Origin: Ignavibacteriaceae bacterium
GTDB lineage: Bacteria > Bacteroidota > Ignavibacteria > Ignavibacteriales > Ignavibacteriaceae
NCBI GenBank assembly: GCA_008933765.1
Contig: WBUK01000006.1
Span: 62,001 to 126,000, forward strand
Direction: 5' to 3'
Length of the DNA stretch: 64,000 nucleotides
Shown one piece after another: positions 1 through 64,000 of this stretch (position 1 is the first letter of the stretch; every line of letters starts with the position of its first letter). Both the position numbers and the translations under genes were made by a program. Under the pieces are notes generated by a model. That model worked only from the letters and a program-made list of their open reading frames with translations. It was not told the origin of the DNA and did not search any database.

Positions 1-142
1 CAATTCCGAAAGGATGTTTTAGGGTTTTATAGTCCAAAGATATTTTGAGAGTGTCGCTAACCTGAGCGGAAAGCGACACTTCAAACAAAATAAAAAACAG
101 CAGGATTAAACCCGGGCGAGCCGGGCTGAATATCGATTTCAT
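1..142 (-). CDS. Secreted protein, N-terminal fragment (runs off window)
   Basis: A reading frame opens with ATG at 142 on the minus strand and leaves the window at base 1, giving 47 residues. It begins MKSIF and has a hydrophobic stretch (LILLFFILFEVSLSA) ending in a plausible signal-peptidase site before QVSD, so the product is probably exported. It starts 28 bp downstream of the yidC stop on the same strand and may be the next gene of that operon. Too little is visible to name a family. It does not look like MnmE, which often follows yidC. Confidence 0.55.
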   Translation of the reverse strand, partial: MKSIFSPARPGLILLFFILFEVSLSAQVSDTLKISLDYKTLKHPFGI

Positions 143-170
143 GCGATATTTGCTTCGGTTAAAGAAGCTT

Positions 171-2033
171 TTATCTTTTCTTTTTCTTTTGAGCTTGTTG
201 CATTTGTGCACTTTTTTCAGCGGCTTCACTAAGACGCGACATAAAGCCCTTTTTCCTCTGGTTCGGCGGTATGGGCACTAATTCTACCTTCTTCCCGAAC
301 TTGTTCACATATTGCTGCTGCGCTATGGAAAAGAGGTTGAACATAAAATAGTAAAGGTTCAACCCCGAGGGGAAAGTCATAAAAAGAATCGTAAGGAAAA
401 CAGGCATAATATAAACAAGCGCCTTTTGTGAAGGGTCGCTCGTGGTCATTTTTTGCTGCAGAAAAGTAGTAACACCCATCAGCAAAGCCAACCCGGATAC
501 CTCGTGAACTCCAAAAAGCGGAATGGTAAACGGCAACGAAAACAGAACATCCGGTCTTGAAAGATCAGTTATCCACCAGACAAAGCCTTCGCCGCGCAAC
601 TGTATTGCTGTCTGAAAAGTTCCGAACAGAGCGATAAAAACCGGCATCTGAAGCAACATCGGAAGACAACCGCCGGCAGGGTTTACTCCGTAGGTTGAAT
701 AAAGAGCCATCGTTTCTTTTTGTTGCTTCTGTGGGTCATCTTTGTATTTTTCTTTCAGTTCCTTGATCTTCGGCTGCAGAAGTTGCATCTTTTTCATCGA
801 TGCATAAGTTTTGCGCGTGAACGGGTGAAGAATAACCTTGATAATCAACGAAAAGATTATTATCACTATCCCGTAGTTATGAATAAAGGAATAGAGAAAA
901 ACAAACAGCGGCAGAAGGAAATACTCGGCTATTGGTCTTACTAAAAACCTGATGCCAAAAAAGCTGCCGAAATCCACAATTTCAGTCAGGTGGTTGCCGT
1001 GATCTTTCAAAATTTTATAATCAGCTGGCCCCACGAAGAACATAAAATCGTCGGAAATATCATTTTCACCGGAATATTTGAACTTCACTACGGCGTCGAA
1101 AACTTTCCAGATGGCTTCTTTCACCGGATAGTGAGTAGCAGATAGTTCAAACCCTTCGGTGTTCTGTGGTTTTTGCGGAACAAGCACTGTGGTAAAATAT
1201 TTGCTTTTAACCGAAAACCAGTTAACGGTACCGCTTTTTTCCTCTTTCCCTGTTTCAGAGTTGAACACAACCCTTTCATCGCCAAAATAGACAGAAGCGT
1301 TAGAGTAGTTAGCGTCATCATTGGTATATTGCTCGATGTGGTTAAGCCCGTTCCTCCAGGCAAGTTGATACTGATTCCGCGCAATCACATCCTTAAAATT
1401 GTGCATATTCAGCCGCAGATTCATATCGTATCTGTCCCCATATATAATATATCTGAATCCAAAGGTTGCGCCTGTGCTGTCGGGGGCTGTTGTAAAGTCA
1501 ACCACCAACGAGTCTTTTCCCGTTAATTTATACGATTGTTTATCTGCAGAGGTTGAAAAAACGATATTTTTGGAAGAAATCTTCTCTCCCGACCGGGTTA
1601 CAAACTCGAGGGCAAGCCCGCTTCCTTTAACAGTGTCCAAGAGCTGAACAACTCTTTGTGTAAGTGGAGCATTTTTAGGAAGTGTATCTGCAAACCAGTT
1701 GTTATAGTCTTTCAGATAAATTTTCTTCAGGATGCCACCCTTAGTGGTGAACTCCATCAGTGCGAGGTCGTTTTCGACGGTGAATCTTTTTTCACTCAGA
1801 GAGTCACTCCTGAAAAGGACGGGAGCATCACCCTGAGGTTGTTTAGCGAGTGCAGTATCGGGTTTAGGGAGAGAATCAGCCGCTTTTTCTGCTGCTTTGG
1901 CAGAATCAATCACCTTTACTGTATCTTTATCGTTTTTCTTTACCGGCGGCTTCTGTTCGGGAGCCGACATATAAAGCCACACCATTAAAATCAAGCCAAT
2001 CAAAATGAAACCGATTGTCGCTTGTCTGTCCAT
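171..2033 (-). CDS. yidC: Membrane protein insertase YidC
   Basis: YidC inserts and folds inner-membrane proteins, alone or with SecYEG. The 620-aa length fits the Gram-negative form: an N-terminal membrane anchor (residues about 6-23), a large periplasmic beta domain, then the conserved insertase core from about residue 360. That core contains the GCLPMLLQMPVFIALF segment and the LNLYYFMFNLFSIAQQ helix. The C-terminus is very basic (ending KKKKR), as expected for ribosome contact. AGGA lies about 9 bp upstream of the ATG. It is the last clear member of rpmH-rnpA-yidC. The yidD gene that often sits between rnpA and yidC is not present. Confidence 0.97.
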   Translation of the reverse strand: MDRQATIGFILIGLILMVWLYMSAPEQKPPVKKNDKDTVKVIDSAKAAEKAADSLPKPDTALAKQPQGDAPVLFRSDSLSEKRFTVENDLALMEFTTKGGILKKIYLKDYNNWFADTLPKNAPLTQRVVQLLDTVKGSGLALEFVTRSGEKISSKNIVFSTSADKQSYKLTGKDSLVVDFTTAPDSTGATFGFRYIIYGDRYDMNLRLNMHNFKDVIARNQYQLAWRNGLNHIEQYTNDDANYSNASVYFGDERVVFNSETGKEEKSGTVNWFSVKSKYFTTVLVPQKPQNTEGFELSATHYPVKEAIWKVFDAVVKFKYSGENDISDDFMFFVGPADYKILKDHGNHLTEIVDFGSFFGIRFLVRPIAEYFLLPLFVFLYSFIHNYGIVIIIFSLIIKVILHPFTRKTYASMKKMQLLQPKIKELKEKYKDDPQKQQKETMALYSTYGVNPAGGCLPMLLQMPVFIALFGTFQTAIQLRGEGFVWWITDLSRPDVLFSLPFTIPLFGVHEVSGLALLMGVTTFLQQKMTTSDPSQKALVYIMPVFLTILFMTFPSGLNLYYFMFNLFSIAQQQYVNKFGKKVELVPIPPNQRKKGFMSRLSEAAEKSAQMQQAQKKKKR

Positions 2034-2105
2034 TAAATTTCCTAAAAATTAAAGTTCACTGATACGAAATGTGTTTCCGGTGGGAAAAATACGCAACCCG
2101 CAGGT

Positions 2106-2513
2106 TCAAGACCCATTAACATCCGGGTTAACGCTGTTTCTGATCTTTTGAAGAATTTCAACAACACTTTCTGAAAAATATGACAGCCTGTATTTTTTTC
2201 CTTCATCAAGAAAAGAGTAAGGAGAGAGCAATATAGAAAGCCCAAGTTCTTCCGGCAGGTGCTCGGTAATCTCCGATTTATTTAACCTGTATGACTCCCG
2301 AAGCAGCCGCCTGATCCGGTTTCGAAAAACAGCTTTACCGGCTTTCTTCGAAACGGCAACCCCGATCTTAACAAAAGATTTATTAACGGGGCTCTCGACC
2401 CTGTATATCGCCCTTACTCTTTTATCCGAAGAGATTATCTTCTCTCCCGAGTTAAAAATCTCCTCGAAGGATTTGCGTCCTTTTAGCCTTTCTCTCTTTT
2501 TAAGAGAAAGCAT
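2106..2513 (-). CDS. rnpA: Ribonuclease P protein component
   Basis: RnpA is the protein subunit of RNase P, which removes 5' leaders from pre-tRNAs. The 135-aa product has the family signature KKAGKAVFRNRIRRLLRES around residues 76-94, including the RNR motif that contacts the RNA. It begins 2 bp after the rpmH stop, so the two are certainly co-transcribed, and the shared leader runs from the promoter at 2697-2727. The C-terminus (residues about 100-135) is ordinary for the family. An overlapping open frame at 2042-2245 is a shadow and does not resemble YidD. Confidence 0.95.
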   Translation of the reverse strand: MLSLKKRERLKGRKSFEEIFNSGEKIISSDKRVRAIYRVESPVNKSFVKIGVAVSKKAGKAVFRNRIRRLLRESYRLNKSEITEHLPEELGLSILLSPYSFLDEGKKYRLSYFSESVVEILQKIRNSVNPDVNGS

Positions 2514-2515
2514 AA

Positions 2516-2668
2516 TTAAAATCTGGACTCGTCGCTGACGGTCAGTTTATGTCTTCCTTTTTTACGACGAGCGGCGAGCACTTTTCTTCCGCCTACGCTG
2601 CTCATTCTTTCTCTGAAGCCGTGCTTATTTCTTCTCTTTCTGTTGCTTGGCTGGAAAGTTCTTTTCAT
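2516..2668 (-). CDS. rpmH: 50S ribosomal protein L34
   Basis: This 50-codon gene starts at ATG 2668 and stops with TAA at 2516-2518. The product begins [18 protein letters not shown] and contains the L34 core [21 protein letters not shown]34 is a small basic protein of the large ribosomal subunit. The last residues (VSDESRF) form a slightly acidic tail beyond the usual end. AGGAG lies upstream of the ATG. It is the first gene of the leftward operon facing dnaA, the classic bacterial arrangement. Confidence 0.96.
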
Positions 2669-2696
2669 TACTAAAACTCCTGTTCATTAAAGACCA

Positions 2697-2727
2697 CAAA
2701 TTTACGACTTTTTGTTGAACTATACAA
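2697..2727 (-). promoter_or_regulatory. Bacteroidota-type promoter of rpmH-rnpA-yidC
   Basis: On the minus strand a TTG (2727-2725) is followed after 20 bp by TAAATTTG (2704-2697), which matches the Bacteroidota -33/-7 pattern TTG ... TAnnTTTG. Transcription would begin near 2690, about 20 bp before the rpmH start. The same 20-bp spacing is seen in the promoter at 15765-15795. Confidence 0.7.
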
Positions 2728-2839
2728 CTTTTTTTATTTTTTGAAATACCTTATATGTTTAGTAAAATTAACTTGCCTGATATACCCTTTTGCACATATT
2801 TTTCCGTTGTGAATTTCTCTTTTGATTTTGTTGATAATT

Positions 2840-2848
2840 TGTGGATAA
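2840..2848 (+). promoter_or_regulatory. DnaA box
   Basis: TGTGGATAA is the exact reverse complement of the consensus TTATCCACA. It lies 18 bp before the block of four phased GTTTCA motifs. Confidence 0.6.
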
Positions 2849-2865
2849 CTTTCAGCCGTGAAAAA

Positions 2866-2902
2866 GTTTCACGGGGTTTCACAATGTTTCACGGGGTTTC
2901 AA
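2866..2902 (+). repeat. Four helically phased GTTTCA motifs (parS half-site-like)
   Basis: GTTTCAC occurs at 2866, 2876 and 2886 and GTTTCAA at 2896, so each copy is exactly 10 bp after the last. They fall into two larger units (GTTTCACGGG then GTTTCA). GTTTCAC is the half-site of the ParB target TGTTTCACGTGAAACA, but here the halves are direct, not inverted. The function is unknown; an origin-binding protein is the natural guess. Confidence 0.6.
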
Positions 2903-3055
2903 CATCACCGCTTGTTAATCAACTAAAAGAGAGGTGCTTTAACAAGTTTAATTTTAAGCACTTAGCAACTTTTCAACTTTGTTCACAAATTGTTGATAAC
3001 TTTCACTATTAATTAACAGATTTAAGTAACTCATTGAATCATCAATATTTGTAGT

Positions 3056-3064
3056 TGTGGATAA
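3056..3064 (+). promoter_or_regulatory. DnaA box next to the dnaA start
   Basis: An exact TGTGGATAA ends four bases before the dnaA ATG. Binding of DnaA here would block its own translation-start region or promoter, a common form of autorepression. Confidence 0.55.
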
Positions 3065-3067
3065 CTC

Positions 3068-4492
3068 ATGGTAAATTCTCAAATTGCCCTCAGAGATTCC
3101 GCTCCCGATGCGGTTAGCGTCTGGAACGAATGTCTCGAAAATATCAAGCCGCTTGTACCGGTAATGACCTTCAACACCTGGTTCGTTCCGATCAAGCCGA
3201 TTGCTCTGGCAGGAGATACTTTAACGATACAATTGCCAAATAATTTTTTCTATGATTGGATCGCCGAAAGATACAATTCTTTCATTGCTAAAAGCATTAA
3301 AGAAGTGCTGGGGGAACAGGGCGTTATCAAATATGTCGTTATGAACGAGGAATTAAAAGAGCCTGAGGTAACCGAACCACAATTGACTTCAAAAATTACG
3401 ATGGACCCTTCATCTTTGTCGCAGGAAACAACCGATGAAGCCGACGGCAGCGAACCGGTTGAAAGCAACATAAACCCGAAATATACATTTGAAAATTTTA
3501 TTAAAGGTGAATCGAACCAATTAGCCCGCGCCGCTGCTTATGCCATTGGCGAAAATCCGGGCGGCACTTCTTTCAACCCCTTATTTATTTATGGTGGTGT
3601 GGGGCTTGGCAAAACTCACCTGATTCAGGCGATCGGTAACGCTGTTTTGCAGAACAACAGGCGGAAAAAAGTTCACTACATCTCTGCCGACAGGTTCACC
3701 CTCGATTTTGTGCAGTCTATTCAATATAATAAAAAACAAGAGTTTACAAACCGTTTCAAAAAATTGGATGTATTGATTATCGATGACATTCACGGGCTTT
3801 CGGGCAAAGAAAGAACTCTTGACGAGTTTTTCTTCATTTTTAACACACTTCATCAGGCAGGGAAACAGATTGTTCTTACAAGCGACCGACCGCCAAATGA
3901 ACTAACCGGCATCAGCGACAGGTTAATCTCCCGTTTCAACTGGGGGCTTACCACCGATATTCAGCCGCCCGATTTTGAAACCCGCATGGCTATTCTTAAC
4001 GATAAAGCTGATAACTATGGCATTAAACTCACCGGCGAGATGTACGATTATATCGCAACACACATCACTTCCAACATTCGCGAACTTGAAGGTGTTTTGC
4101 TGAAACTGCTCGCTAAAATTTCTTTCGGATTCAAAGACATCACATTCGAAATGGTGAAAAAAATTGTGAAAGAAATCTCCACCACTAAAAAAGTTATCAT
4201 CGGTATAGATGTGATTACCAAAGTGGTTTGCGAACACATGAGAATTGATGAGAAGAAAATCCGCGATAAAACGAGAAAAAAAGAGATTGCAGAAGCCAGG
4301 CAAATAGCGATGTATCTTTCCAAGATGATGACTAACTCAACTCTTAAAATGATAGGTTTGCATTTTGGCGGAAGGGATCACTCAACGGTAATTCACGCCA
4401 TTACCGAAACAGAACACAGAGTTAACACCGAAAAAAGAACAAAAGATATGATTGAGGAGATACAAAATAAAATTGAGTTACTCTGTTCATAA
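3068..4492 (+). CDS. dnaA: Chromosomal replication initiator protein DnaA
   Basis: DnaA binds origin boxes, unwinds DNA and loads the replicative helicase. The 474-aa product shows all four domains. Domain I covers about residues 14-90 and has the TFNTWF motif. A Ser/Glu-rich linker runs from about 100 to 135. The AAA+ core has Walker A GGVGLGKTH (176-184) and Walker B DVLIIDDIH (234-242). Domain IV carries the DNA-binding signature GGRDHSTV (434-441). Length and spacing are normal. It is followed by a strong terminator and so forms a single-gene unit. DnaA boxes immediately upstream suggest autoregulation. Confidence 0.98.
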   Translation: MVNSQIALRDSAPDAVSVWNECLENIKPLVPVMTFNTWFVPIKPIALAGDTLTIQLPNNFFYDWIAERYNSFIAKSIKEVLGEQGVIKYVVMNEELKEPEVTEPQLTSKITMDPSSLSQETTDEADGSEPVESNINPKYTFENFIKGESNQLARAAAYAIGENPGGTSFNPLFIYGGVGLGKTHLIQAIGNAVLQNNRRKKVHYISADRFTLDFVQSIQYNKKQEFTNRFKKLDVLIIDDIHGLSGKERTLDEFFFIFNTLHQAGKQIVLTSDRPPNELTGISDRLISRFNWGLTTDIQPPDFETRMAILNDKADNYGIKLTGEMYDYIATHITSNIRELEGVLLKLLAKISFGFKDITFEMVKKIVKEISTTKKVIIGIDVITKVVCEHMRIDEKKIRDKTRKKEIAEARQIAMYLSKMMTNSTLKMIGLHFGGRDHSTVIHAITETEHRVNTEKRTKDMIEEIQNKIELLCS

Positions 4493-4816
4493 CTTGTTAA
4501 TTAAGTGTTGATACATTGTTACTGAACTGTTGAAAACCGTCTCTTTTCAACAATGTGTTGGTAATGAACAAGAAAAAGCCGGGTTATCAACCCGGCTTTT
4601 TTCATAACTTATCGGGCTATCTTCTTTTAATATAAGATGTTAACATAGTTACCAACATTTCCACACGATTACATACATTATATATATTTAAATAAGATAA
4701 GATATATTTATATAGCCGATATACTGCCGGGCTTTAACTGTGAGAAATTTAATGTTTATTTTTAAGGTAAAGTTTCCGAAATTTAAGCGACAAATTATTA
4801 TTTTTACGGAAAGAAA
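4493..4816. other. dnaA-DUF47 intergenic region, AT-rich
   Basis: The region contains the dnaA terminator and, at about 4660-4720, a very AT-rich run of alternating TA and AAGATA-like words. TGTTGATA and TGTTGAAA words near 4507 and 4530 resemble weak DnaA boxes, so a second half of the origin or an unwinding element is possible but not shown. No gene was seen. Confidence 0.4.
4573..4602 (+). terminator. Rho-independent terminator of dnaA
   Basis: An AAAAAGCCGGGT stem pairs with ACCCGGCTTTTTT across a four-base TATC-type loop. The A- and T-rich flanks make it potentially bidirectional. Confidence 0.85.
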
Positions 4817-5437
4817 ATGTTTAAAAAGTTTTTACCAAGAGAAGAATCTTACTTTGATGATTTCCTCGCTATGATTTCGATTGTTGAGGAAATGGCAAAA
4901 ATCTCTGTTGATTTCTTCTCTTCTGAAGAATACGAACCTGATATTTTTAAGATGATTAAACCGTTGGAAAAAAAATGTGATGAAGTTGGTGATATTGCCA
5001 TCAGAAGACTGAATGAAACCTTCATTACACCTTTTGACAGAGAAGATATTTTCTCATTAATTAAAAAATTAGATGACATCAGCGATATCCTTCTGGCGAT
5101 TATGGTCAGAATTGATACTTTTAATGTGAGGGAAAGAGTTGACGGCGCTCAGCAAATGGCGGAAATTGTCTATAAGCAAGTACTCATTCTTAAAGAAATT
5201 ATTACCAAAATGGAAAATTACGGCGATGATTTCAGCAGATTGGAAGAAATCAGAAAACTTGAATCGGAAGCTGACTCAATTTATCGAAATGCCCTCAGAA
5301 AAATTTTTCACAACGACAATACCAACGCCTTAGATGCTATAAAAAATAAAGAAGTGTTGGAACAGTTGGAAAAAGCAGCCGATAAGTGCCAAACCTGCGT
5401 TAATGTGATTCAGTCTATTCTGATTAAAAACTCGTAG
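4817..5437 (+). CDS. DUF47 (PhoU-like) phosphate transport regulator
   Basis: This 206-aa all-helical protein resembles the DUF47/UPF0111 family, which is PhoU-like and usually encoded beside Pit phosphate carriers. It starts MFKKFLPREESYFDDF and contains the family's second-helix words KKCDEVGD, ITPFDREDIFSL and KLDDISDI at about residues 54-92. No membrane segment or signal peptide is seen, so it should be cytoplasmic. It lies 12 bp before pit on the same strand, so the two form an operon, with this protein probably controlling or assisting the carrier. GGAAAG precedes the ATG. Confidence 0.88.
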   Translation: MFKKFLPREESYFDDFLAMISIVEEMAKISVDFFSSEEYEPDIFKMIKPLEKKCDEVGDIAIRRLNETFITPFDREDIFSLIKKLDDISDILLAIMVRIDTFNVRERVDGAQQMAEIVYKQVLILKEIITKMENYGDDFSRLEEIRKLESEADSIYRNALRKIFHNDNTNALDAIKNKEVLEQLEKAADKCQTCVNVIQSILIKNS

Positions 5438-5449
5438 TTAAGAGGTTAA

Positions 5450-6448
5450 ATGGATTCAGGTTATATTGCGTTAGTGGCTGTTGTTGCTCTTTCGCTGATA
5501 TTCGATTTTATTAACGGGTTCCACGATGCTGCAAATTCGATAGCTACAATTGTTTCGACGAGGGTACTTTCCCCGAGATGGGCTGTAATTTGGGCGGCAC
5601 TTTTCAATTTTGCCGCTTTTTTCTTTTTTGGGCTGCATGTTGCTAACACTATTGGTAAGGGAATTATTGAACAAAATTCGATTGATATGACCGTAATTAT
5701 CAGTGGGCTTCTGGCGGCTATTACATGGAACCTGCTGACCTGGTGGTTCGGGATTCCTTCAAGCTCTTCCCACACACTGATCGGCGGATTGGTTGGTGCT
5801 ACACTCATAAAGGGCGGTTTTTCAGCTATTATTTGGGGACCCGTCTTAACAATTATTGCTTTTATTTTTGTTGCACCCTTAATTGGTATCGTTACGGCTT
5901 ACGGTTTTTCACTGTTGGTAATGTACATCTGCCGAAAAATGGCGCCTTCAAAAGTTGATCATCTTTTCCGAAAATTGCAACTTCTTTCTTCGGCAGCTTA
6001 TTCCATTGGACATGGTTCCAACGATGCGCAGAAGATGATGGGCGTTATCTATTTAGGTATGATTACTACCGGTCATCTTTCGCATGGTGCTGAAATACCT
6101 GATTGGGTTGTGATTGCGTGTTACAGTGCAATATCACTCGGAACACTATCCGGTGGCTGGAAAATTGTTAAGACAATGGGGCAGAAAATCACAAAATTGC
6201 GCCCGTTCGAAGGTTTTACCGCTGAAACAACGGGTGCTTTAACTCTCTTCGGCACTGCAATGCTCGGTATCCCTGTAAGCACAACGCACACTATTACCGG
6301 GTCTATTATTGGTTCGGGTATAACAAAAAGGCTCAGCGCAGTTAAGTGGAAAGTTACCTACGAACTTCTCTGGGCGTGGTTGCTAACCATCCCCGTTAGC
6401 GCCGGTATGGCAATGGTGATTTATCTGATTGTTTCGCGTTTTCATTGA
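5450..6448 (+). CDS. pit: Inorganic phosphate transporter, Pit family
   Basis: This is a 332-aa polytopic membrane carrier for phosphate (metal-phosphate symport in studied members). It shows the duplicated PiT signature: GFHDAANSIATIVSTRVLSP near residue 23, and IGHGSNDAQKMMGVIYL in the second half, followed by GIPVSTTHTITGSIIGSG. About ten hydrophobic helices are visible. Length is on the short side of the bacterial family, which lacks a large central loop here. AGAGG lies upstream of the ATG. It is paired with the DUF47 gene and ends before an inverted-repeat terminator at 6556-6614. Confidence 0.92.
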   Translation: MDSGYIALVAVVALSLIFDFINGFHDAANSIATIVSTRVLSPRWAVIWAALFNFAAFFFFGLHVANTIGKGIIEQNSIDMTVIISGLLAAITWNLLTWWFGIPSSSSHTLIGGLVGATLIKGGFSAIIWGPVLTIIAFIFVAPLIGIVTAYGFSLLVMYICRKMAPSKVDHLFRKLQLLSSAAYSIGHGSNDAQKMMGVIYLGMITTGHLSHGAEIPDWVVIACYSAISLGTLSGGWKIVKTMGQKITKLRPFEGFTAETTGALTLFGTAMLGIPVSTTHTITGSIIGSGITKRLSAVKWKVTYELLWAWLLTIPVSAGMAMVIYLIVSRFH

Positions 6449-6555
6449 TTATGGGTTGAAACCGGCACAGATTTTCATAATCATTTCTTTTACTTCAGTG
6501 GAAGGGTTCATTGATAGTAAGTTGTAAACGGCGTGTTTTTCATCTGATTAAAAAT

Positions 6556-6614
6556 CAGGCGGCTGAGTTTTTATTCGTTATTTTGACAAATAAGAACTCA
6601 ACCGCCTGTTTTTT
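6556..6614 (+). terminator. Long hairpin terminator in the pit-sppA gap
   Basis: CAGGCGGCTGAGTTTTTA pairs imperfectly with TAAGAACTCAACCGCCTG, followed by TTTTTT. It lies between convergent pit and sppA and would stop pit transcripts. The rest of the 346-bp gap (6449-6794) shows no gene. Confidence 0.75.
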
Positions 6615-6794
6615 GCTTAAACCTTAATTTTAGTATAACTATTCTCTGTTAAATCTTAAAAATTGCTACGGTGCAAACCGGCCTGCAACAATACACTATC
6701 TTTTTAGTTTGCCCGCACTTTTTAGATTAATTACCATTGGTTCCGCAAAAAATTGGTTCACACGCAGGAATCGGATTTGCCAGCCTTTTCAAGA

Positions 6795-9206
6795 TTAATT
6801 ACCATCCGTTAAATCTCTGAATTCATCCGGAATTAAGTAGATCGGCATACCGTTGAATTGCAACTTAAATAAAATATCTTTTATCAAAGCCGACTCTTGC
6901 AGCGACGGAACTGTCGGCAACCCCAATAACGAAGAAAGATTAAAAAGCGGCTGTTCCGGGTATTCAACAATTTCATACTCAGTAACGCCGGCTTTTCCTG
7001 CGGCTAACCTTACAGCGTCGAAAAGCCCTCCGGGCAGATCAACCAAACCGTTAGTAAGCCCTTCACTTCCGGAAAAAACTCTGCCCTGCGCCACTTCTTC
7101 AATTTCCTCAACGGTTTTATGCCTTCCTTCAGCCACTTTTTGTTTGAAAGAGGTGTAAGCCTCTATAAAATAGGATTTAACTTTTTCCTGTTCGTCCTCC
7201 GTAAGGTTTCGTGAAGGCAGTGTAATGTTCAAAAGTGGGAGGGTTAACCCCGAAAACAGGTCGGCTCGTTCCCCTTTTTGCACCTTATCCACAGAAAGCC
7301 CGGTTAATTCTGAAAAGCCTTTGTCGTAAAACCATCCGCCAATAACTCCGATCGAACCGGTAATAGTGTTTGGTGCAGCGATAATTGTGTCGCCATACAT
7401 CGAAAGCCAATAGCCTCCGGAGCCTGCAACCAACCCTTGAGTTACGATAACAGGCTTGTTTTTCGCATATTTTTTCAATGCTTCGGCGATGTAGTCCGAC
7501 GCCATTGCATCGCCGCCGGGTGAATCCACACGAAGAACAATAGCTTTCACATCCTTTCTGCCGGCAGCATGAATAACATCGTTAATCAGTTTTCGTGCGG
7601 TTATCCCTTCGTCCATAGCACATTCTCCGATGGCATAAATAATTGCTATTTTATCGGGCGTGCCCCATCTGCGGTCGTCAGCTCTTTCAGGAGCTGATGA
7701 AGTGTTAAGAAGCGAAACGGAAACGGGCAGATCAACCATTTTGTTGAAAATTTTTGTGAGGTCATCATATCTCGCCAAGGTATCTGCCAACCCCAACGAA
7801 ATAGCATCCTGTGCGCTGACTATTACTTTTTCGTTAACTATTTTATCGAAAGAATCAGCGAGCCAACTTCTTGATTTAATAACATCGCTTTTTACCAAAG
7901 CGTAAAAATCATCCAACAGTTTTTGGCGTTGTTCTTTGTCGGCTTCACTTCCGGTTGTTCTTGCCAGAGTTTCGTAAGCTGATTTATACTTGAAATAGCG
8001 CCACTCTTCAACGCCAATTCCGAGTTTATCAAACATTCCTTTAAGATAGGTTTTTGTGGAAACATACCCCGGCAGGATAAGATTTGAAAGAGGGTCCAAA
8101 ACGATTTTATCGGCAACGGAAGCGAGGTGATAGAGATCGAAGCTGCCGCCGTCAAGATAAACGAGCACTTTTTTACCCTCTTTTTTCAGGTCATCTAAGC
8201 GCTCTCTGATTTCCCAAATCATTTCACGGTTTATGTTGCTGTTCGAAAGATTAACGATAATCCCTTTGTAGTTAGGGTCATTTTTCACATCGTTTATTGC
8301 TTCCACCGTGGTTAAAAGCGTGTTGGAGCCGTCGAAAAGTTTATATTTTTGGTACTTCATACCTCCGGCAAGTTTAGCGTAAGCCGCCTGCCCGGAAGAA
8401 AATGTTTTCAGAAGGTTTCTCTCTTCGCTGCCGAACCTTACGCCGTACATCCCCCGAGCCAATCCGCTGCTCTCTGAAATGCCGGTTTGCCCGAACACAG
8501 AAAATTTCCCAAGCCCGATTTCAAGCCCCACTGTCATGTTTTTGTTTTCAAAATATCTGAAAACACCTCTTAACCCTTCAATTGGTTCAATGGCGACACC
8601 CGCAGCCCAGCGATTTGGAAAGGGCGAGGTTTTATCGGTGTAGATATAATCGAAGAAGCCGGCAACGGTTTCGTTGCCTAAGGGTCTTACTGCCGCGGAA
8701 AATACATATTCCTGCTTTTCAGTGTTTTGAGGGAAGATACCAAGCGCCGAAAGCGATAAATATTTCCCCGGGCGCCAGAAAGCACCCACTTGCCAGTAGG
8801 AAGACTCTTTTCCGAAGTATTCAGCGTCACCATTCGACCGGGCGTAGCCGGCGCCAATTCCGAACGATCTGCTCCCTATGCCTACATTGTAAGCCAGGTC
8901 GGTAACTTTTTTGCCATTTTGCTCTGTGTTGCTCAGGTAAAAGCTGCCAAATTCAGAGGCGGATATGAACCCCCAGCGGGAATATGCAGGGTCGTTCAGC
9001 GGAGAAGAACCAAAAACAACAAGATCGTTGCCGGAAAAAGCGGATAAAAACGCCGGATTATCGTAACCATAAAGTGAATATCTCATCGCACCCGGGGAGG
9101 TCATGCCAATGTCGGTGCGTGTGAAAAAATCGCTGCCTATACCCTGCGGAAATGCAACAGTGAGTGAAAAAAGAAGAAAAAAGAAAATTTTTGCCGGATG
9201 TTTCAT
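6795..9206 (-). CDS. sppA: Signal peptide peptidase SppA with an added N-terminal domain
   Basis: SppA degrades cleaved signal peptides in the envelope using a Ser/Lys dyad. The 803-aa product has a signal peptide (residues 1-20), then about 245 residues rich in alternating aromatic/small beta-strand patterns (YNVGIGSRSFGIGAGYA, YLSLSALGIF, VGLEIGLGKFSVFG) that resemble an outer-membrane or porin-like beta domain. Two SppA repeats follow, at about 300-480 and 518-740. By alignment with the E. coli enzyme, Lys408 (YKSA) and Ser596 (GLVAGSGG) are the catalytic pair. Standard SppA is about 600 aa, so the extra domain is unusual. It is a single gene on its strand. Confidence 0.88.
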   Translation of the reverse strand: MKHPAKIFFFLLFSLTVAFPQGIGSDFFTRTDIGMTSPGAMRYSLYGYDNPAFLSAFSGNDLVVFGSSPLNDPAYSRWGFISASEFGSFYLSNTEQNGKKVTDLAYNVGIGSRSFGIGAGYARSNGDAEYFGKESSYWQVGAFWRPGKYLSLSALGIFPQNTEKQEYVFSAAVRPLGNETVAGFFDYIYTDKTSPFPNRWAAGVAIEPIEGLRGVFRYFENKNMTVGLEIGLGKFSVFGQTGISESSGLARGMYGVRFGSEERNLLKTFSSGQAAYAKLAGGMKYQKYKLFDGSNTLLTTVEAINDVKNDPNYKGIIVNLSNSNINREMIWEIRERLDDLKKEGKKVLVYLDGGSFDLYHLASVADKIVLDPLSNLILPGYVSTKTYLKGMFDKLGIGVEEWRYFKYKSAYETLARTTGSEADKEQRQKLLDDFYALVKSDVIKSRSWLADSFDKIVNEKVIVSAQDAISLGLADTLARYDDLTKIFNKMVDLPVSVSLLNTSSAPERADDRRWGTPDKIAIIYAIGECAMDEGITARKLINDVIHAAGRKDVKAIVLRVDSPGGDAMASDYIAEALKKYAKNKPVIVTQGLVAGSGGYWLSMYGDTIIAAPNTITGSIGVIGGWFYDKGFSELTGLSVDKVQKGERADLFSGLTLPLLNITLPSRNLTEDEQEKVKSYFIEAYTSFKQKVAEGRHKTVEEIEEVAQGRVFSGSEGLTNGLVDLPGGLFDAVRLAAGKAGVTEYEIVEYPEQPLFNLSSLLGLPTVPSLQESALIKDILFKLQFNGMPIYLIPDEFRDLTDGN

Positions 9207-9518
9207 TGGAAAACGCTCTCTTAAATTTAAATCAATATTTGGAAATTTAGTTTATGGCTGCTGTAAACTTGGTTTGAGACTTATGTTAAAAATAGTATTT
9301 TAGAAAAAGTAACGGATTAATTACCCCCAATCCGTTGCTTTGTAATTTTAGATTGATAAACTGTACTTGATATACTGCTCTGTAATTTAACATAAGCATT
9401 TTGTTATAAAACTAACTGTAAATTTGTTTGTAGTTTTTTGATACTACTTTGCAAATCGTTTAATTGAATCGTTTAAAATAGTGACAGATGATGTAGAATT
9501 AAAGGTATTTCAAAAAAG
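9207..9518. other. Gene-free intergenic region
   Basis: This 312-bp AT-rich gap lies between two leftward genes. No open frame, clear hairpin or repeat was recognised. The sppA promoter is expected at its left edge, but no good TAnnTTTG match was found. Confidence 0.5.
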
Positions 9519-10394
9519 CTAATTGGTTCTTACCGTAAAAAAGAGCACTACGGCAAGAATTGTTGAGCCTGCGGCGATAGCAATATTTGTGATACTTCCC
9601 CAGAAAGGTTCTTTTGGAATTTCTGACGATGTGAAAGGTAACCCCCTGTTTTCGAGTTGCGAAATATCAGAAAGCTTAACCGTATCGGCAACTTCAAACC
9701 GGAAGGATTTCGCGTTTAATGTGCTTTCAGGTGATGTGTTTTCGGGTGCCGTATGGTCAGGTGACACGCTACCGGGTGATGTACCATCAGATGAAGTGTT
9801 TTCAGGTGATGCGTTTTCGGGGTTGAAAACTAAAATTTCACCGGATAACTCAGCGGTTCTTTCCGAGTAATAGTCGCCCAGAAAACTTTTAGTAAAAGGG
9901 CTGCCGTAAGAAACGGCAGCATTCTTAACTAAAATCTTAACAGCCGAACCGCTTCCGTTTACCGATAAACCTTTTTCAATCAGGTTGTTTACAAGTGCAG
10001 GATGAAGCACCTTATAGTCACCGTAAAGTTCAAGTGCTATATTTTTCCCAAGGTTATTTTCCTTCAGATAGTCGGACGCAAAGCCCGCCACTTCAGCTGT
10101 CAGAGATTCAAAAACTTCTAAATTGCTAAGTGTCCTGCTTTCCTTTGGTTCGCCCACCTGCCCCTTCAAATTTGGCGTAAGCAGAAAAAAAAGAGCCACC
10201 AGCACTCGCGGAACGGCGGTTGATAAATTTGAGACCGATATCAATTGCGGAACGACTGTGGTTAAATTTGAAAACAATATCAACCGGGAAACAACCGGGA
10301 CTGATCTTGTAATCGATAATAATCGTTTAAAAGTAGATACTAATCCCATAACCGACATCAATCGTTTGACAACAAAGTCAGGGCGAAAAGGCAT
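9519..10394 (-). CDS. Hypothetical protein with C-terminal membrane anchor and SPENT-like repeats
   Basis: The family is not recognised. The 291-aa frame starts 5 bp after the htpX stop, so it is probably co-transcribed with the protease. The first 60 residues are repetitive (FSNLTT / VSNLST units) and lead into a hydrophobic run VLVALFFLLTP (about 65-73), so the true start may be further in, at a signal peptide. The middle (about 90-190) looks globular. Residues 192-224 are a low-complexity tract of five-residue units (SPENT, SPGSV, SPDHT, APENT, SPEST). Residues 267-287 form a transmembrane helix ending VRTN. The coding assignment is likely, the start uncertain. Confidence 0.6.
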   Translation of the reverse strand: MPFRPDFVVKRLMSVMGLVSTFKRLLSITRSVPVVSRLILFSNLTTVVPQLISVSNLSTAVPRVLVALFFLLTPNLKGQVGEPKESRTLSNLEVFESLTAEVAGFASDYLKENNLGKNIALELYGDYKVLHPALVNNLIEKGLSVNGSGSAVKILVKNAAVSYGSPFTKSFLGDYYSERTAELSGEILVFNPENASPENTSSDGTSPGSVSPDHTAPENTSPESTLNAKSFRFEVADTVKLSDISQLENRGLPFTSSEIPKEPFWGSITNIAIAAGSTILAVVLFFTVRTN

Positions 10395-10399
10395 GCTAA

Positions 10400-11245
10400 T
10401 CAGGCTCTTCCGGCGGCTATTTCGCGCAGCTTCGCAACTCTTTCGGCTGTCGGGGGGTGAGTTGAAAATAACTTCATCAAACCACCGCCGCGGAGCGGGT
10501 TAACGATAAACATATGCGCTGTTGCGGGGCCCGCATGCTCAACAGGTTGTTTCATATTGCCGGATTCTAACTTCAGAAGTGCAGATGCCAAACCTTCGGG
10601 GTTGCCCGACATATGTGCGCCTGTTGCGTCGGCGCTAAACTCGCGTGAGCGCGAAATAGCCAACTGCAGAAGCGTAGCCGCAAGCGGTGCAACAATTATC
10701 AAAACGAGCGAACTCAGCAGCCTGCCGTCCCGATCGTCTCTTCCGCCAAAAATCATAGCCCACTGCGCCATATTAGCGAGCATGGTAATAACGCCCGCAA
10801 AAGTTGCAGCAACAGAACCGATTAGAATATCGCGGTTTTTAATGTGCGAAAGTTCGTGCGCTATCACACCTTCAAGCTCCTGGTTGTTAAGCAAGCGGGT
10901 TATCCCGGAAGTTACAACCACAGCCGAGTGAGCGGGGTTTCTTCCCGTTGCAAACGCATTCGGCGTGTTATCATCCACTACATAGAGCCTCGGCATCGGC
11001 AGTTGAGCACGCTGCACAAGGTTTTCGGTCATATCATACAGAAATGGTGCATCCTCGCGCTTTATTTCACGAGCGCGGTACATGGTAAGTACTATTTTAT
11101 CAGAGAACCAGTAACTTCCGAAGTTCATCGCAACAGCTATTACAAAGGCGATTATCATACCGCTCTGCCCGCCGATAAGGTTTCCTGCGATAACTACAAG
11201 CACCGTAAGTAACGACATAAAAAAGACTGTTTTCAGCCAGTTCAT
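10400..11245 (-). CDS. htpX: Zinc metalloprotease HtpX
   Basis: HtpX is an inner-membrane M48 protease that clears misfolded membrane proteins alongside FtsH. The 281-aa product has two N-terminal membrane helices (residues about 5-45), the zinc motif [10 protein letters not shown] in its middle, two further helices, and a glutamate ligand in the [10 protein letters not shown] segment. The C-terminal [17 protein letters not shown] motif is typical of the family. GAGG lies about 6 bp before the ATG. It leads a probable two-gene unit with the hypothetical membrane protein at 9519-10394. Confidence 0.95.
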
Positions 11246-11672
11246 TTATTTCCTCTTTTTTGTAAAACCTTTTTTTGATCAAAAATAAATTCACGAACTT
11301 TAAATATAACAAATATAACAGTTTGTTAATTTATTTCCACTTTTGACCGTTAAAACAGACTGTTAAAAACCCCCAACGGGTTTATCCGCCGGGGGCACAT
11401 AAAACATCTGCTTCATCCTTTAGACGGTCAAAAAGCTATTCGGTTTAAAAACACTTTCAACAGGTGTAAGCAAGTAATGACATCTAACCGGAGGTTCCCG
11501 CACCTCAAATTTTTTCACAGATAGCACTGTAAACAAGTGAAAGTTAATAATAACTTCTAACTGCAATTAACTACTACAAATAGAGCGAAAAGTTACCTCC
11601 AACCGGTTAAGTTACTAAGCAACAGGCAGTAAAAAAACGCCACGAATGGCATAGAACAGCTACCAACTACAG
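11246..11672. other. Intergenic region between htpX and the M1 peptidase
   Basis: This 427-bp gap has no gene. It holds the terminator at 11365-11396 and several copies of the word AACTTC/TAACT. The short open frame 11100-11312 overlaps htpX and is not credible. Confidence 0.5.
11365..11396 (-). terminator. Terminator of the M1 peptidase gene
   Basis: On the minus strand a ten-pair stem, CCCCCGGCGG with CCGTTGGGGG (two G-U pairs), closes a short ATAAAC loop and is followed by TTTTTAAC. Confidence 0.8.
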
Positions 11673-13682
11673 CTATTTAAGCAGAACCATCTTTTGGGTT
11701 AAAACTTTTCCTTCCGCATTCAGCACGGCAAAATAAACGCCGCTTGGCAAGCCCGCTGCGTTAAAAGAAAGCTTATGCTCGCCGGCAGGCATCAATTCAT
11801 TAGCCAAAACCGACACTTCTTCGCCCGTTGAATTAAATACCGAAAGTTTAACCGCACCGCTTTGCGGCAAATTAAAACGAATTACAGTTTCCGGGTTGAA
11901 AGGGTTCGGCATATTCGGGAATAAACGGATATCCTTTGGCAACAAATCTTCATCTTCAACAGAAACAACCGTTGAGCCTTGTTTCAGCAATATTTTGGTG
12001 TTGGGGTCAAACCGAAGTGAAACCGGCTGCTTTGTGAAATTGAAACTGAAAACCTGGTTGTTTTCGTCGTTAAAAACGGAAACCAAAGTATCTGATGCGT
12101 CAGAAAAGTTAATTTTTAGTTCCAGCGGCATTTTGAAAAAACCGGTGTTTGTTTGGGTTTGTTTTGCCGTGAAATCAACCGTCCACTCACCCGGCTGTGC
12201 TGATCTGATCGAATAGGTATTCGCATAAACCGGGTGATTTGGCTGGTAGAGCCACTGCTCGAAAAACCAGTGAAGGTCCTGCCCGTAAGCTTCACTCATT
12301 TTATCGATAAATTCAGGGATTGAACATGTTTTATAGCGAAATCTTGGGTCAGAAGTATAAGACCTAATAGCGTTAAAGAACTCGTCGGAACCCATCATAT
12401 AGCGCGCCATGGCGAGCACACACCCGCCTTTTGAATAAGTAATTGCTGTATTGAACAAAGTGTTCGTGCCCGGAGTTACAACTGCCCACTCAGGGTTATA
12501 AATGGGCCAGCCCGGGTTGAAAGAAAGGTAGTAATCAGCCTCGTCTTGAATAGTCGAGTTAAAATAGGAGATGTCACCTCCCATTTTTATTTCTTCCCAT
12601 AGAGCTTCGGAAAAATCGGCAAATCCTTCATTCAGGAAGATATCTGCCCAGGTAGTCGGCGAAATCATATCACCAAACCACTGGTGGGCAAATTCGTGAG
12701 CCAACAAATACCCCGCCCAACAATTTGTGCAAAGGGTTGTGAGCGTTTGGTTTTCCATCCCGCCCCATGCGAACTGCGAGTTCAGGGTAGCGAAGCCGTG
12801 TTTTTCAAAAGGATATGAGCCAAACTTAGCAGTAAACCCTTCCATTTGTTGGGTAACAGTTTCCACTAAACTTTGAGAGAGGTTTTCGTTAGGGTTAGCA
12901 TACAGCCTTACCGGGATAGTGTCGTGTGTTACGGGGTCAATCCAGTCAAACATTTTAAGTTGATAATTCACCCTACCTGCGATAACAAAAAGGTAGGTTG
13001 CAACGGGGTCGCGGCTCACCCAGTGATAGAAAATTTCCTGCCCGGTATTGGTTGAATCGACCAAAGTACCAATCGAGCCAAGTTTCACATTCACGGGTGT
13101 TCTTGCTTTCACCTCAAAAGTGGCTTTATCGGCGGGTTTATCGCGGCACGGGTACCAGTGCCTTGCACCTTCGGGTTCGCAATCGGAGAAAACGGTTCCG
13201 CCTGAGACATAAAAACCTTTATCCGAAACATTTTTGTGCATGTAATAAATCAACACTTCCGCTGTATCACCCGGGTTGTATGTACGATCAAGAGTAATCT
13301 TCAACACATTCGAATTATGTGTGAAAGAAGTGCCGGCAAGCTTAACCGAATCAATCTGAAGTGAAGCGTTTTGCGCATCTAAGTTGATCGAATTAATAAC
13401 TGAATCGGCAACGAATGTGATTTTAAGGTTACCGTTGAAGTTCTTCGGATATGGTGAAACGAAATTGTTGTAAATATCGATATCCATGCTGTAATGCAGA
13501 ATATCAAACGGGAACTGCACGGATTCGGTCTGTTCGCCGTGGCTTTGGCTTGTGAAAGTCATCGCCTGTTTCTTTGCTGAGCAATACTCTTTTCCCGATT
13601 TAAATTGTGTGTTACCGGGAAATTGTGCATTAGCGGAAAAAACCATCAGTATTGCGGTTGCAAGCAGTAAAAAAGATTTCAT
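11673..13682 (-). CDS. Secreted M1-family aminopeptidase with T9SS sorting domain
   Basis: This is a zinc aminopeptidase expected to remove N-terminal residues from peptides outside the cell. The 669-aa product has a signal peptide (residues 1-20) and an N-terminal beta domain. The exopeptidase motif GGMEN is at 307-311, and the zinc site is HEFAHQWFGD (H329, E330, H333) plus E352 in NEGFADF. From about residue 585 it ends in a T9SS type A sorting domain with PNMPNPFNPETVIRFNLP and a final KMVLLK, so it should cross the outer membrane by type IX secretion and be trimmed. It is a single gene with its own terminator. Confidence 0.93.
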   Translation of the reverse strand: MKSFLLLATAILMVFSANAQFPGNTQFKSGKEYCSAKKQAMTFTSQSHGEQTESVQFPFDILHYSMDIDIYNNFVSPYPKNFNGNLKITFVADSVINSINLDAQNASLQIDSVKLAGTSFTHNSNVLKITLDRTYNPGDTAEVLIYYMHKNVSDKGFYVSGGTVFSDCEPEGARHWYPCRDKPADKATFEVKARTPVNVKLGSIGTLVDSTNTGQEIFYHWVSRDPVATYLFVIAGRVNYQLKMFDWIDPVTHDTIPVRLYANPNENLSQSLVETVTQQMEGFTAKFGSYPFEKHGFATLNSQFAWGGMENQTLTTLCTNCWAGYLLAHEFAHQWFGDMISPTTWADIFLNEGFADFSEALWEEIKMGGDISYFNSTIQDEADYYLSFNPGWPIYNPEWAVVTPGTNTLFNTAITYSKGGCVLAMARYMMGSDEFFNAIRSYTSDPRFRYKTCSIPEFIDKMSEAYGQDLHWFFEQWLYQPNHPVYANTYSIRSAQPGEWTVDFTAKQTQTNTGFFKMPLELKINFSDASDTLVSVFNDENNQVFSFNFTKQPVSLRFDPNTKILLKQGSTVVSVEDEDLLPKDIRLFPNMPNPFNPETVIRFNLPQSGAVKLSVFNSTGEEVSVLANELMPAGEHKLSFNAAGLPSGVYFAVLNAEGKVLTQKMVLLK

Positions 13683-13753
13683 TTTAGTTAAATTTTAGTT
13701 GTTAAATAGTGCTGTTATTTATCCCATGAGTTTTTTAGTAACTCACTGTATCC

Positions 13754-15253
13754 CTACTGTTTCCCTGCTTTTTCTTTATCTTCAAAAATGTAAGAGAGAA
13801 TTTTTCTTCCTCTGTCCGAGGCAACAATTATGATTTCGGGGTTTATGTAAATGTTGTTCAGATACTGAAGTTTAAGTATATCGCCATCCCGGAACTCCGG
13901 GATCACACCGCCGAAGAAAAACCCAAATTCCCGAAACTTATGTGTCAGCATCATTGTGCCGGGGTCAGACAAGGGCAATTCTAAGAAAATAGTGTCCGTT
14001 TTCTTAAAACAGAGTTCTTTCACACTTTGCCTTATCAGTGTCAGAATATCTTCGCCAAATTTACTGACTCTAATAACGGCGAAGTTAAAATCGGGTTTAA
14101 ATGCGGTTTCAATCACTGATTCACCGGTTAAATCGAACAAGTTTCTGTAATTTTTCAGAGTGACAATTTTTCGTCTAATTCCACTTGTTTGGTAGATATC
14201 AGAGATTATATCAGTGTAAATTTCCGGTAAATAAACCGTTCTTTCCGGCTCTTCACCAATTTTAAGATAAAAAAGCATCACAGCCTGCCGTTGTGGCAAC
14301 CCATCTTCATTGATTTTTTTGAACTGAATATGGGAGTCAGCAAAAGCGACTAAGCACCCGATTTCTTTCGCACCGAGAGTGATGTTCCCTTTCTGTGTAT
14401 ATGGGTGTATTGTAACACTTTCGCTGTAAATTCCGTAAAGCCCAATTTTCTTCCCATGTTCAAGTGCATATTCTTTCATTCTTTTAAAAAGGCTGTGCCC
14501 TCTGTACCTCGGGTCAACTATTGCCATCCCCGAGTCGGCAACCATTGCACCGGGAGAATCAAAAAAGAGCCCTAAGTGCCCAATCAGAACCCCGGCGGAG
14601 TTAAAGACAATCACCGCTTTCAGGTAGCCAAACTCGAGCTGTTCAATCAATTTATCGGGAAGGTACGCCAAACCTAAGTAAGTGTAACCGTAAACTCGGT
14701 AAGTAAGCCGCGCAAGGTCGGTGGCGTATTTAGGCTCCATCATCTGAAAGTGCAGTTCTTCATCCGGTTGAGCAAGCGGCTGTTCCTCCGGTTCGGGAAG
14801 CGAGTTTAAGAACTCGGTAAGGTTCGCTTGCGGCACATTTTTAACGATTTCGATCCGCTTTCCCTCTTTCCCAAGGTTAACAAAGTGAAACTCGTCGGCT
14901 AAATGTTTAATAATTAAAATTCCCAGAGAAGAGCTTTCACTTTTTTCCAACAGCTCTTCACTAACCGGCAATCCTTTATCTTCGAAACTGAAGAGAAGTT
15001 TGCCCGGCCGGTAGTTCACTCTGAACGAAATTTCTCCGTACTCATCGGGGTCAAAAGAGTTTTCTATCTCACTAACGAAGGCTTCTTCAACTAACAATTC
15101 AATATTCTGAAGCTCAGTACCCTCGAAACCGAACCAGTCGGAAATTGAAGTGGCAAGATTTTGAATTATCGGCAGGTATGTAAGATTAGCAGGAACTGTT
15201 AAAGAAGCAAGTGAACCGCGGGAGATAATTTTTTTATCTGTTAGTTTTTGCAC
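13754..15253 (-). CDS. Anti-sigma-type ATPase / GNAT acetyltransferase fusion
   Basis: This 499-aa cytoplasmic protein joins two domains. Residues about 15-140 form an RsbW-like HATPase: the N-box region IELLVEEAFVSEIENSF (51-67), the G1 motif FEDKG (90-94), and a glycine turn SSLGILIIKHLAD. The usual N-box asparagine appears replaced by serine. Residues about 168-330 form a GNAT fold with the acetyl-CoA loop DPRYRGHSLFKRM (247-259), and the remaining 170 residues are probably a second degenerate acetyltransferase half. The start codon is GTG. The pairing suggests a partner-switch regulator with acylation activity; the substrate is unknown. Confidence 0.75.
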   Translation of the reverse strand: MQKLTDKKIISRGSLASLTVPANLTYLPIIQNLATSISDWFGFEGTELQNIELLVEEAFVSEIENSFDPDEYGEISFRVNYRPGKLLFSFEDKGLPVSEELLEKSESSSLGILIIKHLADEFHFVNLGKEGKRIEIVKNVPQANLTEFLNSLPEPEEQPLAQPDEELHFQMMEPKYATDLARLTYRVYGYTYLGLAYLPDKLIEQLEFGYLKAVIVFNSAGVLIGHLGLFFDSPGAMVADSGMAIVDPRYRGHSLFKRMKEYALEHGKKIGLYGIYSESVTIHPYTQKGNITLGAKEIGCLVAFADSHIQFKKINEDGLPQRQAVMLFYLKIGEEPERTVYLPEIYTDIISDIYQTSGIRRKIVTLKNYRNLFDLTGESVIETAFKPDFNFAVIRVSKFGEDILTLIRQSVKELCFKKTDTIFLELPLSDPGTMMLTHKFREFGFFFGGVIPEFRDGDILKLQYLNNIYINPEIIIVASDRGRKILSYIFEDKEKAGKQ

Positions 15254-15315
15254 GGTGGTTTAACCAATTGTGAAAATTTTATAACCAAAATAACTTATTC
15301 ACAGGCCGCTTGAGT

Positions 15316-15534
15316 TTAGCGGGTCATAAAGTCAAATTTTCTTGAGGCATGAAGTTCGTCATATTTTTCAAGGGCAGTATCTGCCCGATCGAACTTTAAT
15401 ATCACTCGTTTGTAACAAAACTTAAAAAAATAAAACGATTCTATTACACCGAATGTTTTGTCGAGATACTGAACAACTTTTAATGAGTAACGAGGGAACC
15501 GAATCCCTTTTACTACCGAGAATGTTTCTTTCAT
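15316..15534 (-). CDS. Possible small protein (72 aa)
   Basis: The frame opens MKETFSVVKGIRFPRYSLK and gives a basic 72-residue product with an aromatic middle (FGVIESFYFFKFCYKR). AGGT lies very close to the ATG. Nothing is recognisable and codon evidence is weak, but the composition is less biased than in typical shadow frames and no other gene covers the strand. It could be leader sequence of the fusion gene upstream. Confidence 0.3.
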   Translation of the reverse strand: MKETFSVVKGIRFPRYSLKVVQYLDKTFGVIESFYFFKFCYKRVILKFDRADTALEKYDELHASRKFDFMTR

Positions 15535-15764
15535 ATACCTGCGAAAAAAGAAGAAAATGTTGAGTTAAAATAACAGTTTTTGATAAAATTACAATCCGCA
15601 GCAATAATAAAATAACAATAATTTCCGGGAAAAACGAATCAGTAGCTTTTGAAAATCGCGGCGGAAAACAGCCTTAATTTAATAATATAAAATATTAATA
15701 AACCCGAAACGAAAATATTTATTAAAAAAAATGTGAAAAATCAAAGATTTTTTTGCCCAACCTA

Positions 15765-15795
15765 TTGATTTTAAACTTTTTTCTTTTTAATTTTG
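15765..15795 (+). promoter_or_regulatory. Bacteroidota-type promoter of a long-leader transcript
   Basis: TTG (15765-15767), 20 bp, then TAATTTTG (15788-15795) match the -33/-7 consensus with the same spacing as the rpmH promoter. The predicted start is near 15802, some 390 bp before the first credible ORF, at 16196. Confidence 0.6.
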
Positions 15796-16195
15796 CGTTG
15801 GGTTAAGGTGAGGTTTAGTTAACCCTTGTTAGAGAACCAAAATTGGAGGTTAATTCTTTTAGATTAATTCCCGCTATGGATGCGGAAACAGGTTTTACGG
15901 TTGCGGTTGGTGTGGTGAGGGAAAAAGCACACCTTTCGATTTATACTACAAATATTTCAAAAATACCATTTCCTTTCTGTAGCTTATCCTCACGCTTGAT
16001 CTAATCTGAAGAAAAGCTGATTAAATCAACAAATTACTTTTATATCGAACAAAATAACCGTGCCCGGTTAAACGCATCAGTGTGCGCTGTTATGATGGTG
16101 GCGCCTAATTACGATGCTGTTCAGCCATGAGTTATGCTTAGAATTTAAATATATAACCCAATTAACAATAATTTCACATATTATTTGGAGTTGCC
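15796..16195 (+). other. Long structured leader or non-coding RNA region
   Basis: This stretch lies between a good promoter and the 53-aa gene. Hairpins include CCGC/GCGG around 15871-15885 and GGTGTG/CACACC (15909-15914 with 15928-15933); a GC-rich GCGC/GGCGCC segment lies near 16085-16115. No known riboswitch or housekeeping RNA signature (tmRNA, RNase P, SRP, TPP, cobalamin) was recognised. A 42-codon frame from 15876 lacks a ribosome site. Confidence 0.4.
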
Positions 16196-16357
16196 ATGTC
16201 TCATCGTGCCCTTAGGTCAGAAAACAGATCTCCGGCGAAGAATTTCCTGTGGTCTGCTATGCTCGTGGCGGTATATACACCAGTTGCACTGTTGCTTGTT
16301 CTGTTCTCACCCTTTCATTTTTTAAGACTGATGAGTGAAAAGTTTTTGATGAGATAA
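16196..16357 (+). CDS. Small single-helix membrane protein (53 aa)
   Basis: This short gene opens with ATG after TTGGAG at good spacing and ends TAA at 16355-16357. The product starts with a basic soluble head (MSHRALRSENRSPAKNF), then one hydrophobic helix of about 26 residues (LWSAMLVAVYTPVALLLVLF), then a short basic tail ending FLMR. By the positive-inside rule either end could be cytoplasmic. It resembles no family I can name. Its unit has a strong promoter and a very strong terminator, which argues that the transcript matters. It may be a membrane microprotein or part of a dual-function RNA. Confidence 0.6.
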   Translation: MSHRALRSENRSPAKNFLWSAMLVAVYTPVALLLVLFSPFHFLRLMSEKFLMR

Positions 16358-16507
16358 TTGGTCAGAAGGCACAAAAAGTTTCAAAGGTTGGTGAAATAAC
16401 GGTTTTCTCTTTTTAGCCGGGTTCGGTTAGTGAAGACAGTTAACAATTCGAGGTGAGGAACCTGCAACGAGTTCTCTAAAAGAGTGAAACCTTCACCTAC
16501 CAAACCT

Positions 16508-16545
16508 TGCCCGTTGATCCTTCGGGATGACGGGCATTTTTTTAT
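16508..16545 (+). terminator. Strong terminator of the microprotein transcript
   Basis: TGCCCGTTGATCC pairs with GGATGACGGGCA around a TTCG loop and is followed by seven or more T. Just before it, AGGTGA (16451-16456) pairs with TCACCT (16493-16498) around an inner CTCT/AGAG hairpin, so the 3' untranslated region is well structured. Confidence 0.9.
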
Positions 16546-16732
16546 TTTTACTCCATGAATTTTATCCTTACCACTTCAAATTTTACCCATATCGCTAAAA
16601 TTTTATTTTCACCGGTTAATTTTTACTTGTATCATTCCTTTAACATTAGTAATTTATACTCCTTTATTATAATATTCCGATTCCGGCATTGAATTCAACT
16701 CATCCTAATTAAAATACAGAGGAACATTTTTT

Positions 16733-18640
16733 ATGAACGAAGTGAATACCAACGGAAAGTTGGAGGGAGATGTTTATTACCCCTCCCAAGAAGTGATCGA
16801 AAAATCTTACACAAAAGATTATGATTCGATGTATAAAAGATCAATTGAAGAACCGGAAAAATTCTGGGACGAAATGGCTCGGGAGTATTACTGGTCAAAA
16901 CCCTGGGATAAAGTACTTGATGATTCTAACCCTCCATTTTTCAAGTGGTTTGTCGGTGGAAAAACGAATATTGTTTCCAACGCAATCGACCGGCACCTGA
17001 CCACCTACCGTAAAAACAAATTAGCCTTGATTTGGGAGAGCGAAGCCGGCGATGAAGTCCGCACTTTCTCATATTACGCACTAAACCGTGAAGTAACCCG
17101 ATTTGCTAATATTCTGAAAGGTATGGGGGTTAAAAAAGGGGATATAGTAACCATCTATATGCCCAGAATACCGGAACTTCAGTTTGCGATGTTGGCGTGC
17201 GCAAAAATTGGTGCTGCACATTCGGTTGTATATGGTGGGTTCAGCGTTGAATCGCTCGCTGAAAGAATTGAAGACGCACGCAGTAAAGTATTAATTACCG
17301 CCGACGGTGGATTTATGCGGGGCAAAATTGTGAATCTGAAACAAATTGCCAACGAAGCAATAGCCCGCCAAGGCACCATTGAACATGTTGTTGTGGTAAA
17401 AAGAACCGGGCACGATGTTCACATGGAACAGGGGCGTGACTATTGGTACCATGATTTGTTAGGCATGCCGATCATCAACCAACCGTGCGAAACTGAACAG
17501 ATGGATGCCGAAGACCTCCTTTATGTTCTTTACACTTCAGGCACTACGGGCAAACCGAAAGGGGTTATTCACACGCACGGTGGCTACATGGTTTTCATTT
17601 CGGCAACTTACAAATACATTTTTGACATAAACGATGAAGACCGCTACTGGTGCGCAGCCGACCCGGGCTGGGTAACAGGGCACAGCTACATCGTTTACGG
17701 TCCCCTCATTCAGGGCGCAACAAGCTTTATGTACGAGGGTGCGCCTAACTTCCCCTATCCGAACAGATGGTGGAAAATGATCGAAAAATACGGAATTACA
17801 GTGCTTTACGCCGCACCAACAGCGATAAGAGGTCTGATGCGCTTCGGCGATGCTTGGCCCAACAGACACGACCTCTCTTCACTTAGATTGCTCGGAAGTG
17901 TCGGTGAGCCGATAAACCCCGAAGCCTGGAAATGGTATTATGAGGTGATCGGAAGATCGAAATGCCCGATTGTGGATACATGGTGGCAGACTGAAACCGG
18001 CGGTATTATGATTTCTGCACTGCCGACAACACCGCTTAAACCCGGAAGTGCTACCCGTCCGTTCTTTGGGATCCAAGCCGATGTTTACGATCTCGACGGA
18101 AAACCCACCGCCCCGGGCGAAGAGGGGCTGTTGGTGGTAACAAAACCATGGCCCGGTTTAATGAGGGGGATTCTTCACGATCCGGAAAGATACAAACAGC
18201 AATACTTCGGAAAATTCACCACTGCTTATGAAGCCGGTGACGCTGCAAGGAAGGATAAAGACGGCTATTTCTGGGTGATCGGAAGGCTGGATGATGTTAT
18301 TAAAGTAAGCGGTTACAGGCTCGGTACCGCCGAGATTGAATCGGCATTAGTTTCCCACCCGGCGGTTTCTGAAGCGGCGGCTATTGGGTTGCCTCACGAT
18401 GTTAAAGGGCACGCAATTCATGTTTATGTTGTTCTAAAGGAAGGGTTCTCTGAAACAGAAACGCTCGGCGAAGAGCTGAAAAAGCATGTTGACCACGAAA
18501 TCGGACCAATTGCCAGACCGGAAAAGATTGAAATTATGAGTTCTCTTCCGAAAACAAGGTCGGGTAAGATAATGCGCAGGCTTCTTAGGGCACGGGCGCT
18601 CGGGCAACCTGAAGGAGATAAAAGCACTTTGGAAGAATAA
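16733..18640 (+). CDS. acsA: Acetyl-CoA synthetase (AMP-forming)
   Basis: The enzyme makes acetyl-CoA from acetate, ATP and CoA through acetyl-AMP. The 635-aa product has the adenylate-forming signature YTSGTTGKPKGVIHTHGGY about 265 residues in, DTWWQTETGG near the acetyl-binding tryptophan, the hinge GRLDDVIKVSGYRLGTAEIES, and the acetylatable-lysine motif PKTRSGKIMRRLLR near the end. That lysine is normally inactivated by a Pat-type acetyltransferase; GNAT domains lie nearby at 13754-15253, but a link is speculation. GAGG precedes the ATG. Length is near the usual 650. It is a single gene. Confidence 0.97.
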   Translation: MNEVNTNGKLEGDVYYPSQEVIEKSYTKDYDSMYKRSIEEPEKFWDEMAREYYWSKPWDKVLDDSNPPFFKWFVGGKTNIVSNAIDRHLTTYRKNKLALIWESEAGDEVRTFSYYALNREVTRFANILKGMGVKKGDIVTIYMPRIPELQFAMLACAKIGAAHSVVYGGFSVESLAERIEDARSKVLITADGGFMRGKIVNLKQIANEAIARQGTIEHVVVVKRTGHDVHMEQGRDYWYHDLLGMPIINQPCETEQMDAEDLLYVLYTSGTTGKPKGVIHTHGGYMVFISATYKYIFDINDEDRYWCAADPGWVTGHSYIVYGPLIQGATSFMYEGAPNFPYPNRWWKMIEKYGITVLYAAPTAIRGLMRFGDAWPNRHDLSSLRLLGSVGEPINPEAWKWYYEVIGRSKCPIVDTWWQTETGGIMISALPTTPLKPGSATRPFFGIQADVYDLDGKPTAPGEEGLLVVTKPWPGLMRGILHDPERYKQQYFGKFTTAYEAGDAARKDKDGYFWVIGRLDDVIKVSGYRLGTAEIESALVSHPAVSEAAAIGLPHDVKGHAIHVYVVLKEGFSETETLGEELKKHVDHEIGPIARPEKIEIMSSLPKTRSGKIMRRLLRARALGQPEGDKSTLEE

Positions 18641-18814
18641 GATCGTCTGTCTCAAAAGGAGGACTCTTAAAAAATGGATCAATTTAATACACAATATCAA
18701 ACTGAGACACTTTTTAAAAAACCAGACAGCGATTTTATCGGGTTTTAAGCGGTTTTTATCGGCACAATTTTTGTATGTTAATAATCATTTTTAACCAAAT
18801 ACATGAGGTTTCTT

Positions 18815-21800
18815 ATGAAGAATCGTAAACTTTTTGGATTTGTTTTAACGGCTGTACTCGTCTTTTTTATGTCGGGTTCACCCTTGTTTGCTATCGATAC
18901 GACAAGTACCGAAGCAAATCGCGGTGGCAGCGTCGTTATTCCCCCTGCGTATTTCAATAATACAGGCGGTGTAAACAGCAGTGTTGCCTATGTAACAACC
19001 AAAGACCAGGGTGTGAACAATTTAATATTTAAAGATCCCTATAACCCAAACGCAACAATAAAGACTTGGGGTGGCTCGTTCAACGGTAGGATGAACAATC
19101 AGGTTACAAAGTTTTTCTGTATTGATATCCGAAATCCGTTGGTGTTAAATCAGAATAATCCTCCTCAGTATATAGATAATGGGTTTACGCCATCGGAGAT
19201 AACATATATACTGATGAACTATTATCCGTACAGGTCTTACCCATATTCCGGTTCAATCAACCCTATCTCTAAAGAAGCGGCAGCTGTTCAGATGGCTGTT
19301 TGGCACTTCTCCGACGGGGTTGATGTAAGTACCTTAACCGGCAATAACGATATAAAAAACAGAGCTTTGCAGATCATTTCAGACGCAAACGCTAATGCTG
19401 CCGGCTTTGTTCCGGTTAAAACTTTAATTATCATCCCGGAAAATCAGAACCTGATTAGCGGGGAAACCGCTAAGTTTAGAGTAAGAGTTTTTGACGAACG
19501 GGCAAAACCGGTTGCCAATAAACAAATCAGGCTTTCTGTAAACGCCGGAACTCTTTCAACTGTTGTTACCACAACCGGCCCCAACGGTATCACACCGGAT
19601 ATCGAGCTTCGCCCCGGTAATGCAACTAACATTACTGTTACTGCTCAGGCGGATGTTATTATTCCGCAGGGAACCCGGTTTGTACATGCGACACTTCCTG
19701 ACAGATATCAGAAATTGGTGCTTGCAACACCTGTTTCAGCACAAAGAAGTGCTATGTGCGATTTCTACTGGACATCACAGGTTGACCTCAGCCTGACAAA
19801 AATTGTGGACAACGAGAACCCGCAAAACGGTGATAATATCACCTTCACCGTTACCGCTTCAAATGCGGGCCCTGCAAACGCAACCGGCGTAATAGTTACC
19901 GACTTTATGCCCGGTGGTGTTACTTATGTTTCCCATCAGGCTTCCCGCGGGACATATTTCCCAATCAACGGCACCTGGAGAATCGGCAACATTGCAAACG
20001 GCGAAAGCGTTACTCTTACTGTTACCGTTAAGGTGGATATTGCTCAGAACTACCTTTTCGATTTGGGACCCGCAACCGGGTTTAATGTTTTCACACTGGA
20101 AGATATGAACCAACCAACGGCAGATGTGCAGGGCAAGGTTGCAGTTGGTCAGGATGGATTCTTCTCCAACTTTAGTGTTGGTGATGAGCTTCCTCAATCC
20201 GGTGGTCAGACAGATGTGTTGGTTGTTGGCAGGCACCTTACTTTTGCCTCCGGTAATGTTGTCGGCGGTAATATCGTTTACGGTGCAACCGGAACCATCT
20301 CGCAGATGGTCGGTATTCCTGACGGAACAGCACGGCAAGATTCAGTTATCGATTTTCAAGCTGCAGCCGCCTATTTATCTGCTCTTTCAGCACAATTAGC
20401 CGGCTACAATGCTAACGGTAACATTAGTCTATCCGGTGTTACTCTCAGATTGATGGGGAGCGACCCTTATATGAATGTATTCAGAGTCCCTGCGGACTTT
20501 TTAAACACATCTCAGGAAATTTTCATTAATGTTCCGAACGGTTCAGTAGTTTTAGTGAATATCGATGGCGATAACCTAAGCTGGGGCGGCAACCTGATTG
20601 TTTCCGGCACACCGATTACGAACTGTATGTTCAATTTCAATGAAGCCAAAAATATTACAATTCAAGGCATCGATGTAACAGGCACCATACTTGCTCCGTC
20701 GGCTGATGTGAATTTCATCAGCGGTGTGCAGCATGGTCAGATGATCTGTAAATCTCTCTCCGGTGGTGCGCAGTATAACCTCGCTAACTTTGTAGGAAAT
20801 ATTGCGCTTGATACAACTCTTGTTAATGTAGCAGAAGTTACTGCATGCAACGAAGTTGACGGCGATTCAAGCCCGAACAACGGTGCGCAATACGAAGATG
20901 ATTTTGCAATGTGCAAATTCACCGTCCGCGGAACAAACTCCGGCGGTGGCGGTGGCGGTGCGGTTATCGGTAACTGGCAGTATATTGGTTCAGTCAGCGA
21001 CGAGCACTTCATCTGGTCGTTCATCCGTGCACAGGATGGTTCATTTATCGCCGGCACATGGGGCGGTAAAATCCTCAGAACCACGGACGAGGGACACACA
21101 TTCACCGTGCTGAACGAAGGTATGCAGGTTTCGTATATCTGGGATGTAATTCAGGCACCTGACGGCAGGTTCTTCGCTGCCACTGAAAGAGGTATCTACA
21201 CTTCTAACGATAACGGCGCCACCTGGAGTGCAACTGCAATGCCCGAGTATGATGTCAGATCTCTTGTATTAAGAGGAAACTACCTCTATGCAGGTATCTG
21301 GGGTCAGGGCGTTTACAGATCACCTGATAACGGTGCTACTTGGGAAGATGTAAGTAACGGAATGACAAACAAATCCGTTCAGGCTATCGCGGTTGACGGC
21401 AACGGTAACCTTTATACAGGTACTTTTGGCGGCGGCGTTTACAAATCGGTTGACGGCGGTGCAAACTGGGTACAAACAAGCATGAACTTCCCGTTTGTTT
21501 GGTCACTTGCTGTTACCAATTCCGGAATTGTTGCTGCCGGTACTTACGGTAATGGGCTGTATCTCTCCGCTAACGGCGGCGATACATGGCAGGTTCAGAC
21601 ACAGGGTATCATGGCTACGCACATCTACTATATAACTGCTGAAGCCGACAATTATATATTTGTTAACTCATGGAGCAACGGCATCTATCTTGCTGAAGTG
21701 GTGGCTACAGAAAGCACCGATCTTAACTGGGTAAGCATCGGTTTAACCGGTCAGAAGATCAGCACACTCCTTTACAACCAAGCGGATGGAAGCCTCTTCG

Positions 21801-22141
21801 CAACTACAACAAACGGCGGTGTCTTCAGAAACGATGCCCCGACTTCACTCAAAGGTTTGGCGGGATTGGAAATTCCGAAAGAATTTAATCTTTCGAATAA
21901 CTACCCGAACCCATTCAATCCATCAACGGTAATCGAGTTCTCGTTACCTGTTGCTGAAAAAGTTGAATTAGTGGTTTACAACATGCTCGGTGAAGTGGTT
22001 GCGAAACTTGTTTCGGGCGAACTCCCTGCAGGAACACATAAGGTTAATTTCAACGCTTCAAACCTTGCAAGCGGTATCTATCTCTACAGAATTACCGCAG
22101 GCAACAATGTTGTAACTAAAAAGATGATCCTGCAAAAATAA
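18815..22141 (+). CDS. Giant surface protein: thioester domain, choice-of-anchor A, BNR propeller, T9SS tail
   Basis: ATG at 18815 is preferred over the in-frame ATG 12 bp upstream because the upstream codon overlaps the GAGG ribosome site. Numbering below uses the longer 1112-aa form. Domains run as follows: signal peptide (to about 30); a thioester-type domain with FFCID (Cys106) and VQMAVWHFSDG (Gln163), the pair that forms an internal thioester in Gram-positive adhesins; an Ig-like region; a DUF11 repeat (about 327-412); choice-of-anchor A (about 416-665); a Gly-rich linker; BNR/sialidase-like repeats (about 720-970); and a T9SS sorting domain with NYPNPFNPSTVIEFSLP. This is likely a secreted adhesin that bonds covalently to its target. 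Confidence 0.85.
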   Translation: MKNRKLFGFVLTAVLVFFMSGSPLFAIDTTSTEANRGGSVVIPPAYFNNTGGVNSSVAYVTTKDQGVNNLIFKDPYNPNATIKTWGGSFNGRMNNQVTKFFCIDIRNPLVLNQNNPPQYIDNGFTPSEITYILMNYYPYRSYPYSGSINPISKEAAAVQMAVWHFSDGVDVSTLTGNNDIKNRALQIISDANANAAGFVPVKTLIIIPENQNLISGETAKFRVRVFDERAKPVANKQIRLSVNAGTLSTVVTTTGPNGITPDIELRPGNATNITVTAQADVIIPQGTRFVHATLPDRYQKLVLATPVSAQRSAMCDFYWTSQVDLSLTKIVDNENPQNGDNITFTVTASNAGPANATGVIVTDFMPGGVTYVSHQASRGTYFPINGTWRIGNIANGESVTLTVTVKVDIAQNYLFDLGPATGFNVFTLEDMNQPTADVQGKVAVGQDGFFSNFSVGDELPQSGGQTDVLVVGRHLTFASGNVVGGNIVYGATGTISQMVGIPDGTARQDSVIDFQAAAAYLSALSAQLAGYNANGNISLSGVTLRLMGSDPYMNVFRVPADFLNTSQEIFINVPNGSVVLVNIDGDNLSWGGNLIVSGTPITNCMFNFNEAKNITIQGIDVTGTILAPSADVNFISGVQHGQMICKSLSGGAQYNLANFVGNIALDTTLVNVAEVTACNEVDGDSSPNNGAQYEDDFAMCKFTVRGTNSGGGGGGAVIGNWQYIGSVSDEHFIWSFIRAQDGSFIAGTWGGKILRTTDEGHTFTVLNEGMQVSYIWDVIQAPDGRFFAATERGIYTSNDNGATWSATAMPEYDVRSLVLRGNYLYAGIWGQGVYRSPDNGATWEDVSNGMTNKSVQAIAVDGNGNLYTGTFGGGVYKSVDGGANWVQTSMNFPFVWSLAVTNSGIVAAGTYGNGLYLSANGGDTWQVQTQGIMATHIYYITAEADNYIFVNSWSNGIYLAEVVATESTDLNWVSIGLTGQKISTLLYNQADGSLFATTTNGGVFRNDAPTSLKGLAGLEIPKEFNLSNNYPNPFNPSTVIEFSLPVAEKVELVVYNMLGEVVAKLVSGELPAGTHKVNFNASNLASGIYLYRITAGNNVVTKKMILQK

Positions 22142-22163
22142 ACTCTTCATAAGAGACCTTAAT

Positions 22164-22200
22164 AGCCCCCGTGCAACTTTTTGTGCGGGGGCTTCTCGTT
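22164..22200 (+). terminator. Terminator of the surface-protein gene
   Basis: AGCCCCCG pairs with CGGGGGCT around a TGCAACTTTTTGTG loop region, followed by TCTCGTTTTT. Confidence 0.85.
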
Positions 22201-22206
22201 TTTAAA

Positions 22207-22285
22207 CCCACCATAAGCAGCCTTTTTTTTCACCCACCATAAGCAGCCCTTTTTTTTCACCCACCATAAGCAGCCCTTTTTCATC
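22207..22285 (+). repeat. Three tandem 26-27 bp repeats
   Basis: CCCACCATAAGCAGCC followed by a T-run occurs at 22207, 22233 and 22260. The copies differ mainly in T-run length, which suggests slippage. They lie just after a terminator and may act as further termination sites. Confidence 0.75.
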
Positions 22286-22463
22286 AGGCAGAGAGCAGCC
22301 GGCACTTAAATTATTCCACAAATTAATAATAATAGTTACCAAAAATGATAAAACCGGTAGATTAAAATCCCGGTTTATGCGAAAACAGGCTAAAAATCGA
22401 TATGGCACAAATTTTGCTTCTTATAATCAATATTTATTCATGAAATAATACGATGGTAAGAAA

Positions 22464-25400
22464 ATGGACAGAAAAAAAGTAACCATTGATGGAAATGAGG
22501 CGGCGGCGTATGTCGCGTTTCATACCAATGAAGTGATTGCGATTTATCCAATCACCCCTTCTTCCAATATGGCAGAATGGTGCGACGCCTGGGCTGCCGA
22601 AAACAAAACGAACATCTGGGGAAACACCCCATCGATTTCCGAACTCCAAAGCGAGGGCGGTGCCTCCGGTAGTGTGCACGGCGCACTTCAGACCGGCTCG
22701 TTAACCACCACCTTCACAGCCTCGCAAGGGCTTTTGCTGATGATCCCAAACATGTTCAAAATTGCGGGTGAACTAACATCCACGGTTTTCCATGTTTCCG
22801 CCCGTTCAGTGGCGGCATCGGCTCTTTCTATCTTTGGCGACCATAGTGATGTTATGGCTACCCGCTCAACCGGCTGGGGGCTGCTTTCATCCAACTCGGT
22901 TCAGGAAGTGATGGATTTTGCGCTGATCGCCCAAGCGGCTACACTGGAAGCGCGCGTTCCCTTTATTCACTTCTTCGATGGGTTCAGAACTTCTCACGAA
23001 GTTGCAAAAATTGAACAACTTACCACTTCTGATATGAAAGCGATGATCGATCAGGAGCTTGTTTTCGCTCATCGCAAAAGAGCTTTAACGCCCGATAATC
23101 CGTTCGTGCGCGGTACCGCTCAAAACCCCGATGTTTACTTCCAGGGCAGAGAAACGGTTAACCCGTTTTATATCGCGGCTCCCGATATTGTGCAAAAACA
23201 GATGGATAAATTTGCTGAACTTACAGGCAGACAATACCACCTGTTCGATTATTTCGGTGCGCCCGATGCTGAAAAAGTAATCGTGCTGATGGGTTCAGGA
23301 GCTGAAGCTGTGGAAGAAACTGTGGAATATCTGACCGAAAAAGGGGAAAAGGTCGGCGTTCTGAAAGTAAGACTTTACAGACCGTTTTCGTTAAAACATT
23401 TCATTAACGCACTGCCAAAAACCGTGAAGGTTATCGGCGTGCTTGACAGAACCAAAGAGCCGGGAGCGTCGGGAGAGCCTCTCTACTTAGATGTAGTTAA
23501 TGCTATAACGGAAACCTTCAACGACGGTGAACTGCCGTTTGACTTCCCAAAAATCTACGGCGGAAGATACGGCCTTTCATCGAAGGAATTTACACCCGCT
23601 ATGATTAAAGCGGTGTATGATGAACTCGGGAAACCTAAACCGAAGAAACACTTTACCATCGGTATTAAAGAAGATGTTACCAACTCAAGCATCGATTTTG
23701 ACCCCTCGTTCTCTGTGGAAAACCCGGACACCTTCAAAGGAAAATTCTACGGGCTTGGCGCCGACGGTACCGTGGGTGCTAACAAGAACTCGATTAAAAT
23801 CATCGGTGAAGGAACTGATTTCCACGCTCAGGGTTATTTCGTTTACGACTCGAAAAAATCAGGCTCAATGACCATTTCGCACCTCCGGTTTGGTCCTAAA
23901 AAAATTAAAGCAAGCTACCTGATTAACCGGGCTAACTTTGTTGCATGCCATCAGACAGTTTTCTTAGAAACTACGGATATGCTGCGGGATGCAGTCGAAG
24001 GTGCTGCGTTTCTGCTGAACACACCCGCCTCAAAAGAAGAGGTGTGGGATACTCTTCCTGAAAAAGTGCAACGAGACCTTATAGACAAAAAGATGAAACT
24101 TTTCATCATCGATGCTTACAAAGTTGCTAACGAAACAGGCATGGGCGGAAGAATCAACTCGATTATGCAGACCTGCTTCTTCGCTATTTCGAAGATTCTT
24201 CCGAAGGATACTGCGATCGACATGATTAAAAAAGCGATACAGAAAACATACGGTTCAAAGGGCGAGAAGATCGTTCAGATGAACTTCGATTCTGTTGATA
24301 AAACGCTTGATAACCTCTACGAAGTTGAAGTGCCAAGTGAAATAACCTCAAAATATAACATTCGTGAAGCCGTTCCTGCAGACGCACCTGATTTCATCAG
24401 AAATGTTACCGGGCAGATTATTGCCGGCTTCGGCGACGATGTTCCCGTCAGCGCTATGCCGATCGACGGAACATTCCCCTCGGGCACAACAAAATACGAA
24501 AAGCGAAACATCGCTTTGGAAGTGCCGGTTTGGGATTCCGAAATCTGTATCCAGTGTAACAAATGTGTACTTATTTGCCCCCACTCTTCGATCAGGGCAA
24601 AAATCTACAAACCCGACGAGCTTGATAAAGCACCGGCAACCTTCAAATCGATGCCTTACAAGTCGAAAGAACACGGCGAAAACCTTCTCTATTCGCTGCA
24701 GGTTGCCGTTGAAGACTGTACCGGCTGCGGGCTGTGCGTCGAGTTCTGTCCGGTTAAAAACAAGAGAGAGGTTCGCCTTAAAGCCATCAATATGGAACCG
24801 CAACTTCCGATTCGGGAAACCGAACGCGTCAACTGGGATTTCTTCCTTAACATTCCTGAGTGGGACAGAACGGACATCAAGCCGAACTCTGTGAAAGATT
24901 CTCAGTTTATGGAGCCGCTATTCGAGTTCTCAGGTGCGTGCTCAGGCTGTGGCGAAACTCCCTATGTTAAATTAGTCAGCCAGCTTTACGGCGACAGAGC
25001 AATCATCGCTAACGCAACCGGCTGCTCTTCTATCTACGGCGGGAACCTGCCAACAACTCCGTGGACAAAGAATAAAGAAGGGCGGGGACCCGCATGGTCT
25101 AACTCTCTGTTCGAAGATAACGCCGAGTTTGGTTTTGGATTCAAACTCTCTGTCGATCAGTTCAACGAGCAAGCGTGCAACCTTCTCGTGAAATTGAGAG
25201 AAAAAATCGGCGCTGATTTAGTTGATGCACTGTTAAATGCCGATCAAAAGGATGAAATGGGCATCATCGAACAGAGAGGAAGAGTTGCGGAACTTAGAGC
25301 AAAACTCGATGAACTTCAGGCTGCCGCGAAGGATGAAGATGAAAAGTTCGATTATCTGAACCTTGCCTCCATTGCTGATTATTTGGTTAAAAAATCAGTC

Positions 25401-26051
25401 TGGATTATGGGCGGTGACGGTTGGGCTTATGATATCGGTTACGGCGGTCTTGACCATGTGCTCGCCTCAGGCAAGAATGTGAATGTTCTCGTTCTTGATA
25501 CCGAGGTTTACTCCAACACCGGTGGTCAGGCTTCAAAATCGACCCCACGGGCGGCGGTTGCCAAGTTTGCAGCTGCCGGTAAACCCGCAGCAAAGAAAGA
25601 CTTGGCAATGATGGCAATGAGCTACGGAAATGTGTATGTGGCAAAGGTTGCGATGGGAGCAAACGACGCACACACTGTAAGAGCGTTCATTGAAGCAGAG
25701 GCATACGACGGTCCTTCGCTGATTATCGCTTACAGCCACTGTATCGCACACGGTATTGATATGGGCACAGCAACAAGAAATCAGAAAGCGGCGGTTGATT
25801 CAGGCTACTGGCAGCTCTTCAGGTATAATCCGGATCTGGTTGAGCAGGGTAAGAATCCGTTCGTTCTCGATTCCAAAGGCTTGAAGATACCCGTTAAGGA
25901 TTTCGCCTATATGGAAACCAGATTCAGAATGCTTACAAAAACACACCCCGAAGCGGCTGCAAAACTTATGGATGAGGCACAGGAGGATGTTCAGTCACGC
26001 TGGAAACTGTATGAAAATATGGCTTCTATGCCCGGCAGTTCAAACTCTTAA
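22464..26051 (+). CDS. nifJ: Pyruvate:ferredoxin (flavodoxin) oxidoreductase
   Basis: This single-chain PFOR interconverts pyruvate + CoA and acetyl-CoA + CO2 with ferredoxin or flavodoxin. The 1195-aa product has the usual order: domain I starting with VTIDGNEAAAYVAFHTNEV, domain II, and a ferredoxin module with two 4Fe-4S motifs (Cys695/698/701/705 and Cys752/755/758/762). The CSGCGETPYVK cluster motif comes next, then the thiamine-diphosphate site GDGWAYDIGYGGLDHV with the NTGGQASKSTP loop. Full length with no lesion. A DHOD-like gene follows 40 bp later on the same strand, so the two are probably an operon. With acsA this links acetate, acetyl-CoA and pyruvate. Confidence 0.97.
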   Translation: MDRKKVTIDGNEAAAYVAFHTNEVIAIYPITPSSNMAEWCDAWAAENKTNIWGNTPSISELQSEGGASGSVHGALQTGSLTTTFTASQGLLLMIPNMFKIAGELTSTVFHVSARSVAASALSIFGDHSDVMATRSTGWGLLSSNSVQEVMDFALIAQAATLEARVPFIHFFDGFRTSHEVAKIEQLTTSDMKAMIDQELVFAHRKRALTPDNPFVRGTAQNPDVYFQGRETVNPFYIAAPDIVQKQMDKFAELTGRQYHLFDYFGAPDAEKVIVLMGSGAEAVEETVEYLTEKGEKVGVLKVRLYRPFSLKHFINALPKTVKVIGVLDRTKEPGASGEPLYLDVVNAITETFNDGELPFDFPKIYGGRYGLSSKEFTPAMIKAVYDELGKPKPKKHFTIGIKEDVTNSSIDFDPSFSVENPDTFKGKFYGLGADGTVGANKNSIKIIGEGTDFHAQGYFVYDSKKSGSMTISHLRFGPKKIKASYLINRANFVACHQTVFLETTDMLRDAVEGAAFLLNTPASKEEVWDTLPEKVQRDLIDKKMKLFIIDAYKVANETGMGGRINSIMQTCFFAISKILPKDTAIDMIKKAIQKTYGSKGEKIVQMNFDSVDKTLDNLYEVEVPSEITSKYNIREAVPADAPDFIRNVTGQIIAGFGDDVPVSAMPIDGTFPSGTTKYEKRNIALEVPVWDSEICIQCNKCVLICPHSSIRAKIYKPDELDKAPATFKSMPYKSKEHGENLLYSLQVAVEDCTGCGLCVEFCPVKNKREVRLKAINMEPQLPIRETERVNWDFFLNIPEWDRTDIKPNSVKDSQFMEPLFEFSGACSGCGETPYVKLVSQLYGDRAIIANATGCSSIYGGNLPTTPWTKNKEGRGPAWSNSLFEDNAEFGFGFKLSVDQFNEQACNLLVKLREKIGADLVDALLNADQKDEMGIIEQRGRVAELRAKLDELQAAAKDEDEKFDYLNLASIADYLVKKSVWIMGGDGWAYDIGYGGLDHVLASGKNVNVLVLDTEVYSNTGGQASKSTPRAAVAKFAAAGKPAAKKDLAMMAMSYGNVYVAKVAMGANDAHTVRAFIEAEAYDGPSLIIAYSHCIAHGIDMGTATRNQKAAVDSGYWQLFRYNPDLVEQGKNPFVLDSKGLKIPVKDFAYMETRFRMLTKTHPEAAAKLMDEAQEDVQSRWKLYENMASMPGSSNS

Positions 26052-26091
26052 ACGCTAAAGGATAAAATAACCTGATTTTAAGGAAAATAAA

Positions 26092-27084
26092 ATGGATCTG
26101 ACAACAACTTATCTTGGTATGAAACTTAAAAACCCGGTTGTCCCTTCGGCGGGCCCAATATCGCAGGAAGTCTCCTCGATTAAGGCGCTTGAGGATGCCG
26201 GTGCAGGCGCAGTCGTTCTCTATTCTCTGTTTGAAGAACAGATTGAACAAGAATCGCTCGCTAATTTCCACTATACTACGATGCACAACGAGTCCCACCC
26301 GGAATCAACAACTTTCTTCCCGGAGTATGTTGAGTATAAATCAGGACCCGATGAGTATCTGGAGCTTATCAGAAAAGCAAAAGAGGCGACCGACATCCCG
26401 ATTATCGCGAGCCTTAACGGTGCTTCACTCGGCGGGTGGGTCAAATATGCGCATAATATGGAAGAAGCGGGCGCTGACGCTCTCGAACTGAATATCTATA
26501 AAATAGCGACCGATTTCAACACCAATGGCAGAGAAATCGAGCAGCTATATATCGATATCGTAAAAGAAGTGAAGAAGAACATTAAAATACCTCTTGCGGT
26601 TAAATTAAGCCCCTTTTTCAGTTCAACTGCGTGGATGGCTGACCAGCTTGACCGGGCAGGCGCCGACGGCTTAGTGCTCTTCAACAGATTCTATCAACCG
26701 GATATCGACTTGGAGAACTTGGAAGTGGTGCCCAATGTGCTTCTTTCAACTCCTATGGCGATGAGGCTGCCGCTTCGCTGGATAGGCATTCTCTACGGGC
26801 GTGTTGAGTGTGACCTCGCCGCCACTTCCGGAATCTACTCCGAAAAAGATGTGATCAAAACGATCATGGTCGGGGCAAAGGTAACGCAAATGATGTCCAG
26901 CATTCTGAAATTTGGGCCGAACCACATCTCTGATGTGCTTGCAAAAATCCGTTTTTGGATGGAGGCTAACGAGTACAACTCGATTTCAGATATGCGCGGT
27001 TCGATGAGCTACATGAATGTAGGCGACCCCTCTCAGTACGAGCGGGCAAACTACATGAAGGTGATAAGTTCAGTTAAATTGTAG
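26092..27084 (+). CDS. Dihydroorotate dehydrogenase-like flavoprotein
   Basis: This 330-aa TIM-barrel FMN enzyme resembles the DHOD/PreA superfamily. It opens MDLTTTYLGMKLKNPVVPSAGP, the phosphate-side start of the barrel, and has substrate-side ALELNIY and VKLSPFFSSTAWMADQL strands. The motif set is that of the 'DHOD-like protein' group often found downstream of PFOR, not of a proven PyrD. The final strand region is less conserved. AAGGA precedes the ATG. Co-transcription with PFOR suggests a redox role, but the substrate is unknown. A terminator follows at 27132-27178. Confidence 0.85.
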   Translation: MDLTTTYLGMKLKNPVVPSAGPISQEVSSIKALEDAGAGAVVLYSLFEEQIEQESLANFHYTTMHNESHPESTTFFPEYVEYKSGPDEYLELIRKAKEATDIPIIASLNGASLGGWVKYAHNMEEAGADALELNIYKIATDFNTNGREIEQLYIDIVKEVKKNIKIPLAVKLSPFFSSTAWMADQLDRAGADGLVLFNRFYQPDIDLENLEVVPNVLLSTPMAMRLPLRWIGILYGRVECDLAATSGIYSEKDVIKTIMVGAKVTQMMSSILKFGPNHISDVLAKIRFWMEANEYNSISDMRGSMSYMNVGDPSQYERANYMKVISSVKL

Positions 27085-27131
27085 TATATTATCATTTTTT
27101 GCCTTTTTTCCGGCAGATTTACTTTCTTACC

Positions 27132-27178
27132 ACCGGCTGTTTCATTAAATTGAGGCGGCCGGTTTTTGTTTTTTTTTG
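27132..27178 (+). terminator. Terminator after the PFOR-DHOD pair
   Basis: ACCGGC pairs with GCCGGT across a 23-base loop and is followed by TTTTGTTTTTTTTT. Confidence 0.6.
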
Positions 27179-27237
27179 CAAACCAAAATTTTTGGCTGAA
27201 ACTGTTTTTTTGCTTTCACTATACTTTCAGGTGAAAA

Positions 27238-27350
27238 AGATTTTAACTGGTAACAGACTTTTAGGGAGAACGATTTTTAGTTACAACAGACTTTCAGGAG
27301 AAACTGTTTTTTGCATGCAGCAAACTTTCAGGGAAGAGCAAACTTTCGCA
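27238..27350 (+). repeat. Degenerate repeats upstream of the OPT transporter
   Basis: Units resembling ACAGACTTTCAGGGAGAA occur near 27253, 27288 and 27320 with divergent copies between. They give a misleading 90-codon open frame (27099-27371) that I do not believe is coding. The rest of the 328-bp gap (27085-27412) shows only the terminator above. Confidence 0.45.
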
Positions 27351-27412
27351 TATTTTGATTTTTACAAATAACGAAATAATCAACTAACTCATACAGAAAA
27401 AGCGGAGTATAA

Positions 27413-29416
27413 ATGAGCGGACACTCTACGGGCGAGGTCAAAGGACTTCCAAAAAACGCTTATTCCGAATTACAACCGGGCGAAAAGTATCATCCGATAA
27501 TGTCGCCCCTGAGCATCGTGCCTGAAGTAAATGTTTACACAATTTCTTTGGGCTTAGTGATGGCAATTCTCTTTTCTGCCGCAGCGGCTTACCTTGGTCT
27601 GAAGATCGGGCAGGTTTTCGAGGCTGCAATTCCTATCGCCATTATTGCGGTGGGTCTCTCGACGCTTTTGAAAAGGAAGAACGCCCTCGGCGAGAATGTG
27701 ATCATCCAGTCTGTCGGTGCCACCTCCGGCGCTGTGGTTGCCGGTGCAATTTTCACCATCCCTGCGCTGTATATCCTCGATCTTGAAGCCACCTTTTTCC
27801 AGGTGTTTCTCTCTTCACTTCTCGGCGGGTTCCTTGGGATTTTGTTCCTGATACCATTCCGGAAATATTTCGTTGCCGATATGCACGGGAAGTTCCCCTT
27901 CCCCGAGGCAACTGCAACAACTGAAGTGCTGGTTGCGGGCGAAAAGGGGGGTGCGCAGGCGCTTGTTCTCGTTTCTTCAGGGCTTGTCGGTGGGTTATAC
28001 GACTTCATCATTGCAACTTTCGGGTGGTGGAGCGAAACCTTCTCAACACGAATCGTTCCTTTTGGCGATATGCTTTATGCCAAATATAAGCTCGTTTTCA
28101 ACATTAATATCGGCGCTGCCGTAACCGGGCTTGGGTTCATCGTTGGCTTGCGTTATGCTGCAATTATCGCTGCGGGGTCGTTTGTTTCGTGGTATCTGCT
28201 GATCCCGGCGGTTTATTACATCGGGCAGTATCTTAGCAGCCCGATTGGTGCAAATATCAACGAGCTAATCGCAAAAATGAGTCCCGAAGCTATTTTCAAG
28301 AACTATGTGAGGCACATCGGTATCGGCGGAATTGCAATGGCGGGAATTATCGGCATTGTTCGTTCTTCCGGAATTATTGCGGGTGCTTTTAAGCTGGCGG
28401 CAAAAGAAATCGGCGGCGGCAAGGCTGCAACGGCAAGCACTGTAAGAACCGAAAGAGACCTCCCCATGTTTGTTATCGTAAGCGGTATTATCGCTGTTGG
28501 GTTGGGGCTTCTTTTATTCTTCAACTTTGGTGTTACCGGCAATTTGGGGCACGCTTTCCTCGGGTTGCTCATTGTGATTATTATATCATTTCTCTTCACC
28601 ACGGTCGCTGCAAACGCCATCGCGATTGTGGGTACTAACCCCGTCTCCGGGATGACTTTGATGACTCTGATCCTTTCTTCTATTGTCCTGATTTCTTTCG
28701 GAATTAAAGGGGAAGACGGAATGGTGACGGCACTTCTGATCGGCGGAGCCGTTTGTACGGCGCTTTCCTGCGCCGGTGCTTTCATCACTGATTTGAAGAT
28801 TGGATACTGGCTCGGAAGCTCACCTTACAAACAGGAAACATGGAAGTTTGTCGGAACTGCTGCTTCTGCTGCTATCGTTGGTTTGGTAATTATGGTGCTT
28901 AACGAAGCTTACGGGTTCAAGGGTGATAACGCACTTCAGGCACCTCAGGCAAACGCAATGGCTGCCGTTATCGAGCCGCTTATGTCGCAAAAACCTGCCC
29001 CCTGGCTGCTTTATATCGCAGGCGCTGCAATGGCTTTGATCTTAACAATGATTAAAGTTCCGGCTCTTGCTTTTGCGCTCGGGATGTATATTCCATTGGA
29101 ACTGAACACCCCGATTCTTGTCGGAGGGATTATTGCTCACATTGTTTCTACACGCAGCAAAAACGAAGCTCTTAATAATGCCCGTCGTGAGCGCGGAACG
29201 CTTATCGCCTCAGGTTTCATCGCCGGTGGGGCACTTATGGGTGTTATAAGTGCCGTGATGAAGTATTTAGAGTTTGACTTTATGGCGAAAGAATGGGCTG
29301 AAGGTGACGGAGCAATGTACCTCGGCTTGTTTATGTTTATCCTCCTGTGCGCCTATGTGATCTGGGATGCTATGAAAGCAAAAGCAGACCCTGATGAGGA
29401 AAACGCAGAAGCTTAA
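27413..29416 (+). CDS. OPT-family oligopeptide transporter
   Basis: This 667-aa polytopic inner-membrane protein of the OPT family is expected to take up small peptides or metal-chelate compounds by proton symport. The family pattern is visible: AAAAYLGLKIGQVFEAAIP in the first helix pair, FPEATATTEVLVAGE near residue 165, NPVSGMTLMTLIL in the middle, and VPALAFALGMYIPLELNTPILVGG near residue 550. Some 14-16 hydrophobic helices can be counted. CGGAG precedes the ATG. It is a single gene bounded by terminators; nothing nearby indicates the substrate. Confidence 0.92.
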   Translation: MSGHSTGEVKGLPKNAYSELQPGEKYHPIMSPLSIVPEVNVYTISLGLVMAILFSAAAAYLGLKIGQVFEAAIPIAIIAVGLSTLLKRKNALGENVIIQSVGATSGAVVAGAIFTIPALYILDLEATFFQVFLSSLLGGFLGILFLIPFRKYFVADMHGKFPFPEATATTEVLVAGEKGGAQALVLVSSGLVGGLYDFIIATFGWWSETFSTRIVPFGDMLYAKYKLVFNINIGAAVTGLGFIVGLRYAAIIAAGSFVSWYLLIPAVYYIGQYLSSPIGANINELIAKMSPEAIFKNYVRHIGIGGIAMAGIIGIVRSSGIIAGAFKLAAKEIGGGKAATASTVRTERDLPMFVIVSGIIAVGLGLLLFFNFGVTGNLGHAFLGLLIVIIISFLFTTVAANAIAIVGTNPVSGMTLMTLILSSIVLISFGIKGEDGMVTALLIGGAVCTALSCAGAFITDLKIGYWLGSSPYKQETWKFVGTAASAAIVGLVIMVLNEAYGFKGDNALQAPQANAMAAVIEPLMSQKPAPWLLYIAGAAMALILTMIKVPALAFALGMYIPLELNTPILVGGIIAHIVSTRSKNEALNNARRERGTLIASGFIAGGALMGVISAVMKYLEFDFMAKEWAEGDGAMYLGLFMFILLCAYVIWDAMKAKADPDEENAEA

Positions 29417-29642
29417 ACGGAAAAATAAACCGGAAAAACAAACTTAACAACCCGCATTGATTCGGGAAAAATCTGAGGTTAAAGCCGGAAAATAAAAAGA
29501 ATACAAGCTTTGATTAAAAAAAGAATCAGAGCCAAAACTGCAAAACAAAGTTGGAAACCGGCTCAGATAAAACGGTTCCTCTGTTTGGTTAACTCTAATC
29601 CCGGAGAAACCAAAAGTCTGATAAAAACCGGTTAATTTTAAA

Positions 29643-29676
29643 GGCTGCCCCTAATACTTGGGGGCGGCTTTTTTTT
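29643..29676 (+). terminator. Terminator of the OPT gene
   Basis: GGCTGCCCC pairs with GGGGGCGGC around a short TAATACTT loop, followed by eight T. The upstream stretch 29417-29642 has no gene. Confidence 0.85.
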
Positions 29677-29776
29677 AACAGACACTCAACCAAACTAATC
29701 GAAATTCATCCGGACGATTGAAACACCGTTATTCTCGCAACTTTTTTACCCATAAACCACAGAAATCCATCGGTGG

Positions 29777-29883
29777 ATTCGTTGAAAATATCGTTGCCCT
29801 AACCCGGAAAGAAATACAAGCCCGACTACCATCTATGCTTCTTTTGGTATTCGTTGAAAATATCGTTGCCCTAACCCGGAAAG
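29777..29883 (+). repeat. Perfect 35-bp direct repeat separated by 37 bp
   Basis: The identical 35-bp word starting ATTCGTTGAAAATATCG and ending AACCCGGAAAG occupies 29777-29811 and 29849-29883, with 37 unrelated bases between. The geometry is like one CRISPR repeat-spacer-repeat unit, but there are only two copies and no cas gene in the window. The repeats create an apparent 70-codon frame (29718-29930) that is not considered real. Confidence 0.7.
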
Positions 29884-29950
29884 CCGGCTTTGTTTCTTTA
29901 CAATGCTCACCTTTTCCCTGTTCAAAATAATTAGTGCCGGTGAAATTTCG

Positions 29951-29958
29951 TATCTTTG
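29951..29958 (+). promoter_or_regulatory. Probable -7 element of proS
   Basis: TATCTTTG matches TAnnTTTG exactly and would start transcription about 27 bp before the proS ATG. The -33 element is poor. Confidence 0.5.
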
Positions 29959-29991
29959 TAATTCATTTTTTATAAATTTATTACGGAAAAG

Positions 29992-31686
29992 ATGCGACAG
30001 AGCAAATCATTTATCCCTACACTTAAAGAAGTTCCTAACGATGCAGTTGTTCCAAGCCATATTTTAATGCTGCGCGGTGGCTATGTGCGCGCACTTGCGG
30101 CGGGTATCTATTCATTCCTGCCTCTGGGTTACAGGGTTGTTAAGAAAGTTTGTGAAATTATTCGTGAAGAGATGGACGCTATCGGCGGGCAGGAGTTCCA
30201 CCTCCCGGCGCTGAATCCGCGTGAAATCTGGGAAGAAACAGGGCGCGTGCAGGCTTTCGGCGATACGATGTATCACCTGAAAAACCGCGACTATGTGCTC
30301 GCACCCACTCACGAAGAAATTATTACCTTCCACGCACGCAAAGTGGTGAAATCTTACAAAGATATGCCACAGACTTGGTATCAGATTCAAACCAAGTTCA
30401 GAAATGAAGCCCGCCCCAGAAGCGGCGTTATCCGCGGGCGACAATTCCTGATGAAAGACTCATATTCGCTTGATGTGGATGAAGAAGCATTGAACAAATC
30501 GTACCGGCTTCACGACGAAGCCTACAGAAAAATTTTCACCCGTGCCGGGCTTAACTTCTTTGTGGTCGGTGCTTCAAGTGGTGCAATGGGCGGAAGCGGC
30601 AGCGAGGAGTTTATGGTTCGCTCAGACGCAGGCGAGGATGTGGTGGCGCACTGCGAAGGTTGCGGTTATGCCGCAAATCTGGAAGTGGCTACCTCTAAAA
30701 TCGATCCCGTAGGCAGAGAAAAAGATTCACGCGAAATCTATGAAATTAGCACGCCAAATGTTAAATCAATCGATGAACTTTGTGCTTTTCTGAACATTAA
30801 CGAGCGGCAAACTGCTAAATCCCGCGTCTATATCTGCGAAAACACCCCCGTGCTCATTTTAATGTCGGGTAACGACGAGGTAAACGAAACAAAACTTCAA
30901 AAAGCGCTCGGCGCCGATGTACGACCCGCCCACCCGGACGAACTGAAAGAAATTACGGGGGCAGATGCCGGCTCAATTGGGCCCGTTGGCTTTACCGGAA
31001 AAATAATTGCCGACAACAGAATTAAAGAGAGCAACAACCTCTTTTCCGGAGCAAACAAGAACGATTTCCACATCGGCGGAATTGATTTTCTGCGCGATCT
31101 CCCAAATATTCAGTACGCAGACCTGCGGTCAGTTGAATCAGGCGAGGGGTGCCCTAACTGCGGGAAACCACTCGGTGTGTTCACCGCCATTGAACTGGGG
31201 CACATCTTCAAACTCGGCACTAAATATTCCGCTTCGATGGGTGCAAACTACCTGACGGAAGAAGGAGAAGAAAAACCGATAGTGATGGGAAGCTACGGAA
31301 TTGGTGTTGAACGGGTTATTGCCTGCTCGATTGAACAAAGCCACGACGAGTACGGTATTGTCTGGCACAAGTCGATTGCGCCGTTCCAGGTGCACCTGCT
31401 CGGTTTGAACATGAAAAAAGAAGTTATCGTTGAAGCCTCCGAAAAAGTTTACAAACAACTCACCGACGCAGGCTTGGAGGTCCTTTTCGATGACAGGGAA
31501 GACGCTCAGGCGGGCTTTAAATTTAAAGATGCGGACCTGCTCGGCATGCCCATTCAGGTGATTATCGGTGAGAAAAAACTTGCCGAAAATAAGGCTGAAA
31601 TTAAAATAAGAAAATCGGGCGAGAGGCTCGAAGTTCCTTTGGAAAATTTAGCCGGCACGGTTAAAGAGCTGTTGGATAAGATTTAA
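29992..31686 (+). CDS. proS: Prolyl-tRNA synthetase (bacterial type)
   Basis: It charges tRNA-Pro with proline. The 564-aa protein is the ProS1 bacterial form. It has class II motif 1 around GYRVVKKVCEIIREEMDAIGGQE, motif 2 around FRNEARPRSGVIRGRQFLMKDSYS, an editing insertion between about residues 225 and 380, motif 3 near MGSYGIGVERVI, and a C-terminal anticodon-binding domain. Full length. The start is well placed after a -7 promoter element 35 bp upstream. A hairpin at 31776-31805 probably ends the transcript. Confidence 0.97.
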   Translation: MRQSKSFIPTLKEVPNDAVVPSHILMLRGGYVRALAAGIYSFLPLGYRVVKKVCEIIREEMDAIGGQEFHLPALNPREIWEETGRVQAFGDTMYHLKNRDYVLAPTHEEIITFHARKVVKSYKDMPQTWYQIQTKFRNEARPRSGVIRGRQFLMKDSYSLDVDEEALNKSYRLHDEAYRKIFTRAGLNFFVVGASSGAMGGSGSEEFMVRSDAGEDVVAHCEGCGYAANLEVATSKIDPVGREKDSREIYEISTPNVKSIDELCAFLNINERQTAKSRVYICENTPVLILMSGNDEVNETKLQKALGADVRPAHPDELKEITGADAGSIGPVGFTGKIIADNRIKESNNLFSGANKNDFHIGGIDFLRDLPNIQYADLRSVESGEGCPNCGKPLGVFTAIELGHIFKLGTKYSASMGANYLTEEGEEKPIVMGSYGIGVERVIACSIEQSHDEYGIVWHKSIAPFQVHLLGLNMKKEVIVEASEKVYKQLTDAGLEVLFDDREDAQAGFKFKDADLLGMPIQVIIGEKKLAENKAEIKIRKSGERLEVPLENLAGTVKELLDKI

Positions 31687-31775
31687 CCCATTTTGTTTTG
31701 AAAAAGGTTTAACTCCATACTGTTTAACCCGACAAGGTTTAACCAAAGAAGATTCAACCGCCTCTTTTGTGATAT

Positions 31776-31805
31776 AAACCCTCACAATAATATTGGTGAG
31801 GGTTT
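31776..31805 (+). terminator. Hairpin after proS
   Basis: AAACCCTCAC pairs perfectly with GTGAGGGTTT around AATAATATTG. The following T-run is weak, so it may be an attenuating or stabilising hairpin. Confidence 0.5.
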
Positions 31806-31958
31806 AACTTACTTTGTTGTAAATTTTGGGTGCATGCTTTTTTTAGCTGCATTTCAACAGTCGGATAGATGCAACCGGGTATAAGCGATAAAATTAAATG
31901 CTGATTTTGCTGCCTCACACGGTTCATTTTGGCTGCACTTCAATTATCGGATGATGTT

Positions 31959-33797
31959 ATGAAAATTGCAAAACTTACTCTTTTTGTCCTCATTTTGGGT
32001 GTTTTTGCGGCGTTTGCGCAAAACCTGAAAATTGCCTGGATCAGCGATACGCACATCGGCGCGCCCGGCTCCGACACTACATTTCTGAAACATATCAATC
32101 TGATGAATGAGACGCAAGACCTTGCTTTTCTGATTCATACCGGCGATGTTTCCGAAATTGGCTCGTGGGAACAACTCGAAAATGCCGAAAATATGCTCAA
32201 AAGCCTGAAAGTGAAATATTTTGCCGTGCCCGGAAACCATGATACGAAGTGGACGAATATGGGCGGGATGGAGTTTGTCCGGATTTTTGGCGATGATAAA
32301 TTCAGATTCGATACTCTAAACTACTCGTTTATTGGGCTTAATTCAGGGATTATTTTGCGCGGCGGCGGGGGGCATTTTGCACCCGAGCAGATCGAATGGC
32401 TAAAGGCGCAGCTTAACACCATTTCCGATAAACAGGAAATTTATTTCTTCACGCACATTCCCATGAGCGATATCGATAACTGGTATAAAGTTGTTAACTT
32501 GTTGCGAAAAAAGAACTTAAAGGCTATTTTCGTCGGGCATGGGCACGCAAATAAAGATTCGGAAGTTGACATGATCCCGCAAATTCAGGGGCTGTGTTCA
32601 ACTCCAAACCGCGGAACATACGGCTTTAACCTGATCGATATTTCAAAAGATGACCTGAAAATTACCACAGTCGGAGCCGTGAGAACCGATTCTTCATTCA
32701 GCAACACCCAATTTAAATGGTACGATAAAAAGAAATTGGCGCGGGTGAACACGCTTCCTTCCGGCTCGAAAGATTTTACCGATTACAAAGTGGTTACAGT
32801 TCACGATAAAATCGACCTTGACAAAACGATGTTAGTTTCGCCCGTTGTGCATAAAAACGGCTTTTTGGCGGCTACCTTAGATGGCGGGTTGTATAACTAC
32901 AGCAAAAATATGAAGCGCTTGTGGGCGATTGATCTCGATGCAAGAATCGTTTCACGGCCGATTGTGGTGGGCGATTATATCTATGCCGGAACAGTTGACG
33001 GCGATCTCTGCCAAATTGACTTCAATACGGGTGAAGTGCTGCAGACACTCGGTATTAACGAGCCGATTACTTCACAAATTGTCTCTTTCCCCATTTTTTT
33101 CAGGGAGAGGCAAACCACCGCAATCGTCTTCGGAACCGCTTCAGGTATCCTTTATGCTTACGAAGCAACCGAACTTACACCCGTCTGGAAAAGCAACGAA
33201 GCGAAAGGAAGAATTGAATCGATCCCCGTTGTGCTTAGCGACAGGGTAATCTACTCCGCTTGGGATGGCATGACCTACTGCTTGGATATAAGAACCGGCA
33301 AACTGAACTGGAAATGGTCAGAAAATGTCAATTTCTACTACTCAACCGCTTCGTGTATGCCTGTTACAAACGGCGATTATATATGGTTTGTTTCCCCCGA
33401 TAAAACAGTTTCCTGTGTTGATGTGTTGCTCGGTAAAACTCAGTGGAAATCGAAAGAGTTTACCGCCTGGGAATCGATCGGGCTAAGCGACGACGGTAAA
33501 ACTATATGGATTAAATCGCTTGAAAATGGGTTACATGCCCTTAATGCGCTAACGGGGAAGAAAATTAAATCATTCTCTACAAAGTGGGGCGTGGATACTA
33601 ACCCCGTGCAGATCAGGCAAGTGGGCGATGCAGCAGTATTTGGGCTGCAAAACGGTTCGTTTATGGAATTTAAAAAGGATAAACTCAACGAACTTTTCTT
33701 CCTCGGGCAGGCGCGAGGGCTTTCAATTGAAAAAATGGGCGACCTTTTTATTGCTTCAAATATGGACGGCAGAATCCTCACATTTTCACTGAAATAA
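31959..33797 (+). CDS. Exported metallophosphoesterase fused to a PQQ-type propeller
   Basis: ATG at 31959 is chosen because it begins a clean signal peptide (KIAKLTLFVLILGVFAAFA); a TTG 30 bp upstream is open but poor. The 612-aa product has all calcineurin-type phosphoesterase motifs: D30xH32 (ISDTHIG), GD at 62-63, GNHD at 92-95, H166 and GHGH at 193-196. These bind two metals and should give phosphomonoesterase or diesterase activity in the periplasm or outside. From about residue 265 the chain turns into repeated WD/PQQ-like blades with GxLYAY and GKLNWKW words. No T9SS tail is seen. The HAD phosphatase follows after 20 bp. Confidence 0.85.
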   Translation: MKIAKLTLFVLILGVFAAFAQNLKIAWISDTHIGAPGSDTTFLKHINLMNETQDLAFLIHTGDVSEIGSWEQLENAENMLKSLKVKYFAVPGNHDTKWTNMGGMEFVRIFGDDKFRFDTLNYSFIGLNSGIILRGGGGHFAPEQIEWLKAQLNTISDKQEIYFFTHIPMSDIDNWYKVVNLLRKKNLKAIFVGHGHANKDSEVDMIPQIQGLCSTPNRGTYGFNLIDISKDDLKITTVGAVRTDSSFSNTQFKWYDKKKLARVNTLPSGSKDFTDYKVVTVHDKIDLDKTMLVSPVVHKNGFLAATLDGGLYNYSKNMKRLWAIDLDARIVSRPIVVGDYIYAGTVDGDLCQIDFNTGEVLQTLGINEPITSQIVSFPIFFRERQTTAIVFGTASGILYAYEATELTPVWKSNEAKGRIESIPVVLSDRVIYSAWDGMTYCLDIRTGKLNWKWSENVNFYYSTASCMPVTNGDYIWFVSPDKTVSCVDVLLGKTQWKSKEFTAWESIGLSDDGKTIWIKSLENGLHALNALTGKKIKSFSTKWGVDTNPVQIRQVGDAAVFGLQNGSFMEFKKDKLNELFFLGQARGLSIEKMGDLFIASNMDGRILTFSLK

Positions 33798-33817
33798 TTC
33801 AGAGGCGCGACGCTTTA

Positions 33818-34462
33818 ATGAGCCTGAAATACAAAATCTACATTTTCGATATCGACGGGACGCTTACCAGCACTAACAGGCTGATTTTCGACTCGTTTAA
33901 CCATATTTACGATAAATATTTCGGAAAAGTACTCACTCCCGAAGAGGTGATTGCGCTGTTTGGACCTACTGAAGAGGAGATAATCACCGAGCTTTTCGGC
34001 GAAAATGCCGAACAGGCTATTGTTGAATATTTCGACTATTACGAGAAAAACCACGGGATTGCCGCACTCCACGAGGGGATTGCCCCAATGCTCGATTTTC
34101 TGATTTCGCAAGGTGCACGAATTGCCGCTTTCACGGGCAAAGGGCGCCGCTCGGCGGAGATTACGCTGAGGGAACTCGGCATTTTTGATAAAATTGAGTT
34201 GCTCGTCTCCGGTGATGATGTTACAAAACAGAAGCCTTCCGGCGAGGGAATTTCTAAGATTTTGGCGCATTTTCGGGCACCCGCCAATTTAGCGGTGATG
34301 ATTGGCGATTCTATCTCGGATATTAAAGCCGCTCGGGAGTCCGGCGTCGAGGTCGCATCAGTTCTCTGGGATTGCTACGCAATAGAAGCCGTGAAAAAAC
34401 TGAACGGCGGGATGACTTTCAGCACTCCCGAGGAGCTTTTAGAGCATTTTACAGGAGGGTAA
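33818..34462 (+). CDS. HAD-family hydrolase, phosphoglycolate-phosphatase-like
   Basis: This 214-aa cytoplasmic Mg-dependent phosphatase of the HAD superfamily shows motif I DIDGTLT (nucleophile Asp11, acid/base Asp13), motif II Thr106 in AAFTGKG, motif III lysine in TKQKPSG (137 or 139) and motif IV GDSISD (Asp164, Asp168). A small helical cap lies at about 20-85. The layout fits phosphoglycolate/pyrophosphatase (Gph/PpaX) enzymes, but the substrate cannot be read from sequence. It starts 20 bp after the metallophosphoesterase gene, so the pair are likely co-transcribed. Confidence 0.87.
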   Translation: MSLKYKIYIFDIDGTLTSTNRLIFDSFNHIYDKYFGKVLTPEEVIALFGPTEEEIITELFGENAEQAIVEYFDYYEKNHGIAALHEGIAPMLDFLISQGARIAAFTGKGRRSAEITLRELGIFDKIELLVSGDDVTKQKPSGEGISKILAHFRAPANLAVMIGDSISDIKAARESGVEVASVLWDCYAIEAVKKLNGGMTFSTPEELLEHFTGG

Positions 34463-34723
34463 CCCTCTCCATTAGGCGGCGGGTGAAGTTTTGAGTTGTA
34501 ACAGGGCGACATCTTTAAATGTTTACTGCCGGATAAAGCATTTTTTTTGTTGTTGAATTATGAGTTGTATTCGGGCGACATCTCGTTCTCTGAAACAGCT
34601 TTCTATGAAAGAGGGCGATTATAGTTCTTAATCGTTTTTTTTCGGGAGAATGGTGCCGTAATTCACAATTTCCTCTAAAAAGCCCGAATTATTGATTAGT
34701 TAAACAAGAAAGATTAATTTAGA

Positions 34724-37700
34724 ATGTTCAAACCTTCCAACATAGAGTTTCAGAACGATGAAATTTCAGTCGCTCGGGCAACATTAATCGCCGAGGGCGA
34801 ACGCCTTCTCTCTGAAGTGGTCCTCGAACAAGAAGGGGAAAACATTCTGCGCCGGCTTGAAGAACTTGACGGGCTTGCCGAAAAATTTGCCAATCAACCC
34901 GCCTCCCACTCACACAAAATTGTCGATGAAGTAAAAGCAACCGTTGCTTCTTTCACCCGGGAAGAAGCGGAAAAAGTTGCAAAAGCACTTTCGATTCGGG
35001 AACTGATTACTACAGCCATTTCCGGGGGCGAATTTGTGCAATCAACCGGCAATTTATCAGAGCCGGAGGTGCTCTCTTTCGGCGCTTTCTGTGAAAATGG
35101 ATTGGGAAGTGATATTTTAGCCCGTTCATTTGAAAAGTTAAAAGCTGACGGGTTCGATAGTAAAGGGATTGGGGAGCTGTTAAAATCAATTGAAGTTACC
35201 TCCGTTTTAACACCTCATCCCACTTGGGCTGATCGATATGAATCCTTAAAAAAAACGCAGGAAATCTGCCTGTTGCTGCAGAAAGCGGAATTTTTGGATC
35301 AGAAAATAAAGGCGGCTCTGACACTTTTATGGCAGATCGAGTGGCACAGGGATTGTGAAATTACCCCCGCTCACGAAGCGGAAAGAGCGTTTTTCTTCCT
35401 TAAAGAAACCGTTTACAAAGCCGTTGAACTGTTTTACAGGCAATTCTGTAAGGCTAAATCTGAAACCGGTTTAGAGTCAGGCAACGATTACACCTGCCCC
35501 AAAATTAACTTCGGCTCGCTTATCTGCAGCGACAGGGTGGGCAACCCCGCTGTTACACCGCAATTAACTCGCGATTTTATGCAACTCCTTAGAGATGAAA
35601 TATTAAACCTTTACTTAGGTGAAATCGATTTTCTCATCCGGGAATTAACTCCGTCAGTTAAGGTTATTTCTGTATCCAAAGCCCTGAAATCCTCAATCAA
35701 CAGCGATTTGAAGCAACCCCTGCTGAATGATTCTTCACTGTATTCATCCGAAAACTTCAATTTGCACCGGTTCGAAGGTCTGTTTCCGACACGGCTGAAT
35801 GATTTCTCTTCGCTTTCAACTGAAGGGGCTTTTAAGCGCTCGACGGATCAACTTTACCGCAAAAAATTGATAATTATAGCCGAACGCCTGAAAAGAACCC
35901 TGAACCCCGAACCGGGGGGCTACACTTCACCCGATCAATTCATCGAAGACCTGAGACTGATTGATGAAAGTTTGTGCGAAAACAAAGCGGCCTCCGTTGC
36001 AGAATTATGGGTTAAACCGCTGATTTACAAGGTTGAATCCTTCGGGTTCCATTTTGTGAAAACTGAGGTTAAGCAAAACTCACGAAGAATCCGCGACGCG
36101 GTTGAAGAACTCCTGTTTCAGACCGGCGTTGCCCCCGGTTTTCGCAAAATGAGCGAAGAACAAAAGGTTAAAGTTCTTCGCGATGAAGTGCTTTCGTCCC
36201 GCCCGCTGACCAACCAATTTTCGGTTTTAGCGCCGGAAACAGCGCAGATTATTGAGGAAATCGGAGTGATAAAATGGGCGTCGGAAAACATTTCAGCCGG
36301 CTCGGGCACCGACTATGTTTTTACCGACTGCTCCGCTTTCAGCGACCTTCTTTCCGCTCTTTTGCTCGCTAAAGAGGCCGGCTTGATCCGGGCGGAAGAG
36401 GGACGAATTGCCGACTCACGGCTTGATATTGTGCCGCAATTTGAGCCTTCGGTTAACCCTGAAAAAGCAAAGGAAGTGTTGCGGGAGATGTTTGATTCCC
36501 GGCTGTACCGCCGGCATCTCCGCTTGCGCGGTAAAAAGGTGAAACTTCTGCTTGATTATACCGAGGCAGCAAAGCACTCCGGTGCCGTTGCTTCGGGCGT
36601 TCAGATGGTTCAGTTGCAAAAAGCGCTGACCGACCTCTGCAACGAATTTAAATTTGAACCCATTTTTTACCATGGAAAAGGAGGCGGTTTCACGGGTGAT
36701 ATATTTGGCTCAGGTAACGGTATTGCCGGCGGTTACAAGGGGGATATACTCGGCTCCGGAAACGGCGTCACAGGTAGTGTCTCGGAGAATGTAATTAGCT
36801 TTGGTATTGGCTCGACCGGTAGTTGGGAGTTGGGTGGTGGTGTTGGTTTAGAAGCAGGTAATGCCGGGAGAAACGCAAACCGATTTTCCGCTAATATGAT
36901 TTACGACGCAATAACGGCAACTCCTTACAAATCTCTTTTTGGCAGAGTTAAATTTACAGAGCCGGGCGAAACGCTCGCTGCAAAATACGCCTTCCCCGAA
37001 ACGGCCGCCGGTTCACTCGCCGGTTTGGTTGCTGCTGTTTTACTGAAAACAGCCGAAACATCTTCTGTGGCTTTGGATAAGGCAACTGATGCAACCTCCC
37101 CAAAAAGCAAGAAAGGCTCTAAAGTTAGGAAAACCTCAGAAGCCACAGAAGCTTCAAAAACCACGGAAGCCACGGAAGCTTCAAAAACTTCAGAGGCTAC
37201 AGAAACTTCAAAAACCACAGAAGCCACGGAAATTGCAGAAATACCGGAAGTTGAAAGAGAGCCGGATGAAACTGCACCGCCGGCGAATCTCTCTTACACA
37301 TCACAATCCCTCAGCAGCACAGAGATTAACCTTCTGAGAACCATCGCCGGTTATGCCGAAGAAAAATACCGCTCTCTCGTCGAAACACAGGGGTTTTTTG
37401 ATTATTTCAGGCGTTTAACCCCCGTTGATTTAATTGAAAAATTAGAAAGCTCTCAAACCGACACTTCCGGCAGTTCACCAAAATCTGATTCTTCAGCGGG
37501 CTTCGTGGCTCCGGGAGTGGGAATATTCGGGAAAGATACCTCTGCAATTCGATCGGTTCCGTGGGCTTTCGCATGGGGGCTGCAACAGCTAAATATTTCA
37601 CAGTGGTTCGGATACGGCACCGCTGTCGAAGAAACTATTTTGCACGAACACGCAACAGAAGCCGACCTTATCAGGCTTTATAATGGCAACCAAATCTTTA

Positions 37701-38050
37701 AAAACACGACAAATCAACTGGAAATCGCTCTTTTTAAAACTGATCTCAGAATGGCAAAAGAGTTTACCACATCTCAGGGTGTGCCGGGAGCGGCTAAAAT
37801 TTACAAATTAATTAAGGAAGAGTTCGATAAGTCCGTTTCCGCCGTTCTGCTTCTTACGGGTGATAAATTTTTACTGAGCAGGAACCCACAACTTCAACGA
37901 AATTTGTTAACGGCTAACCGCTATTTAGTGCCGCTCTCTTTTATTCGGCAGAAATTTTGGGAAGAGTGGCGCAAAAACGGCTCACCGGCAAATGATCCGC
38001 TCCTTCACCTGCTTCGGTTAACCGTAAAACCGGCGGTTGGGAAAAGTTAA
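34724..38050 (+). CDS. Divergent phosphoenolpyruvate carboxylase-like protein with repeat insertions
   Basis: The 1108-aa chain aligns along its length with PEP carboxylase (usually about 880-950 aa), but hallmark motifs are altered. TAHPTE is TPHPTW (163-168, His165 kept). GGDRDGNP is CSDRVGNP (268-275). GYSDSNKDGG is DYTEAAKHSG (611-620). The arginine loop HGRGGxxGRGG is HGKGGGFTGD (650-659), followed by about 55 Gly/Ser-rich residues. The conserved C-terminal NTG is absent (ends VGKS). Recognisable family segments remain at LDIVPQFEP, FGFHFVKTEVKQNSRR, GRVKFTEPGE and IRSVPWAFAWGLQ. A second insertion (803-836) repeats TSEATEASK. It is probably a pseudoenzyme or an enzyme with changed function. 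Confidence 0.75.
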   Translation: MFKPSNIEFQNDEISVARATLIAEGERLLSEVVLEQEGENILRRLEELDGLAEKFANQPASHSHKIVDEVKATVASFTREEAEKVAKALSIRELITTAISGGEFVQSTGNLSEPEVLSFGAFCENGLGSDILARSFEKLKADGFDSKGIGELLKSIEVTSVLTPHPTWADRYESLKKTQEICLLLQKAEFLDQKIKAALTLLWQIEWHRDCEITPAHEAERAFFFLKETVYKAVELFYRQFCKAKSETGLESGNDYTCPKINFGSLICSDRVGNPAVTPQLTRDFMQLLRDEILNLYLGEIDFLIRELTPSVKVISVSKALKSSINSDLKQPLLNDSSLYSSENFNLHRFEGLFPTRLNDFSSLSTEGAFKRSTDQLYRKKLIIIAERLKRTLNPEPGGYTSPDQFIEDLRLIDESLCENKAASVAELWVKPLIYKVESFGFHFVKTEVKQNSRRIRDAVEELLFQTGVAPGFRKMSEEQKVKVLRDEVLSSRPLTNQFSVLAPETAQIIEEIGVIKWASENISAGSGTDYVFTDCSAFSDLLSALLLAKEAGLIRAEEGRIADSRLDIVPQFEPSVNPEKAKEVLREMFDSRLYRRHLRLRGKKVKLLLDYTEAAKHSGAVASGVQMVQLQKALTDLCNEFKFEPIFYHGKGGGFTGDIFGSGNGIAGGYKGDILGSGNGVTGSVSENVISFGIGSTGSWELGGGVGLEAGNAGRNANRFSANMIYDAITATPYKSLFGRVKFTEPGETLAAKYAFPETAAGSLAGLVAAVLLKTAETSSVALDKATDATSPKSKKGSKVRKTSEATEASKTTEATEASKTSEATETSKTTEATEIAEIPEVEREPDETAPPANLSYTSQSLSSTEINLLRTIAGYAEEKYRSLVETQGFFDYFRRLTPVDLIEKLESSQTDTSGSSPKSDSSAGFVAPGVGIFGKDTSAIRSVPWAFAWGLQQLNISQWFGYGTAVEETILHEHATEADLIRLYNGNQIFKNTTNQLEIALFKTDLRMAKEFTTSQGVPGAAKIYKLIKEEFDKSVSAVLLLTGDKFLLSRNPQLQRNLLTANRYLVPLSFIRQKFWEEWRKNGSPANDPLLHLLRLTVKPAVGKS

Positions 38051-38100
38051 AAGGGAAATTCCATTTTTCTACCCCCTCTGCTGACCCTCATTGAACCGGA

Positions 38101-38589
38101 TTAACCGGAACCCACAGGCACCAACAGAAGCTTGTTATTTGGCTCAAACTGCACATATTCAATCCCTGCCAGATCAAACAATTTGCGCGAGGCAACCCAA
38201 ATTGGGTCGTCGTGGTATTTATCTGACTCGTAAATAACTTTTGAAATACCATTTTGGATGATCGTTTTTGCACACTCGTTGCAGGGGAAAAGTGTTGCGT
38301 AGAGGGTGCATCCTTTAACGGGTTTGTTTGAGTTGTAAATTGCGTTTGCCTCGGCGTGCACAACATAGGCATATTTTGTCTCGGTGAATGCGCCGGTGCG
38401 CTCCCACGGAAGTTCTTCCTCGCGGATTTTCCTGGGGAACCCGTTATAGCCCAACCCTACGATTACTTTATTTTCATCAACAATCACTGCGCCGGCGCGC
38501 GTGTTCGGGTCTTTCGAGCGCATCGCAATCAGGTGCGCCATCTGCATAAAACACTCATCCCACGAAATTGGCTCTCTTGGTTCGGTCAT
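38101..38589 (-). CDS. Deoxycytidylate (dCMP) deaminase family protein
   Basis: This zinc enzyme deaminates dCMP to dUMP for thymidylate synthesis. The start at 38589 is chosen for the AAAGGAG site 7 bp upstream; a longer frame reaches 38661 but adds an unlikely 24 residues. The 162-aa product has the catalytic HAEAN motif (His78, Glu80) and the second zinc site PCNECAK (Cys103, Cys106), with SWDECFMQMAHLIAMRSKDP at the N-terminus. Length fits the dCMP or ComE-type deaminase group. It converges with the PEPC-like gene with a 50-bp gap. Confidence 0.9.
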   Translation of the reverse strand: MTEPREPISWDECFMQMAHLIAMRSKDPNTRAGAVIVDENKVIVGLGYNGFPRKIREEELPWERTGAFTETKYAYVVHAEANAIYNSNKPVKGCTLYATLFPCNECAKTIIQNGISKVIYESDKYHDDPIWVASRKLFDLAGIEYVQFEPNNKLLLVPVGSG

Positions 38590-38724
38590 TAAGACTCCTT
38601 TAAAATTTAAAAAAATGAAGTGTTGCCGTATCTCATGTTTGCACAAAAAGTATTGGGTCAATCGTTTGAGCTAATTTACCCGGTGCCCTGTTTGTGCTGA
38701 AAGTTCTCTGTATGTTTGCGGGTT

Positions 38725-38950
38725 GCACTTCTTCGCATTCAAATTGTATCAGCCAAAAGCAGGGAATCGCCTTTCCCTCTCCCACTTTTCACCGGCAGCA
38801 CTTCTTAGCATTCAAATTGTATCAGCCAAAAGCAGGGAATCGCCTTTCCCTCTCCCACTTTTCACCGGCAGCACTTCTTCGCATTCAAATTGTATCAGCC
38901 AAAAGCAAAATTTCTGCCCGCAAAAGGCTCACCGGCAGCACTTCCGCCTT
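38725..38950 (+). repeat. 73-bp tandem repeat, three copies plus remnant
   Basis: Units beginning GCACTTCTT(C/A)GCATTCAAATT start at 38725, 38798 and 38871, with a remnant at 38938. The first two are almost identical, while the third changes after CCAAAAGCA. They fill most of the 369-bp gap between dCMP deaminase and mgtE and generate false open frames on the plus strand. Confidence 0.85.
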
Positions 38951-38958
38951 CCCAAATA

Positions 38959-40338
38959 TCACAAAAGCGTGCCGCGCAGAAAAATGGCGGCGCAGGTGAA
39001 GTAAATTATGATTCCGGTAACATCCACGAGCGTGGAAACGAACGGCGCAGATGAGGTGGCGGGGTCAAAACCTAAGCGCTTGAGAACCAACGGCAGCATC
39101 GAGCCGACAAATGTGCCCCACAAAACCACTCCTACCAACGCTGTTGATACACTTAGAGCTATCTGGAACCAATAATCAAGTTGGCTCATATCCAAAAATT
39201 CTAATATTGCTATTCTGAAAAACCCGATTATCGCCAAAATCACCCCCAGTACTAAACCCGTTATGAACTCTTTGCGCATTACGCTCCACCAGTCGTGAAT
39301 CGTTATTTCACCCAGCGAAAGCGCCCGCGTAACTAATGTTGCCGCCTGCGAACCCGAGTTACCTCCCGAAGCTATAACCAACGGAATGAAAAGCGAAAGT
39401 ACAAGTGCCTTCTGAAGTTCTGCCTCGAAAATCCCAATCGCTGAAGCCGTTAAACTGCCGCTTATGAACAGCACCGCCAACCAGCCAACCCGCTTTTTTA
39501 TCATCTGAGGAATGGAAGTATCAACATAAGAATCCTCCAACGCCGAAACCGCACCGAGTTTTTGAATATCTTCGGTTGCTTCTTCTTCTGCCACATCCAG
39601 AACATCATCCACCGTTACGATGCCGATCAGAACACCCGCTGAGTCAACTACCGGCAGCGAAAGTTTGTCGTACTTTTTGAAAACTTCCACCGCTTCTTCC
39701 TGATCGTCAAACGCACTGAGGGAGATGAAGTTGCTGTCCATTAAGTCATAAACCTTTTTGTGTAAAGGGTTTAGCAGGAACTCACGGATTCTTATATCAT
39801 CGACCAACTGCCCCTTCTCGTTGATTACATAGATGGTGTTCAGAGTTTCGGTATCTTCACCGTATTCCCGTATGTGATCCAGAACTTCTTTGATCGACCA
39901 GTCTTCTTCCACTGCAAGATAGTCGGGGGTCATAAGTCTTCCGACCGAGTTTTCGGGGTATCCAAGCAGCCGGCTGGCAACTGCCCGCTCTTCGTTTGAA
40001 AGGTAAGACATCATCTGCTTTGTTATATGCGCAGGAAGCTCTTCGAAGAAGGCGGTTCTGTCGTCGGGCGACATTTCGTTCAACACATTCGACACTTCCT
40101 CGCGCCCCATCGCTTTGATTATGCCGATTTGGTCGTCGGTGTCTAAATATTCGAAAGTTTCAATTTCAACATCTTTGGGGAGTACCCGGAAGAGAACCGC
40201 CCGATCGTTGTCAGGCAGGCAGGAGATAAGGTCAGCCAGGTCCGCAGGGGTCCATTCATCTATTAATTCTCTGATCGGCGAAAGATTCCGTTGCTCTATC
40301 AGTTCGCTGATCTCTGGCTGAAGTATTTTTCCTATCAT
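38959..40338 (-). CDS. mgtE: Magnesium transporter MgtE
   Basis: MgtE is a Mg2+-selective channel gated by cytoplasmic magnesium. The 459-aa product has the N-domain of HEAT-like helices (residues about 20-130, with PDDRTAFFEELP), two CBS domains (about 135-255, with VGRLMTPDYLAV and VDDVLDVAEEEA), a linker helix, and five C-terminal membrane helices containing PLVIASGGNSGSQAATLVTRAL, the pore signature. Length is normal and GGAG precedes the ATG. Its 3' end lies next to the 73-bp repeats. It is transcribed alone. Confidence 0.96.
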   Translation of the reverse strand: MIGKILQPEISELIEQRNLSPIRELIDEWTPADLADLISCLPDNDRAVLFRVLPKDVEIETFEYLDTDDQIGIIKAMGREEVSNVLNEMSPDDRTAFFEELPAHITKQMMSYLSNEERAVASRLLGYPENSVGRLMTPDYLAVEEDWSIKEVLDHIREYGEDTETLNTIYVINEKGQLVDDIRIREFLLNPLHKKVYDLMDSNFISLSAFDDQEEAVEVFKKYDKLSLPVVDSAGVLIGIVTVDDVLDVAEEEATEDIQKLGAVSALEDSYVDTSIPQMIKKRVGWLAVLFISGSLTASAIGIFEAELQKALVLSLFIPLVIASGGNSGSQAATLVTRALSLGEITIHDWWSVMRKEFITGLVLGVILAIIGFFRIAILEFLDMSQLDYWFQIALSVSTALVGVVLWGTFVGSMLPLVLKRLGFDPATSSAPFVSTLVDVTGIIIYFTCAAIFLRGTLL

Positions 40339-40607
40339 TTCTTCTCCGGCGTTTTTTTTATGAGAAGGCGGGAATTATCGCGTGGTTTTCTCTGTTACAT
40401 TGGTATCATCTGTTATTCAAATTTGCCTAAAGCAGACCACAAAATTAACAAATTTCACTCCGATTAAAAAATTTTTTGATCTGATCTGTCTGTTTATTAT
40501 ATTTACAGGCTAATTTTGAATTTTTATTCAATATTTAGTTTTTTATATGGGATCTTGTCATCGGTAATATAGCATTTCCGGACACCGGTGACATCCCACC
40601 CTTTTAC

Positions 40608-40679
40608 GGGTGCGTAGCTCAGGGGTAGAGCATCTGCCTTTTAAGCAGAGGGTCGGTGGTTCGATCCCACCCGCACTCA
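40608..40679 (+). tRNA. tRNA-Lys (anticodon TTT)
   Basis: The cloverleaf is complete. Acceptor GGGTGCG pairs with CGCACTC. The D-arm is GCTC/GAGC. The anticodon stem TCTGC/GCAGA closes loop CTTTTAA with anticodon TTT. T-arm GGTGG/CCACC closes TTCGATC, and the discriminator is A. CCA is not encoded (ACA follows). A perfect 14-bp terminator hairpin starts 7 bp later. Its 3' half is repeated five times downstream in degenerate tRNA-like units. Confidence 0.97.
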
Positions 40680-40685
40680 CAATTA

Positions 40686-40725
40686 CAACAAAGCCTTCGG
40701 TGATCTCGAAGGCTTTGTTGGTTTT
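40686..40725 (+). terminator. Terminator of tRNA-Lys
   Basis: CAACAAAGCCTTCG pairs perfectly with CGAAGGCTTTGTTG around GTGATCT, followed by GTTTT. A diverged copy of the same hairpin ends the repeat array at about 41556-41591. Confidence 0.85.
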
Positions 40726-40826
40726 AAAAGGTAACCTAACTCAGTTGCGCCTCAACTTAAATAAAACTTGAAACTTTAACCCTTCTTCTTTTTAGAAAAT
40801 TTCCGGGGAAAGGTGTTGTTTAACTT

Positions 40827-40883
40827 GTTAGAGCATTCCGATTAATCGGAAGAATCGGTGGTTCGATCCCACCCGCACTCACA
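40827..40883 (+). pseudogene. tRNA-like copy 1
   Basis: It contains GTTAGAGCA, the palindrome TTCCGATTAATCGGAA and the complete T-arm and 3' acceptor half of tRNA-Lys. The upstream bases (AGGTGTTGTTTAACTTGTTAG) look like a decayed acceptor and D-arm. The anticodon loop has lost three bases. An AAGTCCTTGTAA / TTACAAGGACTT hairpin follows. Confidence 0.75.
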
Positions 40884-41008
40884 AGTTAAGTCCTTGTAAT
40901 TAAATAAGTTACAAGGACTTCTTTGTATTAAAATAAATGTTCTCTTAAACTGAATACTTCACCCCTCTTCACTTTAAAAAATTTCCAGCGAAGTGTGTTA
41001 TCTGATTT

Positions 41009-41065
41009 GTTAGAGCATTCCGATTAATCGGAAGGGTCGGTGGTTCGATCCCACCCGCACTCACA
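41009..41065 (+). pseudogene. tRNA-like copy 2
   Basis: The core matches copy 1 with GGGTC, as in true tRNA-Lys, before an intact T-arm and CGCACTC acceptor half. AGTGTG upstream (near 40992) can still pair with CGCACT, so a full cloverleaf with a six-base anticodon loop is possible. Confidence 0.75.
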
Positions 41066-41188
41066 AGTTAAGTCCTTGCACATAAAAAATGTAAGGACTT
41101 CTTTGTATTAAAATAAATGTTCTCTTAAACTGAATACTTCACCCCTCTTCACTTTAAAAAATTTCCAGCGAAGTGTGTTATCTGATTT

Positions 41189-41245
41189 GTTAGAGCATTC
41201 CGATTAATCGGAAGGGTCGGTGGTTCGATCCCACCCGCACTCACA
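41189..41245 (+). pseudogene. tRNA-like copy 3
   Basis: It is identical to copy 2 across the core and 180 bp downstream of it. Confidence 0.75.
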
Positions 41246-41368
41246 AGTTAAGTCCTTGCACATAAAAAATGTAAGGACTTCTTTGTATTAAAATAAATGT
41301 TCTCTTAAACTGAATACTTCACCCCTCTTCACTTTAAAAAATTTCCAGCGAAGTGTGTTATCTGATTT

Positions 41369-41425
41369 GTTAGAGCATTCCGATTAATCGGAAGAATCGG
41401 TGGTTCGATCCCACCCGCACTCACA
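41369..41425 (+). pseudogene. tRNA-like copy 4
   Basis: It is as copy 3 but with AATC before the T-arm, as in copy 1, which suggests conversion between copies. Confidence 0.75.
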
Positions 41426-41494
41426 AGTTAAGTCCTTGCACATAAAAAATGTAAGGACTTGTTTATTTTAAAGGAAATTCCGATTTTCCCACTT

Positions 41495-41551
41495 GTTAGA
41501 GCATTCCGATTAATCGGAAGGGTCGGTGGTTCGATCCCACCCGCACTTACA
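41495..41551 (+). pseudogene. tRNA-like copy 5, ends the array
   Basis: The core is as copy 2 but the acceptor end is CGCACTT. It is followed by a diverged copy of the tRNA-Lys terminator (ACAAAACCTTCG with CGAAGGCTTTGT, about 41557-41590), so the array is bracketed by the same terminator. Confidence 0.75.
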
Positions 41552-41734
41552 ATTACAACAAAACCTTCGAGACCATCGAAGGCTTTGTTGTAAATAAATC
41601 ATACTCTTTTAATCGAGAGACTAAAAACTATATAAATAAAGTTAGAAATGAACTAATTTACACCGTTGAAAAATGTCTTAAAAATCAGAAATATGTTAAG
41701 AATTTGCAAATATAAACAGTTCTTTCATCTATCT

Positions 41735-42436
41735 CTACTCTTGAGGTAGAGGATTTATTCCTAAAAATTTTACATTTTCAGGCCTAACGAAATACTGATC
41801 AATCCAATTCATTTCTGCTTTTTGCGAAATCTCGACTAAGACTAATGCCTCCCGATTATTAATGGCAATATCTTTTAACTTTTTGATGTCTTCAGAATAT
41901 TCATTAGTTTTCAAAGGTAAGTATAAGGAATTCAATTTGCCATCATATAGCTCAATTCGATCATGGTCTTTGTCATACGAACTAAAGCTGAAGCTTTTGG
42001 CCTTAAATTTTACCTCTACCCAAAATTTCGTTGGGCCACTTAGACCAGCTTGACAATACTGAAGGAGATCAATTTTATTATAACCAATCATAGTTTTAAA
42101 ATCGATTTTTTCCTTGTCCGCAACATTTGTTATAAGGAAATGCCTAATTTGAGTTTGTTCTTTATCAGATTTTTTCCTCAACCGTGTAACTTTAAACATA
42201 GATGTATTTTCATCGATTTTCTTTTCAAAAAGGATTTCTTCAATACGATAATCAGCTTCTTCATCATAAAGATCACTTGGCTTGAGTCCATCAGCGTCCA
42301 AAATAAATTCTTTTTTCTCTTCCCAAGTTTTTGCACCATAAAAATCCTTAATTACATAACCGGGTTCTTTTGAGCAACCGCTAAAAATTACTATTAGAGA
42401 AATAACAAACATGTTAGTGAGTAGTTGTTTTTTCAT
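41735..42436 (-). CDS. Hypothetical lipoprotein
   Basis: No family is recognised. The 233-aa product starts MKKQLLTNMFVISLIVIFSG with a lipobox ending at Cys21 (FSGC), so it should be a lipid-anchored envelope protein. The mature part is Lys/Asp/Glu-rich and mixed alpha/beta, with no repeat or catalytic motif evident. It is a lone AT-rich gene between the tRNA-like array and 1.3 kb of gene-free DNA, a position typical of acquired cargo next to a tRNA. Base composition is clearly lower in GC than the efflux operon downstream. Confidence 0.75.
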   Translation of the reverse strand: MKKQLLTNMFVISLIVIFSGCSKEPGYVIKDFYGAKTWEEKKEFILDADGLKPSDLYDEEADYRIEEILFEKKIDENTSMFKVTRLRKKSDKEQTQIRHFLITNVADKEKIDFKTMIGYNKIDLLQYCQAGLSGPTKFWVEVKFKAKSFSFSSYDKDHDRIELYDGKLNSLYLPLKTNEYSEDIKKLKDIAINNREALVLVEISQKAEMNWIDQYFVRPENVKFLGINPLPQE

Positions 42437-42673
42437 TTTGTACCTCTATTATTTTGGTAGTTTTAATGGGTTTGATTCACAGGTCTGGAACCATTTGATT
42501 TATACTTTTTTCCTTCATAACTTTCATGAAGATCAGCTTAATAATTAGTATATTTTCGAGATTATCAAGAAAATTCTTAATTTGAACTTCAGCCTAATTT
42601 ACATATTGGAAAATGATTAATTACCTTAACCAATTTTTTGAATCATTCCGCCAATATTTAATTCAGTGTAAAC

Positions 42674-42753
42674 AAAAAACGGAAACCTACCGTTGGATGC
42701 ACACCTCAGCACAGCATGCCTTGGCAATAACCAAAAGTTAGTTTCCGTTTTTA
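42674..42753 (+). ncRNA. Candidate structured RNA or hairpin element
   Basis: AAAAACGGAAAC pairs with GTTTCCGTTTTT, and after a matching six-base internal loop TTGG pairs with CCAA. Inside, GGATGC can pair with GCATGCC. The T-rich right edge could act as a terminator. No known RNA family was recognised, and a mobile-element remnant is equally possible. Confidence 0.35.
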
Positions 42754-43009
42754 GCGACGGGCTTTACTGCCCTTAAAAATCCTTAAAAGGTTGAAATCAA
42801 CAATTGTTTCCCAAGGACAATTTGCGATTTATAATAATTGAGTGTAAAAATTTTTCCGGTAATTTCCTTTTTTATTACAGACAATATTATGAATTATTTT
42901 GTAATAAAACAAAATTATTTTTACAAACCGGTTTTAAAAATAAGTTGCGTTGTATTATGAGACTGTTCAGAGTTTTAAGACATTGAAAATCAGGTTCTTC
43001 AATAGTTCT

Positions 43010-43110
43010 TTCCAAAAACGCGCTTTATTAATCGCTTTGCTAACTGCGTAGGCATAAATTTCCCGCAGAAAATTTAAATTTTTACGGTAAACTTGGCGTC
43101 AGAAAATAGG
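43010..43110 (+). repeat. Inverted-repeat partner of 61032-61135
   Basis: Read on the minus strand, this stretch closely matches 61032-61135. The best part is TCTGCGGGAAATTTATG and the flanking GCAGTT ... CAAAGCGATTAATAAA. The two copies are 18 kb apart in opposite orientation. Confidence 0.7.
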
Positions 43111-43767
43111 GAGTGTAAAAAATTTTGTGTAATTGGTTTAAAGTCCGGGGGATCAGTTTTTTTGGGGGGAGTCGGGTTAAGCAGTCAACTGTAATGGTAC
43201 TATACAAGAAACTATAACCCTTTTGGATATCAATATTTTTATGACTCAAATGATAGAAGACATACTCTTTACCATCAATTTTAGGATGACATTTTAATTT
43301 TATCTCTTTCCGGTTGAATAAATAACTTTAAGTACCACACTCTCAAATTGCGCTCTCCAAACAAATGATTACATTTAAGGTTAGTTTTTGCAAATTTTTG
43401 CGTGATGGGGTTGTTCTTTGCCGGTATCAACGGCATTCGATTGCGCCGGAGAACGGTTGGATATTAAATAATTGTTGAGGCGTAAAAGTCAATCCTGTGT
43501 TTTAAACTCTGTATTTGAGAGATCTAAGCAACTTGAGAAAATCTAATGAATAGAGGTCAACTTAAGAACGCCTGACAGTTAAAGAAAAACTTAAGAATAT
43601 AAAGCAATTTTAAGCTAAATCAGCCAAAAACCAAAAACCGGCAAAACGCAAAACAACAAAAAAGCAACTAAAGCAACCAAGTAGCCGGCAAAAAACCAAA
43701 CAGCCATAAAAGCCAAAAAAAACAACAAGTCATTTAACACAAAACAGGAAAGAAGATTAAAGCCTTA

Positions 43768-44196
43768 ATGAAACATAAAAACAGACCGGAAAACGCACGG
43801 GGTGTGTTTTTGTTGGCTTTTTTTTACATTGTTTTCAACATTCTCTCGCCGCATTTTCATCATCACCCGGGAGATGACGGCCACGAGGAGGCTGTGCTTC
43901 ATTCGCATCTTTTGGCTTTGCTTGGCGGGGTTGATTCCGATGATCATCAGAGCATGGATTTGGAGGACCTTCACTCGCCCTACAGCACTATATCGGGGGA
44001 TGACCATCAGGTTTTCAGCCGCGACGATGTCGTTTCTCCCGTAAACGAAGTGTCGGTTGTTACGGTTTGTGTTTCCGTTCCTTCACCTTTTGTCGGCACA
44101 CCGGAAATTTTAACGGAGCCACTTGTGCCCCGTCTTCTGTATCCGCGATTAACCCACACTGCGGGCAACACTTCACCCCCCACTTCGGTTATTTAA
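43768..44196 (+). CDS. His-rich exported protein heading the efflux operon
   Basis: No family is recognised. The 142-aa product has a basic start, a hydrophobic segment (GVFLLAFFYIVFNILS, about 12-27) and then a dense metal-binding-like stretch: PHFHHHPGDDGHEEAVLHSH, followed by DDHQ twice and ED pairs (about 28-82). The C-terminal third is Pro/Thr/Val-rich. It lies 44 bp before the outer-membrane efflux gene on the same strand, so it is probably the first gene of the operon. A periplasmic metal buffer or sensor feeding the pump is the likely role; the metal is unknown. Confidence 0.65.
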   Translation: MKHKNRPENARGVFLLAFFYIVFNILSPHFHHHPGDDGHEEAVLHSHLLALLGGVDSDDHQSMDLEDLHSPYSTISGDDHQVFSRDDVVSPVNEVSVVTVCVSVPSPFVGTPEILTEPLVPRLLYPRLTHTAGNTSPPTSVI

Positions 44197-44240
44197 CCTA
44201 ACACCTTTTATTTCAATAATTCAGAATTAACGGAGGCACT

Positions 44241-45455
44241 ATGAGGCTCGTGGGTCTCATTCTCGCTATTCTGACGGTTTGCGCCACTGCGGTGCTGCCT
44301 CAGTATAAAGTAAGTTTAAATGACGCAATAGAAATGGCGCTGAAAAATAACGCCGAGCTGGCAGGTTACGACGCCGCTGTCAACAAAGCCAGGATCGAAA
44401 TCACCGGTGCGGAGCAAATCCCCAACCCATCGTTCAGCTTTGCGTGGGAAAACCTGAAACTTGCCGATGAATCCGCCGGTGAGTGGGTAGCAGCCGCTTC
44501 GATGCCGCTTAATTTCCTGTGGGAGAGGCAACACGATATCGCTTCGAAAAACCAATTTTTCGAGGCGCAAAAGCTTCTTCGGGGGCAAGCTGAGGCTGAG
44601 CTTATCATTCGTCTGAAAACCGCCTACATGAACTACCATCAGCTCGGCTTGCTTGTAAGTGCATACGACACGGCTGTGGCACTTTTCAGCGAGATCGAAA
44701 AGGCGGCAGAGTGGAGAGTAAAAGCGGGCGACATTTCGGAATATGAACTGCAAAGAATCAGGTTAGAAACCAAAAAGTACCGAAATGACCTTAAATTGCT
44801 GCAACAGGAACGCGACCGCCTGCTGCTGGAACTTTGCGTAATTACCGGGGCACCCTCCGAACACAGAAGCTGGGAAACCGAATCGCTGCCGATTGACGAA
44901 ATTGACCTGAGAGAAGATGAAATTATTGAACTGGCGCTCAAAAACCGCTTTGACCTGAAAGCAATTGACATGATGATTGAAAGCGAACGACGAAACCTCT
45001 CCCTAAGCGAAGTAAAAAAACTGCCCGATATCGGCCTGGAAGCAGGATACAAAAGGCAGTTCGATAACTTTGCGGGGCCCGTTATTCAGCTGAGTGTGGA
45101 AATTCCGCTTTTCGATAAAAGCAAAAAAGAAACCGAACTTGCTAATGAGGAAATTAGAAACCTTAACCGCCATAAAACCCTGAAAACACAGGAAATTATC
45201 ACCCGTATCCGGTTTGCATTAGCGAAACACCACAGTGCTCACGATGCATACGAGAGCGACCGTGTTGACTACTCACAAGGCATGCTTGCGACTGCTTCGC
45301 TTGCTTACTCGAAAGGCGAGCTTTCACTGGTCGAATTTTTGGACGGCGTTGATTCTTTCATCAGCGGTGTAAAAATGAACACGGAACTGATGATCAGGCT
45401 GATCGAAGCGCATTATGAACTTGAAAACGCCGTAGGCATTAAAAACCTTAAGTGA
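44241..45455 (+). CDS. TolC-family outer-membrane efflux protein
   Basis: This is the outer-membrane channel of a tripartite RND pump (CusC/CzcC-like). The 404-aa product has a signal peptide (to about residue 21) and two TolC repeats, each with long amphipathic helices: SLNDAIEMALKNNAELAGYD in the first and a matching REDEIIELALKNRFDLKAID in the second, the usual internal duplication. Length is typical for CzcC-type proteins. GGAGG lies 6 bp before the ATG. It is followed by the fusion protein (32 bp) and the RND pump. Confidence 0.9.
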   Translation: MRLVGLILAILTVCATAVLPQYKVSLNDAIEMALKNNAELAGYDAAVNKARIEITGAEQIPNPSFSFAWENLKLADESAGEWVAAASMPLNFLWERQHDIASKNQFFEAQKLLRGQAEAELIIRLKTAYMNYHQLGLLVSAYDTAVALFSEIEKAAEWRVKAGDISEYELQRIRLETKKYRNDLKLLQQERDRLLLELCVITGAPSEHRSWETESLPIDEIDLREDEIIELALKNRFDLKAIDMMIESERRNLSLSEVKKLPDIGLEAGYKRQFDNFAGPVIQLSVEIPLFDKSKKETELANEEIRNLNRHKTLKTQEIITRIRFALAKHHSAHDAYESDRVDYSQGMLATASLAYSKGELSLVEFLDGVDSFISGVKMNTELMIRLIEAHYELENAVGIKNLK

Positions 45456-45487
45456 TTTAGATATAAGATTTTACGAAAAGAAATGTT

Positions 45488-46801
45488 ATGAAAAAGAGTA
45501 AAACGAAAGTTAGCATAAAGAAACGAAATATAACCGGTTTTTATATTTTGAAATTAGCACTGCTGAGGTTAGCCACTTTAAAATTAACCCCTTCAAGGTT
45601 AGCCCCCGTAAGATTAATTCTTTCAAAGATAATCCTGCTAATGCTGTTTTTGGCTTTTGCCGGCTGCGGCGGAAGTGGCGCCAATAAAAAGACGGAAAAC
45701 CCCAAAAAACAAAACGGAAAAACTTCCATTCAAGCAGACAACAATCAGCACGGTGAAAATGACGGGCTGATTACCTTAACAAAAGAAATTCAGGAGAAAA
45801 TTGGCTTGGAAACCGATGAGGCAACCGAGAAAGAGATTCAGCAAACTATCTCTGCAACCGGTGAGTTTATTGCAAAACCCGAGGGGCTTGCCAAAGTGGT
45901 TTCACCGCTAACGGGCATTATCTTAGCTGCGAAAAACAAGAATCTGCCGCGCGTGGGCACTTTTGTGAAAAAGGGTGCTGAGCTGATTTTTGTTTCGCCA
46001 ACGGCGGATGCCGAAGTGTATCTGCAAAAAATTAAAAGTGATTATTTCTTAGCGAAATCGGAGTTGGAAAGGGTGCAGTTGCTTTACGATAACAATGCAG
46101 TTGCAAAAAAACGGCTTGATGAAGCTAAAACCGACTTTGAAAACAAGCAGGCTATTTACAACGCACTTTCCGAGCAGGTGAAAATTACCGGAAACGGCTA
46201 CTCGATTGTGGCTCCAATTTCAGGATATGTTGAAGCTGTGCCCGTTTCGCTCGGAAGCCACATAACAGCCGGGCAGGAACTGATGACGATTATTAATTCT
46301 TCCCGACTGATTCTGCAGGTCAATGTGCCTGCCGCAAAATTTGAAGCCGCAAACCGGGCTAAAGAAGCTTCTTTTAAAGTTGAGGGACAGGATGAATTCT
46401 TTAAACTTTCTAAACTTGGCGGGAAGAAGGTGGCAGTTTCTTCAACCGTTAACTCTTCAAACCGCACCGTGCCGGTATTTTTTGAGTTCAGCAACCCCAA
46501 AAATTCGATTAAAATAGGGATGTTTGCCGAGGTTTTTCTGAAATCGGGTGGTTCGGAGTTTGGCGTTGCGATTCCCGAAGAAGCGATCGTGGATGAAGAC
46601 GGCGTAAGCACCGCTTTTGTGCGCATCGGGCCGGAACGGTTCGAGAAACGACCGGTTGAAATCGGGATGAAAAGCGAGGGATTCGTGCAGATTATTTCCG
46701 GCATTAAGCAGGGGGAAGTGGTGGTGACAAAGGGGGCGTATCAGGTTCGTTTGGCGCAACTTTCGAACGGCGCTTTAGCGAGCGACGGGCACGACCACTA
46801 A
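45488..46801 (+). CDS. RND efflux periplasmic adaptor (CusB/HlyD-like lipoprotein)
   Basis: The adaptor joins the inner-membrane pump to the outer channel. The 437-aa product has a lipobox at LAFAGC (Cys60), a lipoyl/hairpin core (about 115-250, with VVSPLTGIILAAKNK and a matching SIVAPISGYVEAVPVSLG), a beta-barrel and a C-terminal VIEIGMKSEG-like membrane-proximal domain. The region before the lipobox is oddly long: about 45 residues of five-residue units (LALLR LATLK LTPSR LAPVR LILSK). The true start may be Met52. The repeats look like an in-frame expansion. Confidence 0.88.
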   Translation: MKKSKTKVSIKKRNITGFYILKLALLRLATLKLTPSRLAPVRLILSKIILLMLFLAFAGCGGSGANKKTENPKKQNGKTSIQADNNQHGENDGLITLTKEIQEKIGLETDEATEKEIQQTISATGEFIAKPEGLAKVVSPLTGIILAAKNKNLPRVGTFVKKGAELIFVSPTADAEVYLQKIKSDYFLAKSELERVQLLYDNNAVAKKRLDEAKTDFENKQAIYNALSEQVKITGNGYSIVAPISGYVEAVPVSLGSHITAGQELMTIINSSRLILQVNVPAAKFEAANRAKEASFKVEGQDEFFKLSKLGGKKVAVSSTVNSSNRTVPVFFEFSNPKNSIKIGMFAEVFLKSGGSEFGVAIPEEAIVDEDGVSTAFVRIGPERFEKRPVEIGMKSEGFVQIISGIKQGEVVVTKGAYQVRLAQLSNGALASDGHDH

Positions 46802-46896
46802 CGAGAGGGGCAGAAAAATGAAGAACTTGCTTCGGCTGACCATTAAGAAAATTTCAGCAGGGCAAAAGGGCGGCAAAAGGGGGGAGGAACTTAGCT

Positions 46897-49800
46897 ATGT
46901 TTGATTATTTGATTCACTTCGCTCTTCAAAAGAGGGTGATTGTCCTGGTTTCTGCATTGATTTTGTTGATCGTCGGGACCTACACTGCGATAAAAATGCC
47001 CGTGGATGTATTCCCCGACCTAACGGCGCCCACAGTTGCCGTGCTTACCGAAGCGCCCGGAATGGCGGCGGAGGAAGTGGAGGCGTTGGTTTCGTTCCCG
47101 ATCGAATCCGCAATGAACGGCGCTACCGATGTGCGAAGAGTGCGCTCTTCGAGTGCTCAGGGGCTTTCGATTGTGTGGGTTGAGTTCGATTGGGGCACGG
47201 ATATCTTCCTTGCACGGCAGATTGTTTCAGAGAAACTGCAGACTGCCTCAAGCGGTTTACCCGAAGGGGCCGAAAAGCCCGTTATGGCGCCAATTTCTTC
47301 GATTATGGGGGAAATTATGTTGGTCTCAGTTTCCGTTGACCCTAAAAACAATCCGAATAAACTTACGGAAACTGACGCCAGAACGATTGCCGACAACGAA
47401 ATAAGCCGCAGGCTGCTTTCCGTAGGCGGGGTTTCGCAGGTGATTCCGCTCGGCGGAAGTGTTAAGCAATATCAGATTTTAATTTCGCCTGAAAAGCTTT
47501 CCTCTTACGGCGTAACGCTTCAGGAGGTGATGGCTGCCGCACGGGGGCTGAATCAAAACTCTTCAGGCGGGATCTACGCTAATTCCGGCAGCGAGTACCT
47601 GATCCGCGGTATCGGGCGTGTTTCCGATCTGAACGATATTAAAAAGAGCACGGTTGCCGTGCGCGACGGGGCGCCAATTCTGTTTGAAGATGTGGCGGAT
47701 GTTAAAATCGGCGTGAAAGATAAAATTGGCATCGGGGCAAAAAACACCAACCCGGCGGTGATTCTTACGGTGCAGAAACAGCCGCAGGCGAATACAGTGG
47801 AGCTGACTGAACGGATCGAAAAAACGATTGAAGAGATTAAAACAACCCTGCCCGCCGGGTTGGTGATCGATTCAAAAGCATACAGGCAGGCGGATTTTAT
47901 CGAAATTTCGATCGATAATGTGATGAGTGCGCTGCGCGACGGGATAATTTTGGTGATCGTGATAATTTTCCTTTTTTTGTGGAATTTCAGAACCACTTTC
48001 ATCTCCGTTACCGCCATCCCCCTTTCGATAATTATCACGGTAATTGTGTTTAAGCTGTTCGGTATAATGATAAACACGATGACGCTCGGAGGTATAGCCA
48101 TTGCAATCGGGGCATTAGTTGATGACGCAATTATCGATGTTGAAAATGTTTTCCGGCGCCTGAAAGAAAACAGCCAACTTCCACCGGAAAAGCGCTCGAA
48201 CCCCCTTTCAGTGGTGTTTGATGCCTCGAAGGAAATCCGTGCGCCGATGGTGAACGCTACAATTATTATTGTTTTGGTCTTTCTGCCGCTCTTTTTCCTG
48301 AGTGGGGTTGAGGGAAAACTGTTAAGACCGATGGGCTATGCCTATATGACCTCCATTTTTTCCTCGCTGTTGGTTGCCCTGATGGTTACACCCGTGCTTT
48401 CGTGGTACTTTTTCAAAAACCCGGAAAAACTTGCGCACCAGGGGGATACAAAGTTGGTTGAGTGGCTGAAAAAACACTACAACAAAGTGCTTATTTTTAC
48501 TCTTGATCACGCAAAAACGGTGATGGGCGTTGCACTTGTCGTTTTTTTGGGGACAATGGCGATAGTCCCGTTTTTGGGGCGGTCTTTTTTGCCGGCGTTC
48601 AGCGAGGGCTCTCTTACGATCGGGTTGGTTACACTTCCGGGAACTTCTTTAGAGGAGTCGGATAAGATCGGGCTGATTGCCGAACAGGCGATACTTTCGC
48701 ACGAAGAGGTTACTTCAACCGCACGGCGGACCGGAAGAGCGGAGCTTGACGAGCACACGCAAGGCTCCAACAGTTCGGAAATTGAGGTGCGGTATGAACT
48801 GAACGGCGGCACGCAGGAGGAGTTTTTGGCGCGCCTCAGGCACTCGTTGGAGACACTTCCCGGGACGAGCGTTACTATCGGGCAGCCGATCGGGCACAGG
48901 ATCGACCACATGCTTTCGGGAACGCGCGCAAACATCGCCGTGAAGGTCTTCGGGAAAGAGTTACAACCGCTGCGCTCTTACGCAAAACTTGTGAAAAAAG
49001 AGATGGAGGGGGTTGAAGGAGCGGTGGATGTGTCGGTGGAGCAGGAAACTGAGGTGCCACAGACACGGATTAAGTTTAACCGCCCGGTGCTTGCGCGTTA
49101 CGGCATCACCATTTCCGGGATTTCTGAGGCGATTTCCGTTGCGTTTGGAGGTGAGGTTGCATCGCAAATAAGGGAGGGGCAGAATAAATTTGACCTTATT
49201 GTCCGTTACAACGAGCGCAACAGAGGAAGTATCGATAAAATAAAGGACGCTTTGTTTGACATCCCAACCGGCGGGAAAGTCCCCTTAACCGAATTGGCAC
49301 AGGTGGTGAACGAAATGGGCCCCAACAGCATCAGCCGCGAAAATGTACATAGGAAAATTGTGGTGCAGGCGAATGTTGCCGGGCGCGACCTGAGAAGTGT
49401 TGTCGATGAAATGCGCGCAAAAATTGCGAAAAATGTGAAGTTTGAGCCGGGGTATTATGTCGAGTTCGGTGGGCAGTTCGAGAGCGAGCAGGAGGCTTCG
49501 AGAATTATTACGCTTTTGAGCATAGTATCTTTTGCGCTCATTCTGCTGATTCTGTTTTTGCAGTTCGGTAATTTTAAATACGCATTTATCATTTTGCTGA
49601 ACCTTCCTTTGGCGCTGATTGGCGGTGTGTGGGCTGTGTTTATTACGGATAAGATAATAAGTGTAGCCTCGTTGGTTGGTTTTATCACACTTTTTGGCGT
49701 GGCAACCCGAAACGGGATTTTGATGCTTTCGCACTACAAACACCTTATGGCAGAAGGGAGGGGGTTCAGAGAGACTGTTATACAAGGCTCGTTAGAGCGG

Positions 49801-49995
49801 CTGAACCCAATTTTGATGACCGCCCTGACCGCAGGGCTTGCGTTGGTTCCCTTGGTAATGGGAGGAGGCGAGCCGGGCAAAGAGATTGAAACACCGATGG
49901 CGGTTGTGATTCTGGGCGGGCTGATTACCTCTACACTGCTGAACATGATTGTTGTGCCCGCTGTATTTTATTTTGCAGGAGGGAAGAAGGAGTGA
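46897..49995 (+). CDS. RND efflux pump, heavy-metal (CusA/CzcA-like) type
   Basis: This is a proton-driven inner-membrane pump of 1032 aa with the RND layout: a first helix (about 13-30), a large periplasmic loop, six helices around 335-540 containing the proton-relay GALVDDAIIDVENVFRRL, a second large loop, and five more helices (about 860-1020). The N-terminus PVDVFPDLTAPTVAVLTEAPGMAAEEVE is characteristic of the metal-efflux (HME) branch. The adaptor, channel and a His-rich protein precede it. The metal or substrate cannot be fixed from sequence. GGAGG precedes the ATG, and a 28-codon frame (46818-46904) overlaps its start and may be translated. Confidence 0.92.
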   Translation: MFDYLIHFALQKRVIVLVSALILLIVGTYTAIKMPVDVFPDLTAPTVAVLTEAPGMAAEEVEALVSFPIESAMNGATDVRRVRSSSAQGLSIVWVEFDWGTDIFLARQIVSEKLQTASSGLPEGAEKPVMAPISSIMGEIMLVSVSVDPKNNPNKLTETDARTIADNEISRRLLSVGGVSQVIPLGGSVKQYQILISPEKLSSYGVTLQEVMAAARGLNQNSSGGIYANSGSEYLIRGIGRVSDLNDIKKSTVAVRDGAPILFEDVADVKIGVKDKIGIGAKNTNPAVILTVQKQPQANTVELTERIEKTIEEIKTTLPAGLVIDSKAYRQADFIEISIDNVMSALRDGIILVIVIIFLFLWNFRTTFISVTAIPLSIIITVIVFKLFGIMINTMTLGGIAIAIGALVDDAIIDVENVFRRLKENSQLPPEKRSNPLSVVFDASKEIRAPMVNATIIIVLVFLPLFFLSGVEGKLLRPMGYAYMTSIFSSLLVALMVTPVLSWYFFKNPEKLAHQGDTKLVEWLKKHYNKVLIFTLDHAKTVMGVALVVFLGTMAIVPFLGRSFLPAFSEGSLTIGLVTLPGTSLEESDKIGLIAEQAILSHEEVTSTARRTGRAELDEHTQGSNSSEIEVRYELNGGTQEEFLARLRHSLETLPGTSVTIGQPIGHRIDHMLSGTRANIAVKVFGKELQPLRSYAKLVKKEMEGVEGAVDVSVEQETEVPQTRIKFNRPVLARYGITISGISEAISVAFGGEVASQIREGQNKFDLIVRYNERNRGSIDKIKDALFDIPTGGKVPLTELAQVVNEMGPNSISRENVHRKIVVQANVAGRDLRSVVDEMRAKIAKNVKFEPGYYVEFGGQFESEQEASRIITLLSIVSFALILLILFLQFGNFKYAFIILLNLPLALIGGVWAVFITDKIISVASLVGFITLFGVATRNGILMLSHYKHLMAEGRGFRETVIQGSLERLNPILMTALTAGLALVPLVMGGGEPGKEIETPMAVVILGGLITSTLLNMIVVPAVFYFAGGKKE

Positions 49996-50406
49996 ATTTA
50001 AGTGTTGCTCTGTTATAGTGCTTTTTCCGGGCAGAGAGGGCTGTTGGAGGCTGCGCCGAAAACCGTGAGCTGTAAAAATATACCGGAGACAGAACCGGTA
50101 TGTAAACTCCGATGCGGGCTGCCCTGATGGTGGTTGGATTTTTTGCGGGCAACTGCGGGTGGCGTAAAAAATATGAAGCTTGCTTAGCTTATGAAAGCGG
50201 TGGAAGCAGCTAATATTGCTGATGAAGCCGCAACAAGTTGTGCGAAAGCGATGAAGCTTGTTTAGCTTATAAAAGCAATGGTCCTGTGAAGCTTATGTAA
50301 TGCGATGAAAGTTATGAAGCCTATGAAGCTGGTTTAATGTTTAAAAGGCACTTTTTCTTAATTTAAACTTAAGATTTTTAGATTTTGCAATTATCACTAT
50401 TGAATT
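49996..50406. other. Repeat-bearing intergenic region after the efflux operon
   Basis: No gene was found in 411 bp. It carries copies of ATGAAGCTTG(C/T)TTAGCTTAT at 50172 and 50251, with weaker ATGAAGC/GAAGCTTATG words to about 50335. No clear terminator was seen for the pump operon. Confidence 0.5.
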
Positions 50407-51549
50407 ATGGAGACAAAAATAATCCACAGGGAGGTTATATCACTTCCTGAGCAGCAGCTTCAAATGCTTAGATCCGGGTGGGGCACGGAGGCAATTGACG
50501 GAACTGTAACCGAAGCTATCACATATATTTCCGACGGCTGCGAGGTAACCGGCTTTTTCGCCTATCCGAAAGAATTGGCGGGCGTAGCTGCCGGGCTTCA
50601 GCCCTTTTTGGGCGGGGCAGAAGGTTCTTCCCTTAACGGCGGGCAGGGTTCAGGGGCGGTGGGCAATCGGTTTGGTGGTGGTTCTTTCGCTGACGGCGGG
50701 CAGGCTTCAGGGGTGGTGGGCAATCGGTTTGGTGGTGGTTCTTCTCCTGACGGCGGGCAGGGTTCAGGGGTGGTGGGCGCAGCAGCAACTTCAGCGGACA
50801 ACGAAACAAACAGTGTTACAACAACCTCATCAGAAACCAAAGCAAAAACCGGAACCGGGGCGGGAACAGAAACCGATGCAAAAAATACAAAACTTCCCTG
50901 CATAATCTGGAACAGGGGCGGCACAAAAGAGAGAGGCTTGATTGATAACTTCACCGCAAAAGGGATGTTCGGGCAATTAGCTTCGTGGGGCTTTGTGGTC
51001 TTCGCCTCGATGTACAGGCACGCTGCGGACGACGATAACCCCGACGAATTTGGCGGAAGTGAGCTTAACGACATTCTGAATCTGATGAAAATTGCTGAAG
51101 AAATTCCTTTTGCTGACACTTCACGCTGGGCGATGGAAGGGTGGAGCCGTGGTGGGCTGATGGCGTATCTCGCTCTGAGAAAAAGACCCGATATTAAAGT
51201 GGCGGTAATCTCCGGAGGCATCGCGGATATCGCCGAGTGCTGCAACACGGTACCCAGAATTAACGAAATAATTCAAAACTTAGTGAAAACCGAAGGCACC
51301 GGCACATACGAGGCGCGCTCTGCTGTCGCTTTTGCAGATCAACTCCCCCGAAACTGCAAATATCTGATTATCCACGGCACTAACGACACTGTGGTTCCGC
51401 CGAAACAGGCACTGAAAATCTCCGAGAAGTTCTTAGAATTTGGCTTTTTCTTCCGTATGATATTGATTGAAGAGGCGGATCACTTCCTTAAAGGCAAAAA
51501 AAAGGAGGTGGATGCACTCCGAAAAGAATGGCTGCAGAAGTATATCTAA
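50407..51549 (+). CDS. Alpha/beta hydrolase (S9 / dienelactone-hydrolase-like) with a Gly-rich repeat insertion
   Basis: This 380-aa hydrolase resembles the prolyl-oligopeptidase (S9) or dienelactone group. Predicted triad: Ser247 in EGWSRGG, Asp327 in HGTNDTVVPP and His359 in EEADHF. The strand LPCIIWNRGGTKERG (163-177) starts the core. Between about residues 67 and 160 lies an unusual insertion: 22-residue units GGQGSGAVGNRFGGGSFAD, repeated about 2.5 times, then a Thr/Ala/Glu-rich stretch. The insertion sits in a loop and may be disordered. No signal peptide is visible. Its substrate is unknown. The last 50 bp are tandemly duplicated after the stop. Confidence 0.8.
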   Translation: METKIIHREVISLPEQQLQMLRSGWGTEAIDGTVTEAITYISDGCEVTGFFAYPKELAGVAAGLQPFLGGAEGSSLNGGQGSGAVGNRFGGGSFADGGQASGVVGNRFGGGSSPDGGQGSGVVGAAATSADNETNSVTTTSSETKAKTGTGAGTETDAKNTKLPCIIWNRGGTKERGLIDNFTAKGMFGQLASWGFVVFASMYRHAADDDNPDEFGGSELNDILNLMKIAEEIPFADTSRWAMEGWSRGGLMAYLALRKRPDIKVAVISGGIADIAECCNTVPRINEIIQNLVKTEGTGTYEARSAVAFADQLPRNCKYLIIHGTNDTVVPPKQALKISEKFLEFGFFFRMILIEEADHFLKGKKKEVDALRKEWLQKYI

Positions 51550-51607
51550 GACCGCAAGAGGTGGATGCACTCCGCAAAGAATTGTCGCAGAAGTATATCT
51601 AAGACCG
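51505..51607 (+). repeat. Tandem duplication of the hydrolase gene 3' end (53-bp period)
   Basis: GAGGTGGATGCACTCCG followed by the last codons and TAAGACCGC occurs at 51505 and again at 51558. The second copy has no upstream gene, so it is a dead duplicate. A separate duplicate TTTCCAAATTTTGCACC follows near 51630 and 51650. Confidence 0.8.
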
Positions 51608-51803
51608 CAATTTGAGTGAAAACATCATTTTTTCCAAATTTTGCACCCGGGTTATTTCCAAATTTTGCACCGGGCTGATAACCACGGCACACCCTTTGTT
51701 CACCCGTTAAAAGCCTTAGCTCTCACTAAAAACACCCGTTAACACGGAAAAATTTCACATCTTGCAAAGATAATTTTTAATTTTTTGCGATAATTCTGAT
51801 TAG

Positions 51804-52889
51804 ATGAAGAAAATATTATTAGTTGTGGGCGCCCGACCGAACTTTATGAAGGTTGCGCCCGTTTATAAGGAGTTCAAAAAACACCCCGATAAAGCAGAGG
51901 TGCGGCTTTGTCACACGGGGCAGCACTACGATGTGAAGATGTCGGATGTCTTTTTTCAGCAATTAGGGATTCCCGAGCCGGATTTCTACCTCGGCGTGGG
52001 GAGCGCATCGCACGCAGTTCAAACCGCAAACATTATGACCGAATTTGAAAAAGTTTGTTTGGAAATGCAGCCGGATGTTGTGCTGGTTGCTGGCGATGTG
52101 AACTCAACCATTGCCTGCGGGTTGGTTGCCGTGAAACTCCACATTAAGTTGGGGCACATCGAAGCCGGGCTAAGAAGCTTCGACCGCACAATGCCCGAAG
52201 AAATAAACCGTCTGCTGACTGATGCCATTTCCGATTACCTGTTTGTTACCGAAAAAAGCGGATTGGAGAACCTGAAAAATGAAGGCGTGCCGGATGAAAA
52301 AATAATTTTTACCGGAAACTGCATGATCGATACTTTGGTTAACTTTCTGCCCAAAGTGGAAGAAAGCGACACTTCCGACAGGCTTGGCGTGAAACCGGGC
52401 GAGTATATTCTGCTTACTTTCCATCGCCCGGCAAATGTGGATACAGCGGAATTTTTTGTGAACTTGCGCGATTTTGTGGCTAAATATGGGCGAAATCATA
52501 AGATTCTCTTCCCGATTCACCCCAGAACGCGCGCAAATATGAAGAACTTCGGCGCGGAAATTGACGATGAAAACCTGATTATGACCGAGCCGTTAAGCTA
52601 CCTTGATTTTCTGCATGTTATGAGATATGCCAAGGTGGTGGTTACCGATTCAGGCGGTGTGCAGGAGGAAACGACTTATCTCGGCGTCCCCTGCATTACC
52701 GTGCGAGATAATACCGAACGCCCGATTACCGTGGAAGTGGGGACAAATATCCTCGCCGGGACAGATTTTCGGAATGTTTTCGCCGCGTTGGATGACCTGC
52801 TCGCCGGAAATGTGAAAAAAGGCGCAATCCCCGATCTGTGGGATGGACAGGCAGCCTCACGCGTTGTTGACGGGCTGCTTAACCGTTGA
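51804..52889 (+). CDS. wecB: UDP-N-acetylglucosamine 2-epimerase (non-hydrolysing)
   Basis: It converts UDP-GlcNAc to UDP-ManNAc, a precursor for surface polysaccharides. The 361-aa product has the family start ILLVVGARPNFMKVAPVYK, the catalytic-core motif GHIEAGLRSFDRTMPEEINR (about 111-130), and the C-terminal DSGGVQEETTYLGVPCITVRDNTERP that binds the sugar nucleotide. Full length and soluble. No other polysaccharide genes are nearby, so it is probably a single-gene unit supplying ManNAc elsewhere. Confidence 0.95.
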   Translation: MKKILLVVGARPNFMKVAPVYKEFKKHPDKAEVRLCHTGQHYDVKMSDVFFQQLGIPEPDFYLGVGSASHAVQTANIMTEFEKVCLEMQPDVVLVAGDVNSTIACGLVAVKLHIKLGHIEAGLRSFDRTMPEEINRLLTDAISDYLFVTEKSGLENLKNEGVPDEKIIFTGNCMIDTLVNFLPKVEESDTSDRLGVKPGEYILLTFHRPANVDTAEFFVNLRDFVAKYGRNHKILFPIHPRTRANMKNFGAEIDDENLIMTEPLSYLDFLHVMRYAKVVVTDSGGVQEETTYLGVPCITVRDNTERPITVEVGTNILAGTDFRNVFAALDDLLAGNVKKGAIPDLWDGQAASRVVDGLLNR

Positions 52890-53162
52890 AACTGCCGCCC
52901 GGTTGGGCATATATGGGCAAGTTAAAAAAAAAGAGAGAAAAGAAAAAAAGTTGCAGCCGGGTTGAAAGGATAGGAGGGTGTAGCCGGGTTAAAAGGGCAC
53001 AGGAGGGTGCCACAAAAGGATTTTAGGGCTCTTTAAAAAGAATGAATCATAAAAGTGCAGCCAAATTCAAGAAAAATTTCCGCTGAATTTCCACTAAAGC
53101 TTTCAGGACTTTTGAATTTTTAGGGCGTTTATATTGAAAAAATAGAATCATACATTTTTACG

Positions 53163-53723
53163 ATGAAGAAATTTTTTATATTATTTATTGCTTCCGTTGC
53201 TGTCACTCTCGGGCAGACGAACAAATGGTCAACACTTGAAGAGCTGACGCTTGTTCTCCCTGAACACGAAGCGCTCGCTCAGTTTGAGGGCGAGTGGGAT
53301 GTTGACATCCGGTTTTACTTCGATGATGCGCAAAAAAAACCTCTGAAAGGAACCGGGCACGCAGAAAACAAAGTTGTTTTGGGCGGCAGGTTCATTGAAT
53401 CCCGTTCACAGAACATAGCTTTTGGCATGTCGATCACCTCGATTGCATATCTGGGCTACGATATCCGATTGCAAAAATACACCCTTTATTCGATGGATGA
53501 ACTGGGGAATTTTGCCATTTCCGCTTATGGGGATTATTCCGCAGGAGAAAACAAGTTTTTGTTCGAGGGAAGTACGATGGACTATGTTACACAGGAAAAC
53601 CAGGAATTTAGAATTGTTTACGATTTTGAAAGCGATGACCTGATTAAATATTCAGTTGATTTTCTACTATCGGATGGCACCTTTAGGTCATATATTACCG
53701 CTGAGTTCAAACGAAAAAATTGA
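53163..53723 (+). CDS. Exported DUF1579-family protein
   Basis: This 186-aa protein has a signal peptide (residues 1-18, ending TLGQ) and a DUF1579-like beta-rich fold. HEALAQFEGEWDVDIRFYFD resembles the family opening HxxLxxLxGxW, followed by GTGHAENKVVLGGRFIESRS and a C-terminal barrel strand set. Members are poorly characterised and probably bind small molecules. No catalytic motif stands out. It starts close to a weak ribosome site and is followed by duplicated words GAACGACAAATATTTA before the next gene. Confidence 0.75.
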   Translation: MKKFFILFIASVAVTLGQTNKWSTLEELTLVLPEHEALAQFEGEWDVDIRFYFDDAQKKPLKGTGHAENKVVLGGRFIESRSQNIAFGMSITSIAYLGYDIRLQKYTLYSMDELGNFAISAYGDYSAGENKFLFEGSTMDYVTQENQEFRIVYDFESDDLIKYSVDFLLSDGTFRSYITAEFKRKN

Positions 53724-53787
53724 TTTTGGGTTTACCTGCGGGTGAGTAACAGTTAAAATCTAAGCACTGCGCGGTTAACAACTAAGA

Positions 53788-53847
53788 CTGAACGACAAAT
53801 ATTTAGCACACAACAGTTAGCACCCCACATTGAACGACAAATATTTA
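53788..53847 (+). repeat. Short direct repeat before the EVE gene
   Basis: TGAACGACAAATATTTA occurs twice (about 53789-53805 and 53831-53847), flanked by CAACAGTTAGCA-like and CAACGACTAACA-like words, giving a 42-bp unit. Confidence 0.7.
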
Positions 53848-53880
53848 ACGCACAACGACTAACAAACATAGGAGATAACG

Positions 53881-54345
53881 ATGAACTACTGGCTTGTTAA
53901 ATCTGAACCCGATGTTTTTTCAATCGATGACCTTGCAAATTCGCCGCAACAAACCACCTGCTGGGATGGTGTAAGAAACTATCAGGCACGAAATTTCCTG
54001 CGCGACTCGATGAAAATGGGCGATAAAGTACTTTTTTACCACAGCAATGCCGATCCGCTTTGCGTTATGGGATGGTGTGAAGTGGTGAAAGAGGGATACC
54101 CCGACACTACTGCATTCGACCCCGATTCCAAGCACTATGACCCCACTTCAACTCCTGAAAAACCAACTTGGTTCATGGTGGACCTCAAACTGAAAGAAAA
54201 ATTCAAAAGACCGGTTACTCTTCAGGAAGTTAAAGAAAATCCACTGCTGGAAGATATGATTTTAGTACGAAAAGGGAACAGACTTTCGGTCTTCCCCGTG
54301 AGCGAGAGCCACTTCCAAGAGATTCTTAAAATGAGCAAAGGTTAA
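53881..54345 (+). CDS. EVE-domain protein
   Basis: This 154-aa soluble protein is made up of an EVE domain (PUA-like fold, related to YTH). It opens MNYWLVKSEPDVFSIDDL with CWDGVRNYQARNFLRDSMKMGDKVLFYHS, the domain's aromatic-cage region. EVE domains bind modified bases in DNA or RNA and are often linked to modification-dependent restriction. An McrBC-type system lies 3.4 kb away, but with many genes between, so a link is only a thought. AGGAGA precedes the ATG. Length equals the domain. Confidence 0.92.
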   Translation: MNYWLVKSEPDVFSIDDLANSPQQTTCWDGVRNYQARNFLRDSMKMGDKVLFYHSNADPLCVMGWCEVVKEGYPDTTAFDPDSKHYDPTSTPEKPTWFMVDLKLKEKFKRPVTLQEVKENPLLEDMILVRKGNRLSVFPVSESHFQEILKMSKG

Positions 54346-54394
54346 ACCGGCCTTAGCGCTTATATTTGCAGCAACCTCGTTCGCTTAATTTCTT

Positions 54395-54402
54395 TATCTT
54401 TG
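54395..54402 (+). promoter_or_regulatory. Probable -7 element of the membrane protein-upp pair
   Basis: TATCTTTG matches TAnnTTTG. A start near 54408 lies inside the longest reading of the downstream gene, so translation should begin at 54435, not 54366. Confidence 0.5.
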
Positions 54403-54434
54403 TAACTGTATTTGGTAATTTTTTAAAAGGTTCA

Positions 54435-54827
54435 ATGCTTTTTATTGATATCCTTGTTTTCCTGTTGCCGGCGGTTTTCAGCCTCGCAATTCTGAGTGCG
54501 TCTTATTTCGCTTTCAGAAACTACCGGAAACAAAAAGGCATGTCGGAAACCCCTGAAAGAGATTTTCAGCTGCCGATTGATAAACAAAAAAAATACCTGT
54601 ACGGCTCTTATTACGATCCTGATTCCCCTATGCCCACTAGAAAGCGGTTCATCCCTTTCTTTCTTACTATCGTCATTCTGGAGGCGATTGCCTTAACGGG
54701 CTACTTGAACGACCGGGTGATCTTCGCATGGCTTTTCACATTTCTTGTTCTTGCTGTTGCAATTTTTACCGGAATCAGGTTCTTCAAAGTTATCATCGAC
54801 GATAAAACCGCCCAAAAAATCAAATGA
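54435..54827 (+). CDS. Small membrane protein, three predicted helices
   Basis: No family is recognised. Start ATG 54435 is chosen for AAGG upstream and the promoter position. The 130-aa product has one N-terminal helix (MLFIDILVFLLPAVFSLAIL), a charged cytoplasmic or periplasmic loop rich in Lys/Arg/Pro (about 30-70), and two close helices (FIPFFLTIVILEAIALTGYL and FAWLFTFLVLAVAIFTGI). It precedes upp by 10 bp, so the two are translationally close. Nothing links it to pyrimidine salvage other than position. Confidence 0.65.
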   Translation: MLFIDILVFLLPAVFSLAILSASYFAFRNYRKQKGMSETPERDFQLPIDKQKKYLYGSYYDPDSPMPTRKRFIPFFLTIVILEAIALTGYLNDRVIFAWLFTFLVLAVAIFTGIRFFKVIIDDKTAQKIK

Positions 54828-54837
54828 ATGGAGTAGA

Positions 54838-55467
54838 ATGAACAATAATCTTACCGTTGTAAGCAACAACCTCGTGCTAAGAGATATTACCTACCTGCGA
54901 GATAAAAACACACCGCACAGAGATTTCAGAACAGCGCTTGACAGAATTGCATATTCATTATGCATAGCGATGAGCGACCATATCAAGATGAGGGAAGTGG
55001 AGATTGAAACACCTTTGGAGCTTACCCGTGGGAAAAAATTTGCCTCACCAATTGTGCTTGTGCCCATTTTAAGAGCAGGGCTTTCGATGGCTAACGCTTT
55101 CTTAGAATTGTTGCCGCAGGCGAAAATGGGGCACATCGGTATTAAGAGAAACGAAGAAACCTTAGAGCCGATCGATTATTACTACAAAACACCGAAAGAA
55201 CTTGAACACTCACTCGTAATTATACTTGACCCTATGCTTGCAACCGGGGGAAGTGTTTCATCCGCTATTAAAATTCTCAAGGGAAATGGTGCCAAGCATA
55301 TCGTTATCGCTGCAATTATTTCGTCTCCCGAGGGTGTGCAAAGAATTCTCAACGACCACAGCGATGTCTCGATATACACTGCTAATCTCGACAGAGGGTT
55401 GAACGAAAAAGGATACATTGTACCCGGACTCGGCGACGCCGGTGACAGGGTTTTTGGTACCTTGTAA
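54838..55467 (+). CDS. upp: Uracil phosphoribosyltransferase
   Basis: It salvages uracil to UMP using PRPP. Start 54838 is chosen for the GGAG site; the open frame extends upstream only by reading through the membrane-protein gene. The 209-aa product has the PRPP loop DPMLATGGS (131-139), VPILRAGLSM (about 75-84) and the uracil-binding C-terminus YIVPGLGDAGDRVFGT. Length matches the family. It is the second gene of a probable pair and is followed by a strong terminator. Confidence 0.96.
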   Translation: MNNNLTVVSNNLVLRDITYLRDKNTPHRDFRTALDRIAYSLCIAMSDHIKMREVEIETPLELTRGKKFASPIVLVPILRAGLSMANAFLELLPQAKMGHIGIKRNEETLEPIDYYYKTPKELEHSLVIILDPMLATGGSVSSAIKILKGNGAKHIVIAAIISSPEGVQRILNDHSDVSIYTANLDRGLNEKGYIVPGLGDAGDRVFGTL

Positions 55468-55614
55468 ACGGCAGGATAACATTTTTTTGCTTTTTCGCCT
55501 GTTGGCTTCCGGGTAAAGATAATAGAATTTCGCAGCGGCTCTGCTGCAAAAGCTTGTTTTGTTTTTCCGAACTATTATCCACTCTTTGAAATCGCTCGTT
55601 TTTTTGAAGATATA

Positions 55615-55655
55615 AAAAAAAGCACAGAAACTTAAATCGCTTCTGTGCTTTTTTA
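55615..55655. terminator. Bidirectional terminator between upp and the PLP enzyme
   Basis: AAAAAAAGCACAGAA pairs with TTCTGTGCTTTTTT around ACTTAAATCGC. It serves both the rightward upp unit and the leftward PLP gene. Farther on, AACCGGAA/TATGAATCAAT words near 55688 and 55750 are diverged direct repeats. No gene lies in 55468-55793. Confidence 0.85.
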
Positions 55656-55793
55656 TATTTTTGGTTCTTTTAATGCGCTTATAAAACCAACCGGATATGA
55701 ATCAATTTAATTTGAATTAATTTTTCACCAAACTGTCGGTTGAAAATTAACCGGAAGTGAATCAATCCAATGTTCAGCGAAAAATCCCTGTCC

Positions 55794-57020
55794 CTATCTG
55801 AACAGGTTTTTCTCCTGTTTAACAGTGAGCGCTTCGCCAACCTCATAGAGGGCGGCTTCCAAGTCTTTGATTATATCTTTGTAGTGTTCAATCCCTACGG
55901 AAAGGCGAACCATACCTTCGTCAATTCCGGCTTCTTTTCTGGCATCGGGTCCCATCGAGAAGTGAGTCATACTTGCCGGGTGCTGAATCAGAGTTTCAAC
56001 TCCGCCCAAACTCACCGCTAACTGGCAAAGTTTAACCGAGTTCATCATAATTTCGCCCGCATCGTATCCCCCCTTAAGGTGGAAAGTAATCATACCGCCG
56101 TGCCCTTTATGCTGCTTCAGCCCCGTGAAATAGTGCGGGTGAGAGCGAAGCCCGGGATAAGTAACCGACTGAATCAAATCGTGCTTTTCGAGAAATTCTG
56201 CCACTTTTTGAGCGTTTTCGCAGTGCCTTTCCATTCTTAAAGCGAGGGTTTTAATCCCTCTGTGAACCAAAAACGAATTAAATGGGTCAATAACACCGCC
56301 GGTTTGGTTCAACACTTTTTTAAGCGGCGAATAGTCCGAGGGCTCTTTCACCACGATTATCCCCGCCACTACATCTGCGTGCCCGTTTAAAAATTTTGTC
56401 ATCGAGTGAACAACCACATCCGCGCCAAACTCGAACGGTTTTTGAAGTGCAGGCGACATAAAAGTGTTGTCAACGCACACTTTTGCGCCACCCTCGTGGG
56501 CAATTTTAACAATTTCGCCCAAATCACTTATTGCAAGCGTTGGGTTACCCGGTGTTTCAATGTAAACCAATTTTGTCTCCGGGCGCATTGCCTCTTTTAC
56601 TGCGTTGAGGTCAGAAGTGTCAACGAACGACACTTCCACGCCGAAGCGCGTGTAAACCGTTCTTAAAAGCGTGTTTGTGGGCCCGTAAACCGCTTGTGAG
56701 CAGAGAACATGGTCGCCCGCGGAAAGAAAAGTTGCGAAAACAACATTAATCGCTGCCATTCCACTTGCGCAACCTAAGGCTTTGGCGCCACCTTCTAACG
56801 CGGCAACGGAGTCTTCCATCGCTTCAATTGTTGGATTGCTCATCCGGGTATAGATATGTCCCTTCCCCTCGCCGGCAAAAAGTGCCGCACCGTGCTGAGC
56901 CGATTTGAACTTGAAAGTTGAGGTCTGATAAATGGGCGGAACTACCGAACCAAACTCATATTCGTCAATCCCAGCATGCACACACATCGATTCAAAGCTA
57001 ATATTCTTGTGATCTTCCAT
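55794..57020 (-). CDS. Trans-sulfuration PLP enzyme (cystathionine gamma-synthase / methionine gamma-lyase family)
   Basis: This 408-aa PLP enzyme has the Cys/Met-metabolism fold. PLP lysine is K209 in SMTKFLNGH. Tyr112 (VYGPT) stacks on the cofactor, and the start SMCVHAGIDEYEFGSVVPPIYQTST is the family N-terminus. The methionine gamma-lyase signature cysteine after the tyrosine is absent (PT), so a synthase or beta/gamma-lyase role on O-acyl-homoserine or cystathionine is as likely. I would not assign metB, metC or mdeA firmly. It is a single leftward gene. Confidence 0.85.
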   Translation of the reverse strand: MEDHKNISFESMCVHAGIDEYEFGSVVPPIYQTSTFKFKSAQHGAALFAGEGKGHIYTRMSNPTIEAMEDSVAALEGGAKALGCASGMAAINVVFATFLSAGDHVLCSQAVYGPTNTLLRTVYTRFGVEVSFVDTSDLNAVKEAMRPETKLVYIETPGNPTLAISDLGEIVKIAHEGGAKVCVDNTFMSPALQKPFEFGADVVVHSMTKFLNGHADVVAGIIVVKEPSDYSPLKKVLNQTGGVIDPFNSFLVHRGIKTLALRMERHCENAQKVAEFLEKHDLIQSVTYPGLRSHPHYFTGLKQHKGHGGMITFHLKGGYDAGEIMMNSVKLCQLAVSLGGVETLIQHPASMTHFSMGPDARKEAGIDEGMVRLSVGIEHYKDIIKDLEAALYEVGEALTVKQEKNLFR

Positions 57021-57127
57021 TTGTATCTCTCAAAATTATTCAAAAAACTTATGCAATATACAGAATTTCTCAAGTTTGATGTCTCAATTATTCTAAGCAA
57101 TTTCTTCTGTCGGTTAGATACACCCGG

Positions 57128-57240
57128 CTAACCTGGCACTTCACTCAATCTGAATTATTCTGAGTCGCTTTTTTATAAGGGAACCTATCAATGCTAACTC
57201 GGCACTTCACTTAATCTGAATTATTCTAAGTCGCTTTTTC
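57128..57240 (+). repeat. 65-bp tandem duplication
   Basis: GCTAAC(C/T)(T/C)GGCACTTCACT and the following ATCTGAATTATTCT(G/A)AGTCGC plus T-run occur at 57128 and 57193. A related AATTATTCTAAGC word lies near 57090. Confidence 0.75.
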
Positions 57241-57292
57241 TACAGGATAACTCATCCATGCTTATGCCACCCCTTATATTGCCATAATTTCC

Positions 57293-58660
57293 CTATGCTG
57301 CTTTTTCAGAGGGCAAAGATTTAATTATCATAAGAATTTCATCAACTACTTTTGCAGACTGGCCCAAATCGAACGGGACGCCAAGAAGTATAACACGGTT
57401 AATGAAATCTCTCTGCAAACTATTGTATTTTAACTTAAAATGGTATGGTTCAGACGATGGGTAGCAAAGAAAAGCTGTTTTTTGGTTTGATTCTGGAAAT
57501 TTTGTGAAAGAAGAGTAAGCCAGAATTTGATGAAGATCGTGCCGGTGTTCTTCTTTCAGTGAGTCTGTGGAAGAATCTGTATTATAAAGATGGGATTTGT
57601 ATTTTGCATCGATCATTATTGTTTCATCTCTGGTTTCGTATATGATATCCGGGCTAAGGTGCTTTAATTTCCATCCTACCGGAGCCTGCCCCACTTCACG
57701 CAATTGAGAATTATTAATAACTTTACCGCCATATCGTTGGCTGACCAATTTAAATATGTACTGAATGTATCTTTCATACAGTTCGGATAAATTAACCCGC
57801 CAAGCCAAAGATGAAACGAATTTGTTTTGCAGAATACGATTAGCGATCTCTTTACATTGTTTAACTATTGGTGGATCCGAAACCCTGGTTACCATTGCTG
57901 ATACCCTCATTGGGGGGATGAACTCCAATTTTTTGTCGATAAATTGAAGATCGTTAGAAACATTTAATCTAACTTTTAATGGTGTGTTGGTGGAAAGCAG
58001 TTCCTTTTTGCAAAGTTCATATACATATTTTATTTGGCAGTATTCAGGATGAAAAGATGAAAGTTCATTTTTCCTGCACAAGAATTTTAGTCTTCTCTCA
58101 ACTTTGTATTCGTTCCGGGCGTAATCATCCCAATCGACATTCCCTGCCGGTTCATTCAATAACCGGGTTACTTGCCGAAATTTATTCCAGTTTTGGGTTA
58201 CTAATTGGCGCAGGGCATTTACAAACTTTATAGCCTCTAAAAACAACGGGGGTTCTAAAATTTTATTTGATTTTAGAATTGAATCTTTTTTGTACTCAAT
58301 TACTAAGTCGTGTTTAATTTTCTGAATAATATCTGTTATAGTCGTAAAATCTTTTGATTTTACATAACGAGGTGTAACCAAAAAGTCGGCTACAGGAAGC
58401 CCTGTACTGGATGAAATTATCGGCACTGCCCCGATATATTGTCCGGATTTGAAGTAAACAGAAACTTTATCGTCACTTCCCTCTGTGATACTTTCAACTC
58501 CCAGAAAATGCAGATTTTCTTTATTATATTGAATGAGTTTTAGGATAAGGTTCCCAACATCTCGTTTCTGAGAGTTTTTGAGATAGTTCTTTCTGATCTC
58601 CTCACCTAAAAAAGCTTTTGATCGCTCTGTTAAGCATTCTATTTCAAAAAAGATATCCAT
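57293..58660 (-). CDS. mcrC: McrC-like nuclease subunit of an McrBC-type restriction system
   Basis: McrC is the endonuclease partner that cuts when the McrB motor translocates on modified DNA. The 455-aa product ends in a PD-(D/E)xK nuclease: Asp338 in LSPDIIYE, then DAKYK with Asp351 and Lys353. The N-terminal half is a mixed domain that should contact McrB and the target. Length is longer than E. coli McrC (348 aa). It starts 6 bp after the mcrB stop on the same strand, as expected for an operon. This is the modification-dependent type IV group, but the recognised base is not predictable. Confidence 0.87.
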   Translation of the reverse strand: MDIFFEIECLTERSKAFLGEEIRKNYLKNSQKRDVGNLILKLIQYNKENLHFLGVESITEGSDDKVSVYFKSGQYIGAVPIISSSTGLPVADFLVTPRYVKSKDFTTITDIIQKIKHDLVIEYKKDSILKSNKILEPPLFLEAIKFVNALRQLVTQNWNKFRQVTRLLNEPAGNVDWDDYARNEYKVERRLKFLCRKNELSSFHPEYCQIKYVYELCKKELLSTNTPLKVRLNVSNDLQFIDKKLEFIPPMRVSAMVTRVSDPPIVKQCKEIANRILQNKFVSSLAWRVNLSELYERYIQYIFKLVSQRYGGKVINNSQLREVGQAPVGWKLKHLSPDIIYETRDETIMIDAKYKSHLYNTDSSTDSLKEEHRHDLHQILAYSSFTKFPESNQKTAFLCYPSSEPYHFKLKYNSLQRDFINRVILLGVPFDLGQSAKVVDEILMIIKSLPSEKAA

Positions 58661-58666
58661 AGGAAA

Positions 58667-60163
58667 TTACTCAAAAAGAGGAGTTTGAATTTCTTTCATA
58701 AAAAAGACATTAAATTCGTTAACTGCATCTAACAACAGCCCTTCGGCAACATATTCACGAATTAAAGGTAATAGCTCATACCGGAGACGGTCTTTCATTG
58801 CTTCATCTTCATTATCTCCTTCAGGTACTATAAAATATGAATGTCCGGGCTGCAAATTAAGCTCGTCATGGCTGGCATATTCGTAAAAGATATCAGCAAT
58901 TCTGTCGAAATATTCCTTATAAAAAGTCATACCATCAGAAGTCTTCGTCTTTAAATCTTTTTTTGTCAAAACTCTTGGTTTCAAAGTGTACCACGCAAAA
59001 CGCCTACGCAATGCAAAATCCACAACCGCTAAACTTCTATCAGCTGTATTCATTGTAGCAATAACATAAAAATTGTCAGGAAGGTTATGGACTTTTTTCC
59101 CAGGATACAATTCTATCCCATCAAAACCATCATTTTCACTATCTTTCTCTTTTCTCTGATATTCAAAAAGATAAAAGATAGGGCCCAGAACATTTGAGAG
59201 ATTGGCACGATTGATTTCATCTATAATAAGAAGAACTTTTTTCTCGGATGTTTCATTTTTTGCTTTTTCAAAGGCTTCTATAAAAATACCCATATGTTCT
59301 TTGTAATTCACATTTTTCTCTTCAAGTCCGGGTCTTATTCCGTAAATAAAATCAGAATAAGTGGTTTCAGCATGAAATTGTGTGAAGAATGTCTCATATT
59401 TCTTCTCTTTCTTCTCTTTCTCCTTTTTCTCCTCTGCAATTTTCTTTGCAATATATGTTTTCCCTACACCTGGCGCCCCTTGAAGAACTATAAATTTTCT
59501 TTTTTCAAGTAAGTTTTTAATTTTATCAATTTCAGGTTCATTAGTTAAACCATGATCAGTAATTTTTTTTATCGCCTCATCAATTTCCTTGTCGTGGACT
59601 TGATTACTTCTCCAATCCCTCATTTTCGCGTATGTGGCTAAAAATTCATCGAATATTTTTATTACATAAACTTTATCTTTCTTTTCCTCATTTTCTGGAT
59701 CAGTAACAGTTTCTTCCCCCTCCCCTTTTTTTGGATCAAAAACTTCAGCAGCTAAGACCACCTTTTGATAACTATTAAAAGCTTCATAAACATCACTTTT
59801 ATCTTCTTCTTCGAGAGCTAACTTTATTCCCTCAAGTGGGCGTTCAATATCCGTAAAATCCGATTTAATTAAACCATTTTTATGTGTAAGTATTGAAAAT
59901 TTCCTTCGTGTACCTGGATGTTTTGCTAAAGTTTGATCATTTGCGAAACCCAAACTGCCGACGGCTAAACATACTACCCACTTTTTCTTGGGGTCACTTG
60001 AAGGAAAAACAACCAGACACAGATCATGATATTGTCCACTTCTGTCTTCTTGCGGAGAAATAAAACCAAAAAATTTCTTATTTTTTTTTCTTAGTATCTT
60101 TGTCTTCTGTTTCGTCTTCAATATTTTTTCTAAACGTATAATCGATCCCTTCCACCCCACCAA
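58667..60163 (-). CDS. mcrB: McrB-like AAA+ GTPase, main frame (5' end shifted)
   Basis: This is the motor subunit of an McrBC-type system. The 498-aa frame has Walker A GAPGVGKTY (229-237), Walker B LLIIDEINRA (311-320), the McrB signature MNTADRS (371-377) and an arginine-finger segment LRRRF (385-389). A Lys/Glu-rich tract (about 242-256) interrupts the AAA+ core. Only the part after the poly-A run (residue about 28 on, NKKFFGFISPQED) looks natural. The true N-terminus is encoded by the overlapping frame at 60078-60308. Removing one A from the run at 60081-60089 fuses them into one 546-aa protein. Confidence 0.82.
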   Translation of the reverse strand: MVGWKGSIIRLEKILKTKQKTKILRKKNKKFFGFISPQEDRSGQYHDLCLVVFPSSDPKKKWVVCLAVGSLGFANDQTLAKHPGTRRKFSILTHKNGLIKSDFTDIERPLEGIKLALEEEDKSDVYEAFNSYQKVVLAAEVFDPKKGEGEETVTDPENEEKKDKVYVIKIFDEFLATYAKMRDWRSNQVHDKEIDEAIKKITDHGLTNEPEIDKIKNLLEKRKFIVLQGAPGVGKTYIAKKIAEEKKEKEKKEKKYETFFTQFHAETTYSDFIYGIRPGLEEKNVNYKEHMGIFIEAFEKAKNETSEKKVLLIIDEINRANLSNVLGPIFYLFEYQRKEKDSENDGFDGIELYPGKKVHNLPDNFYVIATMNTADRSLAVVDFALRRRFAWYTLKPRVLTKKDLKTKTSDGMTFYKEYFDRIADIFYEYASHDELNLQPGHSYFIVPEGDNEDEAMKDRLRYELLPLIREYVAEGLLLDAVNEFNVFFMKEIQTPLFE

Positions 60164-60308
60164 AACCTTTTGCTCTTAGTTTAACCATTATTGCAATCGA
60201 TTCAATCGAAAATTTTTCTTTTCCGTTGCCATTTTTAGTGGTTGCTCCCTTTTTTGGGATATCCTCCGAAGTCGAGTTACTGTTTTGATTACTTTCATCA
60301 TTTGCCAT
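60078..60308 (-). CDS. mcrB: N-terminal part of McrB-like protein, separated by a frameshift
   Basis: This 76-codon frame starts MANDESNQNSNSTSEDIP and contains KFSIESIAIMVKLRAKGFGG, then reaches a stop immediately after AAG and nine A (KKKK then TAA). The downstream McrB frame overlaps it and continues naturally only if the run is one base shorter or two longer. It is therefore the missing N-terminus of mcrB. It could equally be an assembly error at the homopolymer or a phase-variable switch. Confidence 0.6.
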   Translation of the reverse strand: MANDESNQNSNSTSEDIPKKGATTKNGNGKEKFSIESIAIMVKLRAKGFGGVEGIDYTFRKNIEDETEDKDTKKKK

Positions 60309-60687
60309 CTTTTTACGCCAAGTTTTGATAATTTTTAAGTTTAATTATGTATTTATTCCCAGGTTAAATACTTCAACAGGGGTTTTCTGAATTTTCGAAT
60401 TTTCACAAAAGATAAATTCGATAATCTCAAAATTATTAATTTTAGGTTGCGAATCCATACACATAAAAGTACTATTTCTGAGAGACTGTGCATAATTTTC
60501 TTGCCTCTTTAGAAAGGTTTGCAAACTAAAGCTTCAATAATGATTACATTAATTTTAACGACTAAAAATTAAACATCAGATAAAAAATCTTAAATTGCGT
60601 GGCAATGAAAACGACAGTTTTTGAACCACCAACTTTAACAAGTAAAATAACATATAAAAATATAATATTTATTTAATACAAAACTCC

Positions 60688-60710
60688 GGGATGTCACCAC
60701 CCGACATCCC
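60688..60710. other. Perfect hairpin in the gene-free region
   Basis: GGGATGTC pairs with GACATCCC around ACCACCC. No T-run follows, so it is not a standard terminator; it may be a protein site or mobile-element end. Confidence 0.5.
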
Positions 60711-61031
60711 TCGAAGATGGTGCGTTTAATTTTACCCTGAAGTCGGTGATAGTACTGTCTTATAATTTTTCCCTGTGCCTGTGAAGGCCTGATGATGCGT
60801 TAACTTGCCCTGAGACCGTTATAGTTTTTAATTGTATTTCGTCCCCTTTATTCCGGTACCAATTTTGCAATTAGGATTTAACTGAACTTTATTGTAGTAT
60901 TAACTAAACCCCGTTGATAAACTCAATGAGTAGAGACAGAAATTTCCTGAGACCTGTTGTAGTTTTTGTTGAACCTCTTTTACATATTTGAGCCTGAGGA
61001 AAAACTACCTTAAACCTGTTATGGCTCTGTT

Positions 61032-61135
61032 TTTTTCTAACCCTGAAATTCCCGTTAAAATTTAAAATTTCTGCGGGAAATTTATGTCCATGCAGTTGAC
61101 AAAGCGATTAATAAACTCTGTTTTTAAGAATAGAA
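61032..61135 (+). repeat. Inverted-repeat partner of 43010-43110
   Basis: This stretch matches the reverse complement of 43010-43110 along roughly 100 bp with scattered mismatches, best at TCTGCGGGAAATTTATG and CAAAGCGATTAATAAA. Confidence 0.7.
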
Positions 61136-61924
61136 AAAGAAAAAAGTGTTCTATTTTTCGATTTTTTGCGCATATTTGGGCTTAAAATTCAGGTTTATAG
61201 AGAACTTAACCGGAATCTCTTGATTTATATTTAAGGTTGGAGTAAATTTCAATAGATCTGAGAGGAAACAATCTGTGTCAACCAACCCTTAATTATGGAT
61301 ACCTTTGGGGGGTGTAAATTGAAAACTTATGAGGGGGAGCCAATCTGTATTCACTCTGTCCTTCAAAATGAAAATTCGTTGGCGGGTGTAAACTTGAAAA
61401 TAAAGGTGGAGAAGCCAAAAGAGAACTCTCTTTCTGTAATATATTAAAGAGTGGATAAAAATTTGGGAGTGTAAGAGGGAGTGTAAGAAAATTTTAGTAA
61501 TCCCTCCTATTCAAGATTTTTTATTCCTGTTTCATATTTTTTAATAAATCTTTAATATTTTTTTCACTTTTTATGCAGTTTGGGATATTTTTGGTACCCT
61601 CCCCTTTCGAGATACGAAAAAATTTCGTTGAAATTTGGCTGAAGTTGCGTTTTTTATTTAAACATCTCCATATTTTTTTATAATTTGATTGATATTTTGT
61701 TTTTTATTTAAATATCTGCATATTTTTTCATAATTTTGTGGTGAGGTTTTGTCTGAGGTTAACCGTACTTTTTGGGTTTGGTAATAACGCACTACAGAAT
61801 AAGTTGGATTACGGCCGGTTATTACTGCTAAAAAGTATTTTTAGGGGTTAATTGTTTCATTTTAGTGCAATAATCATTAAATATTCATTTGATTTGTTGA
61901 TTTAATATTCAGGGATGATATTAT

Positions 61925-64000
61925 ATGACCCTATCTAAAACCTCATCTGACTCAAAGGCTCTTTTTAACAGAAATGCCGATATTTTTACTTCATCCTTCC
62001 CTGCAGGGCAAAGTGCAACCGCAATAAACATACCGGGTAACAAAGAATCAGGAACAAAGCACAAAACCCTTCGTGCAGGGCAAAGTTCAAACACAATAAA
62101 CATGCCGGTATCCTCAAAACATATTTTTTCAACTGTTATCATTGCCCTTTTTCTCTTTTCTTTTACTTCAGCACAAGTGAATTTCACCTGGTTAAACCCA
62201 AAGCCGATGGGTTACACAATCTACGGAGGCGCATCAATCCCCTCAACTGACACCGTTTACGGCGCAGGTACTAAAGGTGTAATCATTCAATCAACTGACT
62301 TCGGCAACTCCTGGAGATTGCTCTATTCCAACCGACAAATTACACTCTACTCAGTTTCATTTCCCTCATCCTCAGTGGGCTATGCAGCAGGAAGTGGCGG
62401 CACGATTCTAAAAACCACAAATTCAGGGTTAAATTGGGAACCCACCACTTCGTCACCCTCATCTTTAGACCTTACAAAAGTGCAGTTTATCTCCGAAACT
62501 GTTGGTTTTGTAAATGTTAAGTTAAAAGGTAAAATCTTCAAAACAACCAACGGGGGAAATAGCTGGAGTCTGTTTGCTGAAAGTTCCTCGGGTTTTGTAA
62601 ATGATTTTGTTATGACCGGCGAAAACAACGGCTTTTATATAACTCAAGGCAAAGGCTTTGGCAGGATAACAAACGGCATACCCGGTGAAACTTCCCCTTT
62701 CGAGGATTACCAGATACCGACGGTTGTGGATTTTTTTAACGCCTCGATTGGAATTGTTGCCGGCAGTGGTTATGCATTCCGCACAACTGACGGAGGAAGC
62801 ACCTGGGAGAAGGATAACGGCAGTTTTGACATCATTCCCTCAGCCGTTAAATATTTCACCGCTTCAAAAATCACCGCTGTAACCGGAGGCGGGGGTATTT
62901 ATGTTTCAACGGATAACGGAGTTTCCTGGCAAGCCACCCCTATTCCGGGCACCCCTACACTTAATACCGTTGTTTTCAGGGACGGCACGGGCGGAATAGT
63001 GCTCGGTGGAAAAGGAGTGACTGTCATAACCACAAACGGGGGAAGTAACTGGAGCAGAACCGACACACAGGTACCGGGAGACAATGTCGTTCTTTACGGT
63101 ATAACAACACCCGACGGAACAAACTTTTGGGCGGGGGGAACAAACGGCATGATAATAAAATCAACCGATGGCGGCAGAAACTGGTCTGTTACGAACCGAT
63201 GCTCAACACTAACTTTAAATGATATTTGCTTTACAACAACACAAAAAGGGTTTGCTGTCACTTCAACCGGGCTCTATACAACAACAAACGGGGGGACTAC
63301 ATGGGCGAACAAGTTTACAACTGCCTCAGGCTCCCAAAAAGTGGCATTCGCAACTGAGCAGAACGGATATTTCTGCGGAACCCAAGGTGTGGTACGCTAC
63401 ACAACAGACGGCGGCACGAACTGGAGTACCCCGGGGACACTTCCTGCAGGGAGCTATTACGGAATTGGTGTTATCCCGGGCTCTTCAACAGCATATATCT
63501 GCGGAGTGGGTAAGGTGATAAAAACTACGAACAACGGGGCTAGCTGGTCGGATGTGTCATCAGGGCTGACAGGGAAGACTTTTTACGCAGCGGCATTTAC
63601 CTCAAATCAGGTTGGAGTAGTAGTAGGTAAAGACGGAGTGATTTACAAAACCACGAACGGAGGGACAAGTTGGAGCCAAAGGACATCCAACACCGGTTCA
63701 ACCCTCTATACGGTTAAGTTTTACGACTCAGAGCATGGAATTGCAGCCGGGGGAAGTGGGGGCATCATCCTTACGGCAGACGGAGGTGAAAGTTGGAGCC
63801 GTGCTGAAGAGATAAGTGAGAGTACTATCCGTGCGCTTACGATATTAAACGGCACTACTGCAATTTTCGCGGGGGATAAGGGTACCCTTTTGCTCTCGGA
63901 AGACCTTCCGCTTCCGGTTGAACTTGTTGAGTTCACGGCAGTGTACACCGGCGGGAGTGTTCGCATAAACTGGAAGACAGCAACCGAGAAGGATAACAAC
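61925..64000 (+). CDS. Secreted YCF48/BNR-type propeller protein, 3' truncated by window
   Basis: The frame opens with ATG 61925 (AGGGAT upstream) and stays open to the last base. A better secretion start is ATG 62102, beginning a signal peptide (KHIFSTVIIALFLFSFTSAQ). The 59 residues before it contain a duplicated AGQSxxxxINxP unit. The mature protein is a string of about ten blades each with a (S/T)T(D/N)GGxxW Asp-box, as in sialidase/YCF48 folds. The last residues LPVELVEFTAVYTGGSVRINW are the usual bridge into a T9SS sorting domain, which should lie just outside the window. It resembles the propeller part of the surface protein at 18815-22141. Confidence 0.85.
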   Translation, partial: MTLSKTSSDSKALFNRNADIFTSSFPAGQSATAINIPGNKESGTKHKTLRAGQSSNTINMPVSSKHIFSTVIIALFLFSFTSAQVNFTWLNPKPMGYTIYGGASIPSTDTVYGAGTKGVIIQSTDFGNSWRLLYSNRQITLYSVSFPSSSVGYAAGSGGTILKTTNSGLNWEPTTSSPSSLDLTKVQFISETVGFVNVKLKGKIFKTTNGGNSWSLFAESSSGFVNDFVMTGENNGFYITQGKGFGRITNGIPGETSPFEDYQIPTVVDFFNASIGIVAGSGYAFRTTDGGSTWEKDNGSFDIIPSAVKYFTASKITAVTGGGGIYVSTDNGVSWQATPIPGTPTLNTVVFRDGTGGIVLGGKGVTVITTNGGSNWSRTDTQVPGDNVVLYGITTPDGTNFWAGGTNGMIIKSTDGGRNWSVTNRCSTLTLNDICFTTTQKGFAVTSTGLYTTTNGGTTWANKFTTASGSQKVAFATEQNGYFCGTQGVVRYTTDGGTNWSTPGTLPAGSYYGIGVIPGSSTAYICGVGKVIKTTNNGASWSDVSSGLTGKTFYAAAFTSNQVGVVVGKDGVIYKTTNGGTSWSQRTSNTGSTLYTVKFYDSEHGIAAGGSGGIILTADGGESWSRAEEISESTIRALTILNGTTAIFAGDKGTLLLSEDLPLPVELVEFTAVYTGGSVRINWKTATEKDNN

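What the first reader, a model, noticed from the sequence alone, without database searches (positions are those of the whole stretch)
40608..41591. tRNA-Lys followed by five tandem tRNA-like units, three nearly identical
After an intact tRNA-Lys(TTT), the T-arm and 3' acceptor half recur five times in units of up to 180 bp. Each has GTTAGAGCA, a TTCCGATTAATCGGAA anticodon arm that has lost three loop bases, and its own hairpin. Copies 2-4 are almost identical, so amplification is recent. The tRNA-Lys terminator is duplicated at the far end, bracketing the array. Readings: repeated integration at the tRNA 3' end leaving tandem att sites; a decayed tRNA gene cluster; or expressed tRNA-like small RNAs.
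Basis: partly seen in the sequence, partly recalled or inferred. Interest (0 to 1): 0.82.

Follow-up and report, generated by a model that had tools for sequence, protein, structure and literature searches.

The report
Selfish nuclease cassettes parasitizing tRNA genes
Beside a lysine tRNA gene lie five partial tRNA copies whose middle hairpin has been swapped for a palindrome; related bacteria carry the same kind of copy together with a small DNA-cutting (GIY-YIG) gene at this and many other tRNA genes, so the row is likely the leftover of a selfish gene that is predicted to spread by cutting tRNA genes and being copied in during repair.

Summary
The array is real: an intact tRNA-Lys(TTT), then five partial copies (D-loop to 3' end), three in units 178-180/180 identical, with the tRNA's terminator repeated at the far end. 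The anticodon arm was not trimmed; it was replaced by a perfect palindrome, TTCCGATTAATCGGAA. In relatives (order Ignavibacteriales, inferred) such copies follow tRNA-Lys, and in several the gap before them holds an ~85-aa GIY-YIG endonuclease gene. A survey of all GIY-YIG matches in five genomes put 20 of 34 small-gene loci within 120 bp of a same-strand tRNA (0 opposite; 0.065 expected), over eight amino acids. In a profile-selected sample of 87 loci, 70 have a partial copy of the adjacent tRNA on the gene's far side, usually with a palindrome. Nuclease lineages follow tRNA identity (21 changes vs 47.7 shuffled) but not host family (24 vs 24.4), as expected of homing elements. The window's own genome has such copies at tRNA-Lys, -Val, -Ser and -Asp and one intact nuclease gene (at tRNA-Asp). 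I read the window array as a nuclease-less derivative of a tRNA-homing cassette. Homing, cut site and the palindrome's role are inferred; no nuclease remnant is detectable in the window units.

The parts
40608..40680 (+). intact tRNA-Lys(TTT), the parasitized host gene
   Evidence: ARAGORN; Rfam RF00005 70 bits
40683..40720 (+). terminator-like hairpin of the intact tRNA (CAACAAAGCCTTCG...CGAAGGCTTTGTTG)
   Evidence: inverted repeat I14; repeat pair I1 and family D3 with the hairpin at the far end
40827..40882 (+). copy 1: GTTAGAGCA + palindrome + tRNA-Lys 3' half to CTCAC
   Evidence: repeat family D2; sequence
40836..40851 (+). palindrome TTCCGATTAATCGGAA in place of the anticodon arm, copy 1
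40888..40920 (+). hairpin (AAGTCCTTGTAA...TTACAAGGACTT) after copy 1
   Evidence: I25
41009..41064 (+). copy 2
   Evidence: D2
41018..41033 (+). palindrome, copy 2
41070..41100 (+). hairpin after copy 2
   Evidence: sequence
41189..41244 (+). copy 3 (its 180-bp unit is identical to that of copy 2)
41198..41213 (+). palindrome, copy 3
41250..41280 (+). hairpin after copy 3
   Evidence: sequence
41369..41424 (+). copy 4 (178/180)
41378..41393 (+). palindrome, copy 4
41430..41460 (+). hairpin after copy 4
   Evidence: sequence
41495..41550 (+). copy 5, the distal one, probably the oldest (inference)
   Evidence: D2
41504..41519 (+). palindrome, copy 5
41553..41593 (+). second copy of the tRNA-Lys terminator, closing the array
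   Evidence: I11, I1 and D3

Best explanation
The array is five partial tRNA-Lys copies, each with its anticodon arm replaced by a palindrome, and is likely the nuclease-less derivative of a family of GIY-YIG endonuclease cassettes that sit beside tRNA genes across the (inferred) order Ignavibacteriales and are predicted to spread by homing into those genes. Shown: the copies, the palindromes, the nuclease genes in the same position in relatives, the same-strand tRNA association, the two mirror layouts (tRNA - nuclease - 3' copy, and 5' copy - nuclease - tRNA), the tandem arrays, and nuclease lineages that follow tRNA identity rather than host family. Inferred: the nuclease cuts a cassette-free tRNA gene. 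The broken 5' half pairs with the cassette's intact tRNA and the broken 3' half with the partial copy. Repair copies everything between, so the tRNA is rebuilt and nuclease plus copy are left beside it. Occasional cutting of the intact tRNA in a cell that already has the cassette, repaired from a sister chromosome, would add one unit per event and give tandem arrays. The palindrome replaces the cut segment in the copy, so the copy is not cut and the cassette is not deleted by annealing between the two tRNA repeats. In the window the units have no nuclease gene; loss of the gene, or amplification without it, is inferred.
For: tRNA-Lys copies of this design in at least 14 of 164 order genomes: 7 by a strict pattern (in six of them the intact tRNA-Lys lies just upstream on the same contig) and G019, G073, G075, G128, G148, G153, G159 by a looser look. 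In G009, G065, G102, G075 and G148 the gap encodes a GIY-YIG protein (Pfam E 4e-18 to 4e-16), often ending at a stop inside the copy's D-loop. 18 tRNA-Lys copies from 12 genomes: identity to their own tRNA 0.99 in T-arm and 3' acceptor, 0.75 in D-arm, 0.59 in anticodon arm, 0.32 in 5' acceptor (the search required TAGAGCA, so its 1.0 there is by construction). Five-genome PF01541 survey: 20 of 34 small-GIY loci within 120 bp of a same-strand tRNA, 0 opposite, 0.065 expected. The adjacent tRNA aligns to the gene's far flank at score >=40 in 64 of 104 tests vs 31 of 2080 for tRNAs of another amino acid. Tree of 69 loci: isotype 21 changes vs 47.7 shuffled (0 of 200); host family 24 vs 24.4 (106 of 200). 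Tandem cassettes in single-contig genomes: 5 at tRNA-Asp in G004, 5 plus a broken sixth at tRNA-Leu in G021, 3 at tRNA-Pro in G028. Own genome: palindrome-bearing copies at tRNA-Val (with the same duplicated-terminator bracket), -Ser and -Asp, and one intact GIY-YIG gene at tRNA-Asp. Precedent: the phage GIY-YIG enzyme SegB cuts inside tRNA genes and drives tandem amplification of a tRNA segment (PMC13096335: abstract, passages, section 10).
Against: No GIY-YIG remnant is detectable in any window unit (best 0.1 bits; 38 to 107 of 200 shuffles score as high), whereas a G019 remnant and a 27-residue C-terminal piece in G115 score 27 and 34 bits. The intact tRNA keeps its native anticodon arm beside intact nuclease genes, so the insertion does not destroy the supposed target as in a classic homing site. 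The palindrome's sequence is shared across different tRNAs, which a mere 'destroyed site' does not need. The nuclease is a bare 84-aa catalytic domain closest to UPF0213 and Slx1, with no separate DNA-binding domain for a long site. 14 of 34 small-GIY loci are not within 120 bp of an intact tRNA, and 11 of them are unexplained. In G087 a cassette follows a tRNA-Lys 3' half with no intact tRNA in the fetched stretch. No empty-site pair of near relatives was found. 19 of 89 copies lack a perfect inverted repeat with arms of 6 or more, and some of the 70 that have one are counted for a neighbouring terminator hairpin. tRNA-Met cassettes do not cluster in the tree.
Confidence: 0.66

Rival explanations
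1. The palindrome, not the tRNA, is what the nuclease cuts: a small structure- or dyad-specific GIY-YIG enzyme breaks the palindromic hairpin in the copy, and repair between tRNA repeats spreads and multiplies palindrome-bearing units, including nuclease-less ones acted on in trans (as REP palindromes and their RAYT nuclease are thought to work; that comparison is recalled).
For: Dyad kept: six of six stem pairs always paired in 11 distinct tRNA-Lys copies; two vary, always on both sides (7 cells, 0 of 500 shuffles), four never vary. Palindromes of the kind YCCCGAY..RTCGGGR or CTCCGAY..RTCGGAG in copies of Lys, Val, Pro, Met, Ala, Asp and one Gly tRNA. Bare catalytic domain near the branched-DNA enzyme Slx1. 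Nuclease-less arrays: 11 units of 67 bp at tRNA-Asn in G028; own tRNA-Val and the 5' copies at own tRNA-Asp.
Against: Nuclease lineages follow tRNA identity although the palindrome is much the same at several tRNAs. Palindromes of this kind also lie away from tRNA copies: 10 of 38 in the own genome are at tRNA copies; of the other 28, 9 were looked at and none lies beside an intact tRNA (nearest 770 bp).
Confidence: 0.25
2. Tandem attachment sites left by repeated integrase-mediated insertion at the tRNA 3' end.
For: tRNA-Lys probably is an integration site in relatives: 3'-half copies keeping CCTTTTAAGCAG lie 14.6 kb (G002) and 1.9 kb (G094) from the tRNA, and on another contig in G064.
Against: In the window copies both strands of the anticodon stem are replaced while D-loop sequence on the far side is kept; no PF00589 match on the window's contig; in relatives the unit carries GIY-YIG, not an integrase.
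Confidence: 0.05
3. Plain unequal crossing-over or slippage multiplied one tRNA pseudogene; no nuclease takes part in the window.
For: Copies 2-4 lie in head-to-tail units 178-180/180 identical; no nuclease remnant.
Against: Does not explain the palindrome, nor the same design at tRNA-Val, -Ser and -Asp of the same genome and beside nuclease genes elsewhere. It may still be the last amplification step.
Confidence: 0.15
4. The copies are expressed tRNA-like small RNAs (decoys or regulators) kept by selection.
For: Each unit is followed by a terminator-like hairpin; the replaced arm keeps a stem.
Against: 5' acceptor identity 0.32; below the tRNA gathering score; patchy presence, seen in 14 of 164 genomes.
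Confidence: 0.07

Closest known systems
Phage T4/T6 SegB (free-standing GIY-YIG homing endonuclease beside tRNA genes; PMC2988022 passages; PMC13096335 abstract, passages, section 10)
   Same: GIY-YIG nuclease gene next to tRNA genes; cuts within tRNA genes; drives tandem amplification of a tRNA segment; mobile between hosts.
   Different: Here chromosomal, order-wide and faithful to one tRNA per lineage. The nuclease is only a catalytic domain (not compared with SegB by a call). Cassettes carry a partial tRNA copy, usually with a palindrome in place of one arm, in two mirror layouts.
Homing genes that carry a replacement end of their host gene (fungal mitochondrial atp6 case, Allomyces; recalled, not looked up)
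   Same: Element next to a host gene with that gene's terminal part duplicated.
   Different: tRNA instead of protein gene; bacterial; palindrome-marked copy; tandem arrays.
Integrative elements at tRNA 3' ends (tyrosine integrase)
   Same: Site at tRNA; tRNA 3' half duplicated.
   Different: No integrase in cis; anticodon arm replaced on both strands; a unit of about 0.3 kb holds only a GIY-YIG gene.
UPF0213 / Slx1 GIY-YIG domains
   Same: Nearest solved structures by profile and fold.
   Different: I read no paper on UPF0213 (one search listed one that only mentions it). Slx1 structures are larger chains named structure-specific endonuclease.
REP palindromes with RAYT nuclease (recalled)
   Same: Short palindromes, some in tandem, with a nuclease gene among them and nuclease-less copies.
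   Different: Different nuclease fold; palindromes here sit inside partial tRNA copies.

Membership tests
free-standing GIY-YIG homing element (family in relatives) | GIY-YIG catalytic domain with its conserved residues | tested here: met
   PF01541 E 4e-18 to 4e-16 for 5 of 5 proteins; Y5, R25, H29 invariant and Y15, E61 in at least 90% of 51 rows; pLDDT 90 model. Their catalytic role is recalled.
free-standing GIY-YIG homing element (family in relatives) | lies beside a defined target gene, with target faithfulness | tested here: met
   20 of 34 loci beside a same-strand tRNA; isotype clustering 21 vs 47.7 changes
free-standing GIY-YIG homing element (family in relatives) | moves between hosts independently of host descent | tested here: met
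   host-family labels no more clustered than shuffled, 24 vs 24.4; only three family codes, 81 columns
free-standing GIY-YIG homing element (family in relatives) | double-strand cut in the cognate gene and transfer by repair | not testable with these tools
   needs biochemistry
free-standing GIY-YIG homing element (family in relatives) | the carrier's own target is made resistant | tested here: inconclusive
   the partial copy is altered, the intact tRNA is not
window array as member of this cassette family | palindrome-bearing partial copy of the adjacent tRNA | tested here: met
window array as member of this cassette family | GIY-YIG gene or remnant in the unit | tested here: not met
   at most 0.1 bits, within shuffles. 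Hence called a derivative, not a complete member
integrase att array | integrase gene in cis | tested here: not met
   three PF00589 matches in G000, on C21, C31 and C37, none on C29
tRNA gene | complete cloverleaf above Rfam threshold | tested here: not met
   three copies at 21-23 bits vs 29, the other two not listed; only the intact gene

The most novel reading that the evidence does not exclude
A new class of tRNA-bound mobile element: a minimal GIY-YIG nuclease and a palindrome that it cuts or folds around. The palindrome replaces a D-, anticodon- or T-arm in a partial copy of the very tRNA that the element parasitizes, in two mirror layouts, with nuclease-less satellite arrays (such as the window's) multiplied in trans by a nuclease at another tRNA gene of the same genome.
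Probability: 0.3. Interest if true: 0.88.

Novelty: new variant of a known kind. Interest (0 to 1): 0.76.

Why it matters
tRNA genes are well-known landing sites for mobile DNA, but the known users are integrases and, in phages, SegB-like nucleases. An order-wide set of ~0.3-kb cassettes, each lineage faithful to one tRNA and carrying a palindrome-marked piece of it, would be a natural home-and-rescue system that invades essential genes without breaking them. It explains tRNA-fragment arrays that annotation would pass over, and makes a nuclease-palindrome-tRNA specificity code directly testable.

Tried and rejected
Rejected: integron attC (by eye, no consistent core sites); tmRNA-like or intact tRNA function; chance hits to Rfam Plastid-ycf2 and mir-374, both below threshold; assembly artefact (same kind of array in single-contig genomes G004, G021, G028, G080). 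Led nowhere: GIY-YIG remnant search in the window (negative); plasmid search (none); empty-site comparison, by eye, of G009 with its congener G034 and of the window with G003/G002 (five flanking proteins had no match in the fetched stretches). A first reading that one nuclease locus repeats tmRNA sequence was wrong: the repeat beside it is not tmRNA. Viral contigs: 16 relatives, of which I looked at one, L245, which starts with tRNA-Lys plus cassette and is probably bacterial sequence at a provirus edge.

Selection to know about: the 87 loci come from the top of the listing, searched with a profile built from tRNA-Lys-linked nucleases; one search is the check with Pfam's own model on all hits of five genomes. 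The 120-bp limit there was set after seeing the distances. The copy test is loose. In one search I kept one row per locus and dropped hits without a flanking copy, hits under 180 nt and one long-branch row (69 rows left). In one search, 11 distinct copies were aligned; identical ones were merged, G075 and the main G148 copy were left out because their hairpins are imperfect, and copies that the extraction did not show (G077, G018, G088, G095) were not used.

Full report
Observation. The window holds one tRNA, tRNA-Lys(TTT) at 40608-40680. Downstream lie five partial copies spaced 182, 180, 180 and 126 bp. Each starts in the D-loop (GTTAGAGCA), then has TTCCGATTAATCGGAA where the tRNA has TCTGCCTTTTAAGCAGA, then the variable loop, T-arm and 3' acceptor strand. 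Three 180-bp units are 178-180/180 identical. The tRNA's T-arm-to-terminator stretch recurs at copy 5 (72 nt, 89%). In the own genome the array was found only here, plus a stray 30-nt fragment.

Relatives. A strict pattern for the copy, palindrome included, matched 7 of 164 order genomes. Patterns that did not ask for the palindrome, only for a non-native arm between GAGCA and GGGTCGGTGGTTCGA, found one further arm, CTCCTGACTGATTAAGTCGGAG in G148. Seven more genomes whose tRNA-Lys differs or whose copy is imperfect were seen at nuclease loci or by eye (G019, G073, G075, G128, G148, G153, G159), so 14 of 164 is a lower bound. Each copy's 3' half matches that host's own tRNA-Lys, local variants included, with 0-2 differences.

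The nuclease. In G009, G065, G102, G075 and G148 the stretch between tRNA-Lys and the copy is a GIY-YIG gene of about 85-93 codons. G009 has two in tandem, the distal one with YIG changed to SIG; G050 has one with a stop inside; G019 has pieces, and in G115 the gene is cut by contig ends. The gene often ends at a TAG inside the copy's D-loop. One metagenomic protein (P0006) reads in one frame through tRNA-Lys, GIY-YIG and the start of a palindrome-bearing copy (translation matched by eye). The model is a single GIY-YIG domain (pLDDT 90), nearest to UPF0213 and Slx1.

Generality. A profile of these proteins matches 145 of 164 order genomes and 2451 protein clusters among 4236 candidates. Of 87 loci fetched from the top of the listing (111 hits), 73 have an intact same-strand tRNA within 150 bp, 0 an opposite-strand one, and 70 a partial copy of the neighbouring tRNA on the other side of the gene. 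That copy test is loose: own tRNAs pass it in 89 of 104 trials, a tRNA of another amino acid in 238 of 2080; at the stricter score 64 of 104 against 31 of 2080. Two mirror layouts occur: tRNA - nuclease - 3' copy (60 hits) and 5' copy - nuclease - tRNA (29 hits), six hits being counted in both. The less biased check used Pfam's own model on five genomes: 72 matches, of which 62 are small (frames under 200 aa) and form 34 loci. 20 of 34 loci are within 120 bp of an intact same-strand tRNA (Asp, Ser, Asn, Ala, Leu, Pro, Arg, Cys), 0 opposite, 0.065 expected. Of the other 14, one lies 545 bp from tRNA-Val, one 163 bp after tmRNA but with flanking repeats that are not tmRNA, and one has three pieces that look like a tRNA-Leu 5' end (recalled; no intact tRNA in the fetched stretch) with a palindrome. 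The other 11 are unexplained.

Target faithfulness. On a tree of 69 loci (one row each) tRNA isotype needs 21 changes against 47.7 when shuffled (0 of 200 as low). Host family needs 24 against 24.4 (106 of 200). Nuclease lineages thus stay with their tRNA and pass between host families, as expected of homing. Limits: 81 columns, many unresolved forks, only three family codes; tRNA-Met cassettes do not cluster and tRNA-Val needs 7 changes for 11 rows.

The palindrome. 70 of 89 copies contain a perfect inverted repeat with arms of 6 or more within 25 nt of the match (31.4 expected from random segments of the same loci); some of these are neighbouring terminator hairpins. 41 are of the CCGA..TCGG kind, over Lys, Val, Pro, Met, Ala, Asp and Gly. 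Asn copies have, for example, TCCGTTAGCTAACGGA and Ser copies CCCCGCATTTTGCGGGG. In 11 distinct tRNA-Lys copies all six stem pairs are always paired; two vary, always on both sides, and four never vary. By eye it sits in the anticodon arm (Lys, Val, Pro), D-loop (Ser, Asn) or T-loop (Asp in G004). Its role is unsettled: protection of the copy (my choice), or the nuclease's own substrate.

Own genome. Palindrome-bearing copies also lie at tRNA-Val (three in tandem, nuclease-less, with the same duplicated-terminator bracket as in the window), tRNA-Ser and tRNA-Asp; an intact GIY-YIG gene follows tRNA-Asp. It is the only small GIY-YIG match there; the other two are frames of 623 and 595 aa (genome 90% complete). 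The same-genus genome G003 has a copy with TTCCGATTTATCGGAA 5' of its tRNA-Lys; G002 has at that place a copy with the native arm. The window units show no trace of the gene, so 'derivative of the cassette' rests on layout, palindrome and position.

Mechanism. Shown: architecture, association, faithfulness, tandem arrays of intact cassettes. Inferred: cutting, repair between tRNA halves, protection by the palindrome, array growth by self-cutting. The closest experimental precedent is SegB: it cuts within tRNA genes at a motif that I read as T-loop-like, and its activity is needed for tandem amplification of a tRNA segment (PMC13096335; abstract, outline, passages, section 10). SegB is a T4 homing enzyme listed with the tRNA intergenic region as target (PMC2988022, passages).

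Novelty. Ten searches of the open PMC library listed no paper whose title or abstract start concerns chromosomal tRNA-linked GIY-YIG cassettes with palindrome-bearing tRNA copies. Only listings were seen for all but the two papers above; subscription papers and preprints are not held, so this is weak evidence. I call it a new variant of free-standing homing elements.

Noticed in passing
L220 (G004:C1:2258664-2260476): A small GIY-YIG gene starts 163 bp after a tmRNA gene and is flanked by direct repeats of about 45 bp that are not tmRNA sequence.
   Followed up: partly
L214, L219 (G004): Small GIY-YIG genes not at RNA genes, bounded by CCCCGTCAAAT / ATTTGACGGGG-like or CCCCGTGAGAT / ATCTCACGGGG-like inverted sequences; L214 may interrupt a coding frame (by eye).
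   Followed up: no
L201 (G028:C1:328600-330800): Eleven head-to-tail 67-bp nuclease-less units made of the tRNA-Asn 5' end plus TCCCGATGTATCGGGA.
   Followed up: partly
L091 / L051 (G087:C33): A GIY-YIG gene follows a tRNA-Lys 3' half (with native anticodon loop) instead of an intact tRNA.
   Followed up: partly
L005 / L212 (G000:C28:83714-83743): A stray tRNA-Lys 3'-end fragment with no tRNA in the fetched 3 kb, between palindromic CCCAATATTGGG-like stretches.
   Followed up: no
L037, L038 (G002:C1:565259 and 579871): A stretch of about 14.6 kb between tRNA-Lys and a 3'-half copy that keeps the native anticodon loop, as an integrase island would leave.
   Followed up: no
G000, 38 sites: CCCGAN{2,6}TCGGG occurs 38 times in the genome against 5 for the reversed pattern; 10 are at tRNA copies.
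   Followed up: partly
L203 (G005 tRNA-Lys): Several tRNA-Lys 3' copies with clustered palindromes in place of the T-loop, then a GIY-YIG frame with a stop.
   Followed up: no
L245 (IMGVR_UViG_3300048038_000024): A 42.6-kb viral-collection contig begins with tRNA-Lys, a GIY-YIG cassette and a copy whose palindrome has an expanded loop.
   Followed up: partly
window 38694-39004: Overlapping frames with a repeated peptide (FKLYQPKAGNRLSLSHFSPAALL...) between a dCMP-deaminase-like gene and mgtE; looks like a small tandem repeat.
   Followed up: no
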